DNA of 64,000 bases, taken from positions 1-64,000 of the forward strand of contig CACBLW010000002.1 in assembly GCA_902540265.1 (NCBI GenBank), written 5' to 3'. Source of the stretch: an uncultured Alphaproteobacteria bacterium (GTDB lineage: Bacteria > Pseudomonadota > Alphaproteobacteria > HIMB59 > GCA-002718135). Below are positions 1 through 64,000 of the stretch, one piece after another; the first letter of the stretch is position 1, and the number at the start of each line of letters is the position of its first letter. A program made the translations under genes and the position numbers. The notes below the pieces were generated by a model. The model was not told the origin of the DNA, ran no database searches, and was given only the letters and a program-made list of their open reading frames with translations.

Positions 1-632
1 TTTAAATTACGAAAATGAGGACACAAATTATACACACTAGAATGCGAGGCTATAAAAGGTTTTGTGCTTATTGATGCAATATCCCAAAAACTTTTCTCTC
101 CAATGTGAGAAACATCAACTAACACATTATTTTCTTGGCAAATAGAAATAACTTCTTTCCCAAATTCATTTAAGCCGTGGCTTTTCAGATTCGAAGAATT
201 GTATGTCTCATCATAATTTGATGAAACCCATTCCAAAGAATGATTCCAAGTTGGGCCGAAATAGAAAAGACCCCTTTCAATAAAATGATATAAATTATTA
301 ATATTATTTTCTAAACCCTCTCCACCTTCCATTGAAATTGGAAGTATTAACTTATTTTTATCCATTGCTTCATTAATATCTGAGAGTTTTTTGGTAATTA
401 TAATTTCTTCATGAGATGAAATTCTTTCAATCTCATCATACATTTTATTTGCTCTCTTAAAAAAATTTGGCTCTTTAGCTTTGCTTGAGACCCAAATGAT
501 TAAAATTTGTAGATCAATTTCTGATTTTAGTAATCTAGGTATGTCTGTATGTCCATGCGGAGTAAGTTTTGTAACATCTTCACCTTCAATAACTCTTTGC
601 ACAAGATCATTATGCAAGTCAGCAACAAACAT
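1..632 (-). CDS. Membrane dipeptidase, peptidase family M19 (C-terminus cut by window edge)
   Basis: This gene is absent from the ORF track because it runs off the window. Reading the minus strand from the ATG at 632 gives about 210 open residues. The protein starts MFVADLHNDL, which carries the M19 N-terminal HxD zinc motif, and continues with PISMEGGEGL (zinc-bridging Glu), VDVSHIGEKS and IASHSS (zinc His residues). The full set of binuclear-zinc ligands is therefore present, unlike the second M19 homologue at 57913. The family hydrolyses dipeptides, including some with a D-residue. No signal peptide is seen, so it is probably cytoplasmic. It lies 4 nt downstream of the cyclophilin gene on the same strand and is probably co-transcribed with it. 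The C-terminal third lies outside the window. Confidence 0.9.
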   Translation of the reverse strand, partial: MFVADLHNDLVQRVIEGEDVTKLTPHGHTDIPRLLKSEIDLQILIIWVSSKAKEPNFFKRANKMYDEIERISSHEEIIITKKLSDINEAMDKNKLILPISMEGGEGLENNINNLYHFIERGLFYFGPTWNHSLEWVSSNYDETYNSSNLKSHGLNEFGKEVISICQENNVLVDVSHIGEKSFWDIASISTKPFIASHSSVYNLCPHFRNL

Positions 633-636
633 CTAA

Positions 637-1203
637 TTATTTTACAATCTCCATTTTAATAATTTTATCTGGATCAGCAGGCGGCTCACCTCTTGTGATA
701 TTATCAACATATTCCATACCTTCAGTAACTTGAGCCCAAACAGTATATTGACCGTCTAAAAATGAACAATCATCAAAACAAATAAAAAATTGGCTATTTG
801 CACTATTAGGATTTTGTGCTCTAGCCATTGATACTGCTCCTCTTCCATGATTTTCTGAAGAAAATTCTGCTTCTATATCAGGAAGATTTGATCCACCAGT
901 TCCTGCTCTTGATAAATTGAAGTCATCTTTATTTGAATTTCCAAATTCTACGTCTCCAGTTTGAGCCATAAATCCATCAATTACTCTATGAAAAACGACA
1001 CCATCATACTGTCCCTCTTCTATAAGTTGTTTAATTTGATTTACATGTTTTGGTGCCACGTCTGGTTTTGTCTCTATAACAACAATACCATCTTTAAGCG
1101 TCATATGAATAATATCCTTATTTTCATCTGCCATTGAAATCCCCCCTTTTAATAATAATGAGAATATAAATATGAAAATAAATAATTTTTGAAATTTATT
1201 CAT
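637..1203 (-). CDS. Periplasmic cyclophilin-type peptidyl-prolyl cis-trans isomerase
   Basis: The protein has 188 residues. An N-terminal signal peptide (MNKFQKLFIFIFIFSLLLKGG) is followed by a cyclophilin domain with FHRVIDGFMAQTGD, NSANSQFFICF and LDGQYTVWAQV, the family's active-site and core motifs. Cyclophilins isomerise X-Pro bonds, and the leader places this one in the periplasm. The track start at 1224 adds seven residues (MKVKKTN) before the more typical MNKF. I chose the ATG at 1203 because it puts the charged n-region directly before the hydrophobic stretch. The gene is divergent from ridA with 45 nt between them and is followed by the M19 dipeptidase after 4 nt. Confidence 0.93.
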   Translation of the reverse strand: MNKFQKLFIFIFIFSLLLKGGISMADENKDIIHMTLKDGIVVIETKPDVAPKHVNQIKQLIEEGQYDGVVFHRVIDGFMAQTGDVEFGNSNKDDFNLSRAGTGGSNLPDIEAEFSSENHGRGAVSMARAQNPNSANSQFFICFDDCSFLDGQYTVWAQVTEGMEYVDNITRGEPPADPDKIIKMEIVK

Positions 1204-1248
1204 ATTTGTTTTCTTTACCTTCACTCAAAATGTTTTATATATATATTA

Positions 1249-1713
1249 ATGCACATCTTTGAAGAAAATATCAAGAAATTAGATTTAATAATACCAGAAA
1301 TGCCAACGCCAATGGCAAATTATTTGCCCTTTAAAGTTGCCGATAATACAGTTTATGTATCAGGACAGGGACCAGTAGTTGATGGAAAAATAGTTTACAG
1401 TGGAAAAGTGGGCAAAGAAATATCAGAGGAAGAAGGAATTAAAGCAGCAGAACTTTGCTGTATTAATATTGTTTCAGCATTAAAAACATCTTTAAACGGG
1501 GATTGGGATAGGCTAGACACCTTCTTAAAGCTTGGAGCTTTTGTAAATTGTGACGAAAACTTTACTGATCAACCTAAAATTATAAACGGAGCATCAGATT
1601 TATTAGTTAGCATTTTCGGTGATAAGGGAAGACATGCTCGTTTTGCAGTTGGTTCAAACTCACTTCCTTTTAATATTTCTGTAGAAATCGACGCGATAAT
1701 AAAAATTAAATAA
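1249..1713 (+). CDS. RidA/YjgF/UK114 family protein
   Basis: The protein has 154 residues. It matches the larger RidA subtype, with MPTPMANYLPFKVADNTVYVSGQGPVVDG at the N-terminus and GKVGKEISEEEGIKAAELCC in the middle. RidA-family proteins hydrolyse reactive imine/enamine intermediates from PLP enzymes, although the longer subtype is biochemically diverse. The track ORF begins 20 residues earlier (MKFIHICFL...), but that extension has no family similarity. The internal ATG at 1249 gives the normal length. The gene lies 10 nt upstream of the COG3146 gene on the same strand, suggesting a small operon. The exact substrate cannot be told from sequence. Confidence 0.9.
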   Translation: MHIFEENIKKLDLIIPEMPTPMANYLPFKVADNTVYVSGQGPVVDGKIVYSGKVGKEISEEEGIKAAELCCINIVSALKTSLNGDWDRLDTFLKLGAFVNCDENFTDQPKIINGASDLLVSIFGDKGRHARFAVGSNSLPFNISVEIDAIIKIK

Positions 1714-1723
1714 AATATTCAAC

Positions 1724-2857
1724 ATGAGTGAACATTTTTTTTGCTCTTCATTAAGTGATATTAGCAAATCAAAGTGGAATGAATGTGTTGGCAATGATCA
1801 TCCATTCTTACAATATGAATTTCTTCACGCATTAGAAAAAAGTAAAAGTGCAAATACCAAAACAGGTTGGCAACCATATCATTACATAGAGCAAGAAAAT
1901 GATAAAATTATCTCACTATGTCCTCTTTATATAAAGAACCATTCGTTCGGAGAATATATTTTTGATCATTCTTGGGCTGATGCTTATCATCGATATGGAA
2001 TAAACTATTACCCTAAACTTCAATCTGCAATACCGTTTACACCAGTTACTGGTGATAGAATTGTTTTAAATAGATCAGTTAATGATAAAAAGAAAAAAAA
2101 AGTTAAAGTAATTAGCAATATTATAGAAGAAGCAAAAAAAATAAATGTTTCTTCATTGCATTTTAATTTTATTAATGATGCTTCTAATTGGAAAAATGTT
2201 GACAATATTATGATTAGATCAGGGATACAGTTTCATTGGAATAATAATGAATATAAAAATTTTGATGAATTCTTAAAAGATTTATCTTCACGAAAAAGAA
2301 AAATCATAAAAAGAGAAAGACTATGTATTGAAAATAATAATTTAACTGTAAAATTACTTAATGGAGATGATATTAAAGAAGAGCATATAAATTTTTTTTA
2401 TGATTGTTATTTGGATACAACTGGAAGAAAATGGGGTTCTACCTATTTAACTAAAGAATTTTTCTTTGAAATATTTCAGAATTTTAAAAATAAAATATTG
2501 CTTATAATGGCTTATCAAGAAGATAAAATGGTTGCTTCTGCAATTAATTTTCTAAGTAAAACTCATTTGTACGGACGATTATGGGGATCAAAATATGAAG
2601 TGCCATTTTTACATTTTGAACTCTGTTATTATCAAGCAATTGAATACGCAATTCAAAATAAAATACGAATTGTAGAAGCAGGCGCTCAAGGTGAGCATAA
2701 ATTACAAAGAGGCTATGCGCCTACAAAAACATGGAGTGCTCATTGGATTAAAGATCAAGAATTTAGCAAAGCTATTCAAAATTTTCTTGATAATGAAAGT
2801 CAGCTTATTGATAACCAAAAAGAAAAATTAGAGGATTATCTTCCTTTCAAAAATTAG
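1724..2857 (+). CDS. COG3146/DUF482 GNAT-like acyltransferase (FemAB-related)
   Basis: The protein has 377 residues and the typical COG3146 start (SDISKSKWNECVGNDHPFLQYEFLHALEKS), the SWADAYHRYG block, SSRKRKIIKRER and the C-terminal AGAQGEHKLQRGYAPTKTWSAHW block. The family has the double-GNAT fold of FemAB-like peptidyltransferases and is common in Alphaproteobacteria. Its substrate is unknown and no function should be assigned beyond likely acyl or aminoacyl transfer. No signal peptide or membrane segment is present. Its stop shares the 4-nt TTAG with the stop of clpA on the opposite strand. Confidence 0.85.
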   Translation: MSEHFFCSSLSDISKSKWNECVGNDHPFLQYEFLHALEKSKSANTKTGWQPYHYIEQENDKIISLCPLYIKNHSFGEYIFDHSWADAYHRYGINYYPKLQSAIPFTPVTGDRIVLNRSVNDKKKKKVKVISNIIEEAKKINVSSLHFNFINDASNWKNVDNIMIRSGIQFHWNNNEYKNFDEFLKDLSSRKRKIIKRERLCIENNNLTVKLLNGDDIKEEHINFFYDCYLDTTGRKWGSTYLTKEFFFEIFQNFKNKILLIMAYQEDKMVASAINFLSKTHLYGRLWGSKYEVPFLHFELCYYQAIEYAIQNKIRIVEAGAQGEHKLQRGYAPTKTWSAHWIKDQEFSKAIQNFLDNESQLIDNQKEKLEDYLPFKN

Positions 2858-5127
2858 GCTAATTCTTTTTTTGCTTCTTGTTTATTAGAAAATTCAAAGT
2901 TAATTTTTTTATCTTTACATGTAATTTCAACATGCCCACCTTTAGCTAGTTTACCAAAGATAAGTTCTTCAGCCATTGGTTTTTTAACTTTTTCTTGTAT
3001 TACTCTACCTAATTCTCTAGCACCATAAACTTCATCATAACCCTCTTCAGCTAAAAATTCTTTTGCTTCTTTATTAATTGATAATGAAACTCCCTTATCT
3101 TCGAGTTGTGCTTCAATCTCTATAATAAATTTATCTACTATCGAGAGTACAATATTTTTAGATAAATGATTAAAATGAATAATTGAGTCGATACGATTTC
3201 TAAATTCTGGTGAAAAAATTCTATTTATTGCATCACTACTATCATCGTTAGATCTTTTTGCATTAAAACCAATTTTGTTTTTAGATACATCAATTGCACC
3301 AGCATTAGTTGTCATAATTAATATAACGTTTCTGAAATCTATCGACTTACCATTATGATCGGTTAGTTTTCCATAATCCATTACTTGTAAAAGAATGTTA
3401 AATAAATCATAGTGGGCTTTTTCAATTTCATCCAATAACAATACACAATGAGGATTTTGATCGACTCCATCAGTTAATAATCCACCTTGGTCGAAACCCA
3501 CGTAACCAGGAGGTGCTCCAATAAGTCTGCTCACTGTATGACGCTCCATATATTCTGACATATCAAATCTAAGAAGTTTAATACCAAGTGTATTACTTAA
3601 TTGTTTAGCTACCTCAGTCTTCCCTACTCCTGTAGGCCCGGAAAATAAATATGAGCCAATTGGCTTTCCATCTTCTCTTAGTCCTGCTCTTGCCAGCTTA
3701 ATGGAAGATGATAATTCTTCGATGGCTTTGTCTTGACCAAAGACGAAATTTTTCAAATCTCTTTCTAAATTTTTTAAACTGTTCTTATCACTTTGATTAA
3801 CAGATTTTGTTGGAATTCTTGCCATTAAAGCAACTACTGCTTCAATATCTTTAGAAAGAATAATTTTTTTTCTCTTTTCTTCTGGTAATAAATATTGAGA
3901 TGCTCCTGCTTCGTCGATAACATCAATAGCTTTATCTGGAAGCTTTCTATCACCTATGTATTTATTTGATAACTCAACTGCACTAATAATTGCTTCCGGT
4001 GAATATTTAATATTATGGTGTTCTTCATAGTACGTTTTTAAACCCTCAAGAATTTTTACAGTCTCATCTTTCGATGGTTCCTTAACATCAATTTTTTGAA
4101 ACCTTCTTACTAAAGCTCTATCTTTCTCAAAATAATTTTTAAATTCCTTATATGTTGTTGATCCAATACATTTAAGAGTGCCATTTCCTAGAGATGGTTT
4201 TAATAAATTACTTGCATCCATTGAGCCTCCACTCGTTGCTCCTGCCCCGATAACTGTGTGTATTTCATCGATAAATAAAACAGCTTTGTCTTTCTTTTGT
4301 AATTCTTTAAGAACTGCTTTCAATCTTTCTTCAAAATCACCTCTGTATCTAGTACCTGCTAATAATGCACCCATATCTAAAGAATAAATTACGGCATCCT
4401 CCATTATTTTAGGTACTTTTTTTTCTGTAATTCTTTTTGCTAAACCTTCAGCAATAGCTGTTTTTCCAACACCTGGGTCTCCAACGAATAAAGGATTGTT
4501 TTTTTGTCTTCTACATAAAATTTGAATTGTCCTATCTAATTCTTTGCTTCTACCAATGAGCTTATCAATTTTACCATCTTTTGATTTTTCATTAAGATTT
4601 ATACAAAATTGACCTAAAGCACTTTTTGGTTTTTGTTGTGTATTATTATCATTTGTTTGACTATCTACAAATTCTTCATTTTCAAAACTTTCGTTAGCTT
4701 TTGAAATACCATGTGAAATATATTGAACCGCGTCTAATCTACTCATATTTTGTTGATGAAGAAAATATACAGCATGGCTTTCTTTCTCAGAAAATAATGC
4801 TACAATCATGTTAGCTCCTGTAACACTCTCTCTTCCACTCGATTGCACGTGTATAGCAGCTCTTTGTAAAACTCTTTGAAAACCATTTGTTAATTTTGGC
4901 TCGCCTGTAAAATTTTCTTTGAGATTTTCTAAATCGTTAATGATAAATTTTTCAACGTTTTCTTTTAAATTTGATATATCAACTGCGCATGCTTTAAGCA
5001 CACTAATTGCATCTTGATCTTCCAAAAGAGAAAATAATAGATGCTCTAGAGTGACATACTCATGCTTATAGTTAGTTGCTAGTTGATAGGCTTCTCTTAA
5101 TGTTTTTTCTAAATTTTGTGACAACAT
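2854..5127 (-). CDS. clpA: ATP-dependent Clp protease ATP-binding subunit ClpA
   Basis: The protein has 757 residues, essentially the E. coli ClpA length. It has an N-domain ([17 protein letters not shown]), AAA module 1 with Walker A GDPGVGKTA and Walker B VLFIDEIHT, and AAA module 2 with GPTGVGKTE and VLLLDEIEKA. There is no ClpB-type middle coiled coil. The C-terminal module contains the IGFNAKR segment, consistent with ClpP docking. ClpA unfolds substrates and feeds ClpP. The track start at 5148 adds seven residues; the ATG at 5127 gives the canonical MLSQ start and overlaps the clpS stop as TAATG, indicating translational coupling. Confidence 0.97.
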   Translation of the reverse strand: MLSQNLEKTLREAYQLATNYKHEYVTLEHLLFSLLEDQDAISVLKACAVDISNLKENVEKFIINDLENLKENFTGEPKLTNGFQRVLQRAAIHVQSSGRESVTGANMIVALFSEKESHAVYFLHQQNMSRLDAVQYISHGISKANESFENEEFVDSQTNDNNTQQKPKSALGQFCINLNEKSKDGKIDKLIGRSKELDRTIQILCRRQKNNPLFVGDPGVGKTAIAEGLAKRITEKKVPKIMEDAVIYSLDMGALLAGTRYRGDFEERLKAVLKELQKKDKAVLFIDEIHTVIGAGATSGGSMDASNLLKPSLGNGTLKCIGSTTYKEFKNYFEKDRALVRRFQKIDVKEPSKDETVKILEGLKTYYEEHHNIKYSPEAIISAVELSNKYIGDRKLPDKAIDVIDEAGASQYLLPEEKRKKIILSKDIEAVVALMARIPTKSVNQSDKNSLKNLERDLKNFVFGQDKAIEELSSSIKLARAGLREDGKPIGSYLFSGPTGVGKTEVAKQLSNTLGIKLLRFDMSEYMERHTVSRLIGAPPGYVGFDQGGLLTDGVDQNPHCVLLLDEIEKAHYDLFNILLQVMDYGKLTDHNGKSIDFRNVILIMTTNAGAIDVSKNKIGFNAKRSNDDSSDAINRIFSPEFRNRIDSIIHFNHLSKNIVLSIVDKFIIEIEAQLEDKGVSLSINKEAKEFLAEEGYDEVYGARELGRVIQEKVKKPMAEELIFGKLAKGGHVEITCKDKKINFEFSNKQEAKKELA

Positions 5128-5465
5128 TAACTTTTTTCCATTGTACATTGTAAGGGATGTTCATTTTTTTTTGCCATATCCATTACCGATTTACATTTAG
5201 ACTCAGCTACTTCATAAGTAAATGTTCCACATACTCCTATACCGTTTTTGTGAACATGTAACATAATTTGTGTAGCCTCTTCTTGTTTTTTATTAAATAT
5301 TTTTTCTAAAACCATTACAACAAATTCCATTGGAGTATAATCATCATTTAATAATAAGACATTATACATAGAGGGTTTTTTTGTTTTTGGTTTAGTATCT
5401 AATAATATACCTCTTTGAAAATCCTCATTATTATTGTTATTTTGATTTTCATTTGCCATATTCAT
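5127..5465 (-). CDS. clpS: Clp protease adaptor protein ClpS
   Basis: The protein has about 112 residues with the ClpS core: [21 protein letters not shown], then THE-like [25 protein letters not shown]. ClpS binds N-degron substrates and hands them to ClpA, which is encoded directly downstream with a 1-nt overlap. The N-terminal arm ([11 protein letters not shown]) is asparagine-rich and low complexity. The track ORF extends 20 residues upstream without family similarity. Either the ATG at 5465 (MNMANEN) or the one at 5459 is the likely start. The gene is divergent from the dac gene. Confidence 0.95.
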
Positions 5466-5542
5466 TAAATAATATGTTTTAAAATATTTTAAAGTATTTT
5501 TATGTTTGAAAGCATCGAAAATCATATGTTAATCAATAAAAA

Positions 5543-6655
5543 ATGAAAAAAAATTTATTATTAATCATAATTTTAAATAGTTTTTTAATATTAAGTTTTT
5601 CATCAAATCTATTTGCTAAAAAAGCAGCGATAGTAATAGATTTTGATACCGAAGAAGTATTATTTGAGGTGAATGCTGATACAAGAAATTACCCAGCATC
5701 TCTAACAAAAATAATGACTCTATACATTGTATTTGATTATATAAAAAAAGGAAAACTTAGCTACGATAGTCAATTAAATGTATCAAGTATTGCTGCATCA
5801 AGATCGCCAAGTAAGTTATATTTAAAGGAAGGTTCAAGTATTAAAGTTAGAGATGCTGTAAATGCACTTATTATTAAATCTGCAAATGATGTAGCTACTG
5901 TAGTAGCAGAAAATATAGCAGGAACTGAAAAAGAATTTGCGAAACTTATGACTCAATATGCAAAAAATCTAGGTATGAAAAGTACAACATTCAAGAATGC
6001 ATCTGGTCTTCCTAATAGAGCGCAATTAACAACTGCAAGAGATATAGCAAAACTTTCATATGCACTAATTTCAAATTTTCCAGAAGAGTATAAATTGTTT
6101 AGTAATACAAAATTTACGTATCAGGGTAAGACTTACAAAACACATAATAAATTAATGTTAAGCTACGATGGTGCTGATGGAATTAAAACTGGATATATAA
6201 AAGCATCTGGTTTTCAGTTAGCTTTTTCAGCTGTCAGAGATGATAAGAGATTAATAGGAATTATTTTTGGAGGTGATACAGGAAGCCAACGGAACAAATC
6301 TTTAAAAATAATAATGGATAAAGAATTTGCTGAATTAAATATTAAGATAAAAAGTAGTAATAAAAAAATAGTTAAAAAAGAGGAGACTGCAAACCAAAAA
6401 ATTGAAAAGAAAAAAAATGCTTATTCCATTGTTGTTGGAACATTTAAGTATAGAAATAATGCAGAAAAACAAATCAAATTAATTAAAAGTAAATATCCAG
6501 TTTCTACTAAAGATAAAATTTCAAATGTTGTGCTGATAAAAGTTAGCGGTAAACAACTTTATGAATCTAGATTTGAAAATTTTTCTAAAAAAGAAGCGTA
6601 TACAGCATGTAAAAGACTGAAAAAATATAATCGTGATTGTTTTGTTAGATTATAA
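5543..6655 (+). CDS. D-alanyl-D-alanine carboxypeptidase (peptidase S11) with C-terminal SPOR-like domain
   Basis: The protein has 370 residues. A signal peptide (MKKNLLLIIILNSFLILSFSSNLFA) precedes an S11 penicillin-binding domain with the three active-site motifs: SLTK (SxxK), SAND (SxN) and KTG in DGIKTGYI. A lysine-rich linker (about residues 272-292) leads to a SPOR-like repeat (YSIVVGTFKYRNNAEKQIKLI) that binds denuded glycan at septa. DacF-like enzymes trim pentapeptides in the periplasm. The fusion with SPOR is a known alphaproteobacterial arrangement. The 3' end overlaps the convergent phosphomannomutase gene by 11 nt. Confidence 0.93.
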   Translation: MKKNLLLIIILNSFLILSFSSNLFAKKAAIVIDFDTEEVLFEVNADTRNYPASLTKIMTLYIVFDYIKKGKLSYDSQLNVSSIAASRSPSKLYLKEGSSIKVRDAVNALIIKSANDVATVVAENIAGTEKEFAKLMTQYAKNLGMKSTTFKNASGLPNRAQLTTARDIAKLSYALISNFPEEYKLFSNTKFTYQGKTYKTHNKLMLSYDGADGIKTGYIKASGFQLAFSAVRDDKRLIGIIFGGDTGSQRNKSLKIIMDKEFAELNIKIKSSNKKIVKKEETANQKIEKKKNAYSIVVGTFKYRNNAEKQIKLIKSKYPVSTKDKISNVVLIKVSGKQLYESRFENFSKKEAYTACKRLKKYNRDCFVRL

Positions 6656-8051
6656 ATTTATAATTTACACCGCTTATAGATAATTGGTTTTCGATAATTG
6701 CTATCAAAGACTTGAGGCCTTCTTGAGAAGTAGACTCTGCTCTACAAGTTAGTTGATTTTGAGTATTACTAGCTCTCATTAAAAACCATCCATCATTATT
6801 TTCAACTCTTATTCCGTCAATATCTATTATTCTACCTTCTGTATTTTTTATTCTTTCTTTTATTTCTTCAATAATTAAAAATTTTTTTGTTTCATCTACA
6901 TCAAACCTTGTTTCAGGGGTTGAATAAGTTTTTGGATATATATTTATTAACTCATTCAAGGATTTTTCTTGAGTACATAATATTCGCAATAAACGTAAGG
7001 CTACATACATTGCATCATCGTAACCATAAAAATCATCTGCATAACACACATGACCACTCATTTCTCCTGATAAAGGCGATTTTAATTCTTTCATTTTTTC
7101 TTTTATTGGAGAGTGACCAGTTTTAGACATAATAGGATCACAATAAAGCTTTTTTGCTTCATCAAAAAAAACTTTACTACATTTAACATCCATAATTATT
7201 TTTGGATTATCGTATAAGTTAGCAATTTCTGTGCATAGTAGTAACATGTATTGATCTGCCCAAACTAAATTCCCTAAGTTGTCTACAACACCTAAACGAT
7301 CTCCATCTCCATCAAAAGCCAGACCTATGTCACATTTGTTCTCTTTGACTGACTTTATCAATTGCTCCATATTTTTTGGAACAGTTGGATCTGGATGATG
7401 ATTAGGGAAATTTCCATCAACTTCTTCATTAATTAATATGTTTTCAGAATTATTTAAATTATTTGTAACTTCCTTAATCACAGCTCCCATCGCGCCATTA
7501 CCAATATCCCAAGCAATTTTTATTTTTTTATTGAGATTAATATTTTGTAATAATCTTTCGGTATAATCTTTTTTAATATCTTGATTGATGATTTCACCTT
7601 CGATTAATTTTAAATCATTTTGATCAATTAATTTTTGAAGGCTTTGGATATCTTCAGCATAAAAAGAATGTTTAGCTAAAACCATTTTGAAACCATTATA
7701 TTCTGAAGGGTTGTGTGATCCAGTAACCATAATAACAGCATCAGTTTCAAGATGATAATGAGCAAAATAAGTCATTGGAGTTGGCCCCATACCAATATTG
7801 ATAACTTTTGCTCCTGCATCCTTTAAACCTTTGCAAAGAGCTTGATGTAAATCTGGTGATGTTAATCTTCCATCATAGCCGGTGGCTATTATGTTAGATT
7901 TTAATCTATTAATTACAGTGTATCCAAACGTTCTACCTATCGTATAGGCTGTATTTTGATTAATATTTTCTCCAACTACTCCTCTGATATCGTACTCTCT
8001 AAGAACCTCTTTATCAAAATTTTCTATTTTCAATTTATTTTCCTGTACCAT
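6645..8051 (-). CDS. Phosphomannomutase/phosphoglucomutase
   Basis: The protein has 468 residues of the alpha-D-phosphohexomutase family. Visible motifs are the catalytic serine loop VTGSHNPSEYNGFKM, the metal-binding loop AFDGDGDRLG, the sugar-binding GEMSGH and the C-terminal phosphate-binding RASNTQNQLTCRAES. It interconverts hexose-6-P and hexose-1-P for nucleotide-sugar synthesis and probably acts on both mannose and glucose (AlgC/ManB type). It overlaps the 3' end of ugd by 17 nt on the same strand. The pair would provide glucose-1-P and UDP-glucuronate for envelope polysaccharide. Confidence 0.93.
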   Translation of the reverse strand: MVQENKLKIENFDKEVLREYDIRGVVGENINQNTAYTIGRTFGYTVINRLKSNIIATGYDGRLTSPDLHQALCKGLKDAGAKVINIGMGPTPMTYFAHYHLETDAVIMVTGSHNPSEYNGFKMVLAKHSFYAEDIQSLQKLIDQNDLKLIEGEIINQDIKKDYTERLLQNINLNKKIKIAWDIGNGAMGAVIKEVTNNLNNSENILINEEVDGNFPNHHPDPTVPKNMEQLIKSVKENKCDIGLAFDGDGDRLGVVDNLGNLVWADQYMLLLCTEIANLYDNPKIIMDVKCSKVFFDEAKKLYCDPIMSKTGHSPIKEKMKELKSPLSGEMSGHVCYADDFYGYDDAMYVALRLLRILCTQEKSLNELINIYPKTYSTPETRFDVDETKKFLIIEEIKERIKNTEGRIIDIDGIRVENNDGWFLMRASNTQNQLTCRAESTSQEGLKSLIAIIENQLSISGVNYKFII

Positions 8052-9330
8052 AGTATTTAAATCCCAATTCTTTTAAATCTTCTGGGATATAAATATTTCT
8101 TAAATCAAATATTATTTTTTCTTTTAACAGTTTCGATATTTTTTTGAAATTTAATGCTCTAAATTCATTCCATTCTGTTCCAATAATAATTGCAGAAGCT
8201 CCTTCACAAGCATCATAAGCAGAATTAAAATAAATAAGATTAGAATTTTCTATTTTAGCATTATGCATTGCTTCAGGATCATAAGATTGAACTTTATATC
8301 CATTTTCAAATAAATTAGATGCAATTTTCATAGAAGTAGAATCTCTTACATCATCAGTGTTGGGTTTAAAGCTTAGACCTAAAAAACAAATTGTAGATTT
8401 ATTCTCAATATTAGAAATAATTTTATCTGAAATTTTTATTATACGTTCTTCGTTAGATTTATTAACTGCATCGATGATTGATAAATCAATATTTTTCTTT
8501 TTAGCAGTTGAAGCAAATGCCTTAACATCCTTTGGAAAACATGAACCACCAAATCCAGGTCCAGCATTCAAAAATTTAGATCCAATTCTTTTATCTATAC
8601 CCATTGCATACGCAACTTGCTGAACATCAGCTCCAACAACTTCACACAAATCAGCAACCTCGTTAATAAAAGCTATTTTAGTTGCTAGAAAACTATTAGA
8701 TGCATATTTAATGATCTCTGAAGTCTCAATGGATGTAGCTACAATTGGAGTTTCTTTAAGGAATAAAGGTCTGTAAAGCTCCTTCATAATATTTTCAGAT
8801 TTTTTATTTTCTGTTCCTATAACTACTCTATCTGGCCTAATAAAATCATTAATTGCAGATCCCTCTCGAAGAAATTCTGGGTTGGATACTACATCAAAAA
8901 GTTTTTGATCAATTTTATTTGAAATAATTTTTTGTACTTCTCTTGTAGTTCCAACTGGAACAGTAGACTTAGTTACAACTAAACAATATTTTTTTATATT
9001 TTCTGCAATTTCTTCAGCAACTTGCCAGACAAAACTTAAATCAGCCTCATCCTCTAATCTTCTTGTTGGAGTTCCCACAGTAATAAAAATTATATCTGTA
9101 TTATCTAAGTTATTTTTAATGGTTGATTCAAAAGTTATTAATTTTGTTTTGTTAATATGCTTATCCAAAAGCTCATCCATACCAGGTTCAAAAAATGGAC
9201 ACTTACCTGATTTAAGTATTTCAAGGCGTTTAATATCGTTGTCTACACATGTTACAGAATAACCAAATTCGGCAAAGCATGCTCCAGTTACTAACCCAAC
9301 ATAGCCTGTTCCAACGATAGTAAGATTCAT
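8035..9330 (-). CDS. ugd: UDP-glucose 6-dehydrogenase
   Basis: The protein has 431 residues. The N-terminal Rossmann motif is IVGTGYVGLVTGACFAEFG. The catalytic region is NAGPGFGGSCFPKD with the active-site cysteine, and the C-terminal domain contains SFKPNTDDVRDS. It oxidises UDP-glucose to UDP-glucuronate with two NAD+. It is the first gene of a two-gene unit with the downstream phosphohexomutase. The upstream 104-nt gap to the divergent desaturase gene is AT-rich and must hold both promoters. Length and motifs are fully typical. Confidence 0.95.
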   Translation of the reverse strand: MNLTIVGTGYVGLVTGACFAEFGYSVTCVDNDIKRLEILKSGKCPFFEPGMDELLDKHINKTKLITFESTIKNNLDNTDIIFITVGTPTRRLEDEADLSFVWQVAEEIAENIKKYCLVVTKSTVPVGTTREVQKIISNKIDQKLFDVVSNPEFLREGSAINDFIRPDRVVIGTENKKSENIMKELYRPLFLKETPIVATSIETSEIIKYASNSFLATKIAFINEVADLCEVVGADVQQVAYAMGIDKRIGSKFLNAGPGFGGSCFPKDVKAFASTAKKKNIDLSIIDAVNKSNEERIIKISDKIISNIENKSTICFLGLSFKPNTDDVRDSTSMKIASNLFENGYKVQSYDPEAMHNAKIENSNLIYFNSAYDACEGASAIIIGTEWNEFRALNFKKISKLLKEKIIFDLRNIYIPEDLKELGFKYYGTGK

Positions 9331-9434
9331 TATTTTAAGATTTTTATCTTTTTCTAAATAAACTAAATATACTGATTGTTATAAAATAATATTGATAAAA
9401 TTACTGGAAAAATATTAATTTTTTATTAATTATA

Positions 9435-10457
9435 ATGAAAAATATGACTAAAGAACAAAAAGTACAAACTGGTATCAATAATATTTCAAATGAATGGTTC
9501 AGAGCAAATATTGACCGTAAAACTCTTAAAAATCTATCAAAAAGAACTGATTACGAGGGATGGAAACATATTATAATCTTTACTTTATCCCTTTCAGTAT
9601 TAGGTACCCTATCAGCTTACTTTTGGCAAACTTGGTGGTTTATTCCATTCTATCTAGCGTACTGCATGTTCTGGGGTGGTGCAGATGCTATTTGGCATGA
9701 GTGTGGCCACAGAACAGCTTTTAAAACACGAAAGTTAAATGATTTCTTTTATCATATTGCAAGCTTTATGAATAACTTTGAGCCTGTTAGATGGAGATGG
9801 AGTCATTCTCTGCATCATAGTTATACCGCCTCAGTTGATCCTCACGATTACGAAGCTGATGGTAGTATTTTTTCTAAACACACACTTTTAAGTTTTTTAA
9901 TAAATTTTATTCCTGGAATTGGATTTTTTACTATACACAAATCATTATATATTGAAATTATCAAACATGCTCTTGGAATTAAAACAAATGTTATGAGAGA
10001 TTGCATACCTCAAGATAAGATTCAAGATTGTATTAATAGTTCAAGAATTTTTGTTTTTCTTTGGATATCAATAATTGCTTCTTCAATTTACTTTAGCTCA
10101 TTACTTCCTATATTATTATTTCTAGTTCCAAAATTTTTTGCAACTTTCAATGGTATATGGGGCATCACTCAACATATGGGTTTGCAAGAAAATACAAAAG
10201 ATCATCGCCTATCTACTAGGTCTGTAAGATTAAACCCTGTATTTAGTTTTATATATTGGAAAATGGAATATCATATTGAACATCATATGTTTCCAATGGT
10301 CCCATCTTACAACCTTCCAAAATTGTATGAAATAATAAAAGATCAGTTACCAGAACCACAAACTCTATATTCTGCATATAAAGATATAATTCCAGCTGTA
10401 ATTAAAAAATCAAAAAATCCAGATTATTATATACCCGTACAAGTTCCAAATAATTAA
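9435..10457 (+). CDS. Fatty-acid-desaturase-family membrane di-iron protein (copy 1)
   Basis: The protein has 340 residues and hydrophobic segments around residues 50-90 and 195-235. The three histidine boxes are WHECGHRTAF, HSLHHSYTAS and YHIEHHMFP, the ligand set of integral membrane di-iron desaturases and hydroxylases. It is clearly paralogous to 16691-17686: both share NEWFRA/DKWFRA, TRSVRLNP/TRSVRFNP and VPSYNLPKL. Family members desaturate or hydroxylate lipids, but some act on small hydrophobic compounds. Here it precedes an aldehyde dehydrogenase and a sugar ABC importer, so a non-lipid substrate is conceivable. That link is inference from context only. Confidence 0.88.
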   Translation: MKNMTKEQKVQTGINNISNEWFRANIDRKTLKNLSKRTDYEGWKHIIIFTLSLSVLGTLSAYFWQTWWFIPFYLAYCMFWGGADAIWHECGHRTAFKTRKLNDFFYHIASFMNNFEPVRWRWSHSLHHSYTASVDPHDYEADGSIFSKHTLLSFLINFIPGIGFFTIHKSLYIEIIKHALGIKTNVMRDCIPQDKIQDCINSSRIFVFLWISIIASSIYFSSLLPILLFLVPKFFATFNGIWGITQHMGLQENTKDHRLSTRSVRLNPVFSFIYWKMEYHIEHHMFPMVPSYNLPKLYEIIKDQLPEPQTLYSAYKDIIPAVIKKSKNPDYYIPVQVPNN

Positions 10458-10502
10458 ACTATACTTGACACTTCCTGAACTTTAGTTTTATTGATAATAT
10501 AT

Positions 10503-11939
10503 ATGGAGTTAAGAAATTTTATTGATGGTAAATTTATTGATTCAATATCAAAAAAAAATATTCCTGTTTTAAATCCAGCAAATCAAAAAATTGTGGGAAA
10601 TATTGATGAAGCTATGGATGAAGAAATAGATTTAGCCTTCCAAGCAGCTAAAAGAGCTTTCGATAAAAGAATTTTAGTTGATATGGACTCAAAAGAAAAA
10701 TCAAATATGATGAGAGCTATTGCTCAAAAATTAAGGGAACGAAAAGATGAAGGTGGTAAACTTTTAAGTCAAGAAAATGGTAAAACAATCAAACAATGCG
10801 TAGATGAATTTAAAGGGGCAGCAGATACATTTGACTTCTACGCTGGACTAACAGATAAAATAGAAAATAAATTAATCCCATCAGGAAATGATACTTTAAA
10901 TTATGTGGTCTTAGAACCTTTTGGAGTAGCACTACAAATTGTTCCATGGAATTATCCTGTTTCTTTGTTTTCTGGAATGGTTGCGCAAAACTGGATTGTT
11001 GGCAATACTATTGTAATCAAACCTCCTGAGTTATGTCCTATTTCTTCAAATTTTTACGGTCAAATATTTGAAGAAGTTGGCGTCCCTAAAGGAATTATTA
11101 ATATTATTCATGGTTACGGTGAAACCACTGGAAGAAAGCTAGTTCAACATTCAGGTTGTGACTATATCGTTTTCACTGGATCTCCAGAAGTTGCATCAGA
11201 AATTTTAAAAGAAACTGCTGATAGAATTATACCTACGCATTTTGAATTAGGTGGTAAGTCTGCAGCTATTATTTATCCTGACGCGGATATTGATAAAGCT
11301 GTTGATAGTACTGTTAAAGGAATTTTTAAACCTAATGCAGGACAAATATGTGTAGCAATGTCGAGGGTAATTGTTCATCCTAAAATAAAAGATGAATATA
11401 TGACAAAGCTTGTAGCTAAAACTCAAAAATTAAAAGTTGGTGCTGGTGACGAAGATGGTACGCAAGTAACACCACTTATTTCAACTGATCAAATGCAAAG
11501 AGTTTCGAATTATGTAAAATCAGGAATACAATCTGGTGCCACCCTAACATTAGGGGGAGATAAAGCTGATAGAGATGATGGTAATTTTTATCAACCAACA
11601 ATTTTTGATAATGTTAAAGTTGAAGCAACAATTGCGCAGGAGGAAATCTTTGGTCCAGTTACATCTATTTTTGATTTTGAAGATGAAGAAGAAGCTATAA
11701 ATATTGCAAATTCAACAAAATATGGATTAGCCTCTGGTGTGTTTACTGCTGATGATCAAAAAGCAAAATGGACAGCAGATAGGATTCAGGCTGGTATCAT
11801 TTGGCATAATGACTGGTTTGTTGATGGTAAAAATTTACCTGGAGGTGGTTATAAAAGATCAGGCTACGGAAGAGATGGTGGAGTAGATGGTGTATATAGC
11901 CATGGACAAACGAAAAGAATCAGTAAAAGACTCTACTAG
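10503..11939 (+). CDS. NAD(P)-dependent aldehyde dehydrogenase
   Basis: The protein has 478 residues with the ALDH catalytic glutamate in FELGGKSAAI and the catalytic cysteine (about residue 283) in NAGQICVAMSR. The cofactor-site VPWNYP and the C-terminal EEIFGPV are also present. The track start is a TTG four codons upstream; the ATG at 10503 gives the normal MELRNFIDG start. A TTGACA lies at 10465-10470. The protein is similar to the ALDH at 49760 through most of its length. It sits between the first desaturase-like gene and a sugar importer, suggesting oxidation of an aldehyde from that pathway. Substrate unknown. Confidence 0.93.
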   Translation: MELRNFIDGKFIDSISKKNIPVLNPANQKIVGNIDEAMDEEIDLAFQAAKRAFDKRILVDMDSKEKSNMMRAIAQKLRERKDEGGKLLSQENGKTIKQCVDEFKGAADTFDFYAGLTDKIENKLIPSGNDTLNYVVLEPFGVALQIVPWNYPVSLFSGMVAQNWIVGNTIVIKPPELCPISSNFYGQIFEEVGVPKGIINIIHGYGETTGRKLVQHSGCDYIVFTGSPEVASEILKETADRIIPTHFELGGKSAAIIYPDADIDKAVDSTVKGIFKPNAGQICVAMSRVIVHPKIKDEYMTKLVAKTQKLKVGAGDEDGTQVTPLISTDQMQRVSNYVKSGIQSGATLTLGGDKADRDDGNFYQPTIFDNVKVEATIAQEEIFGPVTSIFDFEDEEEAINIANSTKYGLASGVFTADDQKAKWTADRIQAGIIWHNDWFVDGKNLPGGGYKRSGYGRDGGVDGVYSHGQTKRISKRLY

Positions 11940-11968
11940 TTGACATTTGCAACTAATTTTAGTTTAAA
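11940..11968 (+). promoter_or_regulatory. Candidate sigma70 promoter for the ribose-type ABC operon
   Basis: TTGACA at 11940-11945 begins right after the aldehyde dehydrogenase stop codon. A 17-nt spacer leads to TTTAAA at 11963-11968, a 4/6 match to the -10 consensus. The binding-protein gene starts at 12017 after a strong SD (agggagg, 12006-12012). Spacing supports a promoter, but the region is AT-rich, so only the perfect -35 is distinctive. Confidence 0.45.
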
Positions 11969-12016
11969 CTTTATTATTATTAATTAATATTATTTATTAA
12001 TTACCAGGGAGGAATT

Positions 12017-13012
12017 ATGAAAATTATTAAAATATTACTTATTACTTTATTTCTTTTTCCAGTTTCTATGCAAGCTTATGCTGCACCAACTGGACAAGAT
12101 CTAGGTGATAAATGGTGCTCAGATGTAAAAATGCATTTTTATGCTGGCGGTCCTGAGGCTGGTGGCTTTGCTGGAATAGTTGCAGCAGGAGCAATGAATG
12201 CAATAAGAGATACGGGCGCAGATGCTGAAATTATTTACTCAGAATGGGATTTTGAAAAAATGGTTCGTCAACTTAGAGAATCAGTTGGACTTGGAGTAGA
12301 TGCTATTGCAATGATGGGACATCCGGGAGATGAAGCTCTAATGCCTTTAGCAAAACAAGCTGCTGAAAAAGGTATTCTAATGACATATCAAAACGTTGAT
12401 CCATCAGGTGTAAGAGCAAAATTTGGTGGTGGATACGTAGGAGCAAATTTAGCAACTCAAGGTAAAGCTCTTGCAAGAGAAGCAATTAGACAATTTGGCT
12501 TCAAAGCTGGAGATCACGCTATAGTGATGGTTCCTATTGGAGATTACGCTAGAGCCCAAAGAGAAGATGGTGCAAGAATCATATTTGAAGAACACGGAAT
12601 GACAGTTACTGTTCTTGATGGACAACCAGCTTATGCTTCAGATCCGAATATGACTATCCCAGTTTTCTCAGCAGCGTTAAATGCAAATCCTGAAACAAAA
12701 GTAATTGTTCACTCTGGAAGTGATGTGATGAATGTTGCAGAAGGTATTGCCAAAGCTGCTGGTTATGGACCAAATGAGTTACTTCAAATTGGATTTGATA
12801 CTAGCCCACAAATTATGTCGGCATTTGAAAAAGGATATGTTCATCTAACATCTGATCAACAACCTTTCCTTCAAGGGTATCTTCCAGTGTTATCACTTTG
12901 TCAAACAGCTGTACTTGGTACTGGTGCAATAAACCAAGATACTGGTGCAGGATTTGTTGATACAAATAACTATCAAGCTGTTAAAGCTCTTGCTGATGCA
13001 GGCTTAAGATAG
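12017..13012 (+). CDS. Sugar ABC transporter periplasmic binding protein (ribose/fructose type, Peripla_BP_4)
   Basis: The protein has 331 residues. A signal peptide (MKIIKILLITLFLFPVSMQAYAA) precedes the two-lobed fold, with FYAGGPEAGGFAGIVAAG, the SEWDFEKMVRQLRESVG region and VHSGSDVMNVAEGIAKA. It belongs to the CUT2 class of sugar-binding proteins. The start is supported by agggagg four nt upstream of the ATG. It is the first gene of a binding protein-ATPase-permease set and is followed by a perfect hairpin at 13023-13048. The substrate cannot be read from sequence; downstream ThuA-like and Gfo/Idh genes suggest a sugar or glycoside. Confidence 0.92.
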   Translation: MKIIKILLITLFLFPVSMQAYAAPTGQDLGDKWCSDVKMHFYAGGPEAGGFAGIVAAGAMNAIRDTGADAEIIYSEWDFEKMVRQLRESVGLGVDAIAMMGHPGDEALMPLAKQAAEKGILMTYQNVDPSGVRAKFGGGYVGANLATQGKALAREAIRQFGFKAGDHAIVMVPIGDYARAQREDGARIIFEEHGMTVTVLDGQPAYASDPNMTIPVFSAALNANPETKVIVHSGSDVMNVAEGIAKAAGYGPNELLQIGFDTSPQIMSAFEKGYVHLTSDQQPFLQGYLPVLSLCQTAVLGTGAINQDTGAGFVDTNNYQAVKALADAGLR

Positions 13013-13022
13013 ATAAATATAT

Positions 13023-13048
13023 TGCTAACCCATTTTAATGGGTTAGCA
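13023..13048 (+). terminator. Intercistronic hairpin after binding-protein gene
   Basis: A perfect 10-bp stem (tgctaaccca / tgggttagca) encloses a 6-nt loop (ttttaa). It starts 11 nt after the binding-protein stop and ends 11 nt before the ATPase ATG. It is followed by only a short T stretch (tttc), so it is likelier an mRNA-stabilising or partial-termination element than a full terminator. Confidence 0.7.
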
Positions 13049-13059
13049 TTTCAAAATTT

Positions 13060-13806
13060 ATGGAAAATATCATTGAATTAGATAATGTTACAAAAAGATT
13101 TGGCGGTATTACTGCTCTAAACAAAGCATCATTAAAAGTAACCAGGGGTGAAGTTGTAGGTTTAATTGGTGATAATGGCGCAGGTAAATCAACATTAATT
13201 AAAACACTAGTAGGCGTTTATAGTCCTGACGAAGGTGACATACTTATAAGAGGAAAAAAAGTAAATGCTTGGAATGCACTCAAGGCTAGAGAGTCTGGTA
13301 TAGAAACTGTTTTTCAAGATAGAGCTTTAACTCCACAACAATCGATAGTTAAAAATATTTTTATGGGTAAGGAACTTCGGTATCCATTTGGTTTTATAAA
13401 AGAAAAAGAGCAAATTTTTGAAGCAAATAGATTAATAAGAGAAATAGGTTTTACATCAAAATTAATAAACGCTGAATCTCCAGTTGGAAATTTATCCGGA
13501 GGTGAAAGACAAGGCGTAGCAATTGCAAGAGCAATTTATAATAAAGCAGAATTAATTGTTCTTGATGAGCCAACAAATAACTTATCTCTTAATGAAACAC
13601 AGAAAGTTTTTGATTTTGTCTTAAATGTAAAAAAATCAAATAGATCTGTTCTATTTATTGGTCATAATATTTATCATGTATACGACATATCAGATAGATT
13701 TGTAATTTTAGATAGAGGAGAAGTCGTTCATCAACTCAATAAGAATGACATATCAACTCCTGAAGAACTCATGAAAATAATGAGGAATACTATAGGGGCA
13801 CACTAA
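13060..13806 (+). CDS. Sugar ABC transporter ATP-binding protein, single-domain CUT2 type
   Basis: The protein has 248 residues with Walker A GDNGAGKST, ABC signature LSGGERQGVAIARA, Walker B LIVLDEPTNN and the switch histidine in LFIGHNIYHVYD. It is close to the FrcA type, which has one nucleotide-binding domain rather than the fused double domain of RbsA/MglA (about 500 residues), so it would act as a homodimer with the downstream permease. The stop overlaps the permease ATG by one base (TAATG), indicating translational coupling. It powers the CUT2 importer whose binding protein is at 12017. Confidence 0.93.
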   Translation: MENIIELDNVTKRFGGITALNKASLKVTRGEVVGLIGDNGAGKSTLIKTLVGVYSPDEGDILIRGKKVNAWNALKARESGIETVFQDRALTPQQSIVKNIFMGKELRYPFGFIKEKEQIFEANRLIREIGFTSKLINAESPVGNLSGGERQGVAIARAIYNKAELIVLDEPTNNLSLNETQKVFDFVLNVKKSNRSVLFIGHNIYHVYDISDRFVILDRGEVVHQLNKNDISTPEELMKIMRNTIGAH

Positions 13807-14780
13807 TGAGCAATAATAATTCATATTTAAGTAATTACTTTCACAGAAATGGAAGAGCTTTAGGAAGCATTGGATACTTTGTACTTTTAATGGTAATTTT
13901 TTTAATAGGTGCACCAGAAGCTTGGATAAGACCTAACCTTCATCAATCAGTATTTGTCATGATGCCAACTTTGATATTTTTAACTATACCATTAGTTTTT
14001 TTAGTTGCATCTGGTGAAATAGATCTTTCTTTTGCCTCTACTTATGCTGTAGCAGCTTATGTATTTGCTTTACTTGTTAAAAATGGAGTTGATCCAGCTA
14101 TTTGTTTAGCTCTTGGTATTTTTACTGGAGCAGCTATTGGTGCTCTTGTTGGAACATTAATTGTTGTATTTAGACTTTCCTCTCTTGTTGCGTCACTTGG
14201 AGTATTATTTTTACTAAGAGGTGTAATTCTCTTATTATCTAACAGCAGATCAATTACGATTATGGAAGTAGAGAACCACTGGATCTACCCTCTTTTAGTT
14301 GGAAATTTTTATGGCTTCCCAATGCAAATTTTTTGGGCAGCAATATTTGTGATTTTTTGCTATTATTTTTTTAATAAACATGTTTTTGGTATTCATATTC
14401 AGCATGTAGGAGATAATTCTGTTAGTGCAGAACAAATGGGTATAAATGTAAATGCTGTTAAAATAAAAGCTTTTATGTTTGTTGGTGTTGGTGCAGCAAT
14501 AGGTGGAATTTTTACAACGATGATTACTTATACATTTTTTCCTACTCAAGGATTTGGTTATTTATTGCTTGCTCTAGCTGCTGTTTTTGTTGGCGGCACT
14601 CCTTACTGGGGAGGATTAGGAACTATTATTGGCGCAGTATTTGGCGTTGGTATAATTGCCTATATGGAAATAGGAATTATTGCCATTGGTTGGAGTGGTG
14701 AGTGGAGACAATTCTTTAACGGATTAATCATATTGCTAGCATTACTAGGACATCGGTTGCACGGAGAAAGAGTTAGATAG
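13806..14780 (+). CDS. Sugar ABC transporter permease (RbsC/FrcC type)
   Basis: The protein has 324 residues with many hydrophobic segments typical of the BPD_transp_2 family. Hallmarks are VFLVASGEIDLSFASTYA near the second or third helix, LGVLFLLRGVILLLS, and the C-terminal VFVGGTPYWGGLGTIIGAVFGVG. It forms the inner-membrane channel of the CUT2 importer with the ATPase encoded immediately upstream (1-nt overlap). Six nt separate it from the ThuA-like gene, so the operon continues into catabolic genes. Confidence 0.93.
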   Translation: MSNNNSYLSNYFHRNGRALGSIGYFVLLMVIFLIGAPEAWIRPNLHQSVFVMMPTLIFLTIPLVFLVASGEIDLSFASTYAVAAYVFALLVKNGVDPAICLALGIFTGAAIGALVGTLIVVFRLSSLVASLGVLFLLRGVILLLSNSRSITIMEVENHWIYPLLVGNFYGFPMQIFWAAIFVIFCYYFFNKHVFGIHIQHVGDNSVSAEQMGINVNAVKIKAFMFVGVGAAIGGIFTTMITYTFFPTQGFGYLLLALAAVFVGGTPYWGGLGTIIGAVFGVGIIAYMEIGIIAIGWSGEWRQFFNGLIILLALLGHRLHGERVR

Positions 14781-14786
14781 TATTAG

Positions 14787-15569
14787 ATGACTAATGTTAT
14801 AATTTGGAATGAAAATATTCATGAAGTAGAAAATGAAGAAGTTAAAAAAATTTATCCTAAGGGAATACATGGATGCATAAAAGATTTTTTATCAACTGAT
14901 AATAGTTTAAAAATTAAAACGGCTACGCTCAAAGAAGATCAAAATGGATTAAGTGAGGAATTATTAAAAAATTCTGATGTTGTTATTTGGTGGGGTCACA
15001 AAGCACATGACGAAGTATTAGATAAAACAGTTGATTTAGTACAACGACGAGTTCTTGAAGGAATGGGCTTGATAGTATTACATTCCGGACATCATTCTAA
15101 GATATTTAAAAGATTAATGGGTACTAATTGTAATTTAACCTGGAGAGAATACGGTGAAAAAGAAAGATTGTGGATATGCAATCCTGGCCATCCTATCTGT
15201 GAGGGTTTAGAGCCACATTTTGAACTTGAAATGGAAGAAATGTATGGTGAGCCTTTTCAGGTTCCATCTCCAGATGAAACACTTTTTACTAGTTGGTTTG
15301 AAGGAGGAGAAACTTTTAGATCAGGATTATTATACAGAAGAGGAAATGGTCAAATATTTTATTTTCGACCAGGTCATGAAGCATATCCAACTTATCATAA
15401 TATTAATGTGCAAATTGTAATTAGAAATGCAATACATTTTGTAAAACAGAAAAATAAAGTTTTGTGGGAAGATATACATTCTCCTACTCCGAAAAGTAAT
15501 AGACCAAAACCTCTTGAAAAGATTAGTAAGAAAGGTTTTAGTGTAGGACATCCAACAGAAGAAAAATAA
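14787..15569 (+). CDS. thuA: ThuA-like domain protein
   Basis: The protein has 260 residues with the ThuA fold (class I glutamine amidotransferase-like). Seen are VIWNENIHEVENEEVKKIYPKGIHGCI, the NSDVVIWWGHKAHDEV strand-loop, GMGLIVLHSGHHS with histidines, and YRRGNGQIFYFRPGHEAYPTYHN. ThuA with the dehydrogenase ThuB is known from rhizobial trehalose/sucrose utilisation through 3-keto intermediates. Here the next gene, 1 nt downstream, encodes a Gfo/Idh/MocA dehydrogenase in the ThuB position. The transporter ahead is of the ribose type, unlike rhizobial ThuEFGK, but an Agl-type importer follows within 2 kb. The role in glycoside breakdown is inferred. Confidence 0.82.
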   Translation: MTNVIIWNENIHEVENEEVKKIYPKGIHGCIKDFLSTDNSLKIKTATLKEDQNGLSEELLKNSDVVIWWGHKAHDEVLDKTVDLVQRRVLEGMGLIVLHSGHHSKIFKRLMGTNCNLTWREYGEKERLWICNPGHPICEGLEPHFELEMEEMYGEPFQVPSPDETLFTSWFEGGETFRSGLLYRRGNGQIFYFRPGHEAYPTYHNINVQIVIRNAIHFVKQKNKVLWEDIHSPTPKSNRPKPLEKISKKGFSVGHPTEEK

Positions 15570-15570
15570 A

Positions 15571-16626
15571 ATGAAAATTGGTATTGTTGGAACAGGAAAT
15601 ATCTCTTCAAGGCATCTTGATGAATTTAACAATATGCCAAATGTCAATGTTGAAGCTGTTTGTGATACAAATCAAAAAAATTTAGAAATATTTTTATCAA
15701 ATAACAAAAATTCAGATATCAGAGGTTATTTGAGTTTAGAAGAAATGCTTGAAAAAGAAAAAACTTTTGATGGTATTAGCAACACAACGCCTGATAAGTT
15801 TCATAAAGAGACTACACTGCAAATTTTAAAAAGTGGTTATAATGTTTTTTGTGAAAAACCACTTGCGGAAAATTATAGTGATGCAAAAGATATGGTAAAT
15901 GCAGCAGTTCAATCTAAAAAAATTAATATGGTTAATTTTACATATAGAGAATCAAGTGCGTATCAAAGATTAGTTGAAATATTAAAATCTGGAGCAATAG
16001 GAAATCCTAGACATGTTAGTGCTTGTTATTATCAGTCTTGGCTTACAAGTAATAAATGGGGTGATTGGAGAGAAGAAGACAAATGGCTGTGGAGACTATC
16101 AACGAAACATGGAAGTAACGGTGCTTTAGGAGATACCGGTGTTCATATTTTTGATTTTGCTGTTAATGCTGTAGGTGACATAAAAGAGATATGTACTGAT
16201 TTGAAAACTTACTTCGATAAAGGAAATAAAATAAAAGAATATACATTAGATGCTAATGATGGTTTCAATTCATTAGTTAGATTTGAAAATGGAGCTATCG
16301 GGACAATAACTAATACAAGATTTGCAACAGGACATGCAAACTCCATAATTCTAGAAGTATTTTGTACAAAAGGTGCTTTAAAAGTTGAACTAGATGAGGA
16401 AAGAACTAAATGGTCTACATTGCATATTTGTATTGATGAAAATATCAATAAAATGGCTTGGGATACAATTGAATGTCCAAAAACTCCAAGTAATTATCAA
16501 AACTTTATAGAGTCAATAAAAACAAACTTGAATATGCAGCCCGATTTTAATCAAGGTGCAAAAATTCAAAATATTATTGATAAATGTATAGAAAGTAATC
16601 TAATTGGTAGTTGGGTTGACGTTTAG
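15571..16626 (+). CDS. Gfo/Idh/MocA family oxidoreductase (ThuB-like position)
   Basis: The protein has 351 residues with N-terminal Rossmann IGIVGTGNISSRHLDEF, the family EKP motif in GYNVFCEKPLAENYSDA, and the substrate-domain WRLSTKHGSNGALGDTGVHIFDFA with the catalytic-region His/Asp. Family members oxidise sugar or inositol hydroxyls with NAD(P). Adjacent to thuA (1-nt gap), it would be the glycoside dehydrogenase partner. It is one of four Gfo/Idh/MocA proteins in the window and the last gene before a weak hairpin (16629-16652) and the second desaturase. Confidence 0.9.
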   Translation: MKIGIVGTGNISSRHLDEFNNMPNVNVEAVCDTNQKNLEIFLSNNKNSDIRGYLSLEEMLEKEKTFDGISNTTPDKFHKETTLQILKSGYNVFCEKPLAENYSDAKDMVNAAVQSKKINMVNFTYRESSAYQRLVEILKSGAIGNPRHVSACYYQSWLTSNKWGDWREEDKWLWRLSTKHGSNGALGDTGVHIFDFAVNAVGDIKEICTDLKTYFDKGNKIKEYTLDANDGFNSLVRFENGAIGTITNTRFATGHANSIILEVFCTKGALKVELDEERTKWSTLHICIDENINKMAWDTIECPKTPSNYQNFIESIKTNLNMQPDFNQGAKIQNIIDKCIESNLIGSWVDV

Positions 16627-16628
16627 TG

Positions 16629-16656
16629 AGACAAAATAGTTAATATTTGTCTTTTA
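16629..16656 (+). terminator. Weak hairpin with short T run after the Gfo/Idh gene
   Basis: agacaaa (16629-16635) pairs with tttgtct (16646-16652) across a 10-nt AT-only loop and is followed by tttt. The stem is weak, so this is only a possible terminator of the CUT2-thuA operon. Confidence 0.35.
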
Positions 16657-16690
16657 AATCTCATAATAGTTTTATAAATAAAATCAGATT

Positions 16691-17686
16691 ATGTCAGATA
16701 AATTAGATAATGTTGATGACAAATGGTTTAGAGCCGAAATAAGTAAAAAAGATCTTAAAGAGTTATCAAAAAAAAGTGATTTAAAAGGATTACAGCATGT
16801 AACTATATATTTTATTCTTTTATTTATTTTTGGATATATGTCCGTAGCTACATGGGGAACTTGGTGGACAGTTTTATGGTTATGGCTTTACGGTGTTCTC
16901 TTTTATTCAAGTAACCCAATCTGGCATGAATGTGGACATAGAACTGCATTTAAATCAAAATTTTTAAATGAATTTTTTTATCAAATTGGTTCTTTTATGA
17001 CTGACTTTGAACCAACAAGATGGACTTGGAGTCATTTTAGACACCATAGCAATACCTCTTCTGTTGCTGACCCTCATGATTTTGAAGCAGCATTGTTCCA
17101 TGAATATCCAAGTCTAAAAAGTTTCCTATTTAGTTTTGCTCCATTTTATGAACTTATTAAGTTCAAGGACTCCTTTAAATTTGAAACTATAAAGCACGCG
17201 TTAGGAATGACGACACCTGTTATGAAGGAATGTATTCCTCAAGATGAGATTTGGAAATGTCGTCTTATTTCAAGAATACATGTTTCTTTATGGATCGCCT
17301 CTTTTGCTCTATCATTTTATTTAATGAACCCTCTTCCTGCATTGTTAATTTTTTTTCCTAGGTACTGGGGAAATATAATAAATATATTTAACATGACTCA
17401 GCATATTGGACTACCAGAAAATATCAAGGACCACAGGTACACTACAAGATCTGTTCGTTTTAATCCTATATTTAGTTTTCTATATTGGCATATGGAATAT
17501 CACGTAGAACATCATATGTTTCCTTCTGTTCCCTCTTATAATTTACCTAAGTTAAGTAATTTAATTAAAAATCAATTACCTAAGGCTAACACTAGTCTAT
17601 ACGATGCATATAAGGAAATTATACCAGCAATTATTAGACAACATAAGGATAATTCCTATTATATATCTAAAATTGTACCATCTTAA
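16691..17686 (+). CDS. Fatty-acid-desaturase-family membrane di-iron protein (copy 2)
   Basis: The protein has 331 residues and is paralogous to 9435-10457 over the whole length. The histidine boxes are WHECGHRTAF, HFRHHSNTSS and YHVEHHMFP. It shares KECIPQDEIWKC with RDCIPQDKIQDC of copy 1, as well as the C-terminal VPSYNLPKL and AYKEIIPAII. Hydrophobic stretches lie around residues 40-75 and 195-230. The two copies bracket the aldehyde dehydrogenase, CUT2 importer, ThuA and Gfo/Idh genes. Divergence between the copies is substantial, so the duplication is old or they arrived separately. Lipid desaturation is the default family role; substrate is not known. Confidence 0.88.
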   Translation: MSDKLDNVDDKWFRAEISKKDLKELSKKSDLKGLQHVTIYFILLFIFGYMSVATWGTWWTVLWLWLYGVLFYSSNPIWHECGHRTAFKSKFLNEFFYQIGSFMTDFEPTRWTWSHFRHHSNTSSVADPHDFEAALFHEYPSLKSFLFSFAPFYELIKFKDSFKFETIKHALGMTTPVMKECIPQDEIWKCRLISRIHVSLWIASFALSFYLMNPLPALLIFFPRYWGNIINIFNMTQHIGLPENIKDHRYTTRSVRFNPIFSFLYWHMEYHVEHHMFPSVPSYNLPKLSNLIKNQLPKANTSLYDAYKEIIPAIIRQHKDNSYYISKIVPS

Positions 17687-17754
17687 ATACATAATTAAGA
17701 TATATTTGCAGACAATTATTCATCAAAAATCAACAAATTTAAAACTGTTACAAA

Positions 17755-17819
17755 TTGACAGTAAATATCAACATTAGTAAGTCATTATAAATTGACAATA
17801 AGTAATGATCGGATATTTG
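17755..17819 (+). promoter_or_regulatory. Tandem TTGACA elements upstream of aglE-like gene
   Basis: Two copies of an aaattgaca(g/a)taa repeat occur 37 nt apart, with TTGACA at 17755-17760 and 17792-17797. The downstream copy has a possible -10 TATTTG at 17814-17819 (16-nt spacer), and translation starts at 17843. The upstream copy has only a poor -10 (taagtc, 17778-17783). The repeat could be tandem promoters or a promoter plus operator. The rest of the 155-nt intergenic region shows nothing else. Confidence 0.4.
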
Positions 17820-17842
17820 TTTTTTATAAATTAGGAGGATTA

Positions 17843-19153
17843 ATGAAATACTCAATTAAAAGTCTAATAGTATTTGTTTCTTCATTATTTTTAAGTTTCT
17901 CTGCGTTTGCAGGAGGTCATGCTTATACTGGTCCAGATTTAACTGGACAAAAGGTAGTTATGTTTGGTCCTTGGTTGTCACCAGAGCAAGAAACAATGAG
18001 AGAAGTAGGTGCTATATTTGAAAAAGCTACTGGAGCTACATTTGAATATGGTGGTTCAGATAGTTTTGAACAACAAGTAATGATCGATTTAAAAGCTGGA
18101 AGTGCTGCTGATCTAGTTGTATTTCCACAACCTGGTCTAGCTGCAAACGCAGCAGCCATGGGAGGATTAGTTCCTCTTGGAGATGATATCAAGCAAATGG
18201 TTTTAGATAACTATGCTGCTGGTCAATCATGGGTTGATCTTTCAACTTATGCCGATGAAAACGGTAATGATCAGTTTAATGCAATTTTCTTTAGAACAAA
18301 CGTAAAAAGTTTGGTTTGGTATTCACCAGATAACTTTGAAGATAATGGTTATGAAGTTCCAGGAACAATGGAAGAGTTAATTGCACTAACAAGACAAATG
18401 GCATCAGATGGAAATACTCCATGGTGTATTGGTCTAGGTTCAGGTGCAGCAACTGGTTGGCCTGCAACTGACTGGATGGAAGATATCATGTTAAGAACAC
18501 ATACGCCTGATGTCTATGACATGTGGGTATCCAATGAAATGCCTTTTAATGATCCAAGGGTTATTGAAGCAATGAATTTCTTTGGAACTTTTGCGTTGAA
18601 TGACAAGTTTGTAAATGGTGGATCTAAAGCAGTAGCAACTACTGATTTTAGAGATGCTCCAAATGGACTTTTCACTTCACCTGCAGAATGTATGATGCAC
18701 AGACAAGCTAGTTTTATACCTGCATTCTTCCCTGAAGGTGTAGAAGCTGGTGTTGACTATGATTTCTTTTATTTCCCTGCATATGCAACTAAAGATTTAG
18801 GAACTCCTGTACTTGGAGCTGGTACATTAGTAGCGGCTACTAATGATAACCAAGCAACAATAGAGTTCATTAAATTCTTAATGCATCCTGAAGCTCATGA
18901 ATATTGGATGGCTAAAGGTGGTTTCCTGACTCCTCACAAAGGTGTTGATGGAAGTAAATATGCTAGTGAAACTTTTAGAAAACTAGGTGAAATTTTAACA
19001 GGCGCAACAACGTTTAGATTTGATGCGTCAGACTTAATGCCTGGTGCTATTGGTGCTGGAACTTTCTGGACTGGTATGGTTGACTATACTAACGGAAAAT
19101 CTGCCCAAGATGTAGCAGATGCGATCCAAGATAGTTGGGACGCAATTAAGTAA
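17843..19153 (+). CDS. aglE: Alpha-glucoside ABC transporter binding protein, AglE-like
   Basis: The protein has 436 residues. A signal peptide (MKYSIKSLIVFVSSLFLSFSAFA) is followed by a family 1 extracellular solute-binding protein: VMFGPWLSPEQETMREVGAIFEKATG, DLKAGSAADLVVFPQPG, and PWCIGLGSGAATGWPATDWMEDIMLR. This pattern, with the long AglG-type permease downstream, matches the rhizobial AglE system for sucrose, maltose and trehalose. The track ORF starts 17 codons early; aggagg at 17833-17838 places the true ATG at 17843. A strong terminator-like hairpin follows before aglF. Confidence 0.88.
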   Translation: MKYSIKSLIVFVSSLFLSFSAFAGGHAYTGPDLTGQKVVMFGPWLSPEQETMREVGAIFEKATGATFEYGGSDSFEQQVMIDLKAGSAADLVVFPQPGLAANAAAMGGLVPLGDDIKQMVLDNYAAGQSWVDLSTYADENGNDQFNAIFFRTNVKSLVWYSPDNFEDNGYEVPGTMEELIALTRQMASDGNTPWCIGLGSGAATGWPATDWMEDIMLRTHTPDVYDMWVSNEMPFNDPRVIEAMNFFGTFALNDKFVNGGSKAVATTDFRDAPNGLFTSPAECMMHRQASFIPAFFPEGVEAGVDYDFFYFPAYATKDLGTPVLGAGTLVAATNDNQATIEFIKFLMHPEAHEYWMAKGGFLTPHKGVDGSKYASETFRKLGEILTGATTFRFDASDLMPGAIGAGTFWTGMVDYTNGKSAQDVADAIQDSWDAIK

Positions 19154-19166
19154 CTTTTCTATTATG

Positions 19167-19203
19167 AACAGGCGAACAATTAACTTGTTCGCCTGTTTTT
19201 TTT
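19167..19203 (+). terminator. Intrinsic terminator/attenuator between aglE and aglF
   Basis: A perfect 13-bp stem (aacaggcgaacaa / ttgttcgcctgtt) with a 5-nt loop (ttaac) is directly followed by a run of eight or more T residues. It starts 14 nt after the aglE stop, and aglF starts at 19220. It is the strongest intrinsic-terminator signature in the window and lies inside the operon, as expected for partial termination that leaves aglE mRNA in excess. Confidence 0.85.
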
Positions 19204-19219
19204 ATATATTTAATCACTA

Positions 19220-20203
19220 ATGACCATCCTGAATTTAGTATTTATTGTTTTTTTAGGAATATTATTTTTCATAGCCTACTTTCATATCTCAAATTATATT
19301 TTAGATACTTATGGTAACAAAACACTGAAAAGATATAATTTTGAAAATTCTATAAGGGTCATAGTTTTTATAACACCCGCATTTATTGTTTTATTTATTT
19401 TTATTTTATATCCAGTGTTTGAAACTGTCAGGCTTAGCTTTTATGATAAATTTGGAAGAGAATTTGTCGGACTATACAATTACAAATGGGCAATTAATGA
19501 TCCTGAATTTAGAAGAAGTATATTAAATAATTTAGTATGGTTACTTGTAGTCCCAACATTAAGCACTTTTTTTGGATTAGTAATTGCTAACTTAGCTGAT
19601 AGAATTTGGTGGGGTTCAATTGCAAAATCTATAATATTTATGCCTATGGCAATATCATTTGTAGGAGCTGGTGTAATTTGGAAATTTATTTATGAATATA
19701 GAGGACCTGAGAATACACAAATTGGATTACTTAATGCAATAATTGTTTCTCTTGGTTATGAGCCACAAGCATGGTTAACAATACCTATGTGGAATAATTT
19801 CTTTTTAATGGCTATTATGATTTGGATACAAACTGGATTAGCTTTAGTTATTTTTAGTGCTGCATTAAGAAGCATACCTAAGGAAATGCTTGAAGCTGCA
19901 AGAATTGACGGAGCTAGTGAGTTAAAAATATTTTTTTCAATTATAATTCCTTATTTAGAACAAACGATACTTGTGATTTGGACCTTAATTACAATAATTG
20001 TTTTAAGAATATTTGATATTATTTTTGCTATGACTAATGGTGAATGGCAAACCGGAGTCTTAGCAAACTTAATGTACGACTGGATGTTTAGAGGTGGTGG
20101 TGACTCGGGAAGAGGAAGTGTTTTAGCAATTGTTATTATGATTGGTGTAATACCAATCTTAGCATGGAATTTGTACAAACATAGACAGGAGCAAAAAATA
20201 TAA
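19220..20203 (+). CDS. aglF: Alpha-glucoside ABC transporter permease, AglF-like
   Basis: The protein has 327 residues with an N-terminal helix, then the MalF-type core: VFITPAFIVLFIFILYPVFETVRLSFYD, WLLVVPTLSTFFGLVIANLADR, and the EAA loop EMLEAARIDGASELKIFFSIIIP that contacts the ATPase. Its end overlaps the start of aglG by one base (TAATG). It is an inner-membrane channel subunit of the AglEFGK importer. The weak context around its ATG and the terminator upstream suggest lower expression than aglE. Confidence 0.9.
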   Translation: MTILNLVFIVFLGILFFIAYFHISNYILDTYGNKTLKRYNFENSIRVIVFITPAFIVLFIFILYPVFETVRLSFYDKFGREFVGLYNYKWAINDPEFRRSILNNLVWLLVVPTLSTFFGLVIANLADRIWWGSIAKSIIFMPMAISFVGAGVIWKFIYEYRGPENTQIGLLNAIIVSLGYEPQAWLTIPMWNNFFLMAIMIWIQTGLALVIFSAALRSIPKEMLEAARIDGASELKIFFSIIIPYLEQTILVIWTLITIIVLRIFDIIFAMTNGEWQTGVLANLMYDWMFRGGGDSGRGSVLAIVIMIGVIPILAWNLYKHRQEQKI

Positions 20204-21342
20204 TGAAGAAATTTTCAATATCATCTTTATTATCTCAACTATTACTCCTCTTATTTGTTATTATATGGATTATTCCTACATTTGGTCTGTTTATTAGCTC
20301 TTTAAGAGATAAAGATTTATTAGCTATAAGTGGATGGTGGACTTCCTTAACTACTACAGAAGTAAATGAAATTTATAGAATGTCAGGAATGGAAAGCCAA
20401 ATTGAAGAAGATGGTTATTTCAAAATTAAAGGAAAGTTATTTGAAGATAATTCGGGAAAAAAAATAGAAAGTTTTGGAATTACTTCGAAGAAAATTAATG
20501 AATTTAATATTGGTGATGTCGCAATTTTTAAAGATGAAAGTGAAGTGCTTCTTGATGAAGATGGAAATTATGAATGGCGATCAAGAACAGAATTTAAAAA
20601 GAAAAAAGGTAAGAGATTATTTACTACATCATTAAGTCCTCCTGCATTTACTTTTGAAAATTACAGAGAAGTTTTATTCAAAGAAGGAATTGGCAGAGCT
20701 TTTGTTAATACAATGGCAGTAGCATTACCTTCAACACTAATTCCTCTAATAATATGCTCTTTCTTTGCATATTCCTTAACTTGGATGAAATTTTATGGAA
20801 GAGATACTTTATTAGCAATAATAATTGCGTCTCTTGTTGTTCCTCTTCAAATGTCTCTAATACCAATACTAACAATCTATAATGATTTTGGAGCATTATT
20901 TGGAGTAGCGGCTAAGTCCTATCCCGGTGTTTGGATGGCACATACTGGTTTTGGATTAGCCTCAACTACTTTTCTATTAAGAAATTTTTTAAAAAGCTTA
21001 CCTAATGAAATGATGGAGGCTGCTAAAGTTGATGGTGCTTCTCATTATGATATTTTTTTACGCATAATTATTCCTCTTTCGATACCAGCTTTTGCTTCAA
21101 TATTTATTTTACAATTTTTATGGTGTTGGAATGATCTTTTAGTGGGATTAGTATTTTTAGATCAGGTTCCAAGTGAAATAATATTAACTGCAAAATTAAA
21201 AGAATTACTTGGATCTAGAGGTGAAAATTGGGAAATTTTAACTACTGGTGCTTTTGTATCAATGACTGTACCTTTATTTATCTTTTTTGCCTTACAGAGA
21301 TATTTTATACGAGGTTTAGTAGCTGGATCAGTTAAAGGGTAA
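20203..21342 (+). CDS. aglG: Alpha-glucoside ABC transporter permease, AglG-like with periplasmic insertion
   Basis: The protein has 379 residues, about 100 more than ordinary MalG-type permeases. The extra residues lie between the first helix (about residues 12-30) and the core as a hydrophilic insertion (about 45-145, including GYFKIKGKLFEDNSGK). This insertion is the characteristic feature of AglG. The core has LRNFLKSLPNEMMEAAKVDGASHYDIFLR (EAA loop) and ends in RYFIRGLVAGSVKG. It pairs with AglF in the membrane. The insertion probably faces the periplasm and the binding protein, which is inference. Confidence 0.9.
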   Translation: MKKFSISSLLSQLLLLLFVIIWIIPTFGLFISSLRDKDLLAISGWWTSLTTTEVNEIYRMSGMESQIEEDGYFKIKGKLFEDNSGKKIESFGITSKKINEFNIGDVAIFKDESEVLLDEDGNYEWRSRTEFKKKKGKRLFTTSLSPPAFTFENYREVLFKEGIGRAFVNTMAVALPSTLIPLIICSFFAYSLTWMKFYGRDTLLAIIIASLVVPLQMSLIPILTIYNDFGALFGVAAKSYPGVWMAHTGFGLASTTFLLRNFLKSLPNEMMEAAKVDGASHYDIFLRIIIPLSIPAFASIFILQFLWCWNDLLVGLVFLDQVPSEIILTAKLKELLGSRGENWEILTTGAFVSMTVPLFIFFALQRYFIRGLVAGSVKG

Positions 21343-21445
21343 ATTCTAAAAAGTATTGATTTTTAAATAAATATACTTTTAAATGTAAATATATTTGTAT
21401 GATGATGTATTCATACACTTGAAAGATCGCTCAAAGGAGGATGAA

Positions 21446-22525
21446 GTGGCAGATATAAATATAAATACTGTTAATAAATATTTTGGAGACGTCCATGTAA
21501 TAAAGGATGTTTCTCTTGATATAAAAAGCCAATCATTTACAGTTCTAGTTGGTCCAAGTGGTTGTGGTAAATCAACTATGTTAAGAATGATAGCAGGACT
21601 GGAAGACATAAATTCAGGTACAATTTCAATTGATGGTCAAATAGTAAATGATTTACCGCCAAAGCAAAGAAATATTGCAATGGTGTTTCAATCGTATGCA
21701 TTATACCCTCACATGACTGTATTTGATAATATGGCTTTTGGTTTGAAATTAGAAAAAAGATCAAAAGATGAAATTAATGAAAGAGTTAATGAGGCAGCAA
21801 GAATTCTTCAAATAGAAGATTATCTTCAAAGAAAACCAAAACAACTTTCAGGTGGTCAAAGACAGCGTGTTGCTATTGGAAGAGCAATTACAAGAAAGCC
21901 AAAAGTTTTCTTATTTGATGAACCACTTTCAAACCTTGATGCTGCATTAAGGGTTCAAATGAGAGTTGAGTTAGCAAAACTGCATAATGAACTAGAAGCA
22001 ACAATGATCTATGTAACACACGATCAGACAGAAGCTATGACTTTAGCTGATGATATTGTTGTACTTGATACAGGTATAGTTTCACAAAAAGGATCACCGC
22101 TAGAACTTTATGATAGACCAAATAATATGTTCGTAGGTGGATTTATTGGATCGCCAAAAATGAACTTTATTTCAAGTAAGATATTAAGCAAAAGTTCTGA
22201 TGCTACAGAAGTTGATATTATGGGAATGTCAAAAATATCAGTCTCTAAAATGTCAGCGTCATCCTCAGAGGGTGATTCGGTAACTTTAGGTATTAGACCT
22301 GAGCACTTAGTAGTAAATGGTGATGCGGATGGATCTTGGGAAAGTAAAGTATTTGTTGTCGAAAAGCTTGGTGACGTTTCTTATCTATACCTTGAAAAAG
22401 ATGGAGAGCCATTAGTTGCTGAAACTGAAGGACATTCTGAAATCAAAGTTGGTGATACTGTAAAAGTAGGATTCCCTGCTGGAAGGTGTCAATTATTTGA
22501 TAGTTCAGGTGAAGCATTTAAATAA
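21446..22525 (+). CDS. aglK: Sugar ABC transporter ATP-binding protein, AglK/UgpC/MsmX-like
   Basis: The protein has 359 residues with Walker A GPSGCGKST, signature LSGGQRQRVAIGRA, Walker B VFLFDEPLSNLDA, switch THDQTEAMTLAD and a C-terminal TOBE regulatory domain (GIRPEHLVV). The track start (TTG at 21395) is too early. The GTG at 21446 (MADININTVNKYFGD) is preceded five nt upstream by a perfect aaaggagg at 21433-21440. ATPases of this type often energise several CUT1 importers, which matters because the amino-sugar importer at 32149-35170 has none nearby. A terminator hairpin follows at 22542. Confidence 0.93.
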   Translation: MADININTVNKYFGDVHVIKDVSLDIKSQSFTVLVGPSGCGKSTMLRMIAGLEDINSGTISIDGQIVNDLPPKQRNIAMVFQSYALYPHMTVFDNMAFGLKLEKRSKDEINERVNEAARILQIEDYLQRKPKQLSGGQRQRVAIGRAITRKPKVFLFDEPLSNLDAALRVQMRVELAKLHNELEATMIYVTHDQTEAMTLADDIVVLDTGIVSQKGSPLELYDRPNNMFVGGFIGSPKMNFISSKILSKSSDATEVDIMGMSKISVSKMSASSSEGDSVTLGIRPEHLVVNGDADGSWESKVFVVEKLGDVSYLYLEKDGEPLVAETEGHSEIKVGDTVKVGFPAGRCQLFDSSGEAFK

Positions 22526-22541
22526 TAGAATCGTATTAATT

Positions 22542-22577
22542 ATTGCCCCTAATATAAGGGGCAATACATCCCTTTTT
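22542..22577 (+). terminator. Intrinsic terminator of the agl operon
   Basis: attgcccct and aggggcaat form a perfect 9-bp stem around a 6-nt loop, 17 nt after the aglK stop. Six T residues follow after acatccc. The T run is not immediately adjacent, so termination may be moderate. Confidence 0.65.
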
Positions 22578-22604
22578 TAAAAATTTTCAATAAATATCAT
22601 AAAT

Positions 22605-22686
22605 TTAAACTAAAATAAAAACGGGCAGAGGTTTCATATTATTTCCTCCTATAAGAAGTATTCCTCTTATAAAACTTTTCTGCCCA
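22605..22686 (-). ncRNA. Structured element with exposed SD-AUG, also the glpD terminator
   Basis: On the minus strand an outer stem gggcaga/tctgccc (22679-22685 with 22623-22629) encloses a gttt/aaac segment and an inner stem tataaga/tcttata (22665-22671 with 22650-22656). A 15-nt one-sided bulge reads ggaggaaataatatg, and gttttt follows the outer stem. The fold therefore looks like an elaborate intrinsic terminator for glpD. Its bulge reproduces the AGGAGG-AUG signature of the binding-protein genes and would start a 10-codon ORF (MKPLPVFILV). The plus strand would instead expose uuuccuccu, an anti-SD sequence. Which strand, if any, makes a stable small RNA cannot be told. Confidence 0.4.
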
Positions 22687-22720
22687 CCAAATTTGAAAAG
22701 TTGTTTAAGAGGGATACCAA

Positions 22721-23872
22721 TTATAGTTTTTGTTTAGCAGTCCAAGTATTTTCCTTATTTATTGGAATGTGTTTATTAAGAGTTAAAAGAACATTTTCAG
22801 CTAATTTCCTGTATGTTGTTAATTTTCCCCCATAAATGCTTAGTAAAGGTGCTTGTGAACCATCCTCATTTAAATCAAATATATAGTCTCTAGTAACTTT
22901 TGATGCTTCTTTGAAATCTTCAATAAGTGGTCTAATTCCAGAATAAGAATTTACAATATCATCTCTCGTTATTTGTTTAATGAAATATTTATTTACTGAA
23001 TTTAATAAATAATCAATTTCACTTTCATCAATTTTTGGGTTTTCTGGTGAAACAACTTCTGTTTCGGTAGTACCAATAAGAGAATATTCATCTTTATAAG
23101 GTATGACAAAAATTATTCTGTTATCTTCATTTTGTAAAGTGAAAGCTTTTTTCTGACTATATAGACTTTTAGTTATTATGTGACTACCTTTTACAAGTCG
23201 AATTGATTTTTTTGAATTTAATTTAATGACATTGCTTAAGACTTCATTTATCCAAGGCCCGGCAGCATTTATAAGTATTTTAGATTGAAGTATAGTTTTA
23301 TCATCTAAAGTTATATCCCAAGTATTTTTATTTCGTTTTGCTTCTATTACTTTTCTATTTTGAATAATCCTAGCACCTTTTTTCTTTGCATCTTCAACAT
23401 TTAACTGAACAAGTTTTTTATCATCAACTTGTAAATCATAATATTGGAAACCAATTTTAAATTGATCTTTTAAAATATTTGGCATTTCCTTTTTAATATT
23501 TACAGTTGAAGATTTTGGTATAGTTATTTTACCACCAATATTATCGTATAAAAATAATCCTAATTTAATTAACCATTTAGGTCTTAAAGATTTTTGATAA
23601 GGTATAATAAAAGGTAATGGTGTTGTTATATTACTGGCAATTTTTTTAATTACTTCTCTTTCCTTGAGAGATTCACGTACAAGGCGAAATTCATAATTTT
23701 CAAGATACCTTAATCCACCATGTATTAATTTTGTAGACCAGGACGAGGTTGCTGAACCAACTTTGTTTTTTTCAACTAAACAAACTTTTAAATTTCTGCC
23801 TGATGCATCTCTAACAATTCCAGCACCATTAATCCCTCCGCCAATAACTAAAATATCAAAAGTTTCATTCAT
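22721..23872 (-). CDS. glpD: FAD-dependent glycerol-3-phosphate dehydrogenase, short form lacking the C-terminal domain
   Basis: The protein has 383 residues; typical GlpD has about 500. The FAD-binding start is DILVIGGGINGAGIVRDASGR, followed by the GlpD signature SSWSTKLIHGGLRYLENYEFRLVRESLKER and SIYGGKLTTYRKLAEN. The sequence stops after ENTWTAKQKL, exactly where the linker to the C-terminal helical DAO_C domain normally begins. The catalytic FAD domain looks complete. It oxidises glycerol-3-phosphate to DHAP at the membrane. The gene follows a HAD phosphatase gene after 7 nt on the same strand. Whether the short form is functional or recently truncated is open. Confidence 0.85.
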   Translation of the reverse strand: MNETFDILVIGGGINGAGIVRDASGRNLKVCLVEKNKVGSATSSWSTKLIHGGLRYLENYEFRLVRESLKEREVIKKIASNITTPLPFIIPYQKSLRPKWLIKLGLFLYDNIGGKITIPKSSTVNIKKEMPNILKDQFKIGFQYYDLQVDDKKLVQLNVEDAKKKGARIIQNRKVIEAKRNKNTWDITLDDKTILQSKILINAAGPWINEVLSNVIKLNSKKSIRLVKGSHIITKSLYSQKKAFTLQNEDNRIIFVIPYKDEYSLIGTTETEVVSPENPKIDESEIDYLLNSVNKYFIKQITRDDIVNSYSGIRPLIEDFKEASKVTRDYIFDLNEDGSQAPLLSIYGGKLTTYRKLAENVLLTLNKHIPINKENTWTAKQKL

Positions 23873-23879
23873 GCATATA

Positions 23880-24470
23880 TTAAATAAATCTATTAATTTC
23901 GTGGATTATTATTTCAGGGTCAGTTAAATGTATAGTTAAAAAACCAAGTTTCTTTGCAGCCTCAATATTCTCTTTTTTATCATCAATAAACACAGTTTCC
24001 TCTGGAATTAGATTAAAACGACTTTTAGCTAACTTATATATTTCAGCATTAGGTTTAACCAATTTTTCTTTTCCAGATATTATTAGGCCATCAAATTTAT
24101 TTAAGAATGGATATTTTTTATCCATATCTTGAAATGTTTCCCAAGACCAGTTTGACAAAACATAACACTCATATTTTTTATTTTTTAAATCATCTAAAAC
24201 ATCAACTGAATACTGAAAGATTTTTCTAAACATTTTATGATGATTTTTATAATATAATTTAATTTTATCTTCATAATCAGGATAAGTTTTTATTAAATCA
24301 GTTTCTGCATCTTTTATAAGTCTTCCAGCATCTTGTTGGATATTCCATTCATCATTGCAAATATTATTGAGAAAATAGTCTCTTTCTTCTTTGTCTTCAA
24401 TTATATCTTTATAAAAATAATGAGGATCCCAATCAAAAAAAACGCCACCTAAATCAAAAAGAAATTTCAT
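23880..24470 (-). CDS. HAD-superfamily phosphatase (YihX-like HAD-IA)
   Basis: The protein has 196 residues. Motif I is FDLGGVFFDWD with the nucleophilic aspartate, motif II is VLSNWSWE, the conserved lysine lies in SGKEKLVKPNAEIY, and motif IV is VFIDDKKENIEAAKKLG. The alpha-helical cap of subclass IA lies between motifs I and II. It probably dephosphorylates a small sugar or polyol phosphate. Its position directly upstream of glpD and divergent (32 nt) from a glycerate-kinase-like gene suggests triose or glycerol metabolism, but the substrate is not visible. Confidence 0.87.
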   Translation of the reverse strand: MKFLFDLGGVFFDWDPHYFYKDIIEDKEERDYFLNNICNDEWNIQQDAGRLIKDAETDLIKTYPDYEDKIKLYYKNHHKMFRKIFQYSVDVLDDLKNKKYECYVLSNWSWETFQDMDKKYPFLNKFDGLIISGKEKLVKPNAEIYKLAKSRFNLIPEETVFIDDKKENIEAAKKLGFLTIHLTDPEIIIHEINRFI

Positions 24471-24502
24471 GTATAAGTATTTTGTTTATAAATAAATATT
24501 AA

Positions 24503-25363
24503 ATGAGTGCATTAATAGACTATATTCAAATAGAAATACACAAAACATATAATAAAAAATATTCCAAAAAGTACATAGAAGATAAATTAATTCCAATCAT
24601 AAATTATATTTGCTCTAGTAAATCAAAAAAATTCCTATTTGGAGGCTCTCAAGGTATTGGAAAGTCATCATTTATTAATATTATCTCTAAAACTATAGAA
24701 AAATTTTATAATAAGAAAATTCTTTTGCTTAGTTTAGATAATTATTATTTATCAAGAAAACAACGATTACAATTATCAAAAAAAATACATCAATTGTTAA
24801 TAACTCGAGGTGTTCCAGGAACACATGATATTGAAAAATTATTTAAAAATATAAAACAATTCAATAAAAGTAAATACCCTATCACAACCCCTCTATTTGA
24901 TAAGTTGATTGATGATACGACAAAATCAACTAAAATAAATAAAACTAAATGTGATATTCTTTTCTTAGAAGGTTGGTGTTGTGGAAGTTCAGAAATTCCA
25001 AAAAAGATTCTTCATAAAAATATAAATAATTTAGAAAAAATTAAAGATCCAAAATATCGATGGAGAAATTTCTATAACAATAAATTAAAATTAGAATATA
25101 AAAAATTATTTAAATTATTTGATGAACTTATTTTTTTGAAAACATCCTCTTTTGATAATGTTTTCAAATGGCGGTTAAAGCAGGAAAAAACTAATCAATC
25201 AAAAAACAAAAAATCAAAAAGAATGACTTCAAATGAAATTAAATATTTTGTTCAACATTATGAGAAAATAACTAAATGGATGATGAAGGATCTAAATAAA
25301 AAAGCTCAGATCGTTATTAAATTTGAAAAAAATCATAAAATTTCTTCAATAAATTTTAACTAG
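24503..25363 (+). CDS. P-loop kinase of the D-glycerate 3-kinase-like family
   Basis: The protein has 286 residues. The P-loop is FGGSQGIGKSSF, followed by LLSLDNYYLSRKQR and the family signature TRGVPGTHDIEKLF, which is typical of GLYK/YggC-type glycerate kinases in the phosphoribulokinase/uridine-kinase superfamily. DILFLEGWCCGS is the Walker B-like block. It would phosphorylate glycerate or a related small acid. It is highly lysine- and asparagine-rich in keeping with base composition. It is divergent from the HAD gene and convergent with the ICMT-like gene, sharing the CTAG of the two stop codons. Confidence 0.82.
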   Translation: MSALIDYIQIEIHKTYNKKYSKKYIEDKLIPIINYICSSKSKKFLFGGSQGIGKSSFINIISKTIEKFYNKKILLLSLDNYYLSRKQRLQLSKKIHQLLITRGVPGTHDIEKLFKNIKQFNKSKYPITTPLFDKLIDDTTKSTKINKTKCDILFLEGWCCGSSEIPKKILHKNINNLEKIKDPKYRWRNFYNNKLKLEYKKLFKLFDELIFLKTSSFDNVFKWRLKQEKTNQSKNKKSKRMTSNEIKYFVQHYEKITKWMMKDLNKKAQIVIKFEKNHKISSINFN

Positions 25364-25818
25364 AAAAAAATCCATCTTTTAACTGAATTACAATATCTTT
25401 CAAATTCATCACCAAATTTATCTTTTAAATATTTTTCCTCTTCATATATTACAAAATTATTTAACCAAAAAAATAATCCTATAGAACAGATAAAATACAT
25501 AATGTTTTCAAAAGTAAGAAACATACCAAAATGAAATAAAACAAAACATAGATAAATTGGATTTCTAGAGTAAGCATAAATTCCAGTTTTTATAATTCTA
25601 TTTGTTTCAGTTTGAGGAGGTAATTTTTCTTCATGTGCATTAAATGCATTTCTTGAGGAAAAAAAAACAATTGGCATTAAAATTATAATTAATAATCCAA
25701 AAAGATTAAGAATATATAGCAGTGGATATTTAGGAAAGATAAATTCTCCAATAATATAAGCGGCTATCAAAAGATAAACTGAAATATAAAGTGGATTTCC
25801 TTTTACATCTGGCCCCAT
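25360..25818 (-). CDS. Isoprenylcysteine carboxyl methyltransferase (ICMT)-like membrane protein
   Basis: The protein has 152 residues and four to five hydrophobic segments. The C-terminal half contains the ICMT/PEMT-type SAM-binding block GIYAYSRNPIYLCFVLFHFG and the terminal EEEKYLKDKFGDEFERYCNSVKRW. Bacterial members methylate unknown lipids or small hydrophobic acceptors. It is the last gene of the long amino-sugar operon: the preceding HAD gene ends at 25819, directly before its ATG at 25818. There is no obvious functional reason for a membrane methyltransferase there, and it may simply be carried along. Confidence 0.85.
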   Translation of the reverse strand: MGPDVKGNPLYISVYLLIAAYIIGEFIFPKYPLLYILNLFGLLIIILMPIVFFSSRNAFNAHEEKLPPQTETNRIIKTGIYAYSRNPIYLCFVLFHFGMFLTFENIMYFICSIGLFFWLNNFVIYEEEKYLKDKFGDEFERYCNSVKRWIFF

Positions 25819-26478
25819 TTAAAGCTCCTCTATTGCCTTACCTAAACATTCAAAATCACTAAATACATTCAAAGCACCATTGTCAAATAATTCATTTGTA
25901 TCTCTATCTGAATGCCAATGTTTTCCTGCAGTAAGACCAAATACTCTTACTCCTGCTTCAGTTGCTGCTTTAACACCTACGCCACTATCTTCAATAATAA
26001 CTGACTCTTCTCGAATAAGTGAATTATCATTTAAAACCTTTAAGTATATATCTGGATCAGGTTTTGGTCTTTTAACCATATCGAATGAATAAACCTGATC
26101 ACTTAAAAAAAATTTATCTAACCCAACAAGCTTCAATCCATCGAGAATTCTATCCTTATTACTGTTAGATCCAATAAAGTGATTTCTATCTGATTTACTA
26201 ATATAATCTTTTGCTCCATCAACTAGTTTTAAATCCTTGGAATAAACTTCTGAAACAATATCAAATATTTCATTTGTAAATTTTTCTTTGTTTTCAATCT
26301 TATATTTAGAAGACAATAAATCTATTACTTCGACTGTTTTTTTTCCAGCATATTTATAAAATTGCTCCTCTTTAATTGATTGATCAAATTTACTAAAATA
26401 TTTGGAAAATGCCTTAGAAGCTAAGACCTCACTATCAACTATTACTCCATCAAAATCAAAAATTATATTTTTAATCAT
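25819..26478 (-). CDS. HAD-superfamily phosphatase (beta-phosphoglucomutase-like subfamily)
   Basis: The protein has 219 residues with motif I FDFDGVIVDSE, motif II GSNSNKDRI, motif III KRPKPDPDIY and motif IV VIIEDSGVGVKAATEAG. The KRPKPDPDIYLK and EDSGVGVKAA patterns are those of sugar-phosphate phosphatases and beta-PGM homologues. It lies 4 nt downstream of the enolase-superfamily gene and one base upstream of the ICMT-like gene, inside the long operon. It probably acts on a sugar-phosphate intermediate of that pathway. Mutase versus phosphatase activity cannot be decided from sequence alone. Confidence 0.9.
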   Translation of the reverse strand: MIKNIIFDFDGVIVDSEVLASKAFSKYFSKFDQSIKEEQFYKYAGKKTVEVIDLLSSKYKIENKEKFTNEIFDIVSEVYSKDLKLVDGAKDYISKSDRNHFIGSNSNKDRILDGLKLVGLDKFFLSDQVYSFDMVKRPKPDPDIYLKVLNDNSLIREESVIIEDSGVGVKAATEAGVRVFGLTAGKHWHSDRDTNELFDNGALNVFSDFECLGKAIEEL

Positions 26479-26482
26479 TATT

Positions 26483-27583
26483 TTATATTTCTGTCTTTTT
26501 ATATTCTGATTTCTCTAACCAATCAGGATTAATCTCTATACCCCAACCAGGAGTATCTTCAATTTTAACCATTCCATTAGATATTTTAAAAGGATCACCT
26601 AAAAATAAATTCTGTTGCCATGGATAATAATCTTTACCTTCAATTGAAAATTCAAGATAGGGACCTGAATTATTTATTGCTTTTAAAAAATGCATTGTAC
26701 AAATTGTTACTAAAGATAAATTAGCTGTATGTGGAGTACATATAAAACCACTCTTTTCAATAATTTTTGCAACCTTCAAAGCTTTTGTTAATCCCCCCAT
26801 GTACATAACATCTGGCTGAAAAATATTTACAATTTTTCTTTTAACCATATCTCTCCAAATTCTCAGATCACAATCTTGTTCTCCCCCAGTAACATCTATC
26901 TTCAAACTATCAGTAACTTTTTTAGTTTCTTCTGGTTTCCAGTAAGGGCAAGGTTCTTCAAAATGAGTAACATCATTATCTTCTAAAAGTTTCCCAATTT
27001 CTATTGCTTGAACTGAGCTATAACAACTGTTTGCATCGACCATCTTAATTACACTTTGATCTAAAGTCGAATTTATTGTTTTTACTATACTAGGCGTTCT
27101 TCCTTCCCATTCGTCAACTCCTCTTCCACATTCAGATCCAACTCTAAATTTAAATGCATTAATACCTTTTTCATCAAAGAGTTTTTTAAATCTATTTGCT
27201 TCATCATCTGGCGTAATATCTCTTTTCATTGATGAACCATAAATTCTTAAATTTCCTGGAGATCCTCCTATCAATGAAACGACAGGTTTACTTTCGATTT
27301 TACCTTTCAAATCCCACAACGCTGTATCTAAACCAGCTATTGCACGTAAAAGATATGATCCTGGAAATTTATGTTCTCTTTCAAAGATAAAATCTTCTAA
27401 ATCATCAAAATCAAAATATTCTTTTCCTAAAACCCAAGGTGCTACTTGTTTATGAAAAATTTGAGCTGTAATGTCTGCATGATAGGTTGACATTTGACCA
27501 TAACCAATTGAGCCATCCTCAACTGTTATTTTTACAAAACTTACATATGGTTTTGTAAATGTTTCAAGTTTTACTATTTTCAT
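26483..27583 (-). CDS. Mandelate racemase/muconate lactonizing enzyme family protein (acid-sugar dehydratase-like)
   Basis: The protein has 366 residues of the enolase superfamily. Visible active-site elements are KFRVGS in the K-x-K/R position, metal ligands in MVDANSCY, HFEEPCP and TGGEQDCD, and the catalytic-base histidine in FICTPHTANLSL. RAIAGLDTALWDLKGK is the family capping/barrel block. Members dehydrate sugar acids or epimerise related acids. The start overlaps the GMC oxidoreductase stop by 4 nt, implying coupling. A GMC oxidase making a sugar acid followed by a dehydratase would be consistent, but the exact substrate is unknown. Confidence 0.9.
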   Translation of the reverse strand: MKIVKLETFTKPYVSFVKITVEDGSIGYGQMSTYHADITAQIFHKQVAPWVLGKEYFDFDDLEDFIFEREHKFPGSYLLRAIAGLDTALWDLKGKIESKPVVSLIGGSPGNLRIYGSSMKRDITPDDEANRFKKLFDEKGINAFKFRVGSECGRGVDEWEGRTPSIVKTINSTLDQSVIKMVDANSCYSSVQAIEIGKLLEDNDVTHFEEPCPYWKPEETKKVTDSLKIDVTGGEQDCDLRIWRDMVKRKIVNIFQPDVMYMGGLTKALKVAKIIEKSGFICTPHTANLSLVTICTMHFLKAINNSGPYLEFSIEGKDYYPWQQNLFLGDPFKISNGMVKIEDTPGWGIEINPDWLEKSEYKKTEI

Positions 27584-29199
27584 AAATTAAATTTTTTTAA
27601 ATCCTCAATAATAAATTTACTTCCAAGATTAGCAAGCATCATTACAGGAGCATTTATATTGCCCGAAGTAATATTTGGAAAGACAGATGCATCAGCAATC
27701 CAAAGATTCTCCATTCCATGAACTTTTAATCTTTCAGAGACAACGCCCTTTTTAGGATCTTCATCCATTTTACATGTACCACATGGGTGATAGATAGAAA
27801 CTGCATTAGATTTAAAATGATCAATCATTTCTTCTTCAGTAGCATTTAAAAGATCATGCGTAACACTTTCATTTCTTATTTTTTTAATATTATTTGTGTT
27901 TGCCAAAACTTTTGAAAAATTAATTGCACATTTAACATCATATATATCTTCTTCATGTGATAGAAAATTTGGATTTATCATTGGAGTATCACCAAAATTA
28001 GGAGAATTTAAAGTAACTGTTCCTAAACTTTTTGGCCGACAAGAATTATAACCAATAATAAAACCATTAAATTTGTCAGTTTTTAGTAAAGGTCTTTTAT
28101 TTTTATGAGTAATTGAATAAGTTAACGGATTAAAATATATCTGTAAATTGGGATAATGATGCTTTGAGTTCCAATTTATATATCCTCCAGACTGATTAAT
28201 ACTAAGAGATAATGGCCCTGTTCTATTATAAAGGTATCTTAATACAGAAGTAATTCTGCCTGACCAAGTTCCTAAGGATTTATTGAGAGAATGATGATGC
28301 GTTTTAAATAAATAATCTAAACCAAGATGATCCTGAAGATTTCTTCCAACATTAGAATTATCAATTATTATTTCTTTATCATATTGTTTTAAATGATCTT
28401 TATCACCAATACCAGAGTGCATTAACAAGTAAGGTGTCATTATTGAGCCAGAACATAAAATTGCTCCATGGGATAGTTTAAGTATTTGTTCTGTTGATTT
28501 ATTTTGAATTTTAATACCAGTAATTTTTTTATCTTTAATTATTAAATTTTTTACCTGAGTATTGTCTAACACAGTTAATCTAGGATTTTTTAATACAGGC
28601 TTTAAAAATACTTTTGATGATGAATGCCTGGTACCCTTGTAAGTATTAATATTGTAATGACCTACTTGATTTTCAATTGATGTAGTTAAATTTGTATTTT
28701 TTTTAATACCAATTTCATTACTAGCATTAAAAAAATATTCTAAAATTGGATGATGATACTTACTTACATTATTTACTGGAATCTTCTCTTTTATAAGAAA
28801 TTCTTTATCATCATTTATTTGTTGTTCCATAGAGCTGTATACTTTTTTTATATTTTCAAAACTCCATTCCTTGCTGCTACCCCAATTCTCATAATCTGTT
28901 TCTAATCCTCTTGCATAGACCATTGCATTTATTGAGCCAGAACCACCTAAAACTTTACCTCTCGGATAATATATGTTCCTATTGAATAAATTATCTTGTT
29001 TTTCTGAGTAGAAGTTCCAATTAATTTTTTTATTATAAAATGTCATTCCATAACCAAGAGGAACGTCAATAATAGGATTGTTATCTTTTGGCCCAGCCTC
29101 AATAAGGACTATATTAAAATTAGTTTGATTAAGAAGTTTATTTGCTATAATACTTCCTGAAGAACCCGCGCCAACAATTGCTATATCAATATTATTCAA
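27580..29199 (-). CDS. GMC family FAD-dependent oxidoreductase
   Basis: The protein has 539 residues, the usual GMC length. The FAD-binding start is IAIVGAGSSGSIIANKLL, the GMC signatures are YPRGKVLGGSGSINAMVYARG and LCSGSIMTPYLLMHSGIG, and the C-terminal active site has YHPCGTCKM with the catalytic His and ASVFPNITSGNINAPVMMLA. It oxidises an alcohol or sugar hydroxyl. It is nearest in pattern to choline-dehydrogenase-like proteins, which in oligotrophs have many substrates. In this operon, between an SIS deaminase-like gene and an enolase-superfamily gene, a sugar-derived substrate is more plausible than choline. No signal peptide is present. Confidence 0.92.
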   Translation of the reverse strand: MNNIDIAIVGAGSSGSIIANKLLNQTNFNIVLIEAGPKDNNPIIDVPLGYGMTFYNKKINWNFYSEKQDNLFNRNIYYPRGKVLGGSGSINAMVYARGLETDYENWGSSKEWSFENIKKVYSSMEQQINDDKEFLIKEKIPVNNVSKYHHPILEYFFNASNEIGIKKNTNLTTSIENQVGHYNINTYKGTRHSSSKVFLKPVLKNPRLTVLDNTQVKNLIIKDKKITGIKIQNKSTEQILKLSHGAILCSGSIMTPYLLMHSGIGDKDHLKQYDKEIIIDNSNVGRNLQDHLGLDYLFKTHHHSLNKSLGTWSGRITSVLRYLYNRTGPLSLSINQSGGYINWNSKHHYPNLQIYFNPLTYSITHKNKRPLLKTDKFNGFIIGYNSCRPKSLGTVTLNSPNFGDTPMINPNFLSHEEDIYDVKCAINFSKVLANTNNIKKIRNESVTHDLLNATEEEMIDHFKSNAVSIYHPCGTCKMDEDPKKGVVSERLKVHGMENLWIADASVFPNITSGNINAPVMMLANLGSKFIIEDLKKFNL

Positions 29200-29200
29200 A

Positions 29201-30223
29201 TTAGAATGTTTGTGTTACTTTAGTTAAATATCTAGGATTGTCAGGATCTAATCCCTTTTCAAAAGAGTAATTAATAACCCATGGATAAAATTTTGTTAGT
29301 ACTATTATTGGATCTAATTCTATCATTTCACTAATGTTATATCTTAATTTTGTATCTGAGTTTTCATCATAGGTAATTTCATAGTGAAGATTAGTTAGTG
29401 AAATAATTTGACTAGAATCTTTTGCTACTATCATCCCACTTTTATCTCTAAGCGAGATAGTAAATAACTTGAATGAGTTTTCTATCAAGCTTTTTGGACC
29501 ATGCATTACTTCAGCGCTACTAAAAGGTTCTATCATTTCTTGACATAACTCTTTAAACTTTAAAGATATTTCATTAGAAATTGCGTACCCAACGCCCCTA
29601 CTAATTATATATCCATTACTTATCGTTTTATCTAATATATTTGGATTCCATTGATTTTGATTATCTAAAATTAAATGATCACTTAGCTTTTCAATATGCT
29701 TATTAATATCTTTTTTATTAAGAGTATTAAAAACAAGTTTTAAAATTATCAATAAAGACAAAACAAAAGTTTTTGTTGCTGCAACACTTTTTTCTTCTCC
29801 CGCATTTATATCAAAAAAATAATTGGATGTTTTTATAATGGGGCTATTTAAATTATTACTTATTAATATGGTCTTTGCTCCCATTTTTTGTACCATTTTA
29901 TGACATTCGACTAAATCTTCACTCTTTCCAGATTGAGAAATAATGAAAACTAATGCTCTCGAAAAATCAAATTTTGATTCCTCTAAAGTTATTATAGATG
30001 GAGGCATGCTATATGTTGGTAAACCAAGATATTTTGCAAACATATAAGACAAATAAAGAGCTGCACAATCTGAAGTACCTCTTGCCACAGTAACAACATA
30101 ATCAATTTTTTTTTCTGATATTAAATTTGATATTTCCTGGTAATTATTTTTATCATTCAAGCAAAAATGATTAATTTTACTTGGAATTGAGAGTGCTTCA
30201 GATAAAACTTGAGAACTAGACAT
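29201..30223 (-). CDS. SIS-domain aminosugar-phosphate deaminase/isomerase (NagB-II/AgaS-like)
   Basis: The protein has 340 residues formed by two SIS domains like the isomerase half of GlmS. Seen are VTVARGTSDCAALY, IISQSGKSEDLVE (phosphate-sugar binding serines), EEKSVAATKTFVLSL, and the second-domain SRGVGYAISNEISLKFKELCQEMIEPFSSAEVMHGP. It lacks the glutaminase domain of GlmS. Proteins of this size next to nagA are non-orthologous glucosamine-6-phosphate deaminases (NagB-II). That gives the step GlcN-6-P to fructose-6-P plus ammonia. It overlaps nagA by 8 nt. Confidence 0.88.
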   Translation of the reverse strand: MSSSQVLSEALSIPSKINHFCLNDKNNYQEISNLISEKKIDYVVTVARGTSDCAALYLSYMFAKYLGLPTYSMPPSIITLEESKFDFSRALVFIISQSGKSEDLVECHKMVQKMGAKTILISNNLNSPIIKTSNYFFDINAGEEKSVAATKTFVLSLLIILKLVFNTLNKKDINKHIEKLSDHLILDNQNQWNPNILDKTISNGYIISRGVGYAISNEISLKFKELCQEMIEPFSSAEVMHGPKSLIENSFKLFTISLRDKSGMIVAKDSSQIISLTNLHYEITYDENSDTKLRYNISEMIELDPIIVLTKFYPWVINYSFEKGLDPDNPRYLTKVTQTF

Positions 30224-31310
30224 TAATTTTTTTTCCTCTTAAATAAACTTCTTTTAGGTTAAATTCTTTATCTAAAATAAGAAAATTACTTAAAAAATTT
30301 TTTTGAATTATACCGACATTATCTAGATTCAAATATTTTGAAGCATTATAACTCGTTAAAGCAACTGCTTCTTCTAATGAGAAATCCATTGATATTAAAT
30401 TTTTAAAAGTTTGATCCATAGTAACAATACTTCCTGCTAAAGTACCATCAGACTTAATTTTTACTGAATGATTTTCTTTTTTTATATTATTTTTTGCAAA
30501 AATATATTCTCCATCATTCAATCCACTTGCGTTAATAGAATCTGTTATTGTATACAAACCAGGAATACATTTTTTTGCAATTTTTATTGCTTCTTTACTT
30601 ACATGAATATTATCACAAATTATTTCAGCATATTTTCCTTTTAAAAGAGCAGCTGATAAAACTCCTGGGGATCTATGATCATTACCAGACATAGCATTAT
30701 ACAAATGTGTAAAACCAATTTCATGATCTTTCATAATTTTTTCACAGCAATTAAAGTCTGCCAAAGTGTGACCAAATTGAATCTTAATATTTAGCTCCAC
30801 TAAATCATTTATAAATTTTTGCATTCCATCAATTTCTGGAGCTAAAGTAATGATTTTTACATCAGAAATTTCAAGAATTTTTTTTATAAAATCTAAAGAT
30901 GGTTTCTCAGTTAAATTTGGTTGAGCACCAAGTTTATTAGGATTAATAAAAGGTCCCTCTAAATGTACTCCAAGGATATTATTACCATTATCTCTCTTTA
31001 TTTCCTTAAATCCTTCTAAAGCTGAAATAGTATTTTCTAAGGTATTTGTCCAAGTAGTTGGCATTATTGAAGTTGTTCCATGCCGTAAATGATATTTTGA
31101 CATTTCAATAATTGATTGTGTACCCTCCATTACATCAAAACCATTACCACCATGACAATGGAGATCAACAAAACCAGGAATTATAATATTCTCATAATCT
31201 TCAGTGTCTTTTATTTTCAAGTCGATAATTTTTTCGTTGAAATATACATCTCCAACATAGGAAGAGTTATGATTTATAATTTTCCCACTAACTTTATTTT
31301 GATCAGTCAT
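30216..31310 (-). CDS. nagA: N-acetylglucosamine-6-phosphate deacetylase
   Basis: The protein has 364 residues of the amidohydrolase superfamily. GFVDLHCHGGNGFDVMEG carries the metal histidines, HGTTSIMPTTWTN and GVHLEGPFINPNKLGAQ contain the metal-site glutamate, and FGHTLADF, FTHLYNAMSG and TITDSINASG complete the NagA signature. It deacetylates GlcNAc-6-P (or GalNAc-6-P as AgaA) to the amino sugar phosphate, which the downstream NagB-II-like protein can deaminate. Full length, cytoplasmic. The combination with GH20 and the importer identifies the operon as N-acetylhexosamine utilisation. Confidence 0.94.
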   Translation of the reverse strand: MTDQNKVSGKIINHNSSYVGDVYFNEKIIDLKIKDTEDYENIIIPGFVDLHCHGGNGFDVMEGTQSIIEMSKYHLRHGTTSIMPTTWTNTLENTISALEGFKEIKRDNGNNILGVHLEGPFINPNKLGAQPNLTEKPSLDFIKKILEISDVKIITLAPEIDGMQKFINDLVELNIKIQFGHTLADFNCCEKIMKDHEIGFTHLYNAMSGNDHRSPGVLSAALLKGKYAEIICDNIHVSKEAIKIAKKCIPGLYTITDSINASGLNDGEYIFAKNNIKKENHSVKIKSDGTLAGSIVTMDQTFKNLISMDFSLEEAVALTSYNASKYLNLDNVGIIQKNFLSNFLILDKEFNLKEVYLRGKKINV

Positions 31311-31365
31311 CTAACTTTAATATCTTATATAGCAATTTCTTGATTTTTAAAAAAATTTAAAAAAC

Positions 31366-32094
31366 TTATAAATGAGGATTAATCTTACTAAATTTTTTCT
31401 CTAATATATCATTATTTTTTTTCGCATTTGGCATATTTACACTGATGTAGAATGGGAATAATTTTTCATTTTTTAATATATTTGCAACTTCAATTAAAAT
31501 TGAATTTAAAATAAAAGATCCTGTAATTGTTGAAGCTGGCCCAACCATATTATCTTTGACATTTATAATCGCATCACCAGGCGGAATCTTATTATCAATA
31601 AATATATCTGTTATTTCAAATAATCTTTTATTTAATTTAGATAGAGGAGCTTTTTTAGAAAATTTAACAGATGTTAGTGAAATAGTTTTTATTTTTTTTT
31701 TCTTTGCAATTAAAGCTGCTTCAACTGGCGCATGATTAACGCCAGAATTAGACACAATCATTAATACATCTTTGCTGCTAATTTTATATTTAGCGAGAGC
31801 TTTTTTTGCAATATTTGGAGTTCTTTCCAGAGCAGTTGCTTTTCTTGCTCCTTTTTTAAAACTGAGATCATCATCTCTTATTGGACAAGCTGCAGCAAAA
31901 CCTCCTGCTCTGTGAAATGATTCTTCTCCAAGCAATCTAGAATGTCCAGTTCCAAAAATATATAACTGCCCACCTTTTTTATATGATTTGCTAATTAATT
32001 TAGCACACTGTAAGAATTTTTTTTCTTCTTCTTTTAATATCTTCTTTAATATTGAATTAATTTTTGAGGAATAAGACCTTGTTAATTTACTCAT
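31366..32094 (-). CDS. SIS-domain sugar isomerase/regulatory-like protein (UPF0309/COG4821)
   Basis: The protein has 242 residues with a single SIS domain: GGQLYIFGTGHSRLLGEESFHRAGG, MIVSNSGVNHAPVEAALIAKKKKIKTISLT, and DNMVGPASTITGSFILNSILIE. COG4821/UPF0309 proteins resemble MurQ and phosphoheptose isomerase and are often found next to GlcNAc or other sugar ABC importers. The exact reaction is unknown. The gene follows the binding-protein gene after a perfect hairpin and precedes nagA by 55 nt. It is the first of two different SIS proteins in this operon. Confidence 0.87.
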   Translation of the reverse strand: MSKLTRSYSSKINSILKKILKEEEKKFLQCAKLISKSYKKGGQLYIFGTGHSRLLGEESFHRAGGFAAACPIRDDDLSFKKGARKATALERTPNIAKKALAKYKISSKDVLMIVSNSGVNHAPVEAALIAKKKKIKTISLTSVKFSKKAPLSKLNKRLFEITDIFIDNKIPPGDAIINVKDNMVGPASTITGSFILNSILIEVANILKNEKLFPFYISVNMPNAKKNNDILEKKFSKINPHL

Positions 32095-32112
32095 TTGAAT
32101 TTTTTATTAGAA

Positions 32113-32135
32113 GCTAGGGCAAATATTGCCCTAGC
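32113..32135 (-). terminator. Intercistronic hairpin after amino-sugar binding-protein gene
   Basis: gctagggcaa and ttgccctagc form a perfect 10-bp stem with a 3-nt loop. On the minus strand the hairpin lies 13 nt after the binding-protein stop and 18 nt before the next ATG. No real T run follows (ttctaat), so it is likelier a 3'-end stabiliser than a terminator. Confidence 0.65.
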
Positions 32136-32148
32136 AATAATAATATGA

Positions 32149-33360
32149 TTATTTGTATTCTTCTAACTCTTCAGCTGCTTCTGCAACTAAATCAGCAGGA
32201 TCACCTTCACCAAGAATTGCTCCTTGGATCATGTTATTCATAACTGATTGAAAAGCTTTATAGTCAACAAGTAAAGGTTCTGGTCCACCATCCCCTATTG
32301 CATCTATAAACATCATCCAATAATCATCATTGTATGGTTCTTCACTTCCTATAACATCATATTGCATAATTGGAGTTAAGCCCCATTCAGTATCTAGTTT
32401 ATACTGCCATTCTGGAGATGTAACCATAGCCGCAAACTTATTTGCCATTTCCTCATTTCCAGTATTATTAAATACAGCAATACTATCAGTGATTAATAGA
32501 GTTCCTTGTTTACCTTGTGGTCCAGCAGGAATCCTAACAGTTTTCATATTAAGATCTTCATTATGAGTACCTCGACCCCATGGTCCATCAATATACATTG
32601 CAATTTTTTTATCATTAAGTAGGTCTCTTAATTGTGATCTCTCATATGCTAACGGACCCTCTTGAGCTACATTTGCTAATTTTCCATAAAATGCTAGAGC
32701 CTCAACTGTGTTTGAACTATTCAAAGTAATAGTATTTGTATCAGGATCAATTACTTGACCGCCATTACTATACAAATAATTTAAAAACTGATGCATAGTG
32801 TTATCAAAATCTTTACCAGTTAGACCTATTCCAGCAACACCAGGCACATTATTAGTTACAGCTTCTGCCATTGAGTATAATTCATCCCATGTTTCAGGAC
32901 CCTCACATGCAACACCAGCTTCTTCTAATAAATCACAATTCATAAATAGAGCTTTAGTAGAAAATGCTCTTGGATATCCCCATACTTTACCTAAATGTGA
33001 AACAGTGTTTAAAATACCTGGTTGATACATATTAATCTGTGATTGTGGAATATCAACATTAATTATATGACCATTTTCTGCAAGGCCCTTTAAAGTTCTT
33101 GAACCAACATATGCTAAGTCAACTGGATCACCAGCAATAGCTAAATTTATAACTTTATCCTGACATGTTCCCCATGGAACTGCTTCCCATTTTATAGTAA
33201 CACCTGGGTTAGCACTTTCAAATTCAGCTGCTACATCCATATCTGCTTGTCTGATTTCTCCGCCACATAGAATGCCATGTAATTCTTGTGAGTTTGCACT
33301 GAAACCATAAGACAGAAAAAATATGAAAGAAGCAATTGAAGTAATTTTTAGAAATTTCAT
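32149..33360 (-). CDS. Sugar ABC transporter binding protein (CUT1), amino-sugar oligosaccharide operon
   Basis: The protein has 403 residues. A signal peptide (MKFLKITSIASFIFFLSYGFSANS) precedes a family 1 extracellular solute-binding protein with FESANPGVTIKWEAVPWGTCQDKVINLAIAGDPVDLAYVG and the MYIDGPWGRGTH block. The track ORF starts 22 codons upstream; the start at 33360 is fixed by ggagg five nt before it. The neighbouring GH20, NagA and NagB-II-like genes suggest N-acetylhexosamine oligosaccharides as ligand. It lies downstream of both permease genes with a 72-nt gap that could hold its own promoter. Confidence 0.9.
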   Translation of the reverse strand: MKFLKITSIASFIFFLSYGFSANSQELHGILCGGEIRQADMDVAAEFESANPGVTIKWEAVPWGTCQDKVINLAIAGDPVDLAYVGSRTLKGLAENGHIINVDIPQSQINMYQPGILNTVSHLGKVWGYPRAFSTKALFMNCDLLEEAGVACEGPETWDELYSMAEAVTNNVPGVAGIGLTGKDFDNTMHQFLNYLYSNGGQVIDPDTNTITLNSSNTVEALAFYGKLANVAQEGPLAYERSQLRDLLNDKKIAMYIDGPWGRGTHNEDLNMKTVRIPAGPQGKQGTLLITDSIAVFNNTGNEEMANKFAAMVTSPEWQYKLDTEWGLTPIMQYDVIGSEEPYNDDYWMMFIDAIGDGGPEPLLVDYKAFQSVMNNMIQGAILGEGDPADLVAEAAEELEEYK

Positions 33361-33432
33361 AATTCCTCCGTAAATATAAAAGACCGTAGCATTATTAGAT
33401 AGGCGCAAGCAAGAGTGTTTTTGCAAAATTTA

Positions 33433-34272
33433 CTAGTTTTTTACAGCTCCAGCAGTTAATCCTTCAACAATATATTTTTGGAGGAACACAAATACTATTA
33501 ACACAGGGAATACTCCAACTATTGATGCTGCCATCATTTCGTTCCATTTTACAGATTGATATCCTATAAACTCAGTTAATCCTGAAACTATTGGCATATA
33601 TTCTCTTATTGAATTGAATGTAATGGCAAAAAGAAATTGTTGAGCGTAGGCTTGAATAAATGCGTATATGGCAGTAACAACTATTCCGGGAGTACTTAAG
33701 GGCGCAATAATTTTTGTAAGAATATCTATTCTTGAAGCTCCATCAACATAAGCAGCCTCTTCTAACTCAACAGGTATTTTTTCAAAATATGCTTTTAGCA
33801 ACCAAATTGAAGTAGGAATACAAAAAGCAATACCAGGTACAATCATTGCAAAATAAGTATTTAATAAATCAAAAGTTCTTAATAATTTAAATAATGGAAT
33901 TAAAAGTACAGCTCCAGAAAACATATTAACAGCAAGTAGAACCCAAAGACTTCCCTGCTTAAAAGGAAAGTTAAATCTTGCATATGAATAAGCTGCTGGA
34001 ACTACAAATAAGAGTGTAAAAAAAGTAACTGTTACTGCCATAAAAAAGCTATTAAAAATATATCTTCCTAAAAGAGGAACGGTATTCCACATTTCTCTAT
34101 ATGCCCAAAAAGATAAGTCATCAGAATAGAATTGATAAGGTGATCTAAATAAATGTTTTAATGGTCTTAGTGAAGCATAAAACATTTCAATAAATGGAAG
34201 TAATATAAAAATAAAAAATATGACAATGCAAAAATACATAAATATTTTTAATGGCAAACTATATTTATCCAT
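33433..34272 (-). CDS. Sugar ABC transporter permease (MalG type)
   Basis: The protein has 279 residues and six hydrophobic segments. The EAA loop is KIPVELEEAAYVDGASRIDILTKIIAPLSTPG, and the end QKYIVEGLTAGAVKN is the standard MalG-type C-terminus. It overlaps the upstream MalF-type permease gene by 8 nt. It is part of the importer with 34265-35170 and the binding protein at 32149. No ATPase gene is present in the operon. Confidence 0.92.
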   Translation of the reverse strand: MDKYSLPLKIFMYFCIVIFFIFILLPFIEMFYASLRPLKHLFRSPYQFYSDDLSFWAYREMWNTVPLLGRYIFNSFFMAVTVTFFTLLFVVPAAYSYARFNFPFKQGSLWVLLAVNMFSGAVLLIPLFKLLRTFDLLNTYFAMIVPGIAFCIPTSIWLLKAYFEKIPVELEEAAYVDGASRIDILTKIIAPLSTPGIVVTAIYAFIQAYAQQFLFAITFNSIREYMPIVSGLTEFIGYQSVKWNEMMAASIVGVFPVLIVFVFLQKYIVEGLTAGAVKN

Positions 34273-35170
34273 GAGATACCTTTTTATTTATTCTTGATAG
34301 CAAATAGAAATAAAAAATTGCAAAAGTAGTGATCATTAAGACTATCATTACTGCTCTAGCTGAACCTCTTCCAAATTTGTAATTCCCTAAAGCCATCTTG
34401 TAGGTGTCAATGATTAATGTTGTTGTAGCACCTCTAGGTCCGCCTTCAGTCATAATAAAAATAATATCGAATGAGACAAAAGTTGAAACTGCTGAGATTA
34501 GAGACATCGAAATTATGACTGGCGTTATTTGAGGAAGTGTTATGTGGTAAAAACGTCTAAATCTTCCTGCTCCATCACAGTACGCAGCTTCATAAAGATC
34601 TTTTGGTACTGCTTGCATTCCTGCTAAAAAAAATAAAGTTACGAAAGGAGTACCTACCCAAACATCTGTAACCATTGTAGCAATAAAAGCACTTTGTTTG
34701 TAAGCTAAAAAACTAAATGGGCCATCTAGTATGCCAAGCCTAATACCTATTCCTGATAAAATTCCAAAATGACCATTATATACCCACATCCATCCAAGTG
34801 CACCAATAGCAATTGGAACTACCCATGGAGGTAAAACTAAAATTCTAAAAATTGTTCTTCCTCTTAAACTAGCATTGAGCAATACAGCACCAATCATTCC
34901 AAGAATTAATTTTAATAAAACTGAAAAAAACGTCCAAACAAAAGTTCTTATTGCTATTTTACTAAATTTAGAACTAGCTAATAGTTTTTCATAATTTTCA
35001 AAACCAACATAATCCTCTCCAGCAATACTAGCGTTTGTAAATGACAGCCTAAATGTTTCAAAGAGAGGCCATCCTACAATACATAAAAGATAAATAACTG
35101 CGGGTGCTATTAATACATATGCTAAAAATGTTGGTGAATTAAAAGATACAAGCTTAGATGTGTTTTTCAT
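34265..35170 (-). CDS. Sugar ABC transporter permease (MalF type)
   Basis: The protein has 301 residues and six transmembrane stretches. VLIAPAVIYLLCIVGWPLFETFRLSFTNA is the first helix region, and the EAA loop is QAVPKDLYEAAYCDGAGRFRRFYHITLPQI. GGPRGATTTLIIDTYKMAL is a common CUT1 periplasmic loop. It starts with a 4-nt ATGA overlap with the end of the Gfo/Idh gene, so the dehydrogenase and the importer are translated from one mRNA. Substrate is inferred from the operon as an N-acetylhexosamine oligosaccharide. Confidence 0.92.
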   Translation of the reverse strand: MKNTSKLVSFNSPTFLAYVLIAPAVIYLLCIVGWPLFETFRLSFTNASIAGEDYVGFENYEKLLASSKFSKIAIRTFVWTFFSVLLKLILGMIGAVLLNASLRGRTIFRILVLPPWVVPIAIGALGWMWVYNGHFGILSGIGIRLGILDGPFSFLAYKQSAFIATMVTDVWVGTPFVTLFFLAGMQAVPKDLYEAAYCDGAGRFRRFYHITLPQITPVIISMSLISAVSTFVSFDIIFIMTEGGPRGATTTLIIDTYKMALGNYKFGRGSARAVMIVLMITTFAIFYFYLLSRINKKVSHG

Positions 35171-36315
35171 TTATTTAATAAGTTGTCTAATTCATTCCAT
35201 GTGCTAGTCAAATCAATAATTGAATTAGTTTTAATTGATTCATCTAATTTCATAGCAACAATACCAGCCTCCATACACTCAACTACTCCAACAGGTAAAT
35301 TAAAATTATCACTAATTAAATGTGAGTTAATATCTTTTGCCATCATGCTGTCTGCACCATAATGTCCTTTAATTTCTTGACCAAATGCTGATCCATAATT
35401 TTCATCTAAAATTAAATTATTATTTTCATCATGTGCCTTTAAAAATCCTCTTACAAAATCTCCCTCTATCATTCCTTTAGAGCCCATAATTGCAAATCTT
35501 CTATATTCATCAGGAACTTTCATATTTGTATGAAAACATAAAACTGCTTTGTTTTCATACTCAATTATTGCAACTTGATGATCAACAATATCAGCATCAC
35601 TATCAAATACATTAGTTTTCGACTCCCAACCTCTTAATCTATCTTTAGTATATTGTTCATGAGAACCTTCTGGAAGATTATCTGGTATAAAAGATCTTCT
35701 AGAACCAAAACTAGCAACTTTAATAGGTCTACTCTTCGTAATCATTGAATAGAAGTCAATGTCATGGCAACATTTTTCCAGCATAAAGCCTCCCGAGTAT
35801 TTTTGTTTTCTTCTCCAATTTCGCATAAAAAAAGCACCATGCGAGGGCACAATATGTTCTGAAGCTTCAATCGATATTATATTTCCAATAGCATTTTGAT
35901 CTAATAATTTTCTTACAGATCTTGCTTGTTGCGAATATCTAAGAACTAAACCAACAATAATTCTTTCTTTGCCATATTCTTTTATTAATTTTGCTAATTC
36001 AAAAGTTTCTTGTTCATTTATTACTATTGGTTTTTCGGCAAAAATTTGTAATCCAGCTTTTAGTCCAATTTTAATATGATCTAAATGTAAATGATTAGGA
36101 GACCCAATCATTAACATATCTAGTTTCTCTCGATCCAACATTTCGTTTAAACTTGAATATGATTTATTTGGAAAAAAATTATTTTTCTCAGCAAAATCTT
36201 TACCTATTGGCTGAGGATCTACATAAGCAACCATTTTAAAATTTGGATTAACTTTTGAAAATTCATTATAAACACCTGCTGTCCTACTCCCAAAACCGAC
36301 TGCACCTATTTTCAT
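35167..36315 (-). CDS. Gfo/Idh/MocA family oxidoreductase
   Basis: The protein has 382 residues with N-terminal IGAVGFGSRTAGVYNEF, the Rossmann/EKP block GLQIFAEKPIVINEQE, and the substrate-side region KYSGGFMLEKCCHDIDFYSM with the catalytic-type His-Asp. Members oxidise or epimerise sugars with NAD(P), and some N-acetylhexosaminidases of families GH4 and GH109 are structurally related. Between GH20 and the importer genes it probably acts on the released or imported amino sugar. The 18-nt gap to GH20 and the 4-nt overlap with the permease gene show a common operon. Confidence 0.88.
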   Translation of the reverse strand: MKIGAVGFGSRTAGVYNEFSKVNPNFKMVAYVDPQPIGKDFAEKNNFFPNKSYSSLNEMLDREKLDMLMIGSPNHLHLDHIKIGLKAGLQIFAEKPIVINEQETFELAKLIKEYGKERIIVGLVLRYSQQARSVRKLLDQNAIGNIISIEASEHIVPSHGAFFMRNWRRKQKYSGGFMLEKCCHDIDFYSMITKSRPIKVASFGSRRSFIPDNLPEGSHEQYTKDRLRGWESKTNVFDSDADIVDHQVAIIEYENKAVLCFHTNMKVPDEYRRFAIMGSKGMIEGDFVRGFLKAHDENNNLILDENYGSAFGQEIKGHYGADSMMAKDINSHLISDNFNLPVGVVECMEAGIVAMKLDESIKTNSIIDLTSTWNELDNLLNK

Positions 36316-36333
36316 ATTTATTTTACTTTAACA

Positions 36334-38196
36334 TTAAAAATTGTGATATCGCCAGCCTAATTTTTTTAAAAAATCCATAGAATTTAGAAGGGCTGAACGA
36401 AATTCTATCCATTTTCTCGAAATTTTTCCTTTCCATGCAACTTCTGATAAAGTTGCTAATCTTGGGTTGATCATTTGATCAAAAAATTTTTTATCTGTAA
36501 TTGTCTCTGACCACAGTTGACCTTGTAATCCTTTTATCAATTCTGATTTATTTATATCTTTTATTGGGTCCCATTCATAAATATCTTTTACTTCTATAGT
36601 TGCAGCCCAGCAAATACCTCTTTCTTCAGTTGAACTATTATAAGCCATATCAAAATATGTTTTTTGACCGGGACAAAGTATTGTTTCAAATCCCTTATTT
36701 GTAGTTTCTTTTGCAACATCTGAATGCTCCCATGAAAAGATCAAACATGATTTATCAATTTTTCCAGCACTTCCACCCACACCATGATTGATATGAGGAG
36801 ACACTGCCGCCTCATTCCATGCAGCTGTTCTTTTATTTTTTGATTTTAGAAAATCTATTAAAAAATTCATATAGTAATCTTGATATTCTTCTGGTGATTT
36901 AATATTATTTTCTTTCATAAACTCGATAATTGCTGGAGAACCTTCCCACGCATTACTTGGTCTTTCATCAACGCCAACATGAATTACATCATATGAGAAA
37001 ATTTCACTTACTTCATTCAACATATCTTTTAAAAAAGTTACAGTTTTTTCTAAGGAAGGATTGATTGTATTATTCTTATACGAACCAACATCTTCACTAA
37101 CTATATTTGAAGACTGTTCTCTAAGTTCTGGCATGATTTCTAGTAATGCCCAAGAATGTGCTGGTAAATCAATTTCAGGCATAATCTCGATATTTAATTT
37201 TTTTGCATATATAATTAAATCTTTGATGTCTTCCTGTGAGTAATATCCGCCGTATTTATCATAACCACTTCCATACAATGGTGGTATTTTAAAATTATAT
37301 CCTCTGTATCCTCCATTTAATGCTAGATCTGGATATTTTTTAACTTCAATTCTCCACGCTTCGTTATCTGTTAAATGCCAGTGAAATCTATTAAGCTTAA
37401 ATAATGCCATGTAATTAAATAAACGTTTGATTTCATCAATAGTATAGAATTGTCTTGCACAATCGAGATGCATTCCTCTCCATTGATATTTTGGATTATC
37501 GTGTATTGTACAAATTGGAAGCTTTGTTTGATAGAAATTAATTAAATGAACTAAAGATATAAGACCATATAGCTTTCCACCATAAGTATTGTATTTAATC
37601 TCAACATTATCTTCTATTATCTGAATAAAATATTGATCGTTTAATAACTGGTCATCTTTTTTAAAGAAAATTGGAATTCCTTTTTCAGAAGTAAAATTAA
37701 TATCCAATTTTGAAATAATATTTTGCAAATTAGAAATAATTTCAATTTCAGTATTTAAATTAAATGTTTTATTTTCAATTATTATAAATTTATTTTGTAA
37801 ATGAATTTTTTCTGGCTCAGGAATAATAGGTATAAAATTTTGTGTTTTTAAATCTTCATAAGTTTTCTTTTTAATTGGTTTTTCAAAAATCAAATCTGAA
37901 ACATTTATATTTAATTTACTATTGTTCAATTTATCAATAATGAAAATACCTTCAGGACCACACGAAAGGTTGAAGTTACCAATTTTAGGAATTTGTAAAT
38001 CTAATAAAATTGTATTTTTTTTTATGGATAATTCGTAATAACGTCCAATTTGCTTAGTTATTTCACCTCCTGATATAGATTTTATTGAGTAAACTAATGA
38101 GAAACATAATTTTAAATTTGAATCTACTAATTTATCATCAAGAATAATTTTTAATTTATTTTCATTTGTAAAAGATATGTTAATTTGATTATTCAT
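36334..38196 (-). CDS. Beta-N-acetylhexosaminidase, glycoside hydrolase family 20
   Basis: The protein has 620 residues. An N-terminal GH20b-like domain ends near PIIPEPEKIHLQNK. The catalytic barrel contains RGMHLDCARQFYTIDEIKRLFNYMALFKLNRFHWHLTDNEAWRIEVKKYP, MPEIDLPAHSWALLE, and the catalytic Asp-Glu pair in VIHVGVDERPSNAW, with WEHSDVAKE and LQGQLWSETI near the C-terminus. No signal peptide is seen, so it should act in the cytoplasm on imported oligosaccharides, releasing terminal GlcNAc or GalNAc. It is the first gene of the long minus-strand operon and is divergent from galK with only 13 nt between start codons. Confidence 0.93.
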   Translation of the reverse strand: MNNQINISFTNENKLKIILDDKLVDSNLKLCFSLVYSIKSISGGEITKQIGRYYELSIKKNTILLDLQIPKIGNFNLSCGPEGIFIIDKLNNSKLNINVSDLIFEKPIKKKTYEDLKTQNFIPIIPEPEKIHLQNKFIIIENKTFNLNTEIEIISNLQNIISKLDINFTSEKGIPIFFKKDDQLLNDQYFIQIIEDNVEIKYNTYGGKLYGLISLVHLINFYQTKLPICTIHDNPKYQWRGMHLDCARQFYTIDEIKRLFNYMALFKLNRFHWHLTDNEAWRIEVKKYPDLALNGGYRGYNFKIPPLYGSGYDKYGGYYSQEDIKDLIIYAKKLNIEIMPEIDLPAHSWALLEIMPELREQSSNIVSEDVGSYKNNTINPSLEKTVTFLKDMLNEVSEIFSYDVIHVGVDERPSNAWEGSPAIIEFMKENNIKSPEEYQDYYMNFLIDFLKSKNKRTAAWNEAAVSPHINHGVGGSAGKIDKSCLIFSWEHSDVAKETTNKGFETILCPGQKTYFDMAYNSSTEERGICWAATIEVKDIYEWDPIKDINKSELIKGLQGQLWSETITDKKFFDQMINPRLATLSEVAWKGKISRKWIEFRSALLNSMDFLKKLGWRYHNF

Positions 38197-38209
38197 AACT
38201 AGTAATTAT

Positions 38210-39277
38210 ATGAGTTTTAAAGATATATTTAATATAGACGCAGAAGTAAAGGAAAGTGCTCATGCAAGAGTAAATTTAATTGGTGAACATACCGATTATA
38301 CTGGTGGATATGTCATGCCTACACTTTTGTCTTTTAAAAATACCATTGAGATATCTAAAAATAATTCTAATGAATTCACAGTTTATTCTCATCATTTTAA
38401 AGAAAAAAAAACATTCAATGATTTCAAAAAATCAAGTAGCAATGAGTGGGTTGATTATATAAAAGGTTGTTTGTATATTTTTTTTGATGAAAATAAGATT
38501 TCATCTAGATTTTTAAACATTTTTATTTCATCTGATATACCTTTAGAAAGAGGTATTTCATCATCTTCAGCATTGTGTGTTGCTACACTAAAAGCACTTA
38601 ATACTTTTTTTGAAACAAAAATCAAAGATCCAGAAATTGCAAAATTAGCAAAGAAAGTAGAATTCAACTATATAGGTGTTTCTGGTGGAATAATGGATCA
38701 AATGGTTTCTTCTATTGGTATTCATGGCAAAGCATTTTTTATGAATTGTAAGAATTTAGAATACGAACTTATTAATTTTCCAGAAAATTGGAAATTTTGT
38801 TTGATTGACTCTGAAGTACAACGAAATTTAAGAGATAGCTCTTATAATGAAAGATTTGCTGAACTCCAAGAGGCTGAAAAAAAACTTGGTGTAGAATATT
38901 TAGGTGAAGTTAAAAAAGAAAATTTTCAAACAAATAAATTTGAAAATAATACTATAGCAAAAAGAGCAAAGCATGTAGTTTATGAAAATGATAGAGTGAT
39001 TAATGCGAAAAAAAATTTAATAGAAAATAATATTCAGGAGTTTGGAAATTTAATGAACGAAAGTCACGTATCATATTCTAAAGATTTTGAAGCATCTACT
39101 TTAGATGTTGATTTAATTGTTCAGAGATCGGTTGAATGTGGCGCTCTAGGTGCCAGATTGACTGGTGGTGGATTTGGTGGTTTTACAGTTTCATTAATTG
39201 AAAGAAATAATTTTAGTAATTGGTATAGTAAAATATTAAATTTTTATCCTGCTGAAAAGATCTTCGAAGTCAATTAG
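38210..39277 (+). CDS. galK: Galactokinase (GHMP kinase)
   Basis: The protein has 355 residues. The galactokinase signature is HARVNLIGEHTDYTGGYVMP, the ATP-binding GHMP motif is IPLERGISSSSAL, the catalytic Asp lies in SGGIMDQMVSSIG, and the C-terminal motif is GARLTGGGFGGFT. It phosphorylates galactose at C1; the related eukaryotic GALK2 branch uses GalNAc, and the sequence alone does not exclude this. No galT or galE lies in the window. It starts 13 nt from the divergent GH20 gene and shares TTAG with the stop of the convergent dioxygenase gene. Confidence 0.9.
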   Translation: MSFKDIFNIDAEVKESAHARVNLIGEHTDYTGGYVMPTLLSFKNTIEISKNNSNEFTVYSHHFKEKKTFNDFKKSSSNEWVDYIKGCLYIFFDENKISSRFLNIFISSDIPLERGISSSSALCVATLKALNTFFETKIKDPEIAKLAKKVEFNYIGVSGGIMDQMVSSIGIHGKAFFMNCKNLEYELINFPENWKFCLIDSEVQRNLRDSSYNERFAELQEAEKKLGVEYLGEVKKENFQTNKFENNTIAKRAKHVVYENDRVINAKKNLIENNIQEFGNLMNESHVSYSKDFEASTLDVDLIVQRSVECGALGARLTGGGFGGFTVSLIERNNFSNWYSKILNFYPAEKIFEVN

Positions 39278-40350
39278 GGTTTTAATAACCTTCTTAGCTT
39301 ACCCTCAGTGACATCATGATCAATATAACATCCTTGTAGATGTCTAAAACCAGTATTTGGATCAAATTTAGTTCTTCCATGTAATAATCTCAAGTTATCA
39401 AACATTGCAATCATTCCTTTAGATAATCTAAATTTAATTTTGAAATCATCAGAATTACAAAGTTTGAACATATATTTTCTAGCCTTATAAAAAAGATCAA
39501 GATTATTTTCGTCTAATAATGGCACATAATCAAGTCTACCACTAAAACGAATTTGTCTAAAATTATTGTAATGATCAAGTTCAATTAATTTTGCTTCGTC
39601 AACTAGAATAGTATCAATATCTGTAAACCTAAAAGTAACATTAGTATTAGTTAATACTTTATAGAATTCAGGTTGGTTGTGTTTTAAAAAATTTGCAACG
39701 CTAAAACCATCAACCAAACTTGAGTCGCCTCCTGTAGATTCATTCGCAATACAATGAAGTAATTGAATTCCAGGAACAGGCTTTCTATACGGATTATCCG
39801 AATGTGATGTTAACTCTAAAGCAGTATAGGCAAGATCATTTGGATTAGGTTTAGAAACGACATTAAATAATTTTCCAAAATTTGTTGATCTGACAGGACC
39901 TAATTTTTCAGCAAAATTAATAACTTCATTTTCTTCTGTTTTTGTATTTTTGATTATCACATAACCATATTGATAAAATACTTTAAGCATTTTAATTAGT
40001 TCATCATCATTCTCAAAAATTTTATTATTATCAAAAATTTCAAGATTATGATTATTTACGTCCCATATTTTTTTTTCAGGTATGACATCAATATTTTTGA
40101 TATCATTATAAAGATCGTCGATATTGTAAGACCCTTTTGCTCCATCACTAAATTCAACATTTAATATATTTTTCTCAACACTATGAGTATTGATTAATAA
40201 ATTATCATCTAAAAGGCTTGGTTCATACAAACGTTGAAGATTATTTTGATCTATAAATTCGCTCCCATTTAATCTTTCTCGAAGCCAAATGCTATGAAGT
40301 TTATACTCTGATAATTTTCCATCATTAATACAAATAATTTTTTTTCCCAT
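39274..40350 (-). CDS. Fe(II)/2-oxoglutarate dioxygenase, gamma-butyrobetaine hydroxylase-like (TauD family)
   Basis: The protein has 358 residues. An N-terminal beta-domain of the BBOX type (HSIWLRERLNG...LYEPSLL) precedes the TauD fold with the iron-binding HxD in LTSHSDNPYRKP, distal histidine in LRLLHGRTKF and 2-oxoglutarate-binding arginine near TGFRHLQGCY. In canonical gamma-butyrobetaine hydroxylases the N-domain holds zinc cysteines, but none is visible in the corresponding stretch here. It may hydroxylate gamma-butyrobetaine or another small amine or acid. It is preceded by an 85-nt AT-only gap after the SDR gene. Confidence 0.85.
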   Translation of the reverse strand: MGKKIICINDGKLSEYKLHSIWLRERLNGSEFIDQNNLQRLYEPSLLDDNLLINTHSVEKNILNVEFSDGAKGSYNIDDLYNDIKNIDVIPEKKIWDVNNHNLEIFDNNKIFENDDELIKMLKVFYQYGYVIIKNTKTEENEVINFAEKLGPVRSTNFGKLFNVVSKPNPNDLAYTALELTSHSDNPYRKPVPGIQLLHCIANESTGGDSSLVDGFSVANFLKHNQPEFYKVLTNTNVTFRFTDIDTILVDEAKLIELDHYNNFRQIRFSGRLDYVPLLDENNLDLFYKARKYMFKLCNSDDFKIKFRLSKGMIAMFDNLRLLHGRTKFDPNTGFRHLQGCYIDHDVTEGKLRRLLKP

Positions 40351-40435
40351 TTGTTATTTTTTAATTAATTTTTAAATTTGTGTAAATTATAAAATATTGT
40401 AAAAATAAAAAAATAGTTGAGAAATAAATTGTTAA

Positions 40436-41266
40436 TTATTCTCCTAATAAAGAGTCGTCCAAAACTCTAGTTTCATATGCTGAATAAGAGTGCCAGCCAT
40501 GTACTGTTTGATCATAATCAATTACGCTACCTGTCATTAATCCAGATTCTTCTGAGCACATAAAAGCTAATCCTTTTGCTACATCAATAGGCTTAATTAA
40601 TCTTTTAAATGGAACTTTTTTTTCTTCATCTTGCAGCCAATTAGGATTTTTTTTGTGAACTCTTGTCTGAACATCATGTTCAGCGGGAGTATCTGTCCAT
40701 CCAATATTTAAGGCGTTTACTCTTATTTGATAACTGGCTACAGAATTTGCAATGTTTTTTGTCATTGTAGCGAGAGCGGCTTTTGAACCGCTATAAGCAA
40801 CAATAAATGGCATACCACTATACATTGCCATCGATAATACATTTGCAATTGTTCCTTTATTTTTATCTCTAATCATTATTTTAATTGTCTCTTGCATTAA
40901 TATGAAAGGTGCACGAGTATTGATATTATAATTATTTTCATAATTTTCTAGGGTAGCACTAAGAATTGTTCCTCTTTCCGTATATCCAGCAACGTTAATT
41001 AAAGAATTTATCGTTCCAAATTTTTTATCGGTTTCAGAAACAATTTTTTTGCAATCATTAACATTTTTAAGATCTGCCTTTATATATAAACACTCAGTGC
41101 CTAATTTTTCAATCTGATTTTTAACTTCAAGACCTTTATTTTCTTGTCTACCACAAATTGTAATAGCTTTGGCACCTCTACTTGCTAATATTCTCGCTGT
41201 TTCAGCGCCACTACCCTGTGTGCTTCCTGTAACTATAATCACCTTATTTTTAAATTGTTCATTCAT
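40436..41266 (-). CDS. Short-chain dehydrogenase/reductase (SDR)
   Basis: The protein has 276 residues with NAD(P) motif VTGSTQGSGAETARILASRG, NVAGYTERG in the NNAG position, and the catalytic YSGSKAALA tyrosine-lysine pair. The C-terminal MCSEESGLMTGSVIDYDQTVHG is the classical SDR oligomerisation end plus a longer tail. It is the last gene of a unit SDR-Gfo/Idh-IolG-SDR on the minus strand. It probably oxidises a sugar or polyol intermediate; the substrate is not identifiable. Confidence 0.9.
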   Translation of the reverse strand: MNEQFKNKVIIVTGSTQGSGAETARILASRGAKAITICGRQENKGLEVKNQIEKLGTECLYIKADLKNVNDCKKIVSETDKKFGTINSLINVAGYTERGTILSATLENYENNYNINTRAPFILMQETIKIMIRDKNKGTIANVLSMAMYSGMPFIVAYSGSKAALATMTKNIANSVASYQIRVNALNIGWTDTPAEHDVQTRVHKKNPNWLQDEEKKVPFKRLIKPIDVAKGLAFMCSEESGLMTGSVIDYDQTVHGWHSYSAYETRVLDDSLLGE

Positions 41267-41281
41267 AAAAATTATCTATAT

Positions 41282-42283
41282 CTAAAATTTTGGTTTTACA
41301 ACTTTGTTTGATTTTACTGATTTAGTGGCTGAATTGGCAAGTATTAAAGCATTCTTCCCATCTTCAAAAGTAACTAATGTATTTTTTTTATTTTTTAATG
41401 ATTTAATAAATTGATCTAATTGTATTTGATAAGCATCCTCGTATCTTTCAATAAAAAAGTTTTTAATAGGTTTTTTTGCAAATGATAAATTTTGATTATA
41501 ATAATTAATATCATTATTCGGAACATTATCAGAAATTAACATACCATTACTTCCAAAAACTTCGAGTCTTTGATCATACCCATAGACAGCTCTTCTAGAA
41601 TTATTTATATGAACTAAAACACCTTTTTTTGATTTCATAAAACACATAGTTGTGTCATAATCTTTTGTAACCTTAAAATCATTTGATACATTTACAGTTC
41701 CTTGTGCAAAAACTTCAACAATAGGATCGTTGTTGAGAATAAATCTTGCTAAATCAAAATCATGAATTGAACAATCTCTAAAAATTCCTCCAGATTGTCT
41801 TAAATAATCAATGCCAGGTGGGGCAGGATCCCTACTTGTAATTACAATCATTTCAATTTTTCCAATCTTTCCTGATAGCACCTCACTCTGAACTTTATTA
41901 TGATTAGGATCAAATCTACGATTAAAACCAATTTGAATAGTTGGTTTAAATTTTTTAATTTTTTGCCAACATTTATTTACTTTATTTATATCTAAATCAA
42001 TTGGCTTTTCACATAATATAGCTTTATTAAATTCTGCTCCTAGAGAAATATAATCTGTATGAGTCGGCGTGGCAGATGCAATTAAAATTGCATTGATTTG
42101 ATCTGAAGAAATTGCTTCTTTAGCAGTCTTTGCAACTTCACATCCATATTTTTTTGCAATTTTTTTTGCAGAGCTTGTATCAATATCATAAACATATTTA
42201 AGTCTTGCCTCAGGATGAGAATTTATGATTTGTGCATGCAATTTCCCAATTCTTCCTATTCCTAATAAAGCAAAATTAATCAT
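41282..42283 (-). CDS. iolG: Inositol 2-dehydrogenase-like Gfo/Idh/MocA protein
   Basis: The protein has 333 residues. The NAD motif is ALLGIGRIGKLHAQII, the EKP motif is AILCEKPIDLDI, and SRDPAPPGIDYLRQSGGIFRDCSIHDFDLARFIL is close to the IolG active-site consensus, including the Asp-His pair. It would oxidise myo-inositol to scyllo-inosose, although close relatives also use other inositols and sugars. No iolB, iolC, iolD or iolE is in the window, so an inositol pathway cannot be completed here. The gene follows the other Gfo/Idh gene by one nt. Confidence 0.83.
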   Translation of the reverse strand: MINFALLGIGRIGKLHAQIINSHPEARLKYVYDIDTSSAKKIAKKYGCEVAKTAKEAISSDQINAILIASATPTHTDYISLGAEFNKAILCEKPIDLDINKVNKCWQKIKKFKPTIQIGFNRRFDPNHNKVQSEVLSGKIGKIEMIVITSRDPAPPGIDYLRQSGGIFRDCSIHDFDLARFILNNDPIVEVFAQGTVNVSNDFKVTKDYDTTMCFMKSKKGVLVHINNSRRAVYGYDQRLEVFGSNGMLISDNVPNNDINYYNQNLSFAKKPIKNFFIERYEDAYQIQLDQFIKSLKNKKNTLVTFEDGKNALILANSATKSVKSNKVVKPKF

Positions 42284-42284
42284 T

Positions 42285-43472
42285 TTAGAGTTTTACCCAC
42301 CGAGAATTCAAATTAGAAGATTTTTTTGCGGCATAAATAAATTTAATACCAGCAACACCATCATCAATCGTTGGGAAGGAATATTTTTTATTTTTATTGT
42401 GAATTTGATCAGCAAATTCTGAATAAATATTTGCAAAAGCTTCAAAAAAACCTTCTGGATGACCAGCAGCTATTCTTGAAGAGGAGAGTGAAAAATTAGA
42501 TACTAATTTACTTGCTCTTGTAATAACTTTCATTGGCTTATCTATTTCTGTAAACTTTAAATTATTTGGATCGTCCTGTAACCACTCTATTGAACCTTTT
42601 GTTCCATAAACTCTTATTTTTAAACCATTTTCTCCACCAGTTGCAGCAGACGATACCCAGATTATACCTCTTGCCTTATTGCGCATTCTTAATAAAACAA
42701 AAGCATTATCATCTACTGAAATTTCTGAAGACAATGAATTTACTTCTGCTGAAATTTCATTTACTTCTAATCCAGTCACATATCTCAACAAATGATACGC
42801 ATGAGTTCCAATCTCAGATAATATCATTGAGGGTCCAGATTGTCTTTTATCTAATCTCCATTTTAATGTTGCCTTTTCATCTTTCTTTTTTACCCCTACT
42901 GTATAACCTTGAGGATACTCAACATTAATTAAATTAATTTTTCCTAATTTATTATTAGAAATAATATTTTTTGCTTCTCTTAGCATTGGGTAACTTGAGT
43001 AATTGTGTGTTAATGCAAATACAATTTTATTTTTTAAAATAACTTTTTTTAATTTAACAGCATCCTCAACTGTTGCAGTTAAAGGCTTGTCACAAATAAT
43101 ATGTATACCTTTTTCAATAAATTCTTTTGCTATCTTATAATGATCACCCGATGGGGTCATAATTCCAAGAGCTTGAATGCCATCATTTCTTTTTGCTTCA
43201 GCTGCAGCCATAGACTTATAATCGTTGTAACAACGATCATTAATTAATCCTAATGATGAACCAAAAGATTTAGATTTTTTTTTATCTTTTGAAAATATTC
43301 CAGCAACAAATTCAAATTTATTATCAAATCTTGCTGATAGCCTATGTGTGTATCCAATAAATGAATTAGGACCTCCACCAATAAAACCAATTCGGATTTT
43401 GCTTTTATTATTTAAAGTATCATTTCTGAGTAAGTCTAATCTACCAAAAGCAATTTTGGATTTTTTTTTCAT
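42285..43472 (-). CDS. Gfo/Idh/MocA family oxidoreductase
   Basis: The protein has 395 residues. It has a 26-residue N-terminal extension before RIGFIGGGPNSFIGYTHRLSARFD, then GIHIICDKPLTATVEDAVKLK, and in the substrate domain WRLDKRQSGPSMILSEIGTHAYHLLRYVTG. The pattern GGGPxSFIGxxHR is typical of a subgroup found in inositol and sugar catabolic clusters of Alphaproteobacteria. Its ATG overlaps the SDR stop as TAATG. Together with IolG and two SDRs it forms an oxidative sugar or cyclitol cassette. Substrate unknown. Confidence 0.9.
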   Translation of the reverse strand: MKKKSKIAFGRLDLLRNDTLNNKSKIRIGFIGGGPNSFIGYTHRLSARFDNKFEFVAGIFSKDKKKSKSFGSSLGLINDRCYNDYKSMAAAEAKRNDGIQALGIMTPSGDHYKIAKEFIEKGIHIICDKPLTATVEDAVKLKKVILKNKIVFALTHNYSSYPMLREAKNIISNNKLGKINLINVEYPQGYTVGVKKKDEKATLKWRLDKRQSGPSMILSEIGTHAYHLLRYVTGLEVNEISAEVNSLSSEISVDDNAFVLLRMRNKARGIIWVSSAATGGENGLKIRVYGTKGSIEWLQDDPNNLKFTEIDKPMKVITRASKLVSNFSLSSSRIAAGHPEGFFEAFANIYSEFADQIHNKNKKYSFPTIDDGVAGIKFIYAAKKSSNLNSRWVKL

Positions 43473-44242
43473 TAATTAACTATGCCACCATCAATTACAT
43501 AATTCTGTGCAGTACAACCAGAGCTTTGATCAGATGCAAAAAACAAAACTGGTTTTGATATATCTTCAGGCATAAGCATTCTCTTAATACATTGTCTCTC
43601 AAGTTGGGTTTTTTCAATTTCTGGAGTAAGCCATAATTTTTTTTGCCTCTCCGTAATGATCCAGCCTGGAACAATACAATTTACTCTAATATTATAGATT
43701 CCTAAATCTCTTGCTAAAGTTCTTGTTAAACCCATAATGGCGGATTTTGCAGTGGTATATCCAGCCATACCGCCTTGGGAAATCATCCAAGAAAAACTTC
43801 CTATATTTACAATGGAACCTTTACCTAAATCTTTCATATCTTTGTAGACAGCTTGAGTTGCAAAAAAATAATGTCTCAAATTAATATTCATTCTATCATC
43901 CCAATATTCAGGAGTGACACTATCTAGATCATGCCTCTCATCATTTGCTGCATTGTTTACTAGAATTGAAATTGGCCCAATTTCTTTTTTTACTTTTTCT
44001 AATGAACTTTTAAGTTGTTCTATATTTTTTAAATCACACTTTACAAATAAACTATCAATATCATATTTGTTTTTAATTTTTTTTGATAAGTCATTACCTA
44101 GATCATCATTTATATCTAAAAATGCAACTTTTGATTTTTGAGAAGCAAATTGTTCAACAATACTTTCCCCAATTCCTGAGGCACCCCCTGTAATAAGCAC
44201 TACTCTATCTTTTAGTGATGGATAAGTTGCGATTTCGTTCAT
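43472..44242 (-). CDS. Short-chain dehydrogenase/reductase, sugar dehydrogenase-like
   Basis: The protein has 256 residues. The cofactor motif is ITGGASGIGESIVEQFASQ, followed by LVNNAANDERHD, catalytic YTTAKSAIMGLTRTLARD, and VNCIVPGWIITERQKKLWLTPE before the conserved DGGIVN terminus. This pattern is seen in D-xylose/L-arabinose/L-rhamnose 1-dehydrogenase-like SDRs. It is the first gene of the minus-strand cassette and divergent from uxaA with 30 nt between the ATGs, so the two sides probably share a control region. A role in non-phosphorylative sugar oxidation is inferred. Confidence 0.9.
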   Translation of the reverse strand: MNEIATYPSLKDRVVLITGGASGIGESIVEQFASQKSKVAFLDINDDLGNDLSKKIKNKYDIDSLFVKCDLKNIEQLKSSLEKVKKEIGPISILVNNAANDERHDLDSVTPEYWDDRMNINLRHYFFATQAVYKDMKDLGKGSIVNIGSFSWMISQGGMAGYTTAKSAIMGLTRTLARDLGIYNIRVNCIVPGWIITERQKKLWLTPEIEKTQLERQCIKRMLMPEDISKPVLFFASDQSSGCTAQNYVIDGGIVN

Positions 44243-44272
44243 GATTATTTATGATATATATTAATCTAAAAT

Positions 44273-45775
44273 ATGTTTAACATAATCAAATTAAATGAAA
44301 AAGATAATATTGGAATTGCTCCAATGGATATTCCTGAGAATATTAATATAAATTATGGAATTAAATCTATAAATAATATTCCTTACGGCCATAAAATTTC
44401 TCTAAAAAAAATTAAAAGTGGTGATTTTATTTTTAAGTATGGTCAGATAATTGGAATCTCTAATAAAAATATAGAACCTGGTGAGCATGTCCATTCCCAT
44501 AATATGGGATATAGTGAATTCAAAAGAGAATATATCCGTAAAGATATTAGAAATGATATTAATAAAAGTGAAAAAACAGAATACTTTAAAGGCTTTAAAA
44601 GAAATAATGGATCATCAGGAACTAGGAATTATATAGGTTTAATTAGTACAGTTAATTGTTCAGCAACAGTTGTAAAAAAAATATCAGATAAAATAAATAA
44701 TTATTTAAAAGATAATAATTTTGAAAATATTGATGGAGCGGTTTGTTTAAAACATTCATCAGGTTGTGGCATGAATACTTCTGGATACGCTATGAGTGTG
44801 TTTAACAGAACTATTGAAGGTTTTAAAATTCATCCAAACTTTGGAAAAGTTTTTGTTATCGGACTAGGATGCGAATGTGCCCAAATAAGTTTGTATAATA
44901 ATGATCAGGAAAAAAGAAATATTGAATATTTGAATATTCAAGACGAAGGTGGAACAAATGAAATAATAACAAAAGTAACTTCAAGAATTATTAATCAACT
45001 AAATGAAATTAATGGTATTTCTAGGACAAATATTCCTGTCTCAGAATTAACAGTTGCTTTACAATGTGGAGGTTCAGATTCGTATTCTGGGATAACTGCA
45101 AATCCTGCACTAGGCTTTGCTTCAGATTTGATTATTGATCATGGAGGAACAACATTACTATCAGAGACTCCAGAAATATATGGAGCGGAACATTTATTAT
45201 TTGAAAAATCATCAAATGAAAAAAATATAGAAAAACTAAACAAACAAATTGAATGGTGGAAAGAATATGTAGCTAGCAACGATAGCACATTAGATAATAA
45301 TCCAAGTCCTGGTAATAAAAAAGGAGGTTTAACTACAATTCTGGAAAAATCATTAGGTGCAGTATCAAAAGCTGGTAATAGAAATATGGTTGATGTCCTC
45401 GATTATGCTGAACAGGTAAAAACCAAAGGTTTTAACTTTATGAATTCTCCAGGTTACGATCCTGTATCTGTAACTGGTCAAGTTGCTTCTGGTGCTAATG
45501 TTATTTGTTTTACTACTGGTCGAGGTTCTTGCTTTGGATTTAAACCCACTCCAAGTATTAAAATAGCAACAAATACAAATATGTATAATAAACTTAGTGA
45601 AGATATGGATATCAATGCTGGTACAATTATGGATAACGTTGCAACCGTTAATGTGGTTGGCAAAGAAATATTTAATAAAATAATTTCAGTTGCATCAGGT
45701 GAAAAATCAAAAAGTGAAATAAATGATTATGGTGATGATGAATTTAATCCTTGGATAATTGGTGCAACGCTATAA
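44273..45775 (+). CDS. uxaA: Altronate dehydratase family protein (UxaA, full-length)
   Basis: The protein has 500 residues. The N-terminal SAF-type domain (about 1-95) contains IPYGHKISLKKIKSGDFIFKYGQIIG and EPGEHVHSHNM. The dehydratase domain follows with GFKRNNGSSGTRNYIGLISTVNCSATVV, HSSGCGMNTSGY, GLGCECAQISLY and ALQCGGSDSYSGITANPALG, which hold the conserved cysteines and histidines. It dehydrates altronate or galactarate-type sugar acids to 2-keto-3-deoxy acids. Upstream cassette enzymes could supply the sugar acid. The stop lies 2 nt from the stop of the convergent alcohol dehydrogenase gene. Confidence 0.92.
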   Translation: MFNIIKLNEKDNIGIAPMDIPENININYGIKSINNIPYGHKISLKKIKSGDFIFKYGQIIGISNKNIEPGEHVHSHNMGYSEFKREYIRKDIRNDINKSEKTEYFKGFKRNNGSSGTRNYIGLISTVNCSATVVKKISDKINNYLKDNNFENIDGAVCLKHSSGCGMNTSGYAMSVFNRTIEGFKIHPNFGKVFVIGLGCECAQISLYNNDQEKRNIEYLNIQDEGGTNEIITKVTSRIINQLNEINGISRTNIPVSELTVALQCGGSDSYSGITANPALGFASDLIIDHGGTTLLSETPEIYGAEHLLFEKSSNEKNIEKLNKQIEWWKEYVASNDSTLDNNPSPGNKKGGLTTILEKSLGAVSKAGNRNMVDVLDYAEQVKTKGFNFMNSPGYDPVSVTGQVASGANVICFTTGRGSCFGFKPTPSIKIATNTNMYNKLSEDMDINAGTIMDNVATVNVVGKEIFNKIISVASGEKSKSEINDYGDDEFNPWIIGATL

Positions 45776-45777
45776 AT

Positions 45778-46926
45778 TTATAAATCTCCTTTAAAGGCGT
45801 TAATATACATTTTTAAAAAATCTTCTGCGTTAACTGGTATAGGATTTGTACTTGTTGATGGATCATTAAAAGCCATTAAACTCATTTTTTCTAAATTTTT
45901 GTCATCATCAATTATTTCACTTAAAGTATGAGGAATATTTAAATTAGATCTAAGCTCTAAAATCCAATCCATAAAATTATTAAATGTTGCTGATTTTAAA
46001 TTTATATATCTTGAAACATCAATAATTTTTTCTTCAATTCCTTTTTTATTATATTGTAAAACATATGGCATAAATACTGCATTGGTTAATCCATGATGTG
46101 TATTATAAATTGCACCAACAGGATGACTTAAAGAATGGATAGCACCTAAACCCTTTTGAAAAGCTATTGAGCCCATAGATGAAGATGCTAGCATATGCGA
46201 TCTAGCTTCTAGATTTGATCCATCTTTAAAAGCAAGAACAAGATTATTTTTTACTAATCTAATTCCTTCTATTGCAATACCTTGCGAATAAGGATGAAAA
46301 ATATTCGACAAATATGCTTCTAAGCAATGAGCTAGTGCATCCATTCCTGTAAAGGCTGTTAGATTTGCGGGAAGTGGAATAGTCAAATTTGGATCAAGGA
46401 TAACAATTGATGGAAGCATTTTTGGATGAAAAATTATTTTTTTTTCTTGTGTTTGTTCGTTAGTAAAGACTGATGCTCTCCCAGTTTCAGAACCAGTACC
46501 AGCTGTAGTTGGTAAAGCAATTATTGGAAAAATTGAATCTGCATTAGCTCTAGTCCACCAGTCACCAATATCTTCAAAATCCCAGATTGGTCTTTCTTGC
46601 TTGGCCATGAATGCAATTGCCTTCCCTGTATCCATACCCGAGCCTCCACCAACAGCTATTACTCCATCATGTTTATTTTCATTAAATGCTTTAACACCAT
46701 CTTCAACATTCTTACCTGTAGGATTTGATTTAACATCACTATAAACAATTGCCTGTTTATCTAAACAATCATTTAACTTATTAATAATGTTTGTTTTTAA
46801 AATTCCATTATCAGTAACAATTAATGGTTTTTGAATATTTAATTCTTCACAGGCTTTTTGTATTTCTTTTATCCTATCAACACCAAACCAGATTGTAGTA
46901 GGATAATTCCAATTAATATTTTCCAT
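45778..46926 (-). CDS. Iron-containing alcohol dehydrogenase
   Basis: The protein has 382 residues of the group III alcohol dehydrogenase family. NAD-binding VIAVGGGSGMDTGKAIAFMA, PTTAGTGSETGRASVFT, and metal ligands in GMDALAHCLEAYLS and KGLGAIHSLSHPVGAIYNTHHGLTNAVFMP are visible. Members reduce or oxidise primary alcohols or semialdehydes such as 4-hydroxybutyrate. It is the third gene of the unit glutamine-synthetase-like, aldehyde dehydrogenase, alcohol dehydrogenase, with a 4-nt gap. The association suggests oxidation of an amino-alcohol or a deaminated product. Confidence 0.93.
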   Translation of the reverse strand: MENINWNYPTTIWFGVDRIKEIQKACEELNIQKPLIVTDNGILKTNIINKLNDCLDKQAIVYSDVKSNPTGKNVEDGVKAFNENKHDGVIAVGGGSGMDTGKAIAFMAKQERPIWDFEDIGDWWTRANADSIFPIIALPTTAGTGSETGRASVFTNEQTQEKKIIFHPKMLPSIVILDPNLTIPLPANLTAFTGMDALAHCLEAYLSNIFHPYSQGIAIEGIRLVKNNLVLAFKDGSNLEARSHMLASSSMGSIAFQKGLGAIHSLSHPVGAIYNTHHGLTNAVFMPYVLQYNKKGIEEKIIDVSRYINLKSATFNNFMDWILELRSNLNIPHTLSEIIDDDKNLEKMSLMAFNDPSTSTNPIPVNAEDFLKMYINAFKGDL

Positions 46927-46930
46927 AATC

Positions 46931-48307
46931 TTAAATATTTCTTATATGATAGCTTTTTGCTCTTGTTAAATGATCAAATCCTAGAACAGATAAAGTAACG
47001 CCAATTCCAGTATCTTTTACACCGGTCCATGCTAAGCCGGGATCTAAGTAATCACATCTATTCATAAAAAAAGTTCCTGTCTCAACATTTTTTCCAAAAT
47101 TTTCTGCAAAAGACTTATCATTTGTCCAAATACTTGCTGTTAACCCATAAGAACTATCATTCATTAGAGATAAAGCTTCATTTTCATTTTCTACTTTCAT
47201 TATTCCAACTGAAGGACCAAATATTTCTTCCATCATATATTTCATCGAATGATCGATATTAATGAGTGCACTTGGGCTTACATAACAATTATTACCATCA
47301 TCTAAATTAAATTTTTTGTTATCTATAATATTCTTTCCACCTTGACTAATTGCGTTGTTAACTTCAGATCTAATATAATTTGCAGCAGATTGCTTCACTA
47401 CTGGGCCTAAATTTGTCTCCATCTCTAGTGGATTTCCTAAAACATATTTCTCAGTTACATCTTTAAATTTTTCAACAAATGTATTGTATATTTTTTTATC
47501 AACATAAATTCTTTCGATACCACAACAAGATTGACCAGAATTGAAGTATGATCCATCAACTAAATTTTCAACAGCATGATCTAAGTCACAATCAGCTCTA
47601 ACATAAGCAGGATCTTTTCCACCTAACTCTAGACCCGCTCCAATAAATCTAGTGCCTATAGATTTTTTTATTTGTTTTCCACCACTTACAGAACCTGTAA
47701 ATAAAACATGATTAATTCTTGAATCTGAAATTATTCTTGATGTTTGATCATGATCTAAATGTAAATACTGAAAAATATTTTTTGGTAATGAAGATTGTTT
47801 AGCTGCCTCATATAATTCTTCAGCACAGAGTGGAGTTTGAGAAGAATGTTTTAATATAACTGCATTACCTGCAAGTAAACTTGGTACAATTGAATTAACA
47901 GAAGTGTTGAAAGGGTAATTCCATGGTGCAATTACAAATATAGTCCCTAGTGGTTCTTTGTTTATATAATTATCAAATTCATCATTTTTAATTGATACAA
48001 CTCTTGATAGTGCTCTATCAGCATTTTCAATCATATAACGAGCTCTTTCTTCAAAACCTCGCATCTCTCCTGGGCACTGTGCTATAGGTCTTCCTATTTG
48101 CTTACATAAATTACTAGAAACATCCTTATTTTTTAAAAATATTTCTACAAAATTTAAAACTGACTTTTTTCTTTCATCTAGAGATATATTCTTCCAATGC
48201 TCTCTTACAGCATAGGAATTGCTAAGACTTTTTTCAATATCTTCTTCTGTTGCATATTCTCTTTTAACTAAGACGGAGTTGTCTATTGGAGTAATAGTCT
48301 CAAACAT
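46931..48307 (-). CDS. Aldehyde dehydrogenase, succinate-semialdehyde-like
   Basis: The protein has 458 residues. The cofactor-site VIAPWNYPFNTSVNSIVPSLLAGNAV, catalytic Glu in GAGLELGGKDPAYV and catalytic Cys in YFNSGQSCCGIERIYVD are all present, with EEIFGPSVGI near the C-terminus. It begins with a CoA-independent ALDH pattern, ETITPIDNSVLVKREYAT, close to GabD-type or YneI-like enzymes. It lies between the PuuA-like gene (9-nt gap) and the alcohol dehydrogenase gene. A role in oxidising the aldehyde from an amine is probable. Confidence 0.92.
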   Translation of the reverse strand: MFETITPIDNSVLVKREYATEEDIEKSLSNSYAVREHWKNISLDERKKSVLNFVEIFLKNKDVSSNLCKQIGRPIAQCPGEMRGFEERARYMIENADRALSRVVSIKNDEFDNYINKEPLGTIFVIAPWNYPFNTSVNSIVPSLLAGNAVILKHSSQTPLCAEELYEAAKQSSLPKNIFQYLHLDHDQTSRIISDSRINHVLFTGSVSGGKQIKKSIGTRFIGAGLELGGKDPAYVRADCDLDHAVENLVDGSYFNSGQSCCGIERIYVDKKIYNTFVEKFKDVTEKYVLGNPLEMETNLGPVVKQSAANYIRSEVNNAISQGGKNIIDNKKFNLDDGNNCYVSPSALINIDHSMKYMMEEIFGPSVGIMKVENENEALSLMNDSSYGLTASIWTNDKSFAENFGKNVETGTFFMNRCDYLDPGLAWTGVKDTGIGVTLSVLGFDHLTRAKSYHIRNI

Positions 48308-48316
48308 TTAGTAAAA

Positions 48317-49675
48317 TTAGCCTCGTTCGAAATATCTTCGTAATTGCCAATCATTAACTGAACCATCATAATCTTTTTGCTCCCATTCAGCAGCATGGAT
48401 ATAATGATCAAGTACATCTTGTGGAAATATCTCTTTTAAAAATTTAGATTTTTTAGCAAGTTGGATTGCTTCGTTAAGTGTTTTAGGAACTTCATTTACT
48501 TTTTTCTCATAAATATTCCCTGAATAAGGTTTATCTAATTTAAGTTTATTTTTAATACCGTATAAACCAGCACCAACTAAAGCTGCAAAAGAAAGATAAG
48601 GATTCACATCCGCTCCTGGGACTCGACATTCAATTCTTATGGATGATCCATGACCAGCTAGTCTAAACCCAGCAGTACGATTATCAATCCCCCAAACAGA
48701 TTTTGTAGGAGCAAATGATCCATCTTGAAATCTTTTATAAGAATTAATATTTGGTGCTAAAAAAAATGATATATCTGGCAATAATTTAATTTGTCCCGCA
48801 AGATAACTTTTAAAAATATCAGACATGCCATATTTATCCTTAGGGTTATAAAAAATATTTTTCTTTGTTTTCTTATCGAATAAAGAGTTATGAATATGAC
48901 ATGAACTTCCACAAACTTCTTTGTTATATTTAGCCATAAAGGTTACGGCTTTGTTATGTTTATAAGCAATTTCTTTTGTCGCATTTTTAATTAAAATATG
49001 ATTGTCAGCCATGTTTAATGCATCGGAAAAAACAACATTAATTTCTTCTTGTCCTGGAGCTGCTTCACCCTTTGAACATTCTACATAAATTCCACTATCT
49101 AAAAGAGAATTTCTTAATTCCTGCATCACATCCTCTTCTTTCGTAGTTTGGAAAATCATGTAATCTTCAATATACCAAGAAGACTCTTTAAGTTTAGTAT
49201 AGTTATTATTATGAATTTCTTCATAAGTTTGATTAAAAAGAAAAAACTCTAATTCTGAACCAACCATAGATTGAAATCCCATTTTGTCTGCCTTAGCTAA
49301 AACATCTTTTAATATCTGTCTTGTTGAATGAATAAGTGGTTTTTTTCCTGAATGGTCTAAACAATCACATATTACTATAGCTGTTTTATTTAACCAATTT
49401 GCTATCTTTATCGTTTTGAGATCTGGAATTACAGTCATATCTCCATAACCCGTCTCCCATGAAGAAGATTTATATCCGGGTACAGTAAACATATCCATAT
49501 CAACGGTATAGAGATAATCACACATATGCGTTTCTTTATAGACATAATCAATAAAAGCTTTTCCAGTAACTCTTTTACCATTTAGTCTACCTTGCATATC
49601 TGATACGCAAACTAAAACTGTATCTATTTCTTTTTTTGTTATTAGTTTTTTTAACTGATTAAATGTAATGCTCAT
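48317..49675 (-). CDS. Glutamine synthetase family protein (gamma-glutamyl-amine ligase, PuuA-like)
   Basis: The protein has 452 residues. Glutamine synthetase motifs are GSELEFFLF, CSKGEAAPGQEEINVVFSDAL (metal glutamates), SSCHIHNSLF (ATP/metal His), APNINSYKRFQDGSFAPTKSVWGIDNRTAGFRL and RIECRVPGADVNPYLSFAAL. It lacks the adenylylation-loop signature of GlnA and fits the PuuA/IpuC group, which joins glutamate to a primary amine. With aldehyde and alcohol dehydrogenase genes downstream and a DadA-like oxidase and amine importer next door, a gamma-glutamylated amine pathway is plausible. The amine itself is unknown. Confidence 0.88.
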   Translation of the reverse strand: MSITFNQLKKLITKKEIDTVLVCVSDMQGRLNGKRVTGKAFIDYVYKETHMCDYLYTVDMDMFTVPGYKSSSWETGYGDMTVIPDLKTIKIANWLNKTAIVICDCLDHSGKKPLIHSTRQILKDVLAKADKMGFQSMVGSELEFFLFNQTYEEIHNNNYTKLKESSWYIEDYMIFQTTKEEDVMQELRNSLLDSGIYVECSKGEAAPGQEEINVVFSDALNMADNHILIKNATKEIAYKHNKAVTFMAKYNKEVCGSSCHIHNSLFDKKTKKNIFYNPKDKYGMSDIFKSYLAGQIKLLPDISFFLAPNINSYKRFQDGSFAPTKSVWGIDNRTAGFRLAGHGSSIRIECRVPGADVNPYLSFAALVGAGLYGIKNKLKLDKPYSGNIYEKKVNEVPKTLNEAIQLAKKSKFLKEIFPQDVLDHYIHAAEWEQKDYDGSVNDWQLRRYFERG

Positions 49676-49695
49676 GTTTCTTAAAATTAAATTTG

Positions 49696-49720
49696 TATCA
49701 TTTTCATATCCTAAATGATA
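49696..49720. promoter_or_regulatory. Inverted repeat in the divergent glutamine-synthetase-like/aldehyde dehydrogenase promoter region
   Basis: tatcattt (49696-49703) and aaatgata (49713-49720) are perfect inverted 8-mers separated by 9 nt, in the 84-nt gap between two divergent genes. The arrangement fits a dimeric-repressor operator, but AT richness makes chance occurrence possible. Confidence 0.35.
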
Positions 49721-49759
49721 AAGAATGAAACAAAAATAATTGATTAAAAAACACAGAAA

Positions 49760-51193
49760 ATGGAAAAATATAAGAATTTTATAAATAATAAATGGATTGA
49801 AAGTGAGTCCAAAGAAACAATAAAGGTTGATGATCCTTCAAATGGTAAAATCATTGGCGAGATTTCATGTGCAAAAAAAAATGAAGTTGATCTTGCGGTT
49901 GAGGCAGCTAAAAATTCTTATAACAGCAGAGTACTTGTAGATATGCCTTTACTTTCAAGAGCGAAACTAATGAGAAAAATTGCAGAAGAAACAAGAAAGG
50001 TTTCAAAAGAAGGTGGTGAGCTTCTTTGTTATGAAAATGGAAAAAATATCGCTTCAGCAATTAAAGAATTCAATGATGTAGCAGATATGTTTGATTATTA
50101 TGCAGGCTTAACAGATAAACTTGAGGGTAAAACAATACCTGTTGCAAAAAATGTTTTTGATTACACAGTTTTAGAACCATTTGGTGTATCAGCACATGTT
50201 GTGCCATGGAATTTTCCATTATCAATGATTGGAAGATCACTGTCATGTTCTTTTGCTACAGGAAATTCAACAATTATAAAAACTGCAGAATTAACCCCCT
50301 TGTCAGCAACAGTTTTTGCTAAAGCAATACAAAATGCTGGAGTACCTGAAGGATTGATAAACATAATTTGTGGATATGGAAACGAGGCAGGATCTTATCT
50401 TGTATCTCATGAAGATGTAAATCATGTAGTATTTACAGGCTCAGTCACAACTGGAAAAAAGATTCTTCATGCTTGTGCTGATAAAGCTATACCTGCTGTA
50501 GTTGAATTAGGTGGTAAATCAGCTGGCATAGTGTACCCTGACGCAGATCTAAATGAAGTTTTAGAAAGTGCACGTTCAGGAATATTTAGCGTTGCAGGAC
50601 AAATTTGTACAGCGATGTCTAGATTGGTAGTTCATAAATCAATCAAAGATGAATTAGTAGATAAACTTGTTGATATGAGTAAATCTTTAAAAATTGGACC
50701 TGGTATAGAAAAAGATACTGACCTAACTCCAGTTATATCAGAAAATCAACTTCAAAAAGTTGAAGGTTATGCAAGATCAGGAATCCAAGAAGGCGCAGAA
50801 GCAGCATATGGTGGAAAAAGATTAGAACGTGAGGGATATTTTATGGAACCAACAGTTCTAAACAATGTAAAACAAAGTATGACTGTAGCCAGAGAAGAAA
50901 TTTTTGGTCCAGTACTCTCAGTTCTTGAATATGAAGATCAAGAAGAAGCAATTGATATCGCAAATGATACTGAGTATGGACTAGGTGCTGGTGTTTTTAC
51001 AAAAGATCTTAAAAAAGCATCTTGGACTGCAAGTAAACTAGAAGCTGGTCAAGTATATGTAAATAAATGGTTCACGGGTAATCATGCAACACCCTTTGGA
51101 GGTTATAAACAATCAGGATATAGTCGCGAAAAAGGAGTAGATGGACTTAAATCATACCTTCAAGTCAAAAACGTTGGGATTAGTTTAGTCTAA
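49760..51193 (+). CDS. NAD(P)-dependent aldehyde dehydrogenase
   Basis: The protein has 477 residues with catalytic Glu in VVELGGKSAGIVYPDADL, catalytic Cys in SVAGQICTAMSRLV, the cofactor loop HVVPWNFPLSM and the conserved EEIFGPVLSVL. It is paralogous to the ALDH at 10503: both share YAGLTDK, a VLEPFGV block and GGYK(Q/R)SGY near the C-terminus. It is divergent from the PuuA-like gene across a possible operator and shares its CTAA stop with the convergent dadA-like gene. PuuC-like oxidation of a gamma-glutamyl aldehyde is a fitting role, by inference. Confidence 0.93.
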   Translation: MEKYKNFINNKWIESESKETIKVDDPSNGKIIGEISCAKKNEVDLAVEAAKNSYNSRVLVDMPLLSRAKLMRKIAEETRKVSKEGGELLCYENGKNIASAIKEFNDVADMFDYYAGLTDKLEGKTIPVAKNVFDYTVLEPFGVSAHVVPWNFPLSMIGRSLSCSFATGNSTIIKTAELTPLSATVFAKAIQNAGVPEGLINIICGYGNEAGSYLVSHEDVNHVVFTGSVTTGKKILHACADKAIPAVVELGGKSAGIVYPDADLNEVLESARSGIFSVAGQICTAMSRLVVHKSIKDELVDKLVDMSKSLKIGPGIEKDTDLTPVISENQLQKVEGYARSGIQEGAEAAYGGKRLEREGYFMEPTVLNNVKQSMTVAREEIFGPVLSVLEYEDQEEAIDIANDTEYGLGAGVFTKDLKKASWTASKLEAGQVYVNKWFTGNHATPFGGYKQSGYSREKGVDGLKSYLQVKNVGISLV

Positions 51194-52419
51194 AATCGAT
51201 CTGGTGCATAAGCGCTAATATCAATATTTGGCACTTGATCTTTTGATAAACTATCAATAATTTTTCCAGTTACAGCTCCTAATGTCCAACCAACATGTTG
51301 ATGTCCAAATGCATAAATGACATTATTGTTGTTTTGAGACTTTCCAATAACAGGTAATGAATCTGGTAAAGTTGGCCTTCTACCCATCCATGTTGATTTA
51401 ACTTCTCGTAATTGAGGCAAAACCTTTCTTGATTGTCTTTCAATCATTGCAAGACGTTTTTTATTTGGAGGTTTTTTTAATCCAGCAATTTCAACAGTAC
51501 CGGCAGCTCTTATACCATCATGAATTTGGATCAAATAAAATCCAGATTCAGACCATGCCACTGGACGATTAATAAGTTTTTCATTTGTATCAAATAAAAT
51601 ATGATACCCTCTTTCGGTATCGAGTGGGAACTTATCTCCAAATTTATTTGCAATTTGATTTGACCAAGCGCCAGTGCTAACAATTATTTTATCAAAATAA
51701 AAATTTTTGTCTTCTAAACGTAATTCTATTTTGTTTTCTTTCTGTATAATATTTTTTACATTTTGATTGATATAAATACCACCTAACTCTAAAAACTTAT
51801 CAAAAATTTTATTACTTATAGCTAATGGATTTGTTGTATATCTAGATCCTGTAAAAATTTGACCTGCATAATAAACATCAGCAATATTGGGTTCCAATTC
51901 TTTAACTTCATTTTTATTCAAATTTCTTACTTTAACATTATTATTTTTCCTTATAACATTTGCATACTCATTATCTTCAAATGATTTTTTAGAATCAAAT
52001 AGATAAAGATTTTCTTCATGGCTTATATATTCACTAACATCTACATCTTGAAAAATTTCATCATAAGATATTTGAGAATGTTTTAATAAATTGGTGAGCG
52101 AGCTTGCAATTTCATTAACCTTTTCTTTGTTACAATTTTTTAAAAAACTTATTGCCCAAGGTAAATTCTTTAAAATATAAAATAAATCTATTGCTAATGG
52201 TCCATCTTTTCTAAGTAACATTGAAGGTATATCCCAAATTAATCCTGGATAATTCACAGGGACATTTGCATAATCAGCAAAACTACAGGCATGACCAAAA
52301 CTTGTCATTGTACCTGGTTTTTCTTTATCAATTAAAGTTACATTAAATCCAGATTTTTTTAAAAAATATGCACTACATATTCCTACAATGCCGGCGCCAA
52401 TAACAGCAATGTTCTTCAC
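51190..52419 (-). CDS. DadA-like FAD-dependent D-amino acid/amine dehydrogenase
   Basis: The protein has 409 residues. The FAD motif is IAVIGAGIVGICSAYFLKKSGFNVTLIDKE, followed by TMTSFGHACSFADYANVPV, RGYHILF, and the C-terminal WMGRRPTLPDSLPVIG and GHQHVGWTLGAVTGK of the DAO family. The track ORF starts at 52476 and overlaps the permease gene by 53 nt. The GTG at 52419 sits four nt after the permease stop and directly precedes KNIAVIGAG, so it is the better start. Tight coupling to an amine-type importer suggests that the imported compound is its substrate. Confidence 0.87.
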   Translation of the reverse strand: MKNIAVIGAGIVGICSAYFLKKSGFNVTLIDKEKPGTMTSFGHACSFADYANVPVNYPGLIWDIPSMLLRKDGPLAIDLFYILKNLPWAISFLKNCNKEKVNEIASSLTNLLKHSQISYDEIFQDVDVSEYISHEENLYLFDSKKSFEDNEYANVIRKNNNVKVRNLNKNEVKELEPNIADVYYAGQIFTGSRYTTNPLAISNKIFDKFLELGGIYINQNVKNIIQKENKIELRLEDKNFYFDKIIVSTGAWSNQIANKFGDKFPLDTERGYHILFDTNEKLINRPVAWSESGFYLIQIHDGIRAAGTVEIAGLKKPPNKKRLAMIERQSRKVLPQLREVKSTWMGRRPTLPDSLPVIGKSQNNNNVIYAFGHQHVGWTLGAVTGKIIDSLSKDQVPNIDISAYAPDRF

Positions 52420-52423
52420 TATT

Positions 52424-53320
52424 CTATCGAGCTTTAATACCTCTGAGTTTTTCAGACCTTCTTCTAAGTAACTCAACTGTAGTTAATAGGAATATAGAGA
52501 GTAGAACTAAACAAGTTGCCATACATAAAATAACAGGGCTAATTTCTTGTCTGATTCCGGCCCACATTTGTTTTGGAATAGTTAACTGATCAATACTTGC
52601 CATAAACATAACTATAACGACTTCATCAAACGATGTAATAAAAGCAAATAAAGCTCCTGATATAATACCTGGTAAAATCAACGGCATAATGACTTTAAAA
52701 AATGTTCTCATTGGTTTAGCACCTAAGCTTTGTGCTGCTTTTACCATATTCATATCGAAACCAACTAATGTTGCCGTTACAGTGATTACTACAAAAGGTG
52801 TAGCAAGAGCGACGTGTGCAAGAATTACACCTGTGAAAGTATAAACAAGATTTATTCTTGCATAAAAGAAGAACATTCCTGCAGCTGTTATAATTAGTGG
52901 AACGATCATTGGTGAAATTAAGATTGCCATTATCAAACCTTTGTATGGCATGTGTGGCCTACTTAATCCTAATGCAGCTAATGTTCCCAAAGTTGTAGCA
53001 ATAATCGTTGCGATAATTCCTATATAAAAACTATTTACCGTACCAATCATCCATTTCTTAGAGCAAGGTACTGTCGAAGAAACAACGTCTGCACTGCAAT
53101 CACCGATCATGTTTTTATACCATCTTAAAGACCATGCTTCTGGATCTGGAGGCCAAGCAAGCATTCCTTCTGTAAAAACCATAAATGGTGAAACACTAAA
53201 AGATATTGGAATAATAGCAAATAAAGGTGCAATTAAAAAAAAGAAAACTACAGCACAAAAAAATAAATAGGCGTAGTAGTAAGTTCTTTGTACTGGAGTT
53301 GCGTAACTTGGTAGTGGCAT
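52424..53320 (-). CDS. ABC transporter permease (PotC type)
   Basis: The protein has 298 residues and six hydrophobic segments. The cytoplasmic EAA-type loop is MVKAAQSLGAKPMRTFFKVIMPLILPG, and FITSFDEVVIVMFM is the PotC/PotI-like block. An unusual cysteine-containing periplasmic loop (GDCSADVVSSTVPCSKKW, about residues 72-90) lies after the first helix. The gene starts three nt after the PotB-type gene and is followed by the GTG of the dadA-like gene. It is an inner-membrane subunit of the spermidine/putrescine-family importer. Confidence 0.91.
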   Translation of the reverse strand: MPLPSYATPVQRTYYYAYLFFCAVVFFFLIAPLFAIIPISFSVSPFMVFTEGMLAWPPDPEAWSLRWYKNMIGDCSADVVSSTVPCSKKWMIGTVNSFYIGIIATIIATTLGTLAALGLSRPHMPYKGLIMAILISPMIVPLIITAAGMFFFYARINLVYTFTGVILAHVALATPFVVITVTATLVGFDMNMVKAAQSLGAKPMRTFFKVIMPLILPGIISGALFAFITSFDEVVIVMFMASIDQLTIPKQMWAGIRQEISPVILCMATCLVLLSIFLLTTVELLRRRSEKLRGIKAR

Positions 53321-53323
53321 AAA

Positions 53324-54601
53324 TTATCCTAACTTAATATTGTCTATGCCAACTATTTTATTATAAAGCCAATAAAATATTAGCATTACACCAAGAAGAA
53401 TTGCACCTAAAGCGGCACATAAGCCCCAGTTTAATGTTGTTTTAAGATGATAAGCAATCCAATGACCAATCAATTTTCCATCTTTACCTCCTACTAATTC
53501 AGGAGTAATAAAATATCCAATTGCTAAAACAAAAACTAGCAGTCCGCCTGCACTCATGCCAGGTATAGTTTGCGGTAAATATACTCTCCAAAAAGCAGTG
53601 GCAGGTTTAGCTCCTAAGTTTTGTGCTGCTCTCATGTGACTTTTTGGGATAACTCTCATCACACTATACAAAGGAAGTATCATAAATGGTAACAATATTT
53701 GTGTCATAGCAATTAAAGTTCCTGTTTCATTATAAACTAATTGTAATCGACCATCATCACTCAAAATACCTAACCATACCAATATTCCATTTATTACTCC
53801 ATTTTGTTGAAGCATTACAATCCAAGCAGTAGTTCGTACTAAAAGTGATGTCCAAAATGGTAGTAAAACAAAAATCATAAGAAGATTACTGTATCTTAAT
53901 GGTAAATTTGCAAGAAGATGAGCTACGGGAAAACCAAGAATTAAACAAAAAATTGTAACATAAACGCTTATTTTTAAGGTCTTAATCCAAGTTTTTATAT
54001 AAATTCGTCTTTTTTCATCTTGCATGACAACATTTTGATCTTGGTCATAAGTTCTATCAAGAGCGTTCCAATAATAAATAGGTGTAGTATTGTTCACCAT
54101 TTGCCCCATCGCATACCAAAAAGTTGGGTCAGCCCATTTATCATTAGCACTAATTAAAAATTCTTTATAATTTTTTGGAAGTTCATCTTTTTTTACAGCT
54201 TTTTTAATTTCTCTAGAAGTTGTCTTAATCAGACTTTTCCAACCTGATTTTGAATAATTCATCCTAGTTAAAGCTCTTCCAATTTGTATTTTCTCCCCAT
54301 AAGCAAGTTCTTCAAAAAGAGCTTTATAAACTTCATCTGGTGGGAGTACGTCTTTTTCTTTATCCCATTTTTTATATTCATTAAAAGTATTTGAAAATAC
54401 TCCATTGATTTGACTATCATCAACACTTCTAAAAAGCATATCTCCAATTGGCATAACAAACGTAACAATTATAAAAAGTAATAGTGGAAAAACTAATAAG
54501 AAAGCTCTTAATTTATTTTTACGCTCAGCTTTTTTTAAACTTTGCTTTAAAGGAACTCCGTCCGTTGTAAGTAATGCAGAAGTAGAAATACAATCCTCCA
54601 A
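53324..54601 (-). CDS. ABC transporter permease (PotB type) with long periplasmic insertion
   Basis: The protein has up to 425 residues, versus about 290 for PotB. The extra length is a hydrophilic insertion between the first helix (LRAFLLVFPLLLFIIVTFVMPIGDML) and the core, about residues 60-195. The EAA loop is SHMRAAQNLGAKPATAFWRVYLPQTIPG. The track start is TTG at 54601, but ggagg overlaps that codon. An ATT at 54589, five nt after the ggagg, would give ISTSALLTTDGVPLK and is a plausible rare start. An attenuator-like hairpin lies just upstream. Importer substrate class: amines or amino-compounds. Confidence 0.88.
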   Translation of the reverse strand: MEDCISTSALLTTDGVPLKQSLKKAERKNKLRAFLLVFPLLLFIIVTFVMPIGDMLFRSVDDSQINGVFSNTFNEYKKWDKEKDVLPPDEVYKALFEELAYGEKIQIGRALTRMNYSKSGWKSLIKTTSREIKKAVKKDELPKNYKEFLISANDKWADPTFWYAMGQMVNNTTPIYYWNALDRTYDQDQNVVMQDEKRRIYIKTWIKTLKISVYVTIFCLILGFPVAHLLANLPLRYSNLLMIFVLLPFWTSLLVRTTAWIVMLQQNGVINGILVWLGILSDDGRLQLVYNETGTLIAMTQILLPFMILPLYSVMRVIPKSHMRAAQNLGAKPATAFWRVYLPQTIPGMSAGGLLVFVLAIGYFITPELVGGKDGKLIGHWIAYHLKTTLNWGLCAALGAILLGVMLIFYWLYNKIVGIDNIKLG

Positions 54602-54608
54602 AAATAAA

Positions 54609-54634
54609 TAAAGGCGAGAAAAATCTCGCCTTTA
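54609..54634 (-). terminator. Hairpin with T-rich tail between binding-protein and PotB-type genes
   Basis: taaaggcgaga and tctcgccttta form a perfect 11-bp stem with a 4-nt loop. On the minus strand tttatttt follows and then ggagg of the permease gene, so the terminator signature abuts the permease SD. It lies 30 nt after the binding-protein stop. Confidence 0.75.
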
Positions 54635-54664
54635 CTTTAAAATAGTAAATTTAAATTATCAACC

Positions 54665-55768
54665 TTAGTTACCCATCCAAGCTGAGTAACGTTCACTAAT
54701 TTCTGCACCATTATCTGACCACCATTGTGGATCATTAACGATAGAAACTTTTAAACGCTCAGGAGTATTAGGCATGTGAGGCATAATATCTACTCCTCCA
54801 GGACCCCAAGGTTCGTTTGCTTCAATTATAGGTATACCTGAAGCTCTCATTGGTCCATAAGTAATATATTTTGCCTGTTCAGCTTGTGACTCAGGGCTTG
54901 AAGCGTGCATCATGAAATCAATAGCAGCATCTCTGTTAGGAGCTCCAGTTGTTAAACATAAATACTCTTGGTCTAATACTTGACCTTCCCAAATATATTC
55001 AAAGTTTTCTCCTTCAGCAAGGTTAGCTGCACCAACACGACCATTATAAGCAACAGCCATTATAACTTCACCACTTTTTACTAATTCAAGTGGTTGTGAG
55101 CCTGCAGACCAAAATACTACATGATCTTTAATTTTATCCATTACTTCAAAAGCTCTATCAATTGCACCAGTTTGATTTGCAAAAACCGTTGGTACTGCAT
55201 TTGGTTCAACTCCATCTGCAACTAAAGCTTTCTGAATAATTCCATCAGCCCAAGTGTGGATACCTCTTTTGCCTGGAAATTTTTCCACATCAAAAAAGTC
55301 AGCCATACTATCAGGTTTTTCACCTGGGAAAGCGTCTGGGTCGTAGAATACAACATAAGTCCAGAAAATTTGTGGTACACAACAGTCCCAACCCGAATGG
55401 TAATTTAATCCATTATTTTCCATATCTTCTGCAATTGATTCTCCATTAGGTCCCGGTACACCCATTGATGCGATTTCATCTGAAATATCTTCAAATAATC
55501 CTTCATCACAACCAGTAATAGCATCAGCTGGTAGTACATCAACTAAGTCCCAAGTCACGTTTCCACTTTCAACTTGAGCTCTTGTTTCACCTAAACCACC
55601 GTTATAGTTTTCAAAAATAATTGAACTTGGGTCAGAATAAGTGTCAGCATATGCTTTCTTTTGACTTTCTGTATAAGCACCACCCCATGAAGCAACAGTT
55701 ACAGCATTAGCTACAAATGGCGCAAAAATGATAGATGCGAATAAGAAGGCTTTTGTAAATTTAGACAT
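54665..55768 (-). CDS. ABC transporter periplasmic binding protein (PotD/spermidine-putrescine type)
   Basis: The protein has 367 residues. A signal peptide (MSKFTKAFLFASIIFAPFVANA) is followed by VTVASWGGAYTESQKKAYADTY and the PotD-like DLVDVLPADAI, PDSMADFFDVEKFPGKRG and YNGRVGAANLAEGENFEYIW blocks. An SD of aggagga lies six nt before the ATG. The pattern resembles binding proteins for polyamines, opines or amino-compounds, and the ligand cannot be told. It is transcribed after the ATPase gene and before the permease genes. Confidence 0.91.
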   Translation of the reverse strand: MSKFTKAFLFASIIFAPFVANAVTVASWGGAYTESQKKAYADTYSDPSSIIFENYNGGLGETRAQVESGNVTWDLVDVLPADAITGCDEGLFEDISDEIASMGVPGPNGESIAEDMENNGLNYHSGWDCCVPQIFWTYVVFYDPDAFPGEKPDSMADFFDVEKFPGKRGIHTWADGIIQKALVADGVEPNAVPTVFANQTGAIDRAFEVMDKIKDHVVFWSAGSQPLELVKSGEVIMAVAYNGRVGAANLAEGENFEYIWEGQVLDQEYLCLTTGAPNRDAAIDFMMHASSPESQAEQAKYITYGPMRASGIPIIEANEPWGPGGVDIMPHMPNTPERLKVSIVNDPQWWSDNGAEISERYSAWMGN

Positions 55769-55792
55769 ATATATCCTCCTATTTTAATTAAT

Positions 55793-55806
55793 TAATCTTA
55801 AGATTA
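55793..55806. promoter_or_regulatory. Perfect 14-nt palindrome upstream of PotD-type gene
   Basis: taatcttaagatta is a perfect palindrome lying 24 nt upstream of the binding-protein ATG, just before its SD on the minus strand. It is in the 130-nt gap between the ATPase and binding-protein genes and could be an operator. No other strong signal is seen in that gap. Confidence 0.35.
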
Positions 55807-55898
55807 TGTCTGTAATGATGGTTTAATAACATGTAGAGTAATTAAAAAAAAGCACTAAAAACAAAAAAAAATGGCTGTATGTATGGATAATTTAAAAT

Positions 55899-56987
55899 TT
55901 AAATATCTAAAGCTCGAACATCATTAGGATTCCAGCTTAAATTTAGTAAGTCTCCTTCTTTGTGATTAAAACTTCCCTCATTGGGCACTTTTACAATGAA
56001 TTCATCATTGCCACAAACGTTCAATCTTGCTCTGATATGGTCACCTAAATAAATTAATTCTAATATCTTGCCTTCAAAATTATTTGCTTCTGGGTTTGTG
56101 CTATCAATAGTAACTCTCTCTGGTCTTATTGAAAGCTGAGTTTTATCACCTTTTTCGTTTACATTAATTTTTAATGCTTTTACTTTTCCAAATCCATTAT
56201 CAAGTTCAACTGTACATGTCTCTCCATTTATATCTGTAACCATTCCATTAAGAGTATTATTTTCTCCAATAAATTTAGCAACAAATGAATTTTCAGGTTT
56301 TTCATATAAAATATCTGGTGTCGATAATTGTTGAACTACTCCATCATTAAAAACTGCTATTCTGTTAGACATAGTTAATGCCTCACTTTGATCGTGTGTT
56401 ACATATACAACTGTAATTCCAATTCTATCGTGAATGTGTTTTATTTCATATTGCATTTGTTCACGTAAATTTTTATCTAAAGCTCCAAGTGGTTCATCCA
56501 TTAAAACTAGTCGAGGTTCAAATACTAATGCTCTTGCTAAAGCTACTCTTTGTTGCTGACCTCCAGATAATTGAGCTGGAAATCTTGTACCAAAATTACC
56601 TAGTTCAACCATGTCTAATGCTTTTTGGACTTTTTCTTTTGTTTCAGGTTTTGAAATTTTTCTCACTTCTAAAGGAAAGGATAAATTTTCTTCAACTGTC
56701 ATATGAGGAAATAGAGCATAATTTTGAAAAACCATTCCAATTTCTCTTTCATAGGGCGGTATTTTACTTATTGGTTTGGTATCTAAAAATATTTCACCGT
56801 TTGTAGGTGTTTCAAAACCAGCTAACATCATCAAAGTTGTTGTTTTACCTGATCCTGATGGACCCAACATTGTTACAAACTCACCCTTAGCAATATCCAG
56901 GTTTAAGTTTTTTACTACTAGCACTTCTCCATCATAACTTTTATCGATCTTTTCAAATTTAACGAAACTTTGAGATGTAACATTCAT
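55899..56987 (-). CDS. ABC transporter ATP-binding protein (PotA type)
   Basis: The protein has 362 residues with Walker A GPSGSGKTT, signature LSGGQQQRVALARAL, Walker B LVLMDEPLGALD, switch THDQSEALTMSN and a C-terminal TOBE domain (LSIRPERVTI). The track ORF begins 14 codons earlier; MNVTSQSFVKFEKIDKSYDG at 56987 matches the family start. It is the first gene of the minus-strand importer unit (ATPase, binding protein, two permeases, oxidase). It is divergent from the EamA transporter gene with 65 nt between the starts. Confidence 0.93.
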   Translation of the reverse strand: MNVTSQSFVKFEKIDKSYDGEVLVVKNLNLDIAKGEFVTMLGPSGSGKTTTLMMLAGFETPTNGEIFLDTKPISKIPPYEREIGMVFQNYALFPHMTVEENLSFPLEVRKISKPETKEKVQKALDMVELGNFGTRFPAQLSGGQQQRVALARALVFEPRLVLMDEPLGALDKNLREQMQYEIKHIHDRIGITVVYVTHDQSEALTMSNRIAVFNDGVVQQLSTPDILYEKPENSFVAKFIGENNTLNGMVTDINGETCTVELDNGFGKVKALKINVNEKGDKTQLSIRPERVTIDSTNPEANNFEGKILELIYLGDHIRARLNVCGNDEFIVKVPNEGSFNHKEGDLLNLSWNPNDVRALDI

Positions 56988-57052
56988 AATATATTTTGCA
57001 ATGAAGCTTGAATAACTGCATGAAAACAAATAGTCAAAAGTTAATTTAAAAA

Positions 57053-57916
57053 ATGTTCATATTTGGAGTTATTTTTGCTTTAGTTGCTGGGATTTTGTTT
57101 GGCTTAATTGGCCCTACTACAAAAATAGCATATAATTCTGGTGCTTCTGTGGCATTAACCATTTTTTTACGTTACGCAGTTGCCTCGATCATTATATTAC
57201 CTTTTATCCCTTATCAAAAAAATCTATTAGAAATTTTTAAAAAAAACCTAATATACTTTTTATCTATATCTGCTGGTTCTATATTATTAACACTTGGGTT
57301 ATTGACTTCAGTTATATTTATTGAAGTTAGTTTAACAATTCTTATTTTTTGCCTCTATCCATTATATGTTCTTTTATTTTCTATTATCATCGATAAAGAA
57401 AAAATTTCATTAACTGTAAAGTTTCTCTTTTTTGTTACATTTTTAGGAATTGTTTTAGTTATAGGACCATCTTTTAAAGTCATAAATATAGTAGGTATTC
57501 TTTTAGCTTTTCTTGCATCACTGGGATCAACTAGTATGATTATAGTAAATCAAAAAATGTCTATTAAAGGTATTTCACCAATACCAATTAATATCTTTAT
57601 AAATGTTTTTAATACTTTTTTCTTCTTTGTAATATTAAAAATATTTTTTTCTTTAAATTTTAACTTTGATATCAAAATTTATCTTTTAATTTTAATTCCT
57701 TCGGTATGTTATAGCTTTGCACTTTTATCACAATTAATTGCTATCCCAAAGATTGGACAATCATATACTGCTTTATTTTTGTATTTAGAACCAGTGGTAG
57801 GTGTTCTTGGAGCTGTTTTTTTATTAAAAGAAAATTTAGAAACTTATCAAATGATTGGTGCTTCGATTGTAATAATAAGTTTGCTATCAGCTTCTTTTAT
57901 TAGTCGTAGAAACTAA
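57053..57916 (+). CDS. EamA/DMT-family transporter
   Basis: The protein has 287 residues and about ten hydrophobic segments in two EamA repeats. The first begins VFALVAGILFGLIGPTTKIAYNSGASVALTIFLRY, and the second contains LLAFLASLGSTSMIIVNQKMS and ALFLYLEPVVGVLGAVFLLKENLETYQMIGASIVI. Members export or exchange amino acids or other metabolites across the inner membrane. Its location between an amine importer and a dipeptidase homologue does not specify the substrate. Its stop shares CTAA with the convergent M19-like gene. Confidence 0.92.
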   Translation: MFIFGVIFALVAGILFGLIGPTTKIAYNSGASVALTIFLRYAVASIIILPFIPYQKNLLEIFKKNLIYFLSISAGSILLTLGLLTSVIFIEVSLTILIFCLYPLYVLLFSIIIDKEKISLTVKFLFFVTFLGIVLVIGPSFKVINIVGILLAFLASLGSTSMIIVNQKMSIKGISPIPINIFINVFNTFFFFVILKIFFSLNFNFDIKIYLLILIPSVCYSFALLSQLIAIPKIGQSYTALFLYLEPVVGVLGAVFLLKENLETYQMIGASIVIISLLSASFISRRN

Positions 57917-58899
57917 AATTGATTTTTCATGAAGTTAAACCAATTCTGACCTATTATTTTTGTAGAAACTTTTTCTGGAATATTATTTTCACACATTAAA
58001 TAAAATAAATTATTTAAGTCACTTGGTTGCTTATACCAACTTGGTAACTTAGGCCATTTTGGATTTTTATCTTTAGATTCTCCATAGTCGATATTTTTGG
58101 TCCACTTTCCATTTCTCATCCACATAACTACATCATCAGGCCAATTTAAACAAAGATCAGAACCTATTCCAATATTGTCTTCACCAATTAGGTTTACTAG
58201 CTCCTTAATCATTTCACAAAAATCTTCTATAGTACAATCACCTAAATTGTTAAGATGGTAAGGATATAAACTTAACCCAATAAAACCATTTTTTTTAACA
58301 AGTTTTTGTAAAATATCAGTATCAATGTTTCTTTTAGATTTATGAAAAAAATTTGGGTTAGCATGAGAAATTGCCACAGGTTTATTTGAGAAATCAATAG
58401 CATCAAGACAAGTTTGCTTTCCTGCATGACTTAAATCTACAATCATGCCAAGTCTATTCATTTCTTCAATAACAGCTTTTCCAAATCGTGAAACACCTGA
58501 GTCTTTAGGTTCAAAACATCCTCCAGCAAGTGGAGTTTGATTATTATAGGTGAGTTGCATAAATCTCACACCTGCTTCAAAAAATTTTTCAAGTAAAAAT
58601 ATATCATTCGCAATAGGAGCAGAATTTTGAAAACCAAAAATAATTGCAACTTTATTATTTTTTTTAGCATCCAAAATATCTTCGGTTGTTTTTGCGTGAG
58701 CAATAATATCATGATGCTCTTTAAAAAGACGGTGCCAATAATTTATTTTTTCAAAAGACTCTTCAGTATTTTCCCAATACACTAATGTCGCATGAATTGC
58801 ATTTAATCCAGCTTGGTGGGCATTTTCAAATAATTCCCTATTCCAGTTACAATATTCCAATCCATCAATTAGAAGTATATCTTCACTTATTTTTGACAT
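57913..58899 (-). CDS. M19 dipeptidase-like protein without canonical zinc ligands
   Basis: The protein has 328 residues and the M19 fold is clear from GVRFMQLTYNNQTPLAGGCFE, VDLSHAGKQTCLDAI, VAISHANPNF and GIGSDLCLNW. The N-terminal HxD motif is replaced by IDGLEYCNW, and the zinc-bridging Glu region reads FGFQNSAPI with Gln. Only the two later histidines remain. The complete homologue at 1-632 has the full set. I recall this divergent subgroup from marine Alphaproteobacteria in osmolyte and methylamine catabolism regions. It may bind one metal or do different chemistry. It is divergent from the unknown gene at 58954. Confidence 0.82.
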   Translation of the reverse strand: MSKISEDILLIDGLEYCNWNRELFENAHQAGLNAIHATLVYWENTEESFEKINYWHRLFKEHHDIIAHAKTTEDILDAKKNNKVAIIFGFQNSAPIANDIFLLEKFFEAGVRFMQLTYNNQTPLAGGCFEPKDSGVSRFGKAVIEEMNRLGMIVDLSHAGKQTCLDAIDFSNKPVAISHANPNFFHKSKRNIDTDILQKLVKKNGFIGLSLYPYHLNNLGDCTIEDFCEMIKELVNLIGEDNIGIGSDLCLNWPDDVVMWMRNGKWTKNIDYGESKDKNPKWPKLPSWYKQPSDLNNLFYLMCENNIPEKVSTKIIGQNWFNFMKNQF

Positions 58900-58953
58900 A
58901 GATTAATACTTCTATTAATGAAAAAACCAAAATTAACTATAGATATTTAATAA

Positions 58954-60618
58954 ATGTTACAAAAAGTAAGAGAAAACGATAACTACATGAAACTATCAAG
59001 AATGGGTTCACGCTATCCTTCTCGGCTTAGTTTTTCTAGAAGTATGTTAAGAAGATTGATCAACGACAACTGGGAAATACATAAATCGAAATTTGATTTA
59101 GATAAACATGGTTTCGGCACGGTTGTTTATGAAATAATTATTAATAAGCAAACTTATTCACTTGTATGTTTCTCTGCTTTTCTAGATGATAAGGATAGAA
59201 GTGATAGAGTTATCGCTAGTAAATGGGATACAGCCTATACGTTACATGTAGGTAAATTATCTGATCAAGATCTAAATAGATTAAAAAAAACAATTCCTCT
59301 TCAAGAAACAGGTCGTAATTCTCCAGATGAGTTAATTCTTAGTAGAGCAAATAAAAGTGTAAGATTGTTTCAGTATGTAGTCAATTGTCTTTCAAATGGT
59401 AATCAGCCAGATATTTACGAAATAAATAAAGTTGGCTATTTGTTAAGAACTACTGCTGTATATGGTAGCGGTAAATTTGGATTATCAGATTTTACTAATA
59501 CAAAAAATACAACTGTTTTCAATCAGCCCTTTAGAGCAGAAATGTTATCAGTTTATTTAATTAGAGAATTCAGTATTGAATTAGTTGAACATGTTGCAAG
59601 GCAAATAAACCCAAAAAAAGCAGTAAAGTTAGATAGAAAAATTAAACAACATTTAGGTATTGGTAATTCAACAGGTTTAGGTATGGCACCTTTTATCATT
59701 AAACATCCAAAGTTGATTAATAAGTGGATGAAACAGTACACAAAGACATTAGAAGAAATTTCTCAAATTGAGTTAGATAATATAGTTTTCGATAAATATA
59801 AAAACCTTTTGAATAAAGCTCTAAATTATCTTGAAGAAGTTAACACAAGTGATGAATTCCAAATTAATAAAAATAAATTAACTACTGAAGATTTAAAAAA
59901 ATATATTTCTTACATTAATGACCTAGATCTTTCTCAAAAATTTAAATGGTTAGATATTTTAGATTATTGTGATACGAATTTTAATAATGATACTAAGGAA
60001 ATTGCAAGAGTACAACTAATTGAATTATATCCTCAAATATCAGAAGATTTAGCAGAAGATATGGCAGATGAGGAGATAATGGATATTAATGGAAATCAAT
60101 CTATTGGAGATTTGAAAAAAATAATCAATGATAAATATTCTTGGATAAAAAATATTGATTTTAATAATAAAGATAGCAATTATTTATTTTGGTATGTTTC
60201 AGCAGCTAAGTTAGAACCTAGATTAGGTGAAAGATATAATGAACAAGGAAGTGAATTGGAGCAAAATCTAGGAATTGCAAAAATGGTTAATGATTTATTT
60301 AAGCAAATTAAAAATGTAGATGAAAATCAATTAATTTGTGAATTTTTGTTAATGCATCCAGAATACAGAGGAATTGTTAAGAGAATTCAATCTTTAAAAA
60401 ATTATCCTTTTTCAGAAGTTCAAGATAATGTTCTTGATAAAAAAACAATGCCAATTGATATGTTAAGATTTAAGTTATCTTTTTTTGGAGCTAATCGTTA
60501 TGATCCTAAGTCAGATAGATGGTTAAGAGTAAGTTTTTTTTCTGGAGCCCCTTATTTATCAGATCTGAATAATAAAAATGTTGATGAATGGGGTTTTGCA
60601 ACAATGAGTACATATTAA
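58954..60618 (+). CDS. Uncharacterised 554-residue protein
   Basis: I do not recognise a named family. It is soluble by sequence: no signal peptide and no membrane segment. The N-terminal third has a compact basic region (SRMGSRYPSRLSFSRSMLRRLINDNWEI) and a beta-rich stretch with GFGTVVYEIIINKQTYSLVCFSAFLDD. The middle contains RTTAVYGSGKFGLSDF and QHLGIGNSTGLGMAPFIIKHP, which look strongly conserved in character. The C-terminal half is acidic and helical. It is followed by a DUF3726 gene after 5 nt, so the two probably act together. The position between the M19-like gene and soxAG suggests methylated-glycine or related metabolism, by context only. Confidence 0.85.
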   Translation: MLQKVRENDNYMKLSRMGSRYPSRLSFSRSMLRRLINDNWEIHKSKFDLDKHGFGTVVYEIIINKQTYSLVCFSAFLDDKDRSDRVIASKWDTAYTLHVGKLSDQDLNRLKKTIPLQETGRNSPDELILSRANKSVRLFQYVVNCLSNGNQPDIYEINKVGYLLRTTAVYGSGKFGLSDFTNTKNTTVFNQPFRAEMLSVYLIREFSIELVEHVARQINPKKAVKLDRKIKQHLGIGNSTGLGMAPFIIKHPKLINKWMKQYTKTLEEISQIELDNIVFDKYKNLLNKALNYLEEVNTSDEFQINKNKLTTEDLKKYISYINDLDLSQKFKWLDILDYCDTNFNNDTKEIARVQLIELYPQISEDLAEDMADEEIMDINGNQSIGDLKKIINDKYSWIKNIDFNNKDSNYLFWYVSAAKLEPRLGERYNEQGSELEQNLGIAKMVNDLFKQIKNVDENQLICEFLLMHPEYRGIVKRIQSLKNYPFSEVQDNVLDKKTMPIDMLRFKLSFFGANRYDPKSDRWLRVSFFSGAPYLSDLNNKNVDEWGFATMSTY

Positions 60619-60623
60619 TATCT

Positions 60624-61304
60624 GTGAGTTATTCTTACTATGAAGTCTACACTAATACACAACGAGCTTTTTCAGGATTAGGATTCACTTATGGATCAGA
60701 TGAGGATGCTGCATATATTACAACATGGCTTGAAATATTTGGTTTGGATGGGATCAAATTATTAAAATTAAAAATTGAAGAATTAGATAACACTTTTAAT
60801 GCCAGTATAGATCCGTCAAAAATAAATGATGAGTTTGATTGTGAAAATAAATCTTTTTTGGTGATAGGCCCAGGATTGATTGATTATTTAGTTGCAAAAA
60901 TAGATAAAAGGGATGATTTTAAATTAACTTTTAAAAATTGTAGTGACCCCATATTCCTAATACCTTTGCTTTATAAGTATGCCAAAAAAAATATCTATTC
61001 ACAGTTTTTGTTAGATCAAAAAATTGATGTACAAATAACAAATGAAAATATTAGAGTTAATAGAGAAATTATCTCTACAAATTATCAAAGAAATTTTGAT
61101 CTTTTACTTACAAAGAAAATTTTTGATGAACAAAAATTAGATATTAATATTTCATCATCAAATATAAATAATATGCTCTCTAAGGGTATTAATCCTGATA
61201 AAAAATCTTGGGATCAAATATCTAAAATAGCTTTTAGAACTTTTGTTCCTGAGTCAGAGGAATCTAGAGCAAAAGGTGCCGGAGGTGGTGATGCAAATGA
61301 TTAA
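60624..61304 (+). CDS. DUF3726-like protein
   Basis: The protein has 226 residues if started at the GTG at 60624. YYEVYTNTQRAFSGLGFTYGSDEDAAYITTWLEIFGLDGIKLL matches my recollection of the DUF3726 N-terminal pattern (aromatic start, small-residue helix, AxxxxWLE). The track ATG at 60588 would overlap the preceding gene by 31 nt and adds a cysteine-containing sequence (MGFCNNEYILIS) not expected in the family. The remaining sequence is low in known motifs and ends in a glycine-rich KGAGGGDAND tail. It is probably co-translated with 58954-60618. Function unknown. Confidence 0.75.
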   Translation: MSYSYYEVYTNTQRAFSGLGFTYGSDEDAAYITTWLEIFGLDGIKLLKLKIEELDNTFNASIDPSKINDEFDCENKSFLVIGPGLIDYLVAKIDKRDDFKLTFKNCSDPIFLIPLLYKYAKKNIYSQFLLDQKIDVQITNENIRVNREIISTNYQRNFDLLLTKKIFDEQKLDINISSSNINNMLSKGINPDKKSWDQISKIAFRTFVPESEESRAKGAGGGDAND

Positions 61305-61322
61305 TTTACTATATGCAAATCG

Positions 61323-61346
61323 CTAATTACATTAGTAATTAGTTTA
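61323..61346. terminator. Small hairpin between convergent DUF3726 and soxG genes
   Basis: ctaattac (61323-61330) and gtaattag (61335-61342) form an 8-bp, AT-rich stem with a 4-nt loop, 19 nt after the DUF3726 stop, followed by ttta. It may serve as a weak terminator for the plus-strand pair. Confidence 0.35.
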
Positions 61347-61378
61347 TAACCAGTTTCCGTTACTCTAAGATAATCTAT

Positions 61379-61942
61379 CTATCTCTCTAATACTTCGTAT
61401 CCAAACTGATCCGCTGTTTCAAGAAGGATCTCCCAAATTGATAAAGCAAAACCTCTTGGTATATATAGACAGTAGCTATTGGAAGTTATTTTAAATAGCT
61501 TAACACTTACATGATGAATAGCTGTGCTAGCAGAAGATAAATCTGGAAAATTCCTAGCTCTTAAATCAATTGGAAGATGTCTATTTAAAAATAATGATGA
61601 ATTATCTCCTGTAATTTCAATACCTGTGAAAGCATGCGAGATGTCTAAAATTGTTGCGATTTGCTCACTTATTTCAATTTCTTTATTAAATAGCCACCAT
61701 TTCAAAGGTTCCATTCTCCATAATGATTTATTTTCAAAAATTATCCCTTTATTAAAACTAGGAATATTTTTAATTTTTAGTTCTTTTGATAGTAAATTAT
61801 TCATTTCATAAATTTTGTCAGGCCAACAAGCAATTTGCAAAATTTCTAAACTTTTTAATTCTTTAAATGTTAGGGATTGTTTCTCACTTGATGAATATTT
61901 TCCAACCTTATAAATTGTTTCTAGTGCAGAATGTCTATGCAT
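61379..61942 (-). CDS. soxG: Sarcosine oxidase, gamma subunit
   Basis: The protein has 187 residues. MHRHSALETIYKVGKYSSSEKQSL, the LQIACWPDKI stretch and a C-terminal DLSSASTAIHHVSVKLFKITSNSYCLYIPRGFALSIWEILLETADQFGYE match the SoxG family of heterotetrameric sarcosine oxidase. The track ORF adds eight residues; the ATG at 61942 overlaps the end of soxA by 8 nt in another frame, which is the usual soxA-soxG coupling. It is the last gene of the sox unit in this window. Confidence 0.88.
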   Translation of the reverse strand: MHRHSALETIYKVGKYSSSEKQSLTFKELKSLEILQIACWPDKIYEMNNLLSKELKIKNIPSFNKGIIFENKSLWRMEPLKWWLFNKEIEISEQIATILDISHAFTGIEITGDNSSLFLNRHLPIDLRARNFPDLSSASTAIHHVSVKLFKITSNSYCLYIPRGFALSIWEILLETADQFGYEVLER

Positions 61943-64000
61943 ACATTCGTTCTCCTTTAGGATCAATCATATGTGGTGAAACAACTTTTAAATTCATTTG
62001 TTTATTTCTTACAGGATCTGCCCCAACTAAATTGGTATCTTTCCATTTATCTAAACCACCCTTGACAAAACCTAATCCAATCCAATGTCCAAGTTCAGGA
62101 GAATAAGTAACTGAAGTAATTCTTCCGATACCCTGTCCTTTAATATTATTTTTTTCACAGACAATAGTTCCAGCATTAAAAGTTTCCTTTAAGTTTGTAG
62201 GAAAGAAACCTACTAGAATTTCTCGATCATTATTTTTTAATACTCCTCGTTTTCTCATTGCGCTTCCAATATATGATTTTTTTGTAGAAGCCATTTTGCT
62301 TAAACCTGCATCATCAATTGTTACCCTTCCATCAAGCTCAGCGGCTGTTACATGACCTTTTTCAACTCTAAGTGCGCCTAAAGCTTCTAATCCATATAAA
62401 CATCCATCATATTTTTTTGCATTTACCCAAAGTAGGTCCATCATTGTATTAGCAAAATCTGATTTGACATAAACTTCAAAAGCTAATTCACCTGAAAAAC
62501 TAATTCTTGCAATTCTACAAGGAATATTACCTTTAAGAAATGTTGAAGTAACACCCATAAAAGGTAAGTTATTATTAGTTACAACCAAAGAATCATCGAC
62601 ACAATTATTGAGAACTTCTCTAGATTTAGGTCCTGCAACTGATACGCCTGCCCATTGTTCAGAAACACTAGTCACATTAACATTAAGATCTGTCCATCTA
62701 GTTTGAAGTAATTCTTCTAACCATGACAACACTTTTGCAGCTTCACCTGTAGACGTCGTCATAAAATATTCATTTTCTGCTAATCTCCAAGATGTGCCAT
62801 CATCCATTACAATACCGTCATCACGCAACATGATACCGTATCTAGCTCTTCCAACTTGTAGTTTTGAAAAACCATTCGAATAAATTCTATTTAAAAATTC
62901 TGTAGAGTCTGGTCCTTGAATAGCTATTTTGCCTAATGATGTTACATCACAAATTCCAACTGTTTTTCTTACTGTTGATGCTTCTCTTATATAAGAGTCA
63001 CTTAAAGTTTCATTTTCTTTGGGATAATACCAAGGTCTTTGATACAATCCAACTTCAATCATTTTTGCACCATGATCAATATTCCATTGATGCATTGGCG
63101 TTACTCTTAACGGCCTAAAATGTTTTCCAACATTTCTTCCGCTTAAGGCACCTATAGATACAGGAGTATAAGGAGGTCTAAAAACAGTAGTTCCAACTTC
63201 TGGAATTTCTTTATTTAAAAGTTCAGCCATTAAAGACAATCCAATGATATTTCCCATTTTTCCTTGATCGTTTGCCATACCTAAAGTTGTGTATCTTTTA
63301 AGATGCTCTACCGAAATGAAACCTTCACGATGTGCGAGTCTTACGTCATCTGTTGTTACATCATGTTGATAATCTACAAAACTTTTTGATCTAGATTTTT
63401 TATATTTTACTTCATAAAGTGGTTGTATGGGATTTTTCCATCCACCAGGTTTTGGGAAAAAATAATTTGTTTTAGAAATACCTAAACGGTTCAAGGCATC
63501 AGTAGTTCCTGCTATCCCAGAAGCAATACAATCATTTTTATTCCATAAACCTCTAGAAGAACCTACCATTGTAATATTTTCTTTTGTGTCACTTGGTAAA
63601 AAACAAGCATTGTTATAATCCCATTTAGGCTTTACGCCTCTGTGAGATAACAAATGTACAGCAGGTGACCAGCCACCTGATAATAGAACCTGATCACAAT
63701 TTATAGTTTCAGATTTATTAATAATTTCAATTTTTGATATATCTAAACTATCAATTTTTTTTGAACCATTAATATTGTAAGGTACATACCCTTTTCTAAT
63801 TTCAAAACTTTTATTTGTCTCAATTTCAAAATTAGTTCGTGAATCAAGAACAGTTACATTGGCCCCAGCTTCTGATAATTGATGTGCTGTTTCATAAACA
63901 GAATCATTATTTGTAGCTATCACAATTCTTTTTCCAGTGAGTACACCATATCTATTCAAATAATGCTTTGATGCATTTACGGTCATTACACCAGGAATAT
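61935..64000 (-). CDS. soxA: Sarcosine oxidase, alpha subunit (N-terminus beyond window)
   Basis: At least 687 residues are visible and the frame stays open to the window edge. The track start (ATG 63986) is internal because IPGVMTVNASKHYLNRYGVLTGKRI matches mid-protein SoxA. Seen are the nucleotide-binding segment VIATNNDSVYETAHQL, GGWSPAVHLLSHRGVKPKWD, GMANDQGKMGNIIGLSLMAELL, then the folate-binding GcvT-like half (TVGICDVTSLGKIAIQGPDSTEFLNRIYSN, LEALGALRVEKGHV). Heterotetrameric sarcosine oxidase demethylates sarcosine to glycine, passing the methyl group to tetrahydrofolate. soxB and soxD are expected just outside the window. Confidence 0.93.
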   Translation of the reverse strand, partial: IPGVMTVNASKHYLNRYGVLTGKRIVIATNNDSVYETAHQLSEAGANVTVLDSRTNFEIETNKSFEIRKGYVPYNINGSKKIDSLDISKIEIINKSETINCDQVLLSGGWSPAVHLLSHRGVKPKWDYNNACFLPSDTKENITMVGSSRGLWNKNDCIASGIAGTTDALNRLGISKTNYFFPKPGGWKNPIQPLYEVKYKKSRSKSFVDYQHDVTTDDVRLAHREGFISVEHLKRYTTLGMANDQGKMGNIIGLSLMAELLNKEIPEVGTTVFRPPYTPVSIGALSGRNVGKHFRPLRVTPMHQWNIDHGAKMIEVGLYQRPWYYPKENETLSDSYIREASTVRKTVGICDVTSLGKIAIQGPDSTEFLNRIYSNGFSKLQVGRARYGIMLRDDGIVMDDGTSWRLAENEYFMTTSTGEAAKVLSWLEELLQTRWTDLNVNVTSVSEQWAGVSVAGPKSREVLNNCVDDSLVVTNNNLPFMGVTSTFLKGNIPCRIARISFSGELAFEVYVKSDFANTMMDLLWVNAKKYDGCLYGLEALGALRVEKGHVTAAELDGRVTIDDAGLSKMASTKKSYIGSAMRKRGVLKNNDREILVGFFPTNLKETFNAGTIVCEKNNIKGQGIGRITSVTYSPELGHWIGLGFVKGGLDKWKDTNLVGADPVRNKQMNLKVVSPHMIDPKGERMYA

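Follow-up and report, generated by a model that had tools for sequence, protein, structure and literature searches.

Between the convergent ends of an ABC transporter ATPase gene and a glpD-like gene lies a set of nested stems enclosing a bulge, found in the window (the whole 64,000-nt stretch of DNA from an uncultured alphaproteobacterium analysed here). The locus raises the question of whether these stems form a terminator, a minus-strand decoy of ribosome-binding sites or a plus-strand regulatory RNA. Genome comparison demonstrated that the element is real and conserved, and that it belongs to the plus strand, with a putative promoter box and with complementarity to its predicted targets. 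The best explanation, to which we assign a probability of about 0.8, is that positions 22623-22685 of the plus strand, possibly extending to ~22730, encode an independently transcribed, Hfq-independent, trans-acting small RNA (sRNA) that would repress binding-protein mRNAs. By the same comparison, this putative sRNA appears confined to one family of AEGEAN-169/HIMB59-type marine Alphaproteobacteria.

A conserved bulged hairpin and its distribution

The plus-strand fold of 22600-22695 consists of three coaxial helices, GGGCAGA/TCTGCCC, GGTTT/AAACT and TATAAGA/TCTTATA, with a one-sided 15-nt bulge at 22635-22649, CATATTATTTCCTCC, whose reverse complement is GGAGGAAATAATATG. Its folding energy of -18.1 kcal/mol (z = -3.7) was equalled by 0 of 200 shuffles, and the description of nested stems with a 15-nt bulge given by the sequence-only reading was therefore correct; the minus-strand fold was less distinctive (z = -2.1). 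The letters of 22623-22685 are GGGCAGAGGTTT CATATTATTTCCTCC TATAAGAAGTATTCCTCTTATA AAACTTTTCTGCCC, and the following parts were assigned within and around this core.

22611-22616, plus strand: -10 promoter hexamer TAAAAT, 6 nt 5′ of the first stem base
22623-22685, plus strand: sRNA core, a 63-nt bulged hairpin, from the fold, alignments and covariance model matches
22623-22629, plus strand: 5′ arm of the outer stem, GGGCAGA, with pair variants G-C/A-U/G-U and C-G/U-A
22635-22649, plus strand: first anti-Shine-Dalgarno (anti-SD) region, the 15-nt bulge CATATTATTTCCTCC, from the fold and complementarity to binding-protein starts
22661-22668, plus strand: second anti-SD stretch, TTCCTCTT, in the apical loop, from the alignment and duplex energies
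22679-22685, plus strand: 3′ arm of the outer stem, TCTGCCC, followed by a U-run (intrinsic terminator) in relatives without adjoining glpD
22695-22717, plus strand: downstream arm GAAAAGTTGTTTAAGAGGGATAC, which can pair with 22658-22680, seen in loci adjoining glpD

The earlier reading had made the standing of the element depend on the conservation of its bulge, and TTTCCTCC within the bulge proved to be invariant across all aligned members. The TTCCTC of the apical loop is kept in all of them except L176, where it is absent, and L177, where it carries one change. Identity over the element columns was 96%, against 64-77% in the flanks. Pairing of 22695-22717 with 22658-22680 gives a longer alternative hairpin that overlaps the glpD end and, in several relatives with adjoining glpD (e.g. 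L029), has a U-run behind it; it is the probable plus-strand terminator where glpD adjoins, and in group 1 it would mask the second of the anti-SD stretches. In such genomes the sRNA can thus refold its 3′ half into the longer hairpin, and a transcript reading through from glpD and the sRNA are antisense to each other.

The covariance search of relatives that had been proposed as a check was carried out with a plus-strand model and found the element, in one copy each, in 89 of the 162 genomes of the order (E 1e-3 to 2e-17), which span five genera, all in the window's family. No match was obtained in the sister-family (HIMB59-like) genomes among these 162, and the related ATPase genes of HIMB59-family genomes (81% identical in G038) had no element behind them. 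The sister family is, we infer, the one to which HIMB59 belongs, in which case the order would be AEGEAN-169/SAR11 subclade V (PMC10308909). A class-wide search of 385 genomes returned a single match outside the family, at E = 0.064, which was taken as chance. By pattern search, the exact core occurred in 75 further named genome records, nearly all labelled as uncultured marine Alphaproteobacteria from single cells or metagenomes, among them Pelagibacteraceae AG-337-I02 and MarineAlpha5_Bin5; the same pattern was not found in viral contigs. A search with the glpD-like protein yielded 30 loci, and the element stood beside the gene in all 26 from the window's genus. No Rfam family reached its gathering threshold in the window, and a permissive Rfam search of 22400-22900 gave no alpha-r family up to E = 5. 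We found no description of the element in the literature, and the relevant passages of two marine RNA surveys (PMC5069720, PMC2704228) make no mention of it.

Strand, promoter and genomic context

The base changes among relatives were compared for the two strands. Read on the plus strand, all 180 stem cells (100%) among 14 distinct cores are paired, with U-A changed to U-G in six sequences, and with an outer-stem G-C changed to A-U in five and to G-U in one; pair 2 of the outer stem is accordingly G-C, A-U or G-U, and pair 4 is C-G, or U-A in L169. Read on the minus strand, the plus-strand G-U pairs turn into C.A mismatches, leaving 96.1% of the cells paired. After divergent genera were added, five pairs carried changes on both sides, versus 1.4 in shuffles (0 of 500), in an alignment that includes one weak opposite-strand match (L025). 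Compensatory changes, on which the earlier reading had likewise made the element depend, are therefore present in the relatives.

A TANNNT box precedes the first stem base by 5-7 nt in 73 of the 78 distinct loci, while its frequency at other offsets was 5% on average and 26% at most. The commonest boxes are TAAAAT, TATTAT and TATAAT, and the letters that separate them from the stem vary freely. A -10 box at a fixed distance followed by free spacer letters argues for a plus-strand promoter with a transcript starting at the stem, so that transcription would begin at the first G of GGGCAG (22623) behind the element's own -10 box. A U-rich tail stands directly or closely 3′ of the outer stem in six divergent loci (L170, L171, L173, L174, L179 and L254). 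The G-U and compensatory changes, the -10 box and the U-tails all fit a plus-strand transcript.

The element is flanked by two genes.

21395-22525, plus strand: ABC transporter ATPase of the UgpC/MalK type (PF00005, TOBE_2, OB_MalK)
22721-23872, minus strand: GlpD-like FAD oxidoreductase (PF01266), the convergent neighbour in most of the window's genus

The ATPase gene, the last of a binding protein-permease-permease-ATPase operon, is the constant upstream neighbour on the same strand in every genus examined, and ends ~100 nt upstream of the element wherever the flank is long enough to show it. In loci of other genera (L167, L170-L173, L175, L176, L178 and L179) glpD is not adjacent, and unrelated genes take its place. 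The constant ATPase neighbour, together with the replacement of glpD elsewhere, ties the sRNA gene to the 3′ flank of the sugar ABC operon. The glpD-like gene itself encodes 383 aa in the window's genus, compared with ~478-485 aa for related frames of the sister family, and probably represents a truncated GlpD or another FAD oxidoreductase related to it.

Predicted pairing with binding-protein mRNAs

The bulge (CAUAUUAUUUCCUCC) is complementary to the SD-to-AUG stretches of binding-protein genes. The four binding-protein start sites that had been quoted in the sequence-only reading are present, and all four genes encode Pfam binding-protein domains.

17823-17848, plus strand: start of the sugar-binding protein in the same operon as the ATPase (PF01547/PF13416), AGGAGGATTAATG at 17843, rank 34 of 795 by seed duplex
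11997-12022, plus strand: start of a Peripla_BP_4 binding protein (Pfam), GGGAGGAATTATG at 12017, rank 21 of 795 by seed duplex
33355-33380, minus strand: start of an SBP_bac_1 binding protein (Pfam), CGGAGGAATTATG at 33360, rank 8 of 795 when folding of the whole sRNA is included
55763-55788, minus strand: start of an SBP_bac_8 binding protein (Pfam), AGGAGGATATATATG at 55768, rank 9 of 795 by seed duplex

The ranks refer to 795 genes called from the window and 40 further stretches (L181-L220) of the same genome, 26 of them solute-binding proteins confirmed by Pfam and 769 other genes. The mean seed duplex energy was -16.0 kcal/mol for the binding proteins versus -7.4 for the others, which separated the two sets with an AUC of 0.916 (p = 2.6e-13), and the seven best seed duplexes among the 795 genes all belonged to solute-binding proteins. 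Composition-shuffled seeds gave an AUC of 0.58, none of 300 being as high as the real seed. When UUUCCUCC was kept and only the flanks were shuffled, the AUC was 0.86 and 5 of 300 controls were as high; any CCUCC-bearing RNA therefore separates binding proteins fairly well, and specificity beyond the SD is modest. The second anti-SD stretch alone gave an AUC of 0.85. With intramolecular folding of the sRNA included, the AUC was 0.79 and binding proteins took the first four places; with shuffled apical loops it was 0.47. The complementarity of the plus-strand CU-rich stretches to binding-protein SDs, and the AbcR-like logic that the earlier reading had seen in it, are thus strongly supported by comparative and statistical evidence.

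This separation follows in part from the concentration of strong SDs in binding-protein genes, where they were present in 18 of 26 (37 of 769 in the others), with GGAGGAA itself in 13 of 26 versus 2 of 769. In the AT-rich window genome a strong SD is largely a mark of periplasmic binding-protein genes. Binding-protein genes of the sister family, which lacks the sRNA, have similarly strong SDs, indicating that the SDs did not arise for the sRNA, which would rather exploit a pre-existing signature. Allowing at most one mismatch to GGAGGAAATAATATGAA, the only other sites in the window genome are two Pfam-supported binding-protein starts: that of a peptide-binding gene at C5:15107 matches exactly, and that of an amino-acid-binding gene at C4:3427 differs by one mismatch. 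Across 61 genomes, the further seed-complement matches that were inspected, a subset assigned by N-terminal sequences, begin betaine-type, amino-acid, branched-chain amino-acid and sugar binding proteins, and a backward control pattern had no match in the same 61 genomes. In G061 the seed is changed, and in a comparison of four binding proteins only, its own seed paired with its own targets no better than the canonical seed.

General features of a trans-acting base-pairing sRNA, namely an own promoter, a terminator, a conserved unpaired seed and complementary targets, are all present at the sequence level. In the proposed mechanism, the expressed closed hairpin would display the anti-SD UUCAUAUUAUUUCCUCC and the second stretch UUCCUC, and these would pair with the SD-to-AUG region of mRNAs that encode the periplasmic solute-binding proteins used by ABC-type and related uptake systems. 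Such pairing would block ribosome loading and lower binding-protein synthesis, in response to a signal that in some relatives may be a sugar. Selectivity would come from the near confinement of very strong GGAGGAA-type SDs to binding-protein genes in the window genome. A search for Hfq (PF17209) was negative in all 61 genomes examined from the order, of which 10 are at least 90% complete, and positive in control genomes; if the sRNA works, it would do so without Hfq, and a closed hairpin with a long seed suits such Hfq-free action. AEGEAN-169/HIMB59 bacteria are abundant in the surface ocean, rely on ABC uptake of high affinity and are believed, as other streamlined oligotrophs are, to be poor in regulators. 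A single-copy sRNA addressing most binding-protein mRNAs, apparently without Hfq, would represent a compact global control of nutrient uptake.

Alternative explanations for the locus were weighed against this evidence. That the hairpin is only a terminator, serving either minus-strand glpD alone or, bidirectionally, the ATPase operon as well, with an incidental SD-like bulge, accords with its position between convergent genes, with the minus-side T run in the window genome, on which the claim that it is at least the glpD terminator had rested, and with the longer hairpin reaching to the glpD end. Among the genomes compared, however, that run on the glpD strand occurs in the window genome only, relatives reading CTCTGCCCATNATNATTTTAG instead, and a Rho-independent glpD terminator would carry a U run tied to glpD. 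The glpD-terminator reading fails because the element persists in several genera in which glpD is replaced, and a terminator needs neither the invariant unpaired UUUCCUCC nor an upstream -10 box; this explanation is very improbable and already largely refuted. About as improbable is a minus-strand decoy or sponge, in which the glpD 3′ region would expose GGAGGAAATAATATG and sequester an anti-SD sRNA or ribosomes. The minus strand does carry a perfect SD-ATG copy, a transcript reading through from glpD would be antisense to the entire sRNA, and sponges are known in Alphaproteobacteria, as CrfA against SisA (PMC12559287); but minus-strand pairing is broken where plus-strand G-U pairs occur, promoter and terminators lie on the plus strand, glpD is no constant partner, and the minus sequence showed no pairing preference for binding-protein starts (AUC 0.59 for the seed and 0.48 for the whole RNA folded in). 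Of the two-strand interpretation offered by the sequence-only reading, the plus-strand anti-SD half is therefore upheld, and the decoy and glpD-terminator halves are not.

A minus-strand leader peptide or small protein has a negligible probability: although an ideal-SD ATG opens a ~7-17-codon frame in every copy examined, the codons are unconserved and the frame shifts among members (ATGAACCCTCTGCCC versus ATGAAAACTCTCTGCCC) while the stem is kept, and such a peptide was rejected on account of its variable frames. A plus-strand sRNA with another role, as a protein-binding RNA or as a generic anti-SD that titrates strong SDs or initiating ribosomes, would explain why CCUCC alone goes far towards separating the targets (AUC 0.86 after shuffling of the flanks) and would agree with the closed, highly conserved hairpin. 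It is nevertheless unlikely, considering that the seed flanks improve the match (5 of 300 controls as good), that the inspected 17-nt near-perfect complements sit at binding-protein starts, and that strong SDs are rare outside binding proteins.

Comparable sRNAs and a possible link to the sugar operon

The preferred reading, a trans-acting repressor of binding-protein mRNAs, resembles known alphaproteobacterial sRNAs. AbcR1 and AbcR2 (alpha-r15) of Rhizobiales are trans-acting sRNAs that direct two unpaired anti-SD motifs against the ribosome sites of ABC binding-protein mRNAs (PMC8844928). The element likewise has unpaired anti-SD motifs, UUUCCUCC in the bulge and UUCCUC in the loop, and is predicted in silico to target ABC binding-protein mRNAs at the ribosome site. 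It differs from AbcR in having no sequence or structure match in Rfam, in its single-copy 63-nt core as against 114-121 nt, in that no Hfq gene was found in the 61 genomes searched, whereas AbcR is Hfq-bound, and in its locus downstream of an ABC ATPase gene, that of AbcR being next to the lsrB/vtlR regulator gene. NfeR1 (alpha-r14) of Sinorhizobium has redundant anti-SD motifs and validated targets that encode periplasmic binding proteins, and is described without the Hfq interaction of AbcR (PMC8844928). Like NfeR1, the element has anti-SD motifs, here predicted to pair with binding-protein mRNAs; no Hfq gene was found in the 61 genomes, and the element, if active, would act without Hfq. NfeR1, however, carries three identical motifs in 115 nt, compared with two unlike ones, one long and one short, in a closed 63-nt hairpin here, and there is again no Rfam match and a different locus. 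As far as tested, the element would work like AbcR and NfeR1 and belong to neither, and it would then be an independent case of the anti-SD/binding-protein logic known from these rhizobial sRNAs. GcvB of enterobacteria and LhrC of Listeria also repress many uptake or binding-protein mRNAs via one unpaired region, GcvB with a GU-rich region and Hfq, but their sequences are unrelated to the element. In CrfA/SisA (alpha-R8) of Caulobacter, sRNAs control nutrient uptake through a sponge logic (PMC12559287) comparable to the minus-strand idea, but the system is Hfq-based, targets TonB receptors and has no sequence match to the element.

In several relatives a LacI-family regulator adjoins the same sugar operon. 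Of 78 loci, 15 have the palindrome CCAAAACGTTTTGG or a close variant in front of the sRNA, its end falling exactly 42-43 or 15 nt short of the first stem base. G035 has further CCAAAACGTTTTGG matches only ~6 kb off, between a LacI-family gene (PF00356) and the first gene of the operon, which encodes the binding protein; in G130 and G129 the sole other exact match is likewise ~6 kb away in the interval between the LacI gene and the binding-protein gene. The HIMB59-like G037 lacks the sRNA but has the operator at its LacI gene. For part of the family, the sRNA therefore appears to be in the regulon of the neighbouring sugar operon, and the position and type of the palindrome suggest control by LacI. 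In the window genome, neither a CCAAAACGTTTTGG operator nor a close LacI homologue was found (17650-17843; best match C6:49783-50640, 25% identity), and there, as in other operator-less members, the input to the sRNA would differ.

Where the sRNA promoter does carry the operator for the LacI-family regulator of the neighbouring sugar operon, taking up one sugar would also bring about a lowering of other uptake. We tentatively propose, as a possibility we hold somewhat short of even, a transporter-priority switch in which a LacI-family sugar sensor runs one sugar ABC operon together with an sRNA, located behind the last gene of that operon, that represses the binding proteins of other uptake systems; if so, finding one sugar would lower the investment in other transporters. 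At loci L332-L336, L338 and L342, CCAAAACGTTTTGG marks the divergent LacI/sugar binding-protein promoter and, for part of the family, the sRNA promoter 6 kb away as well.
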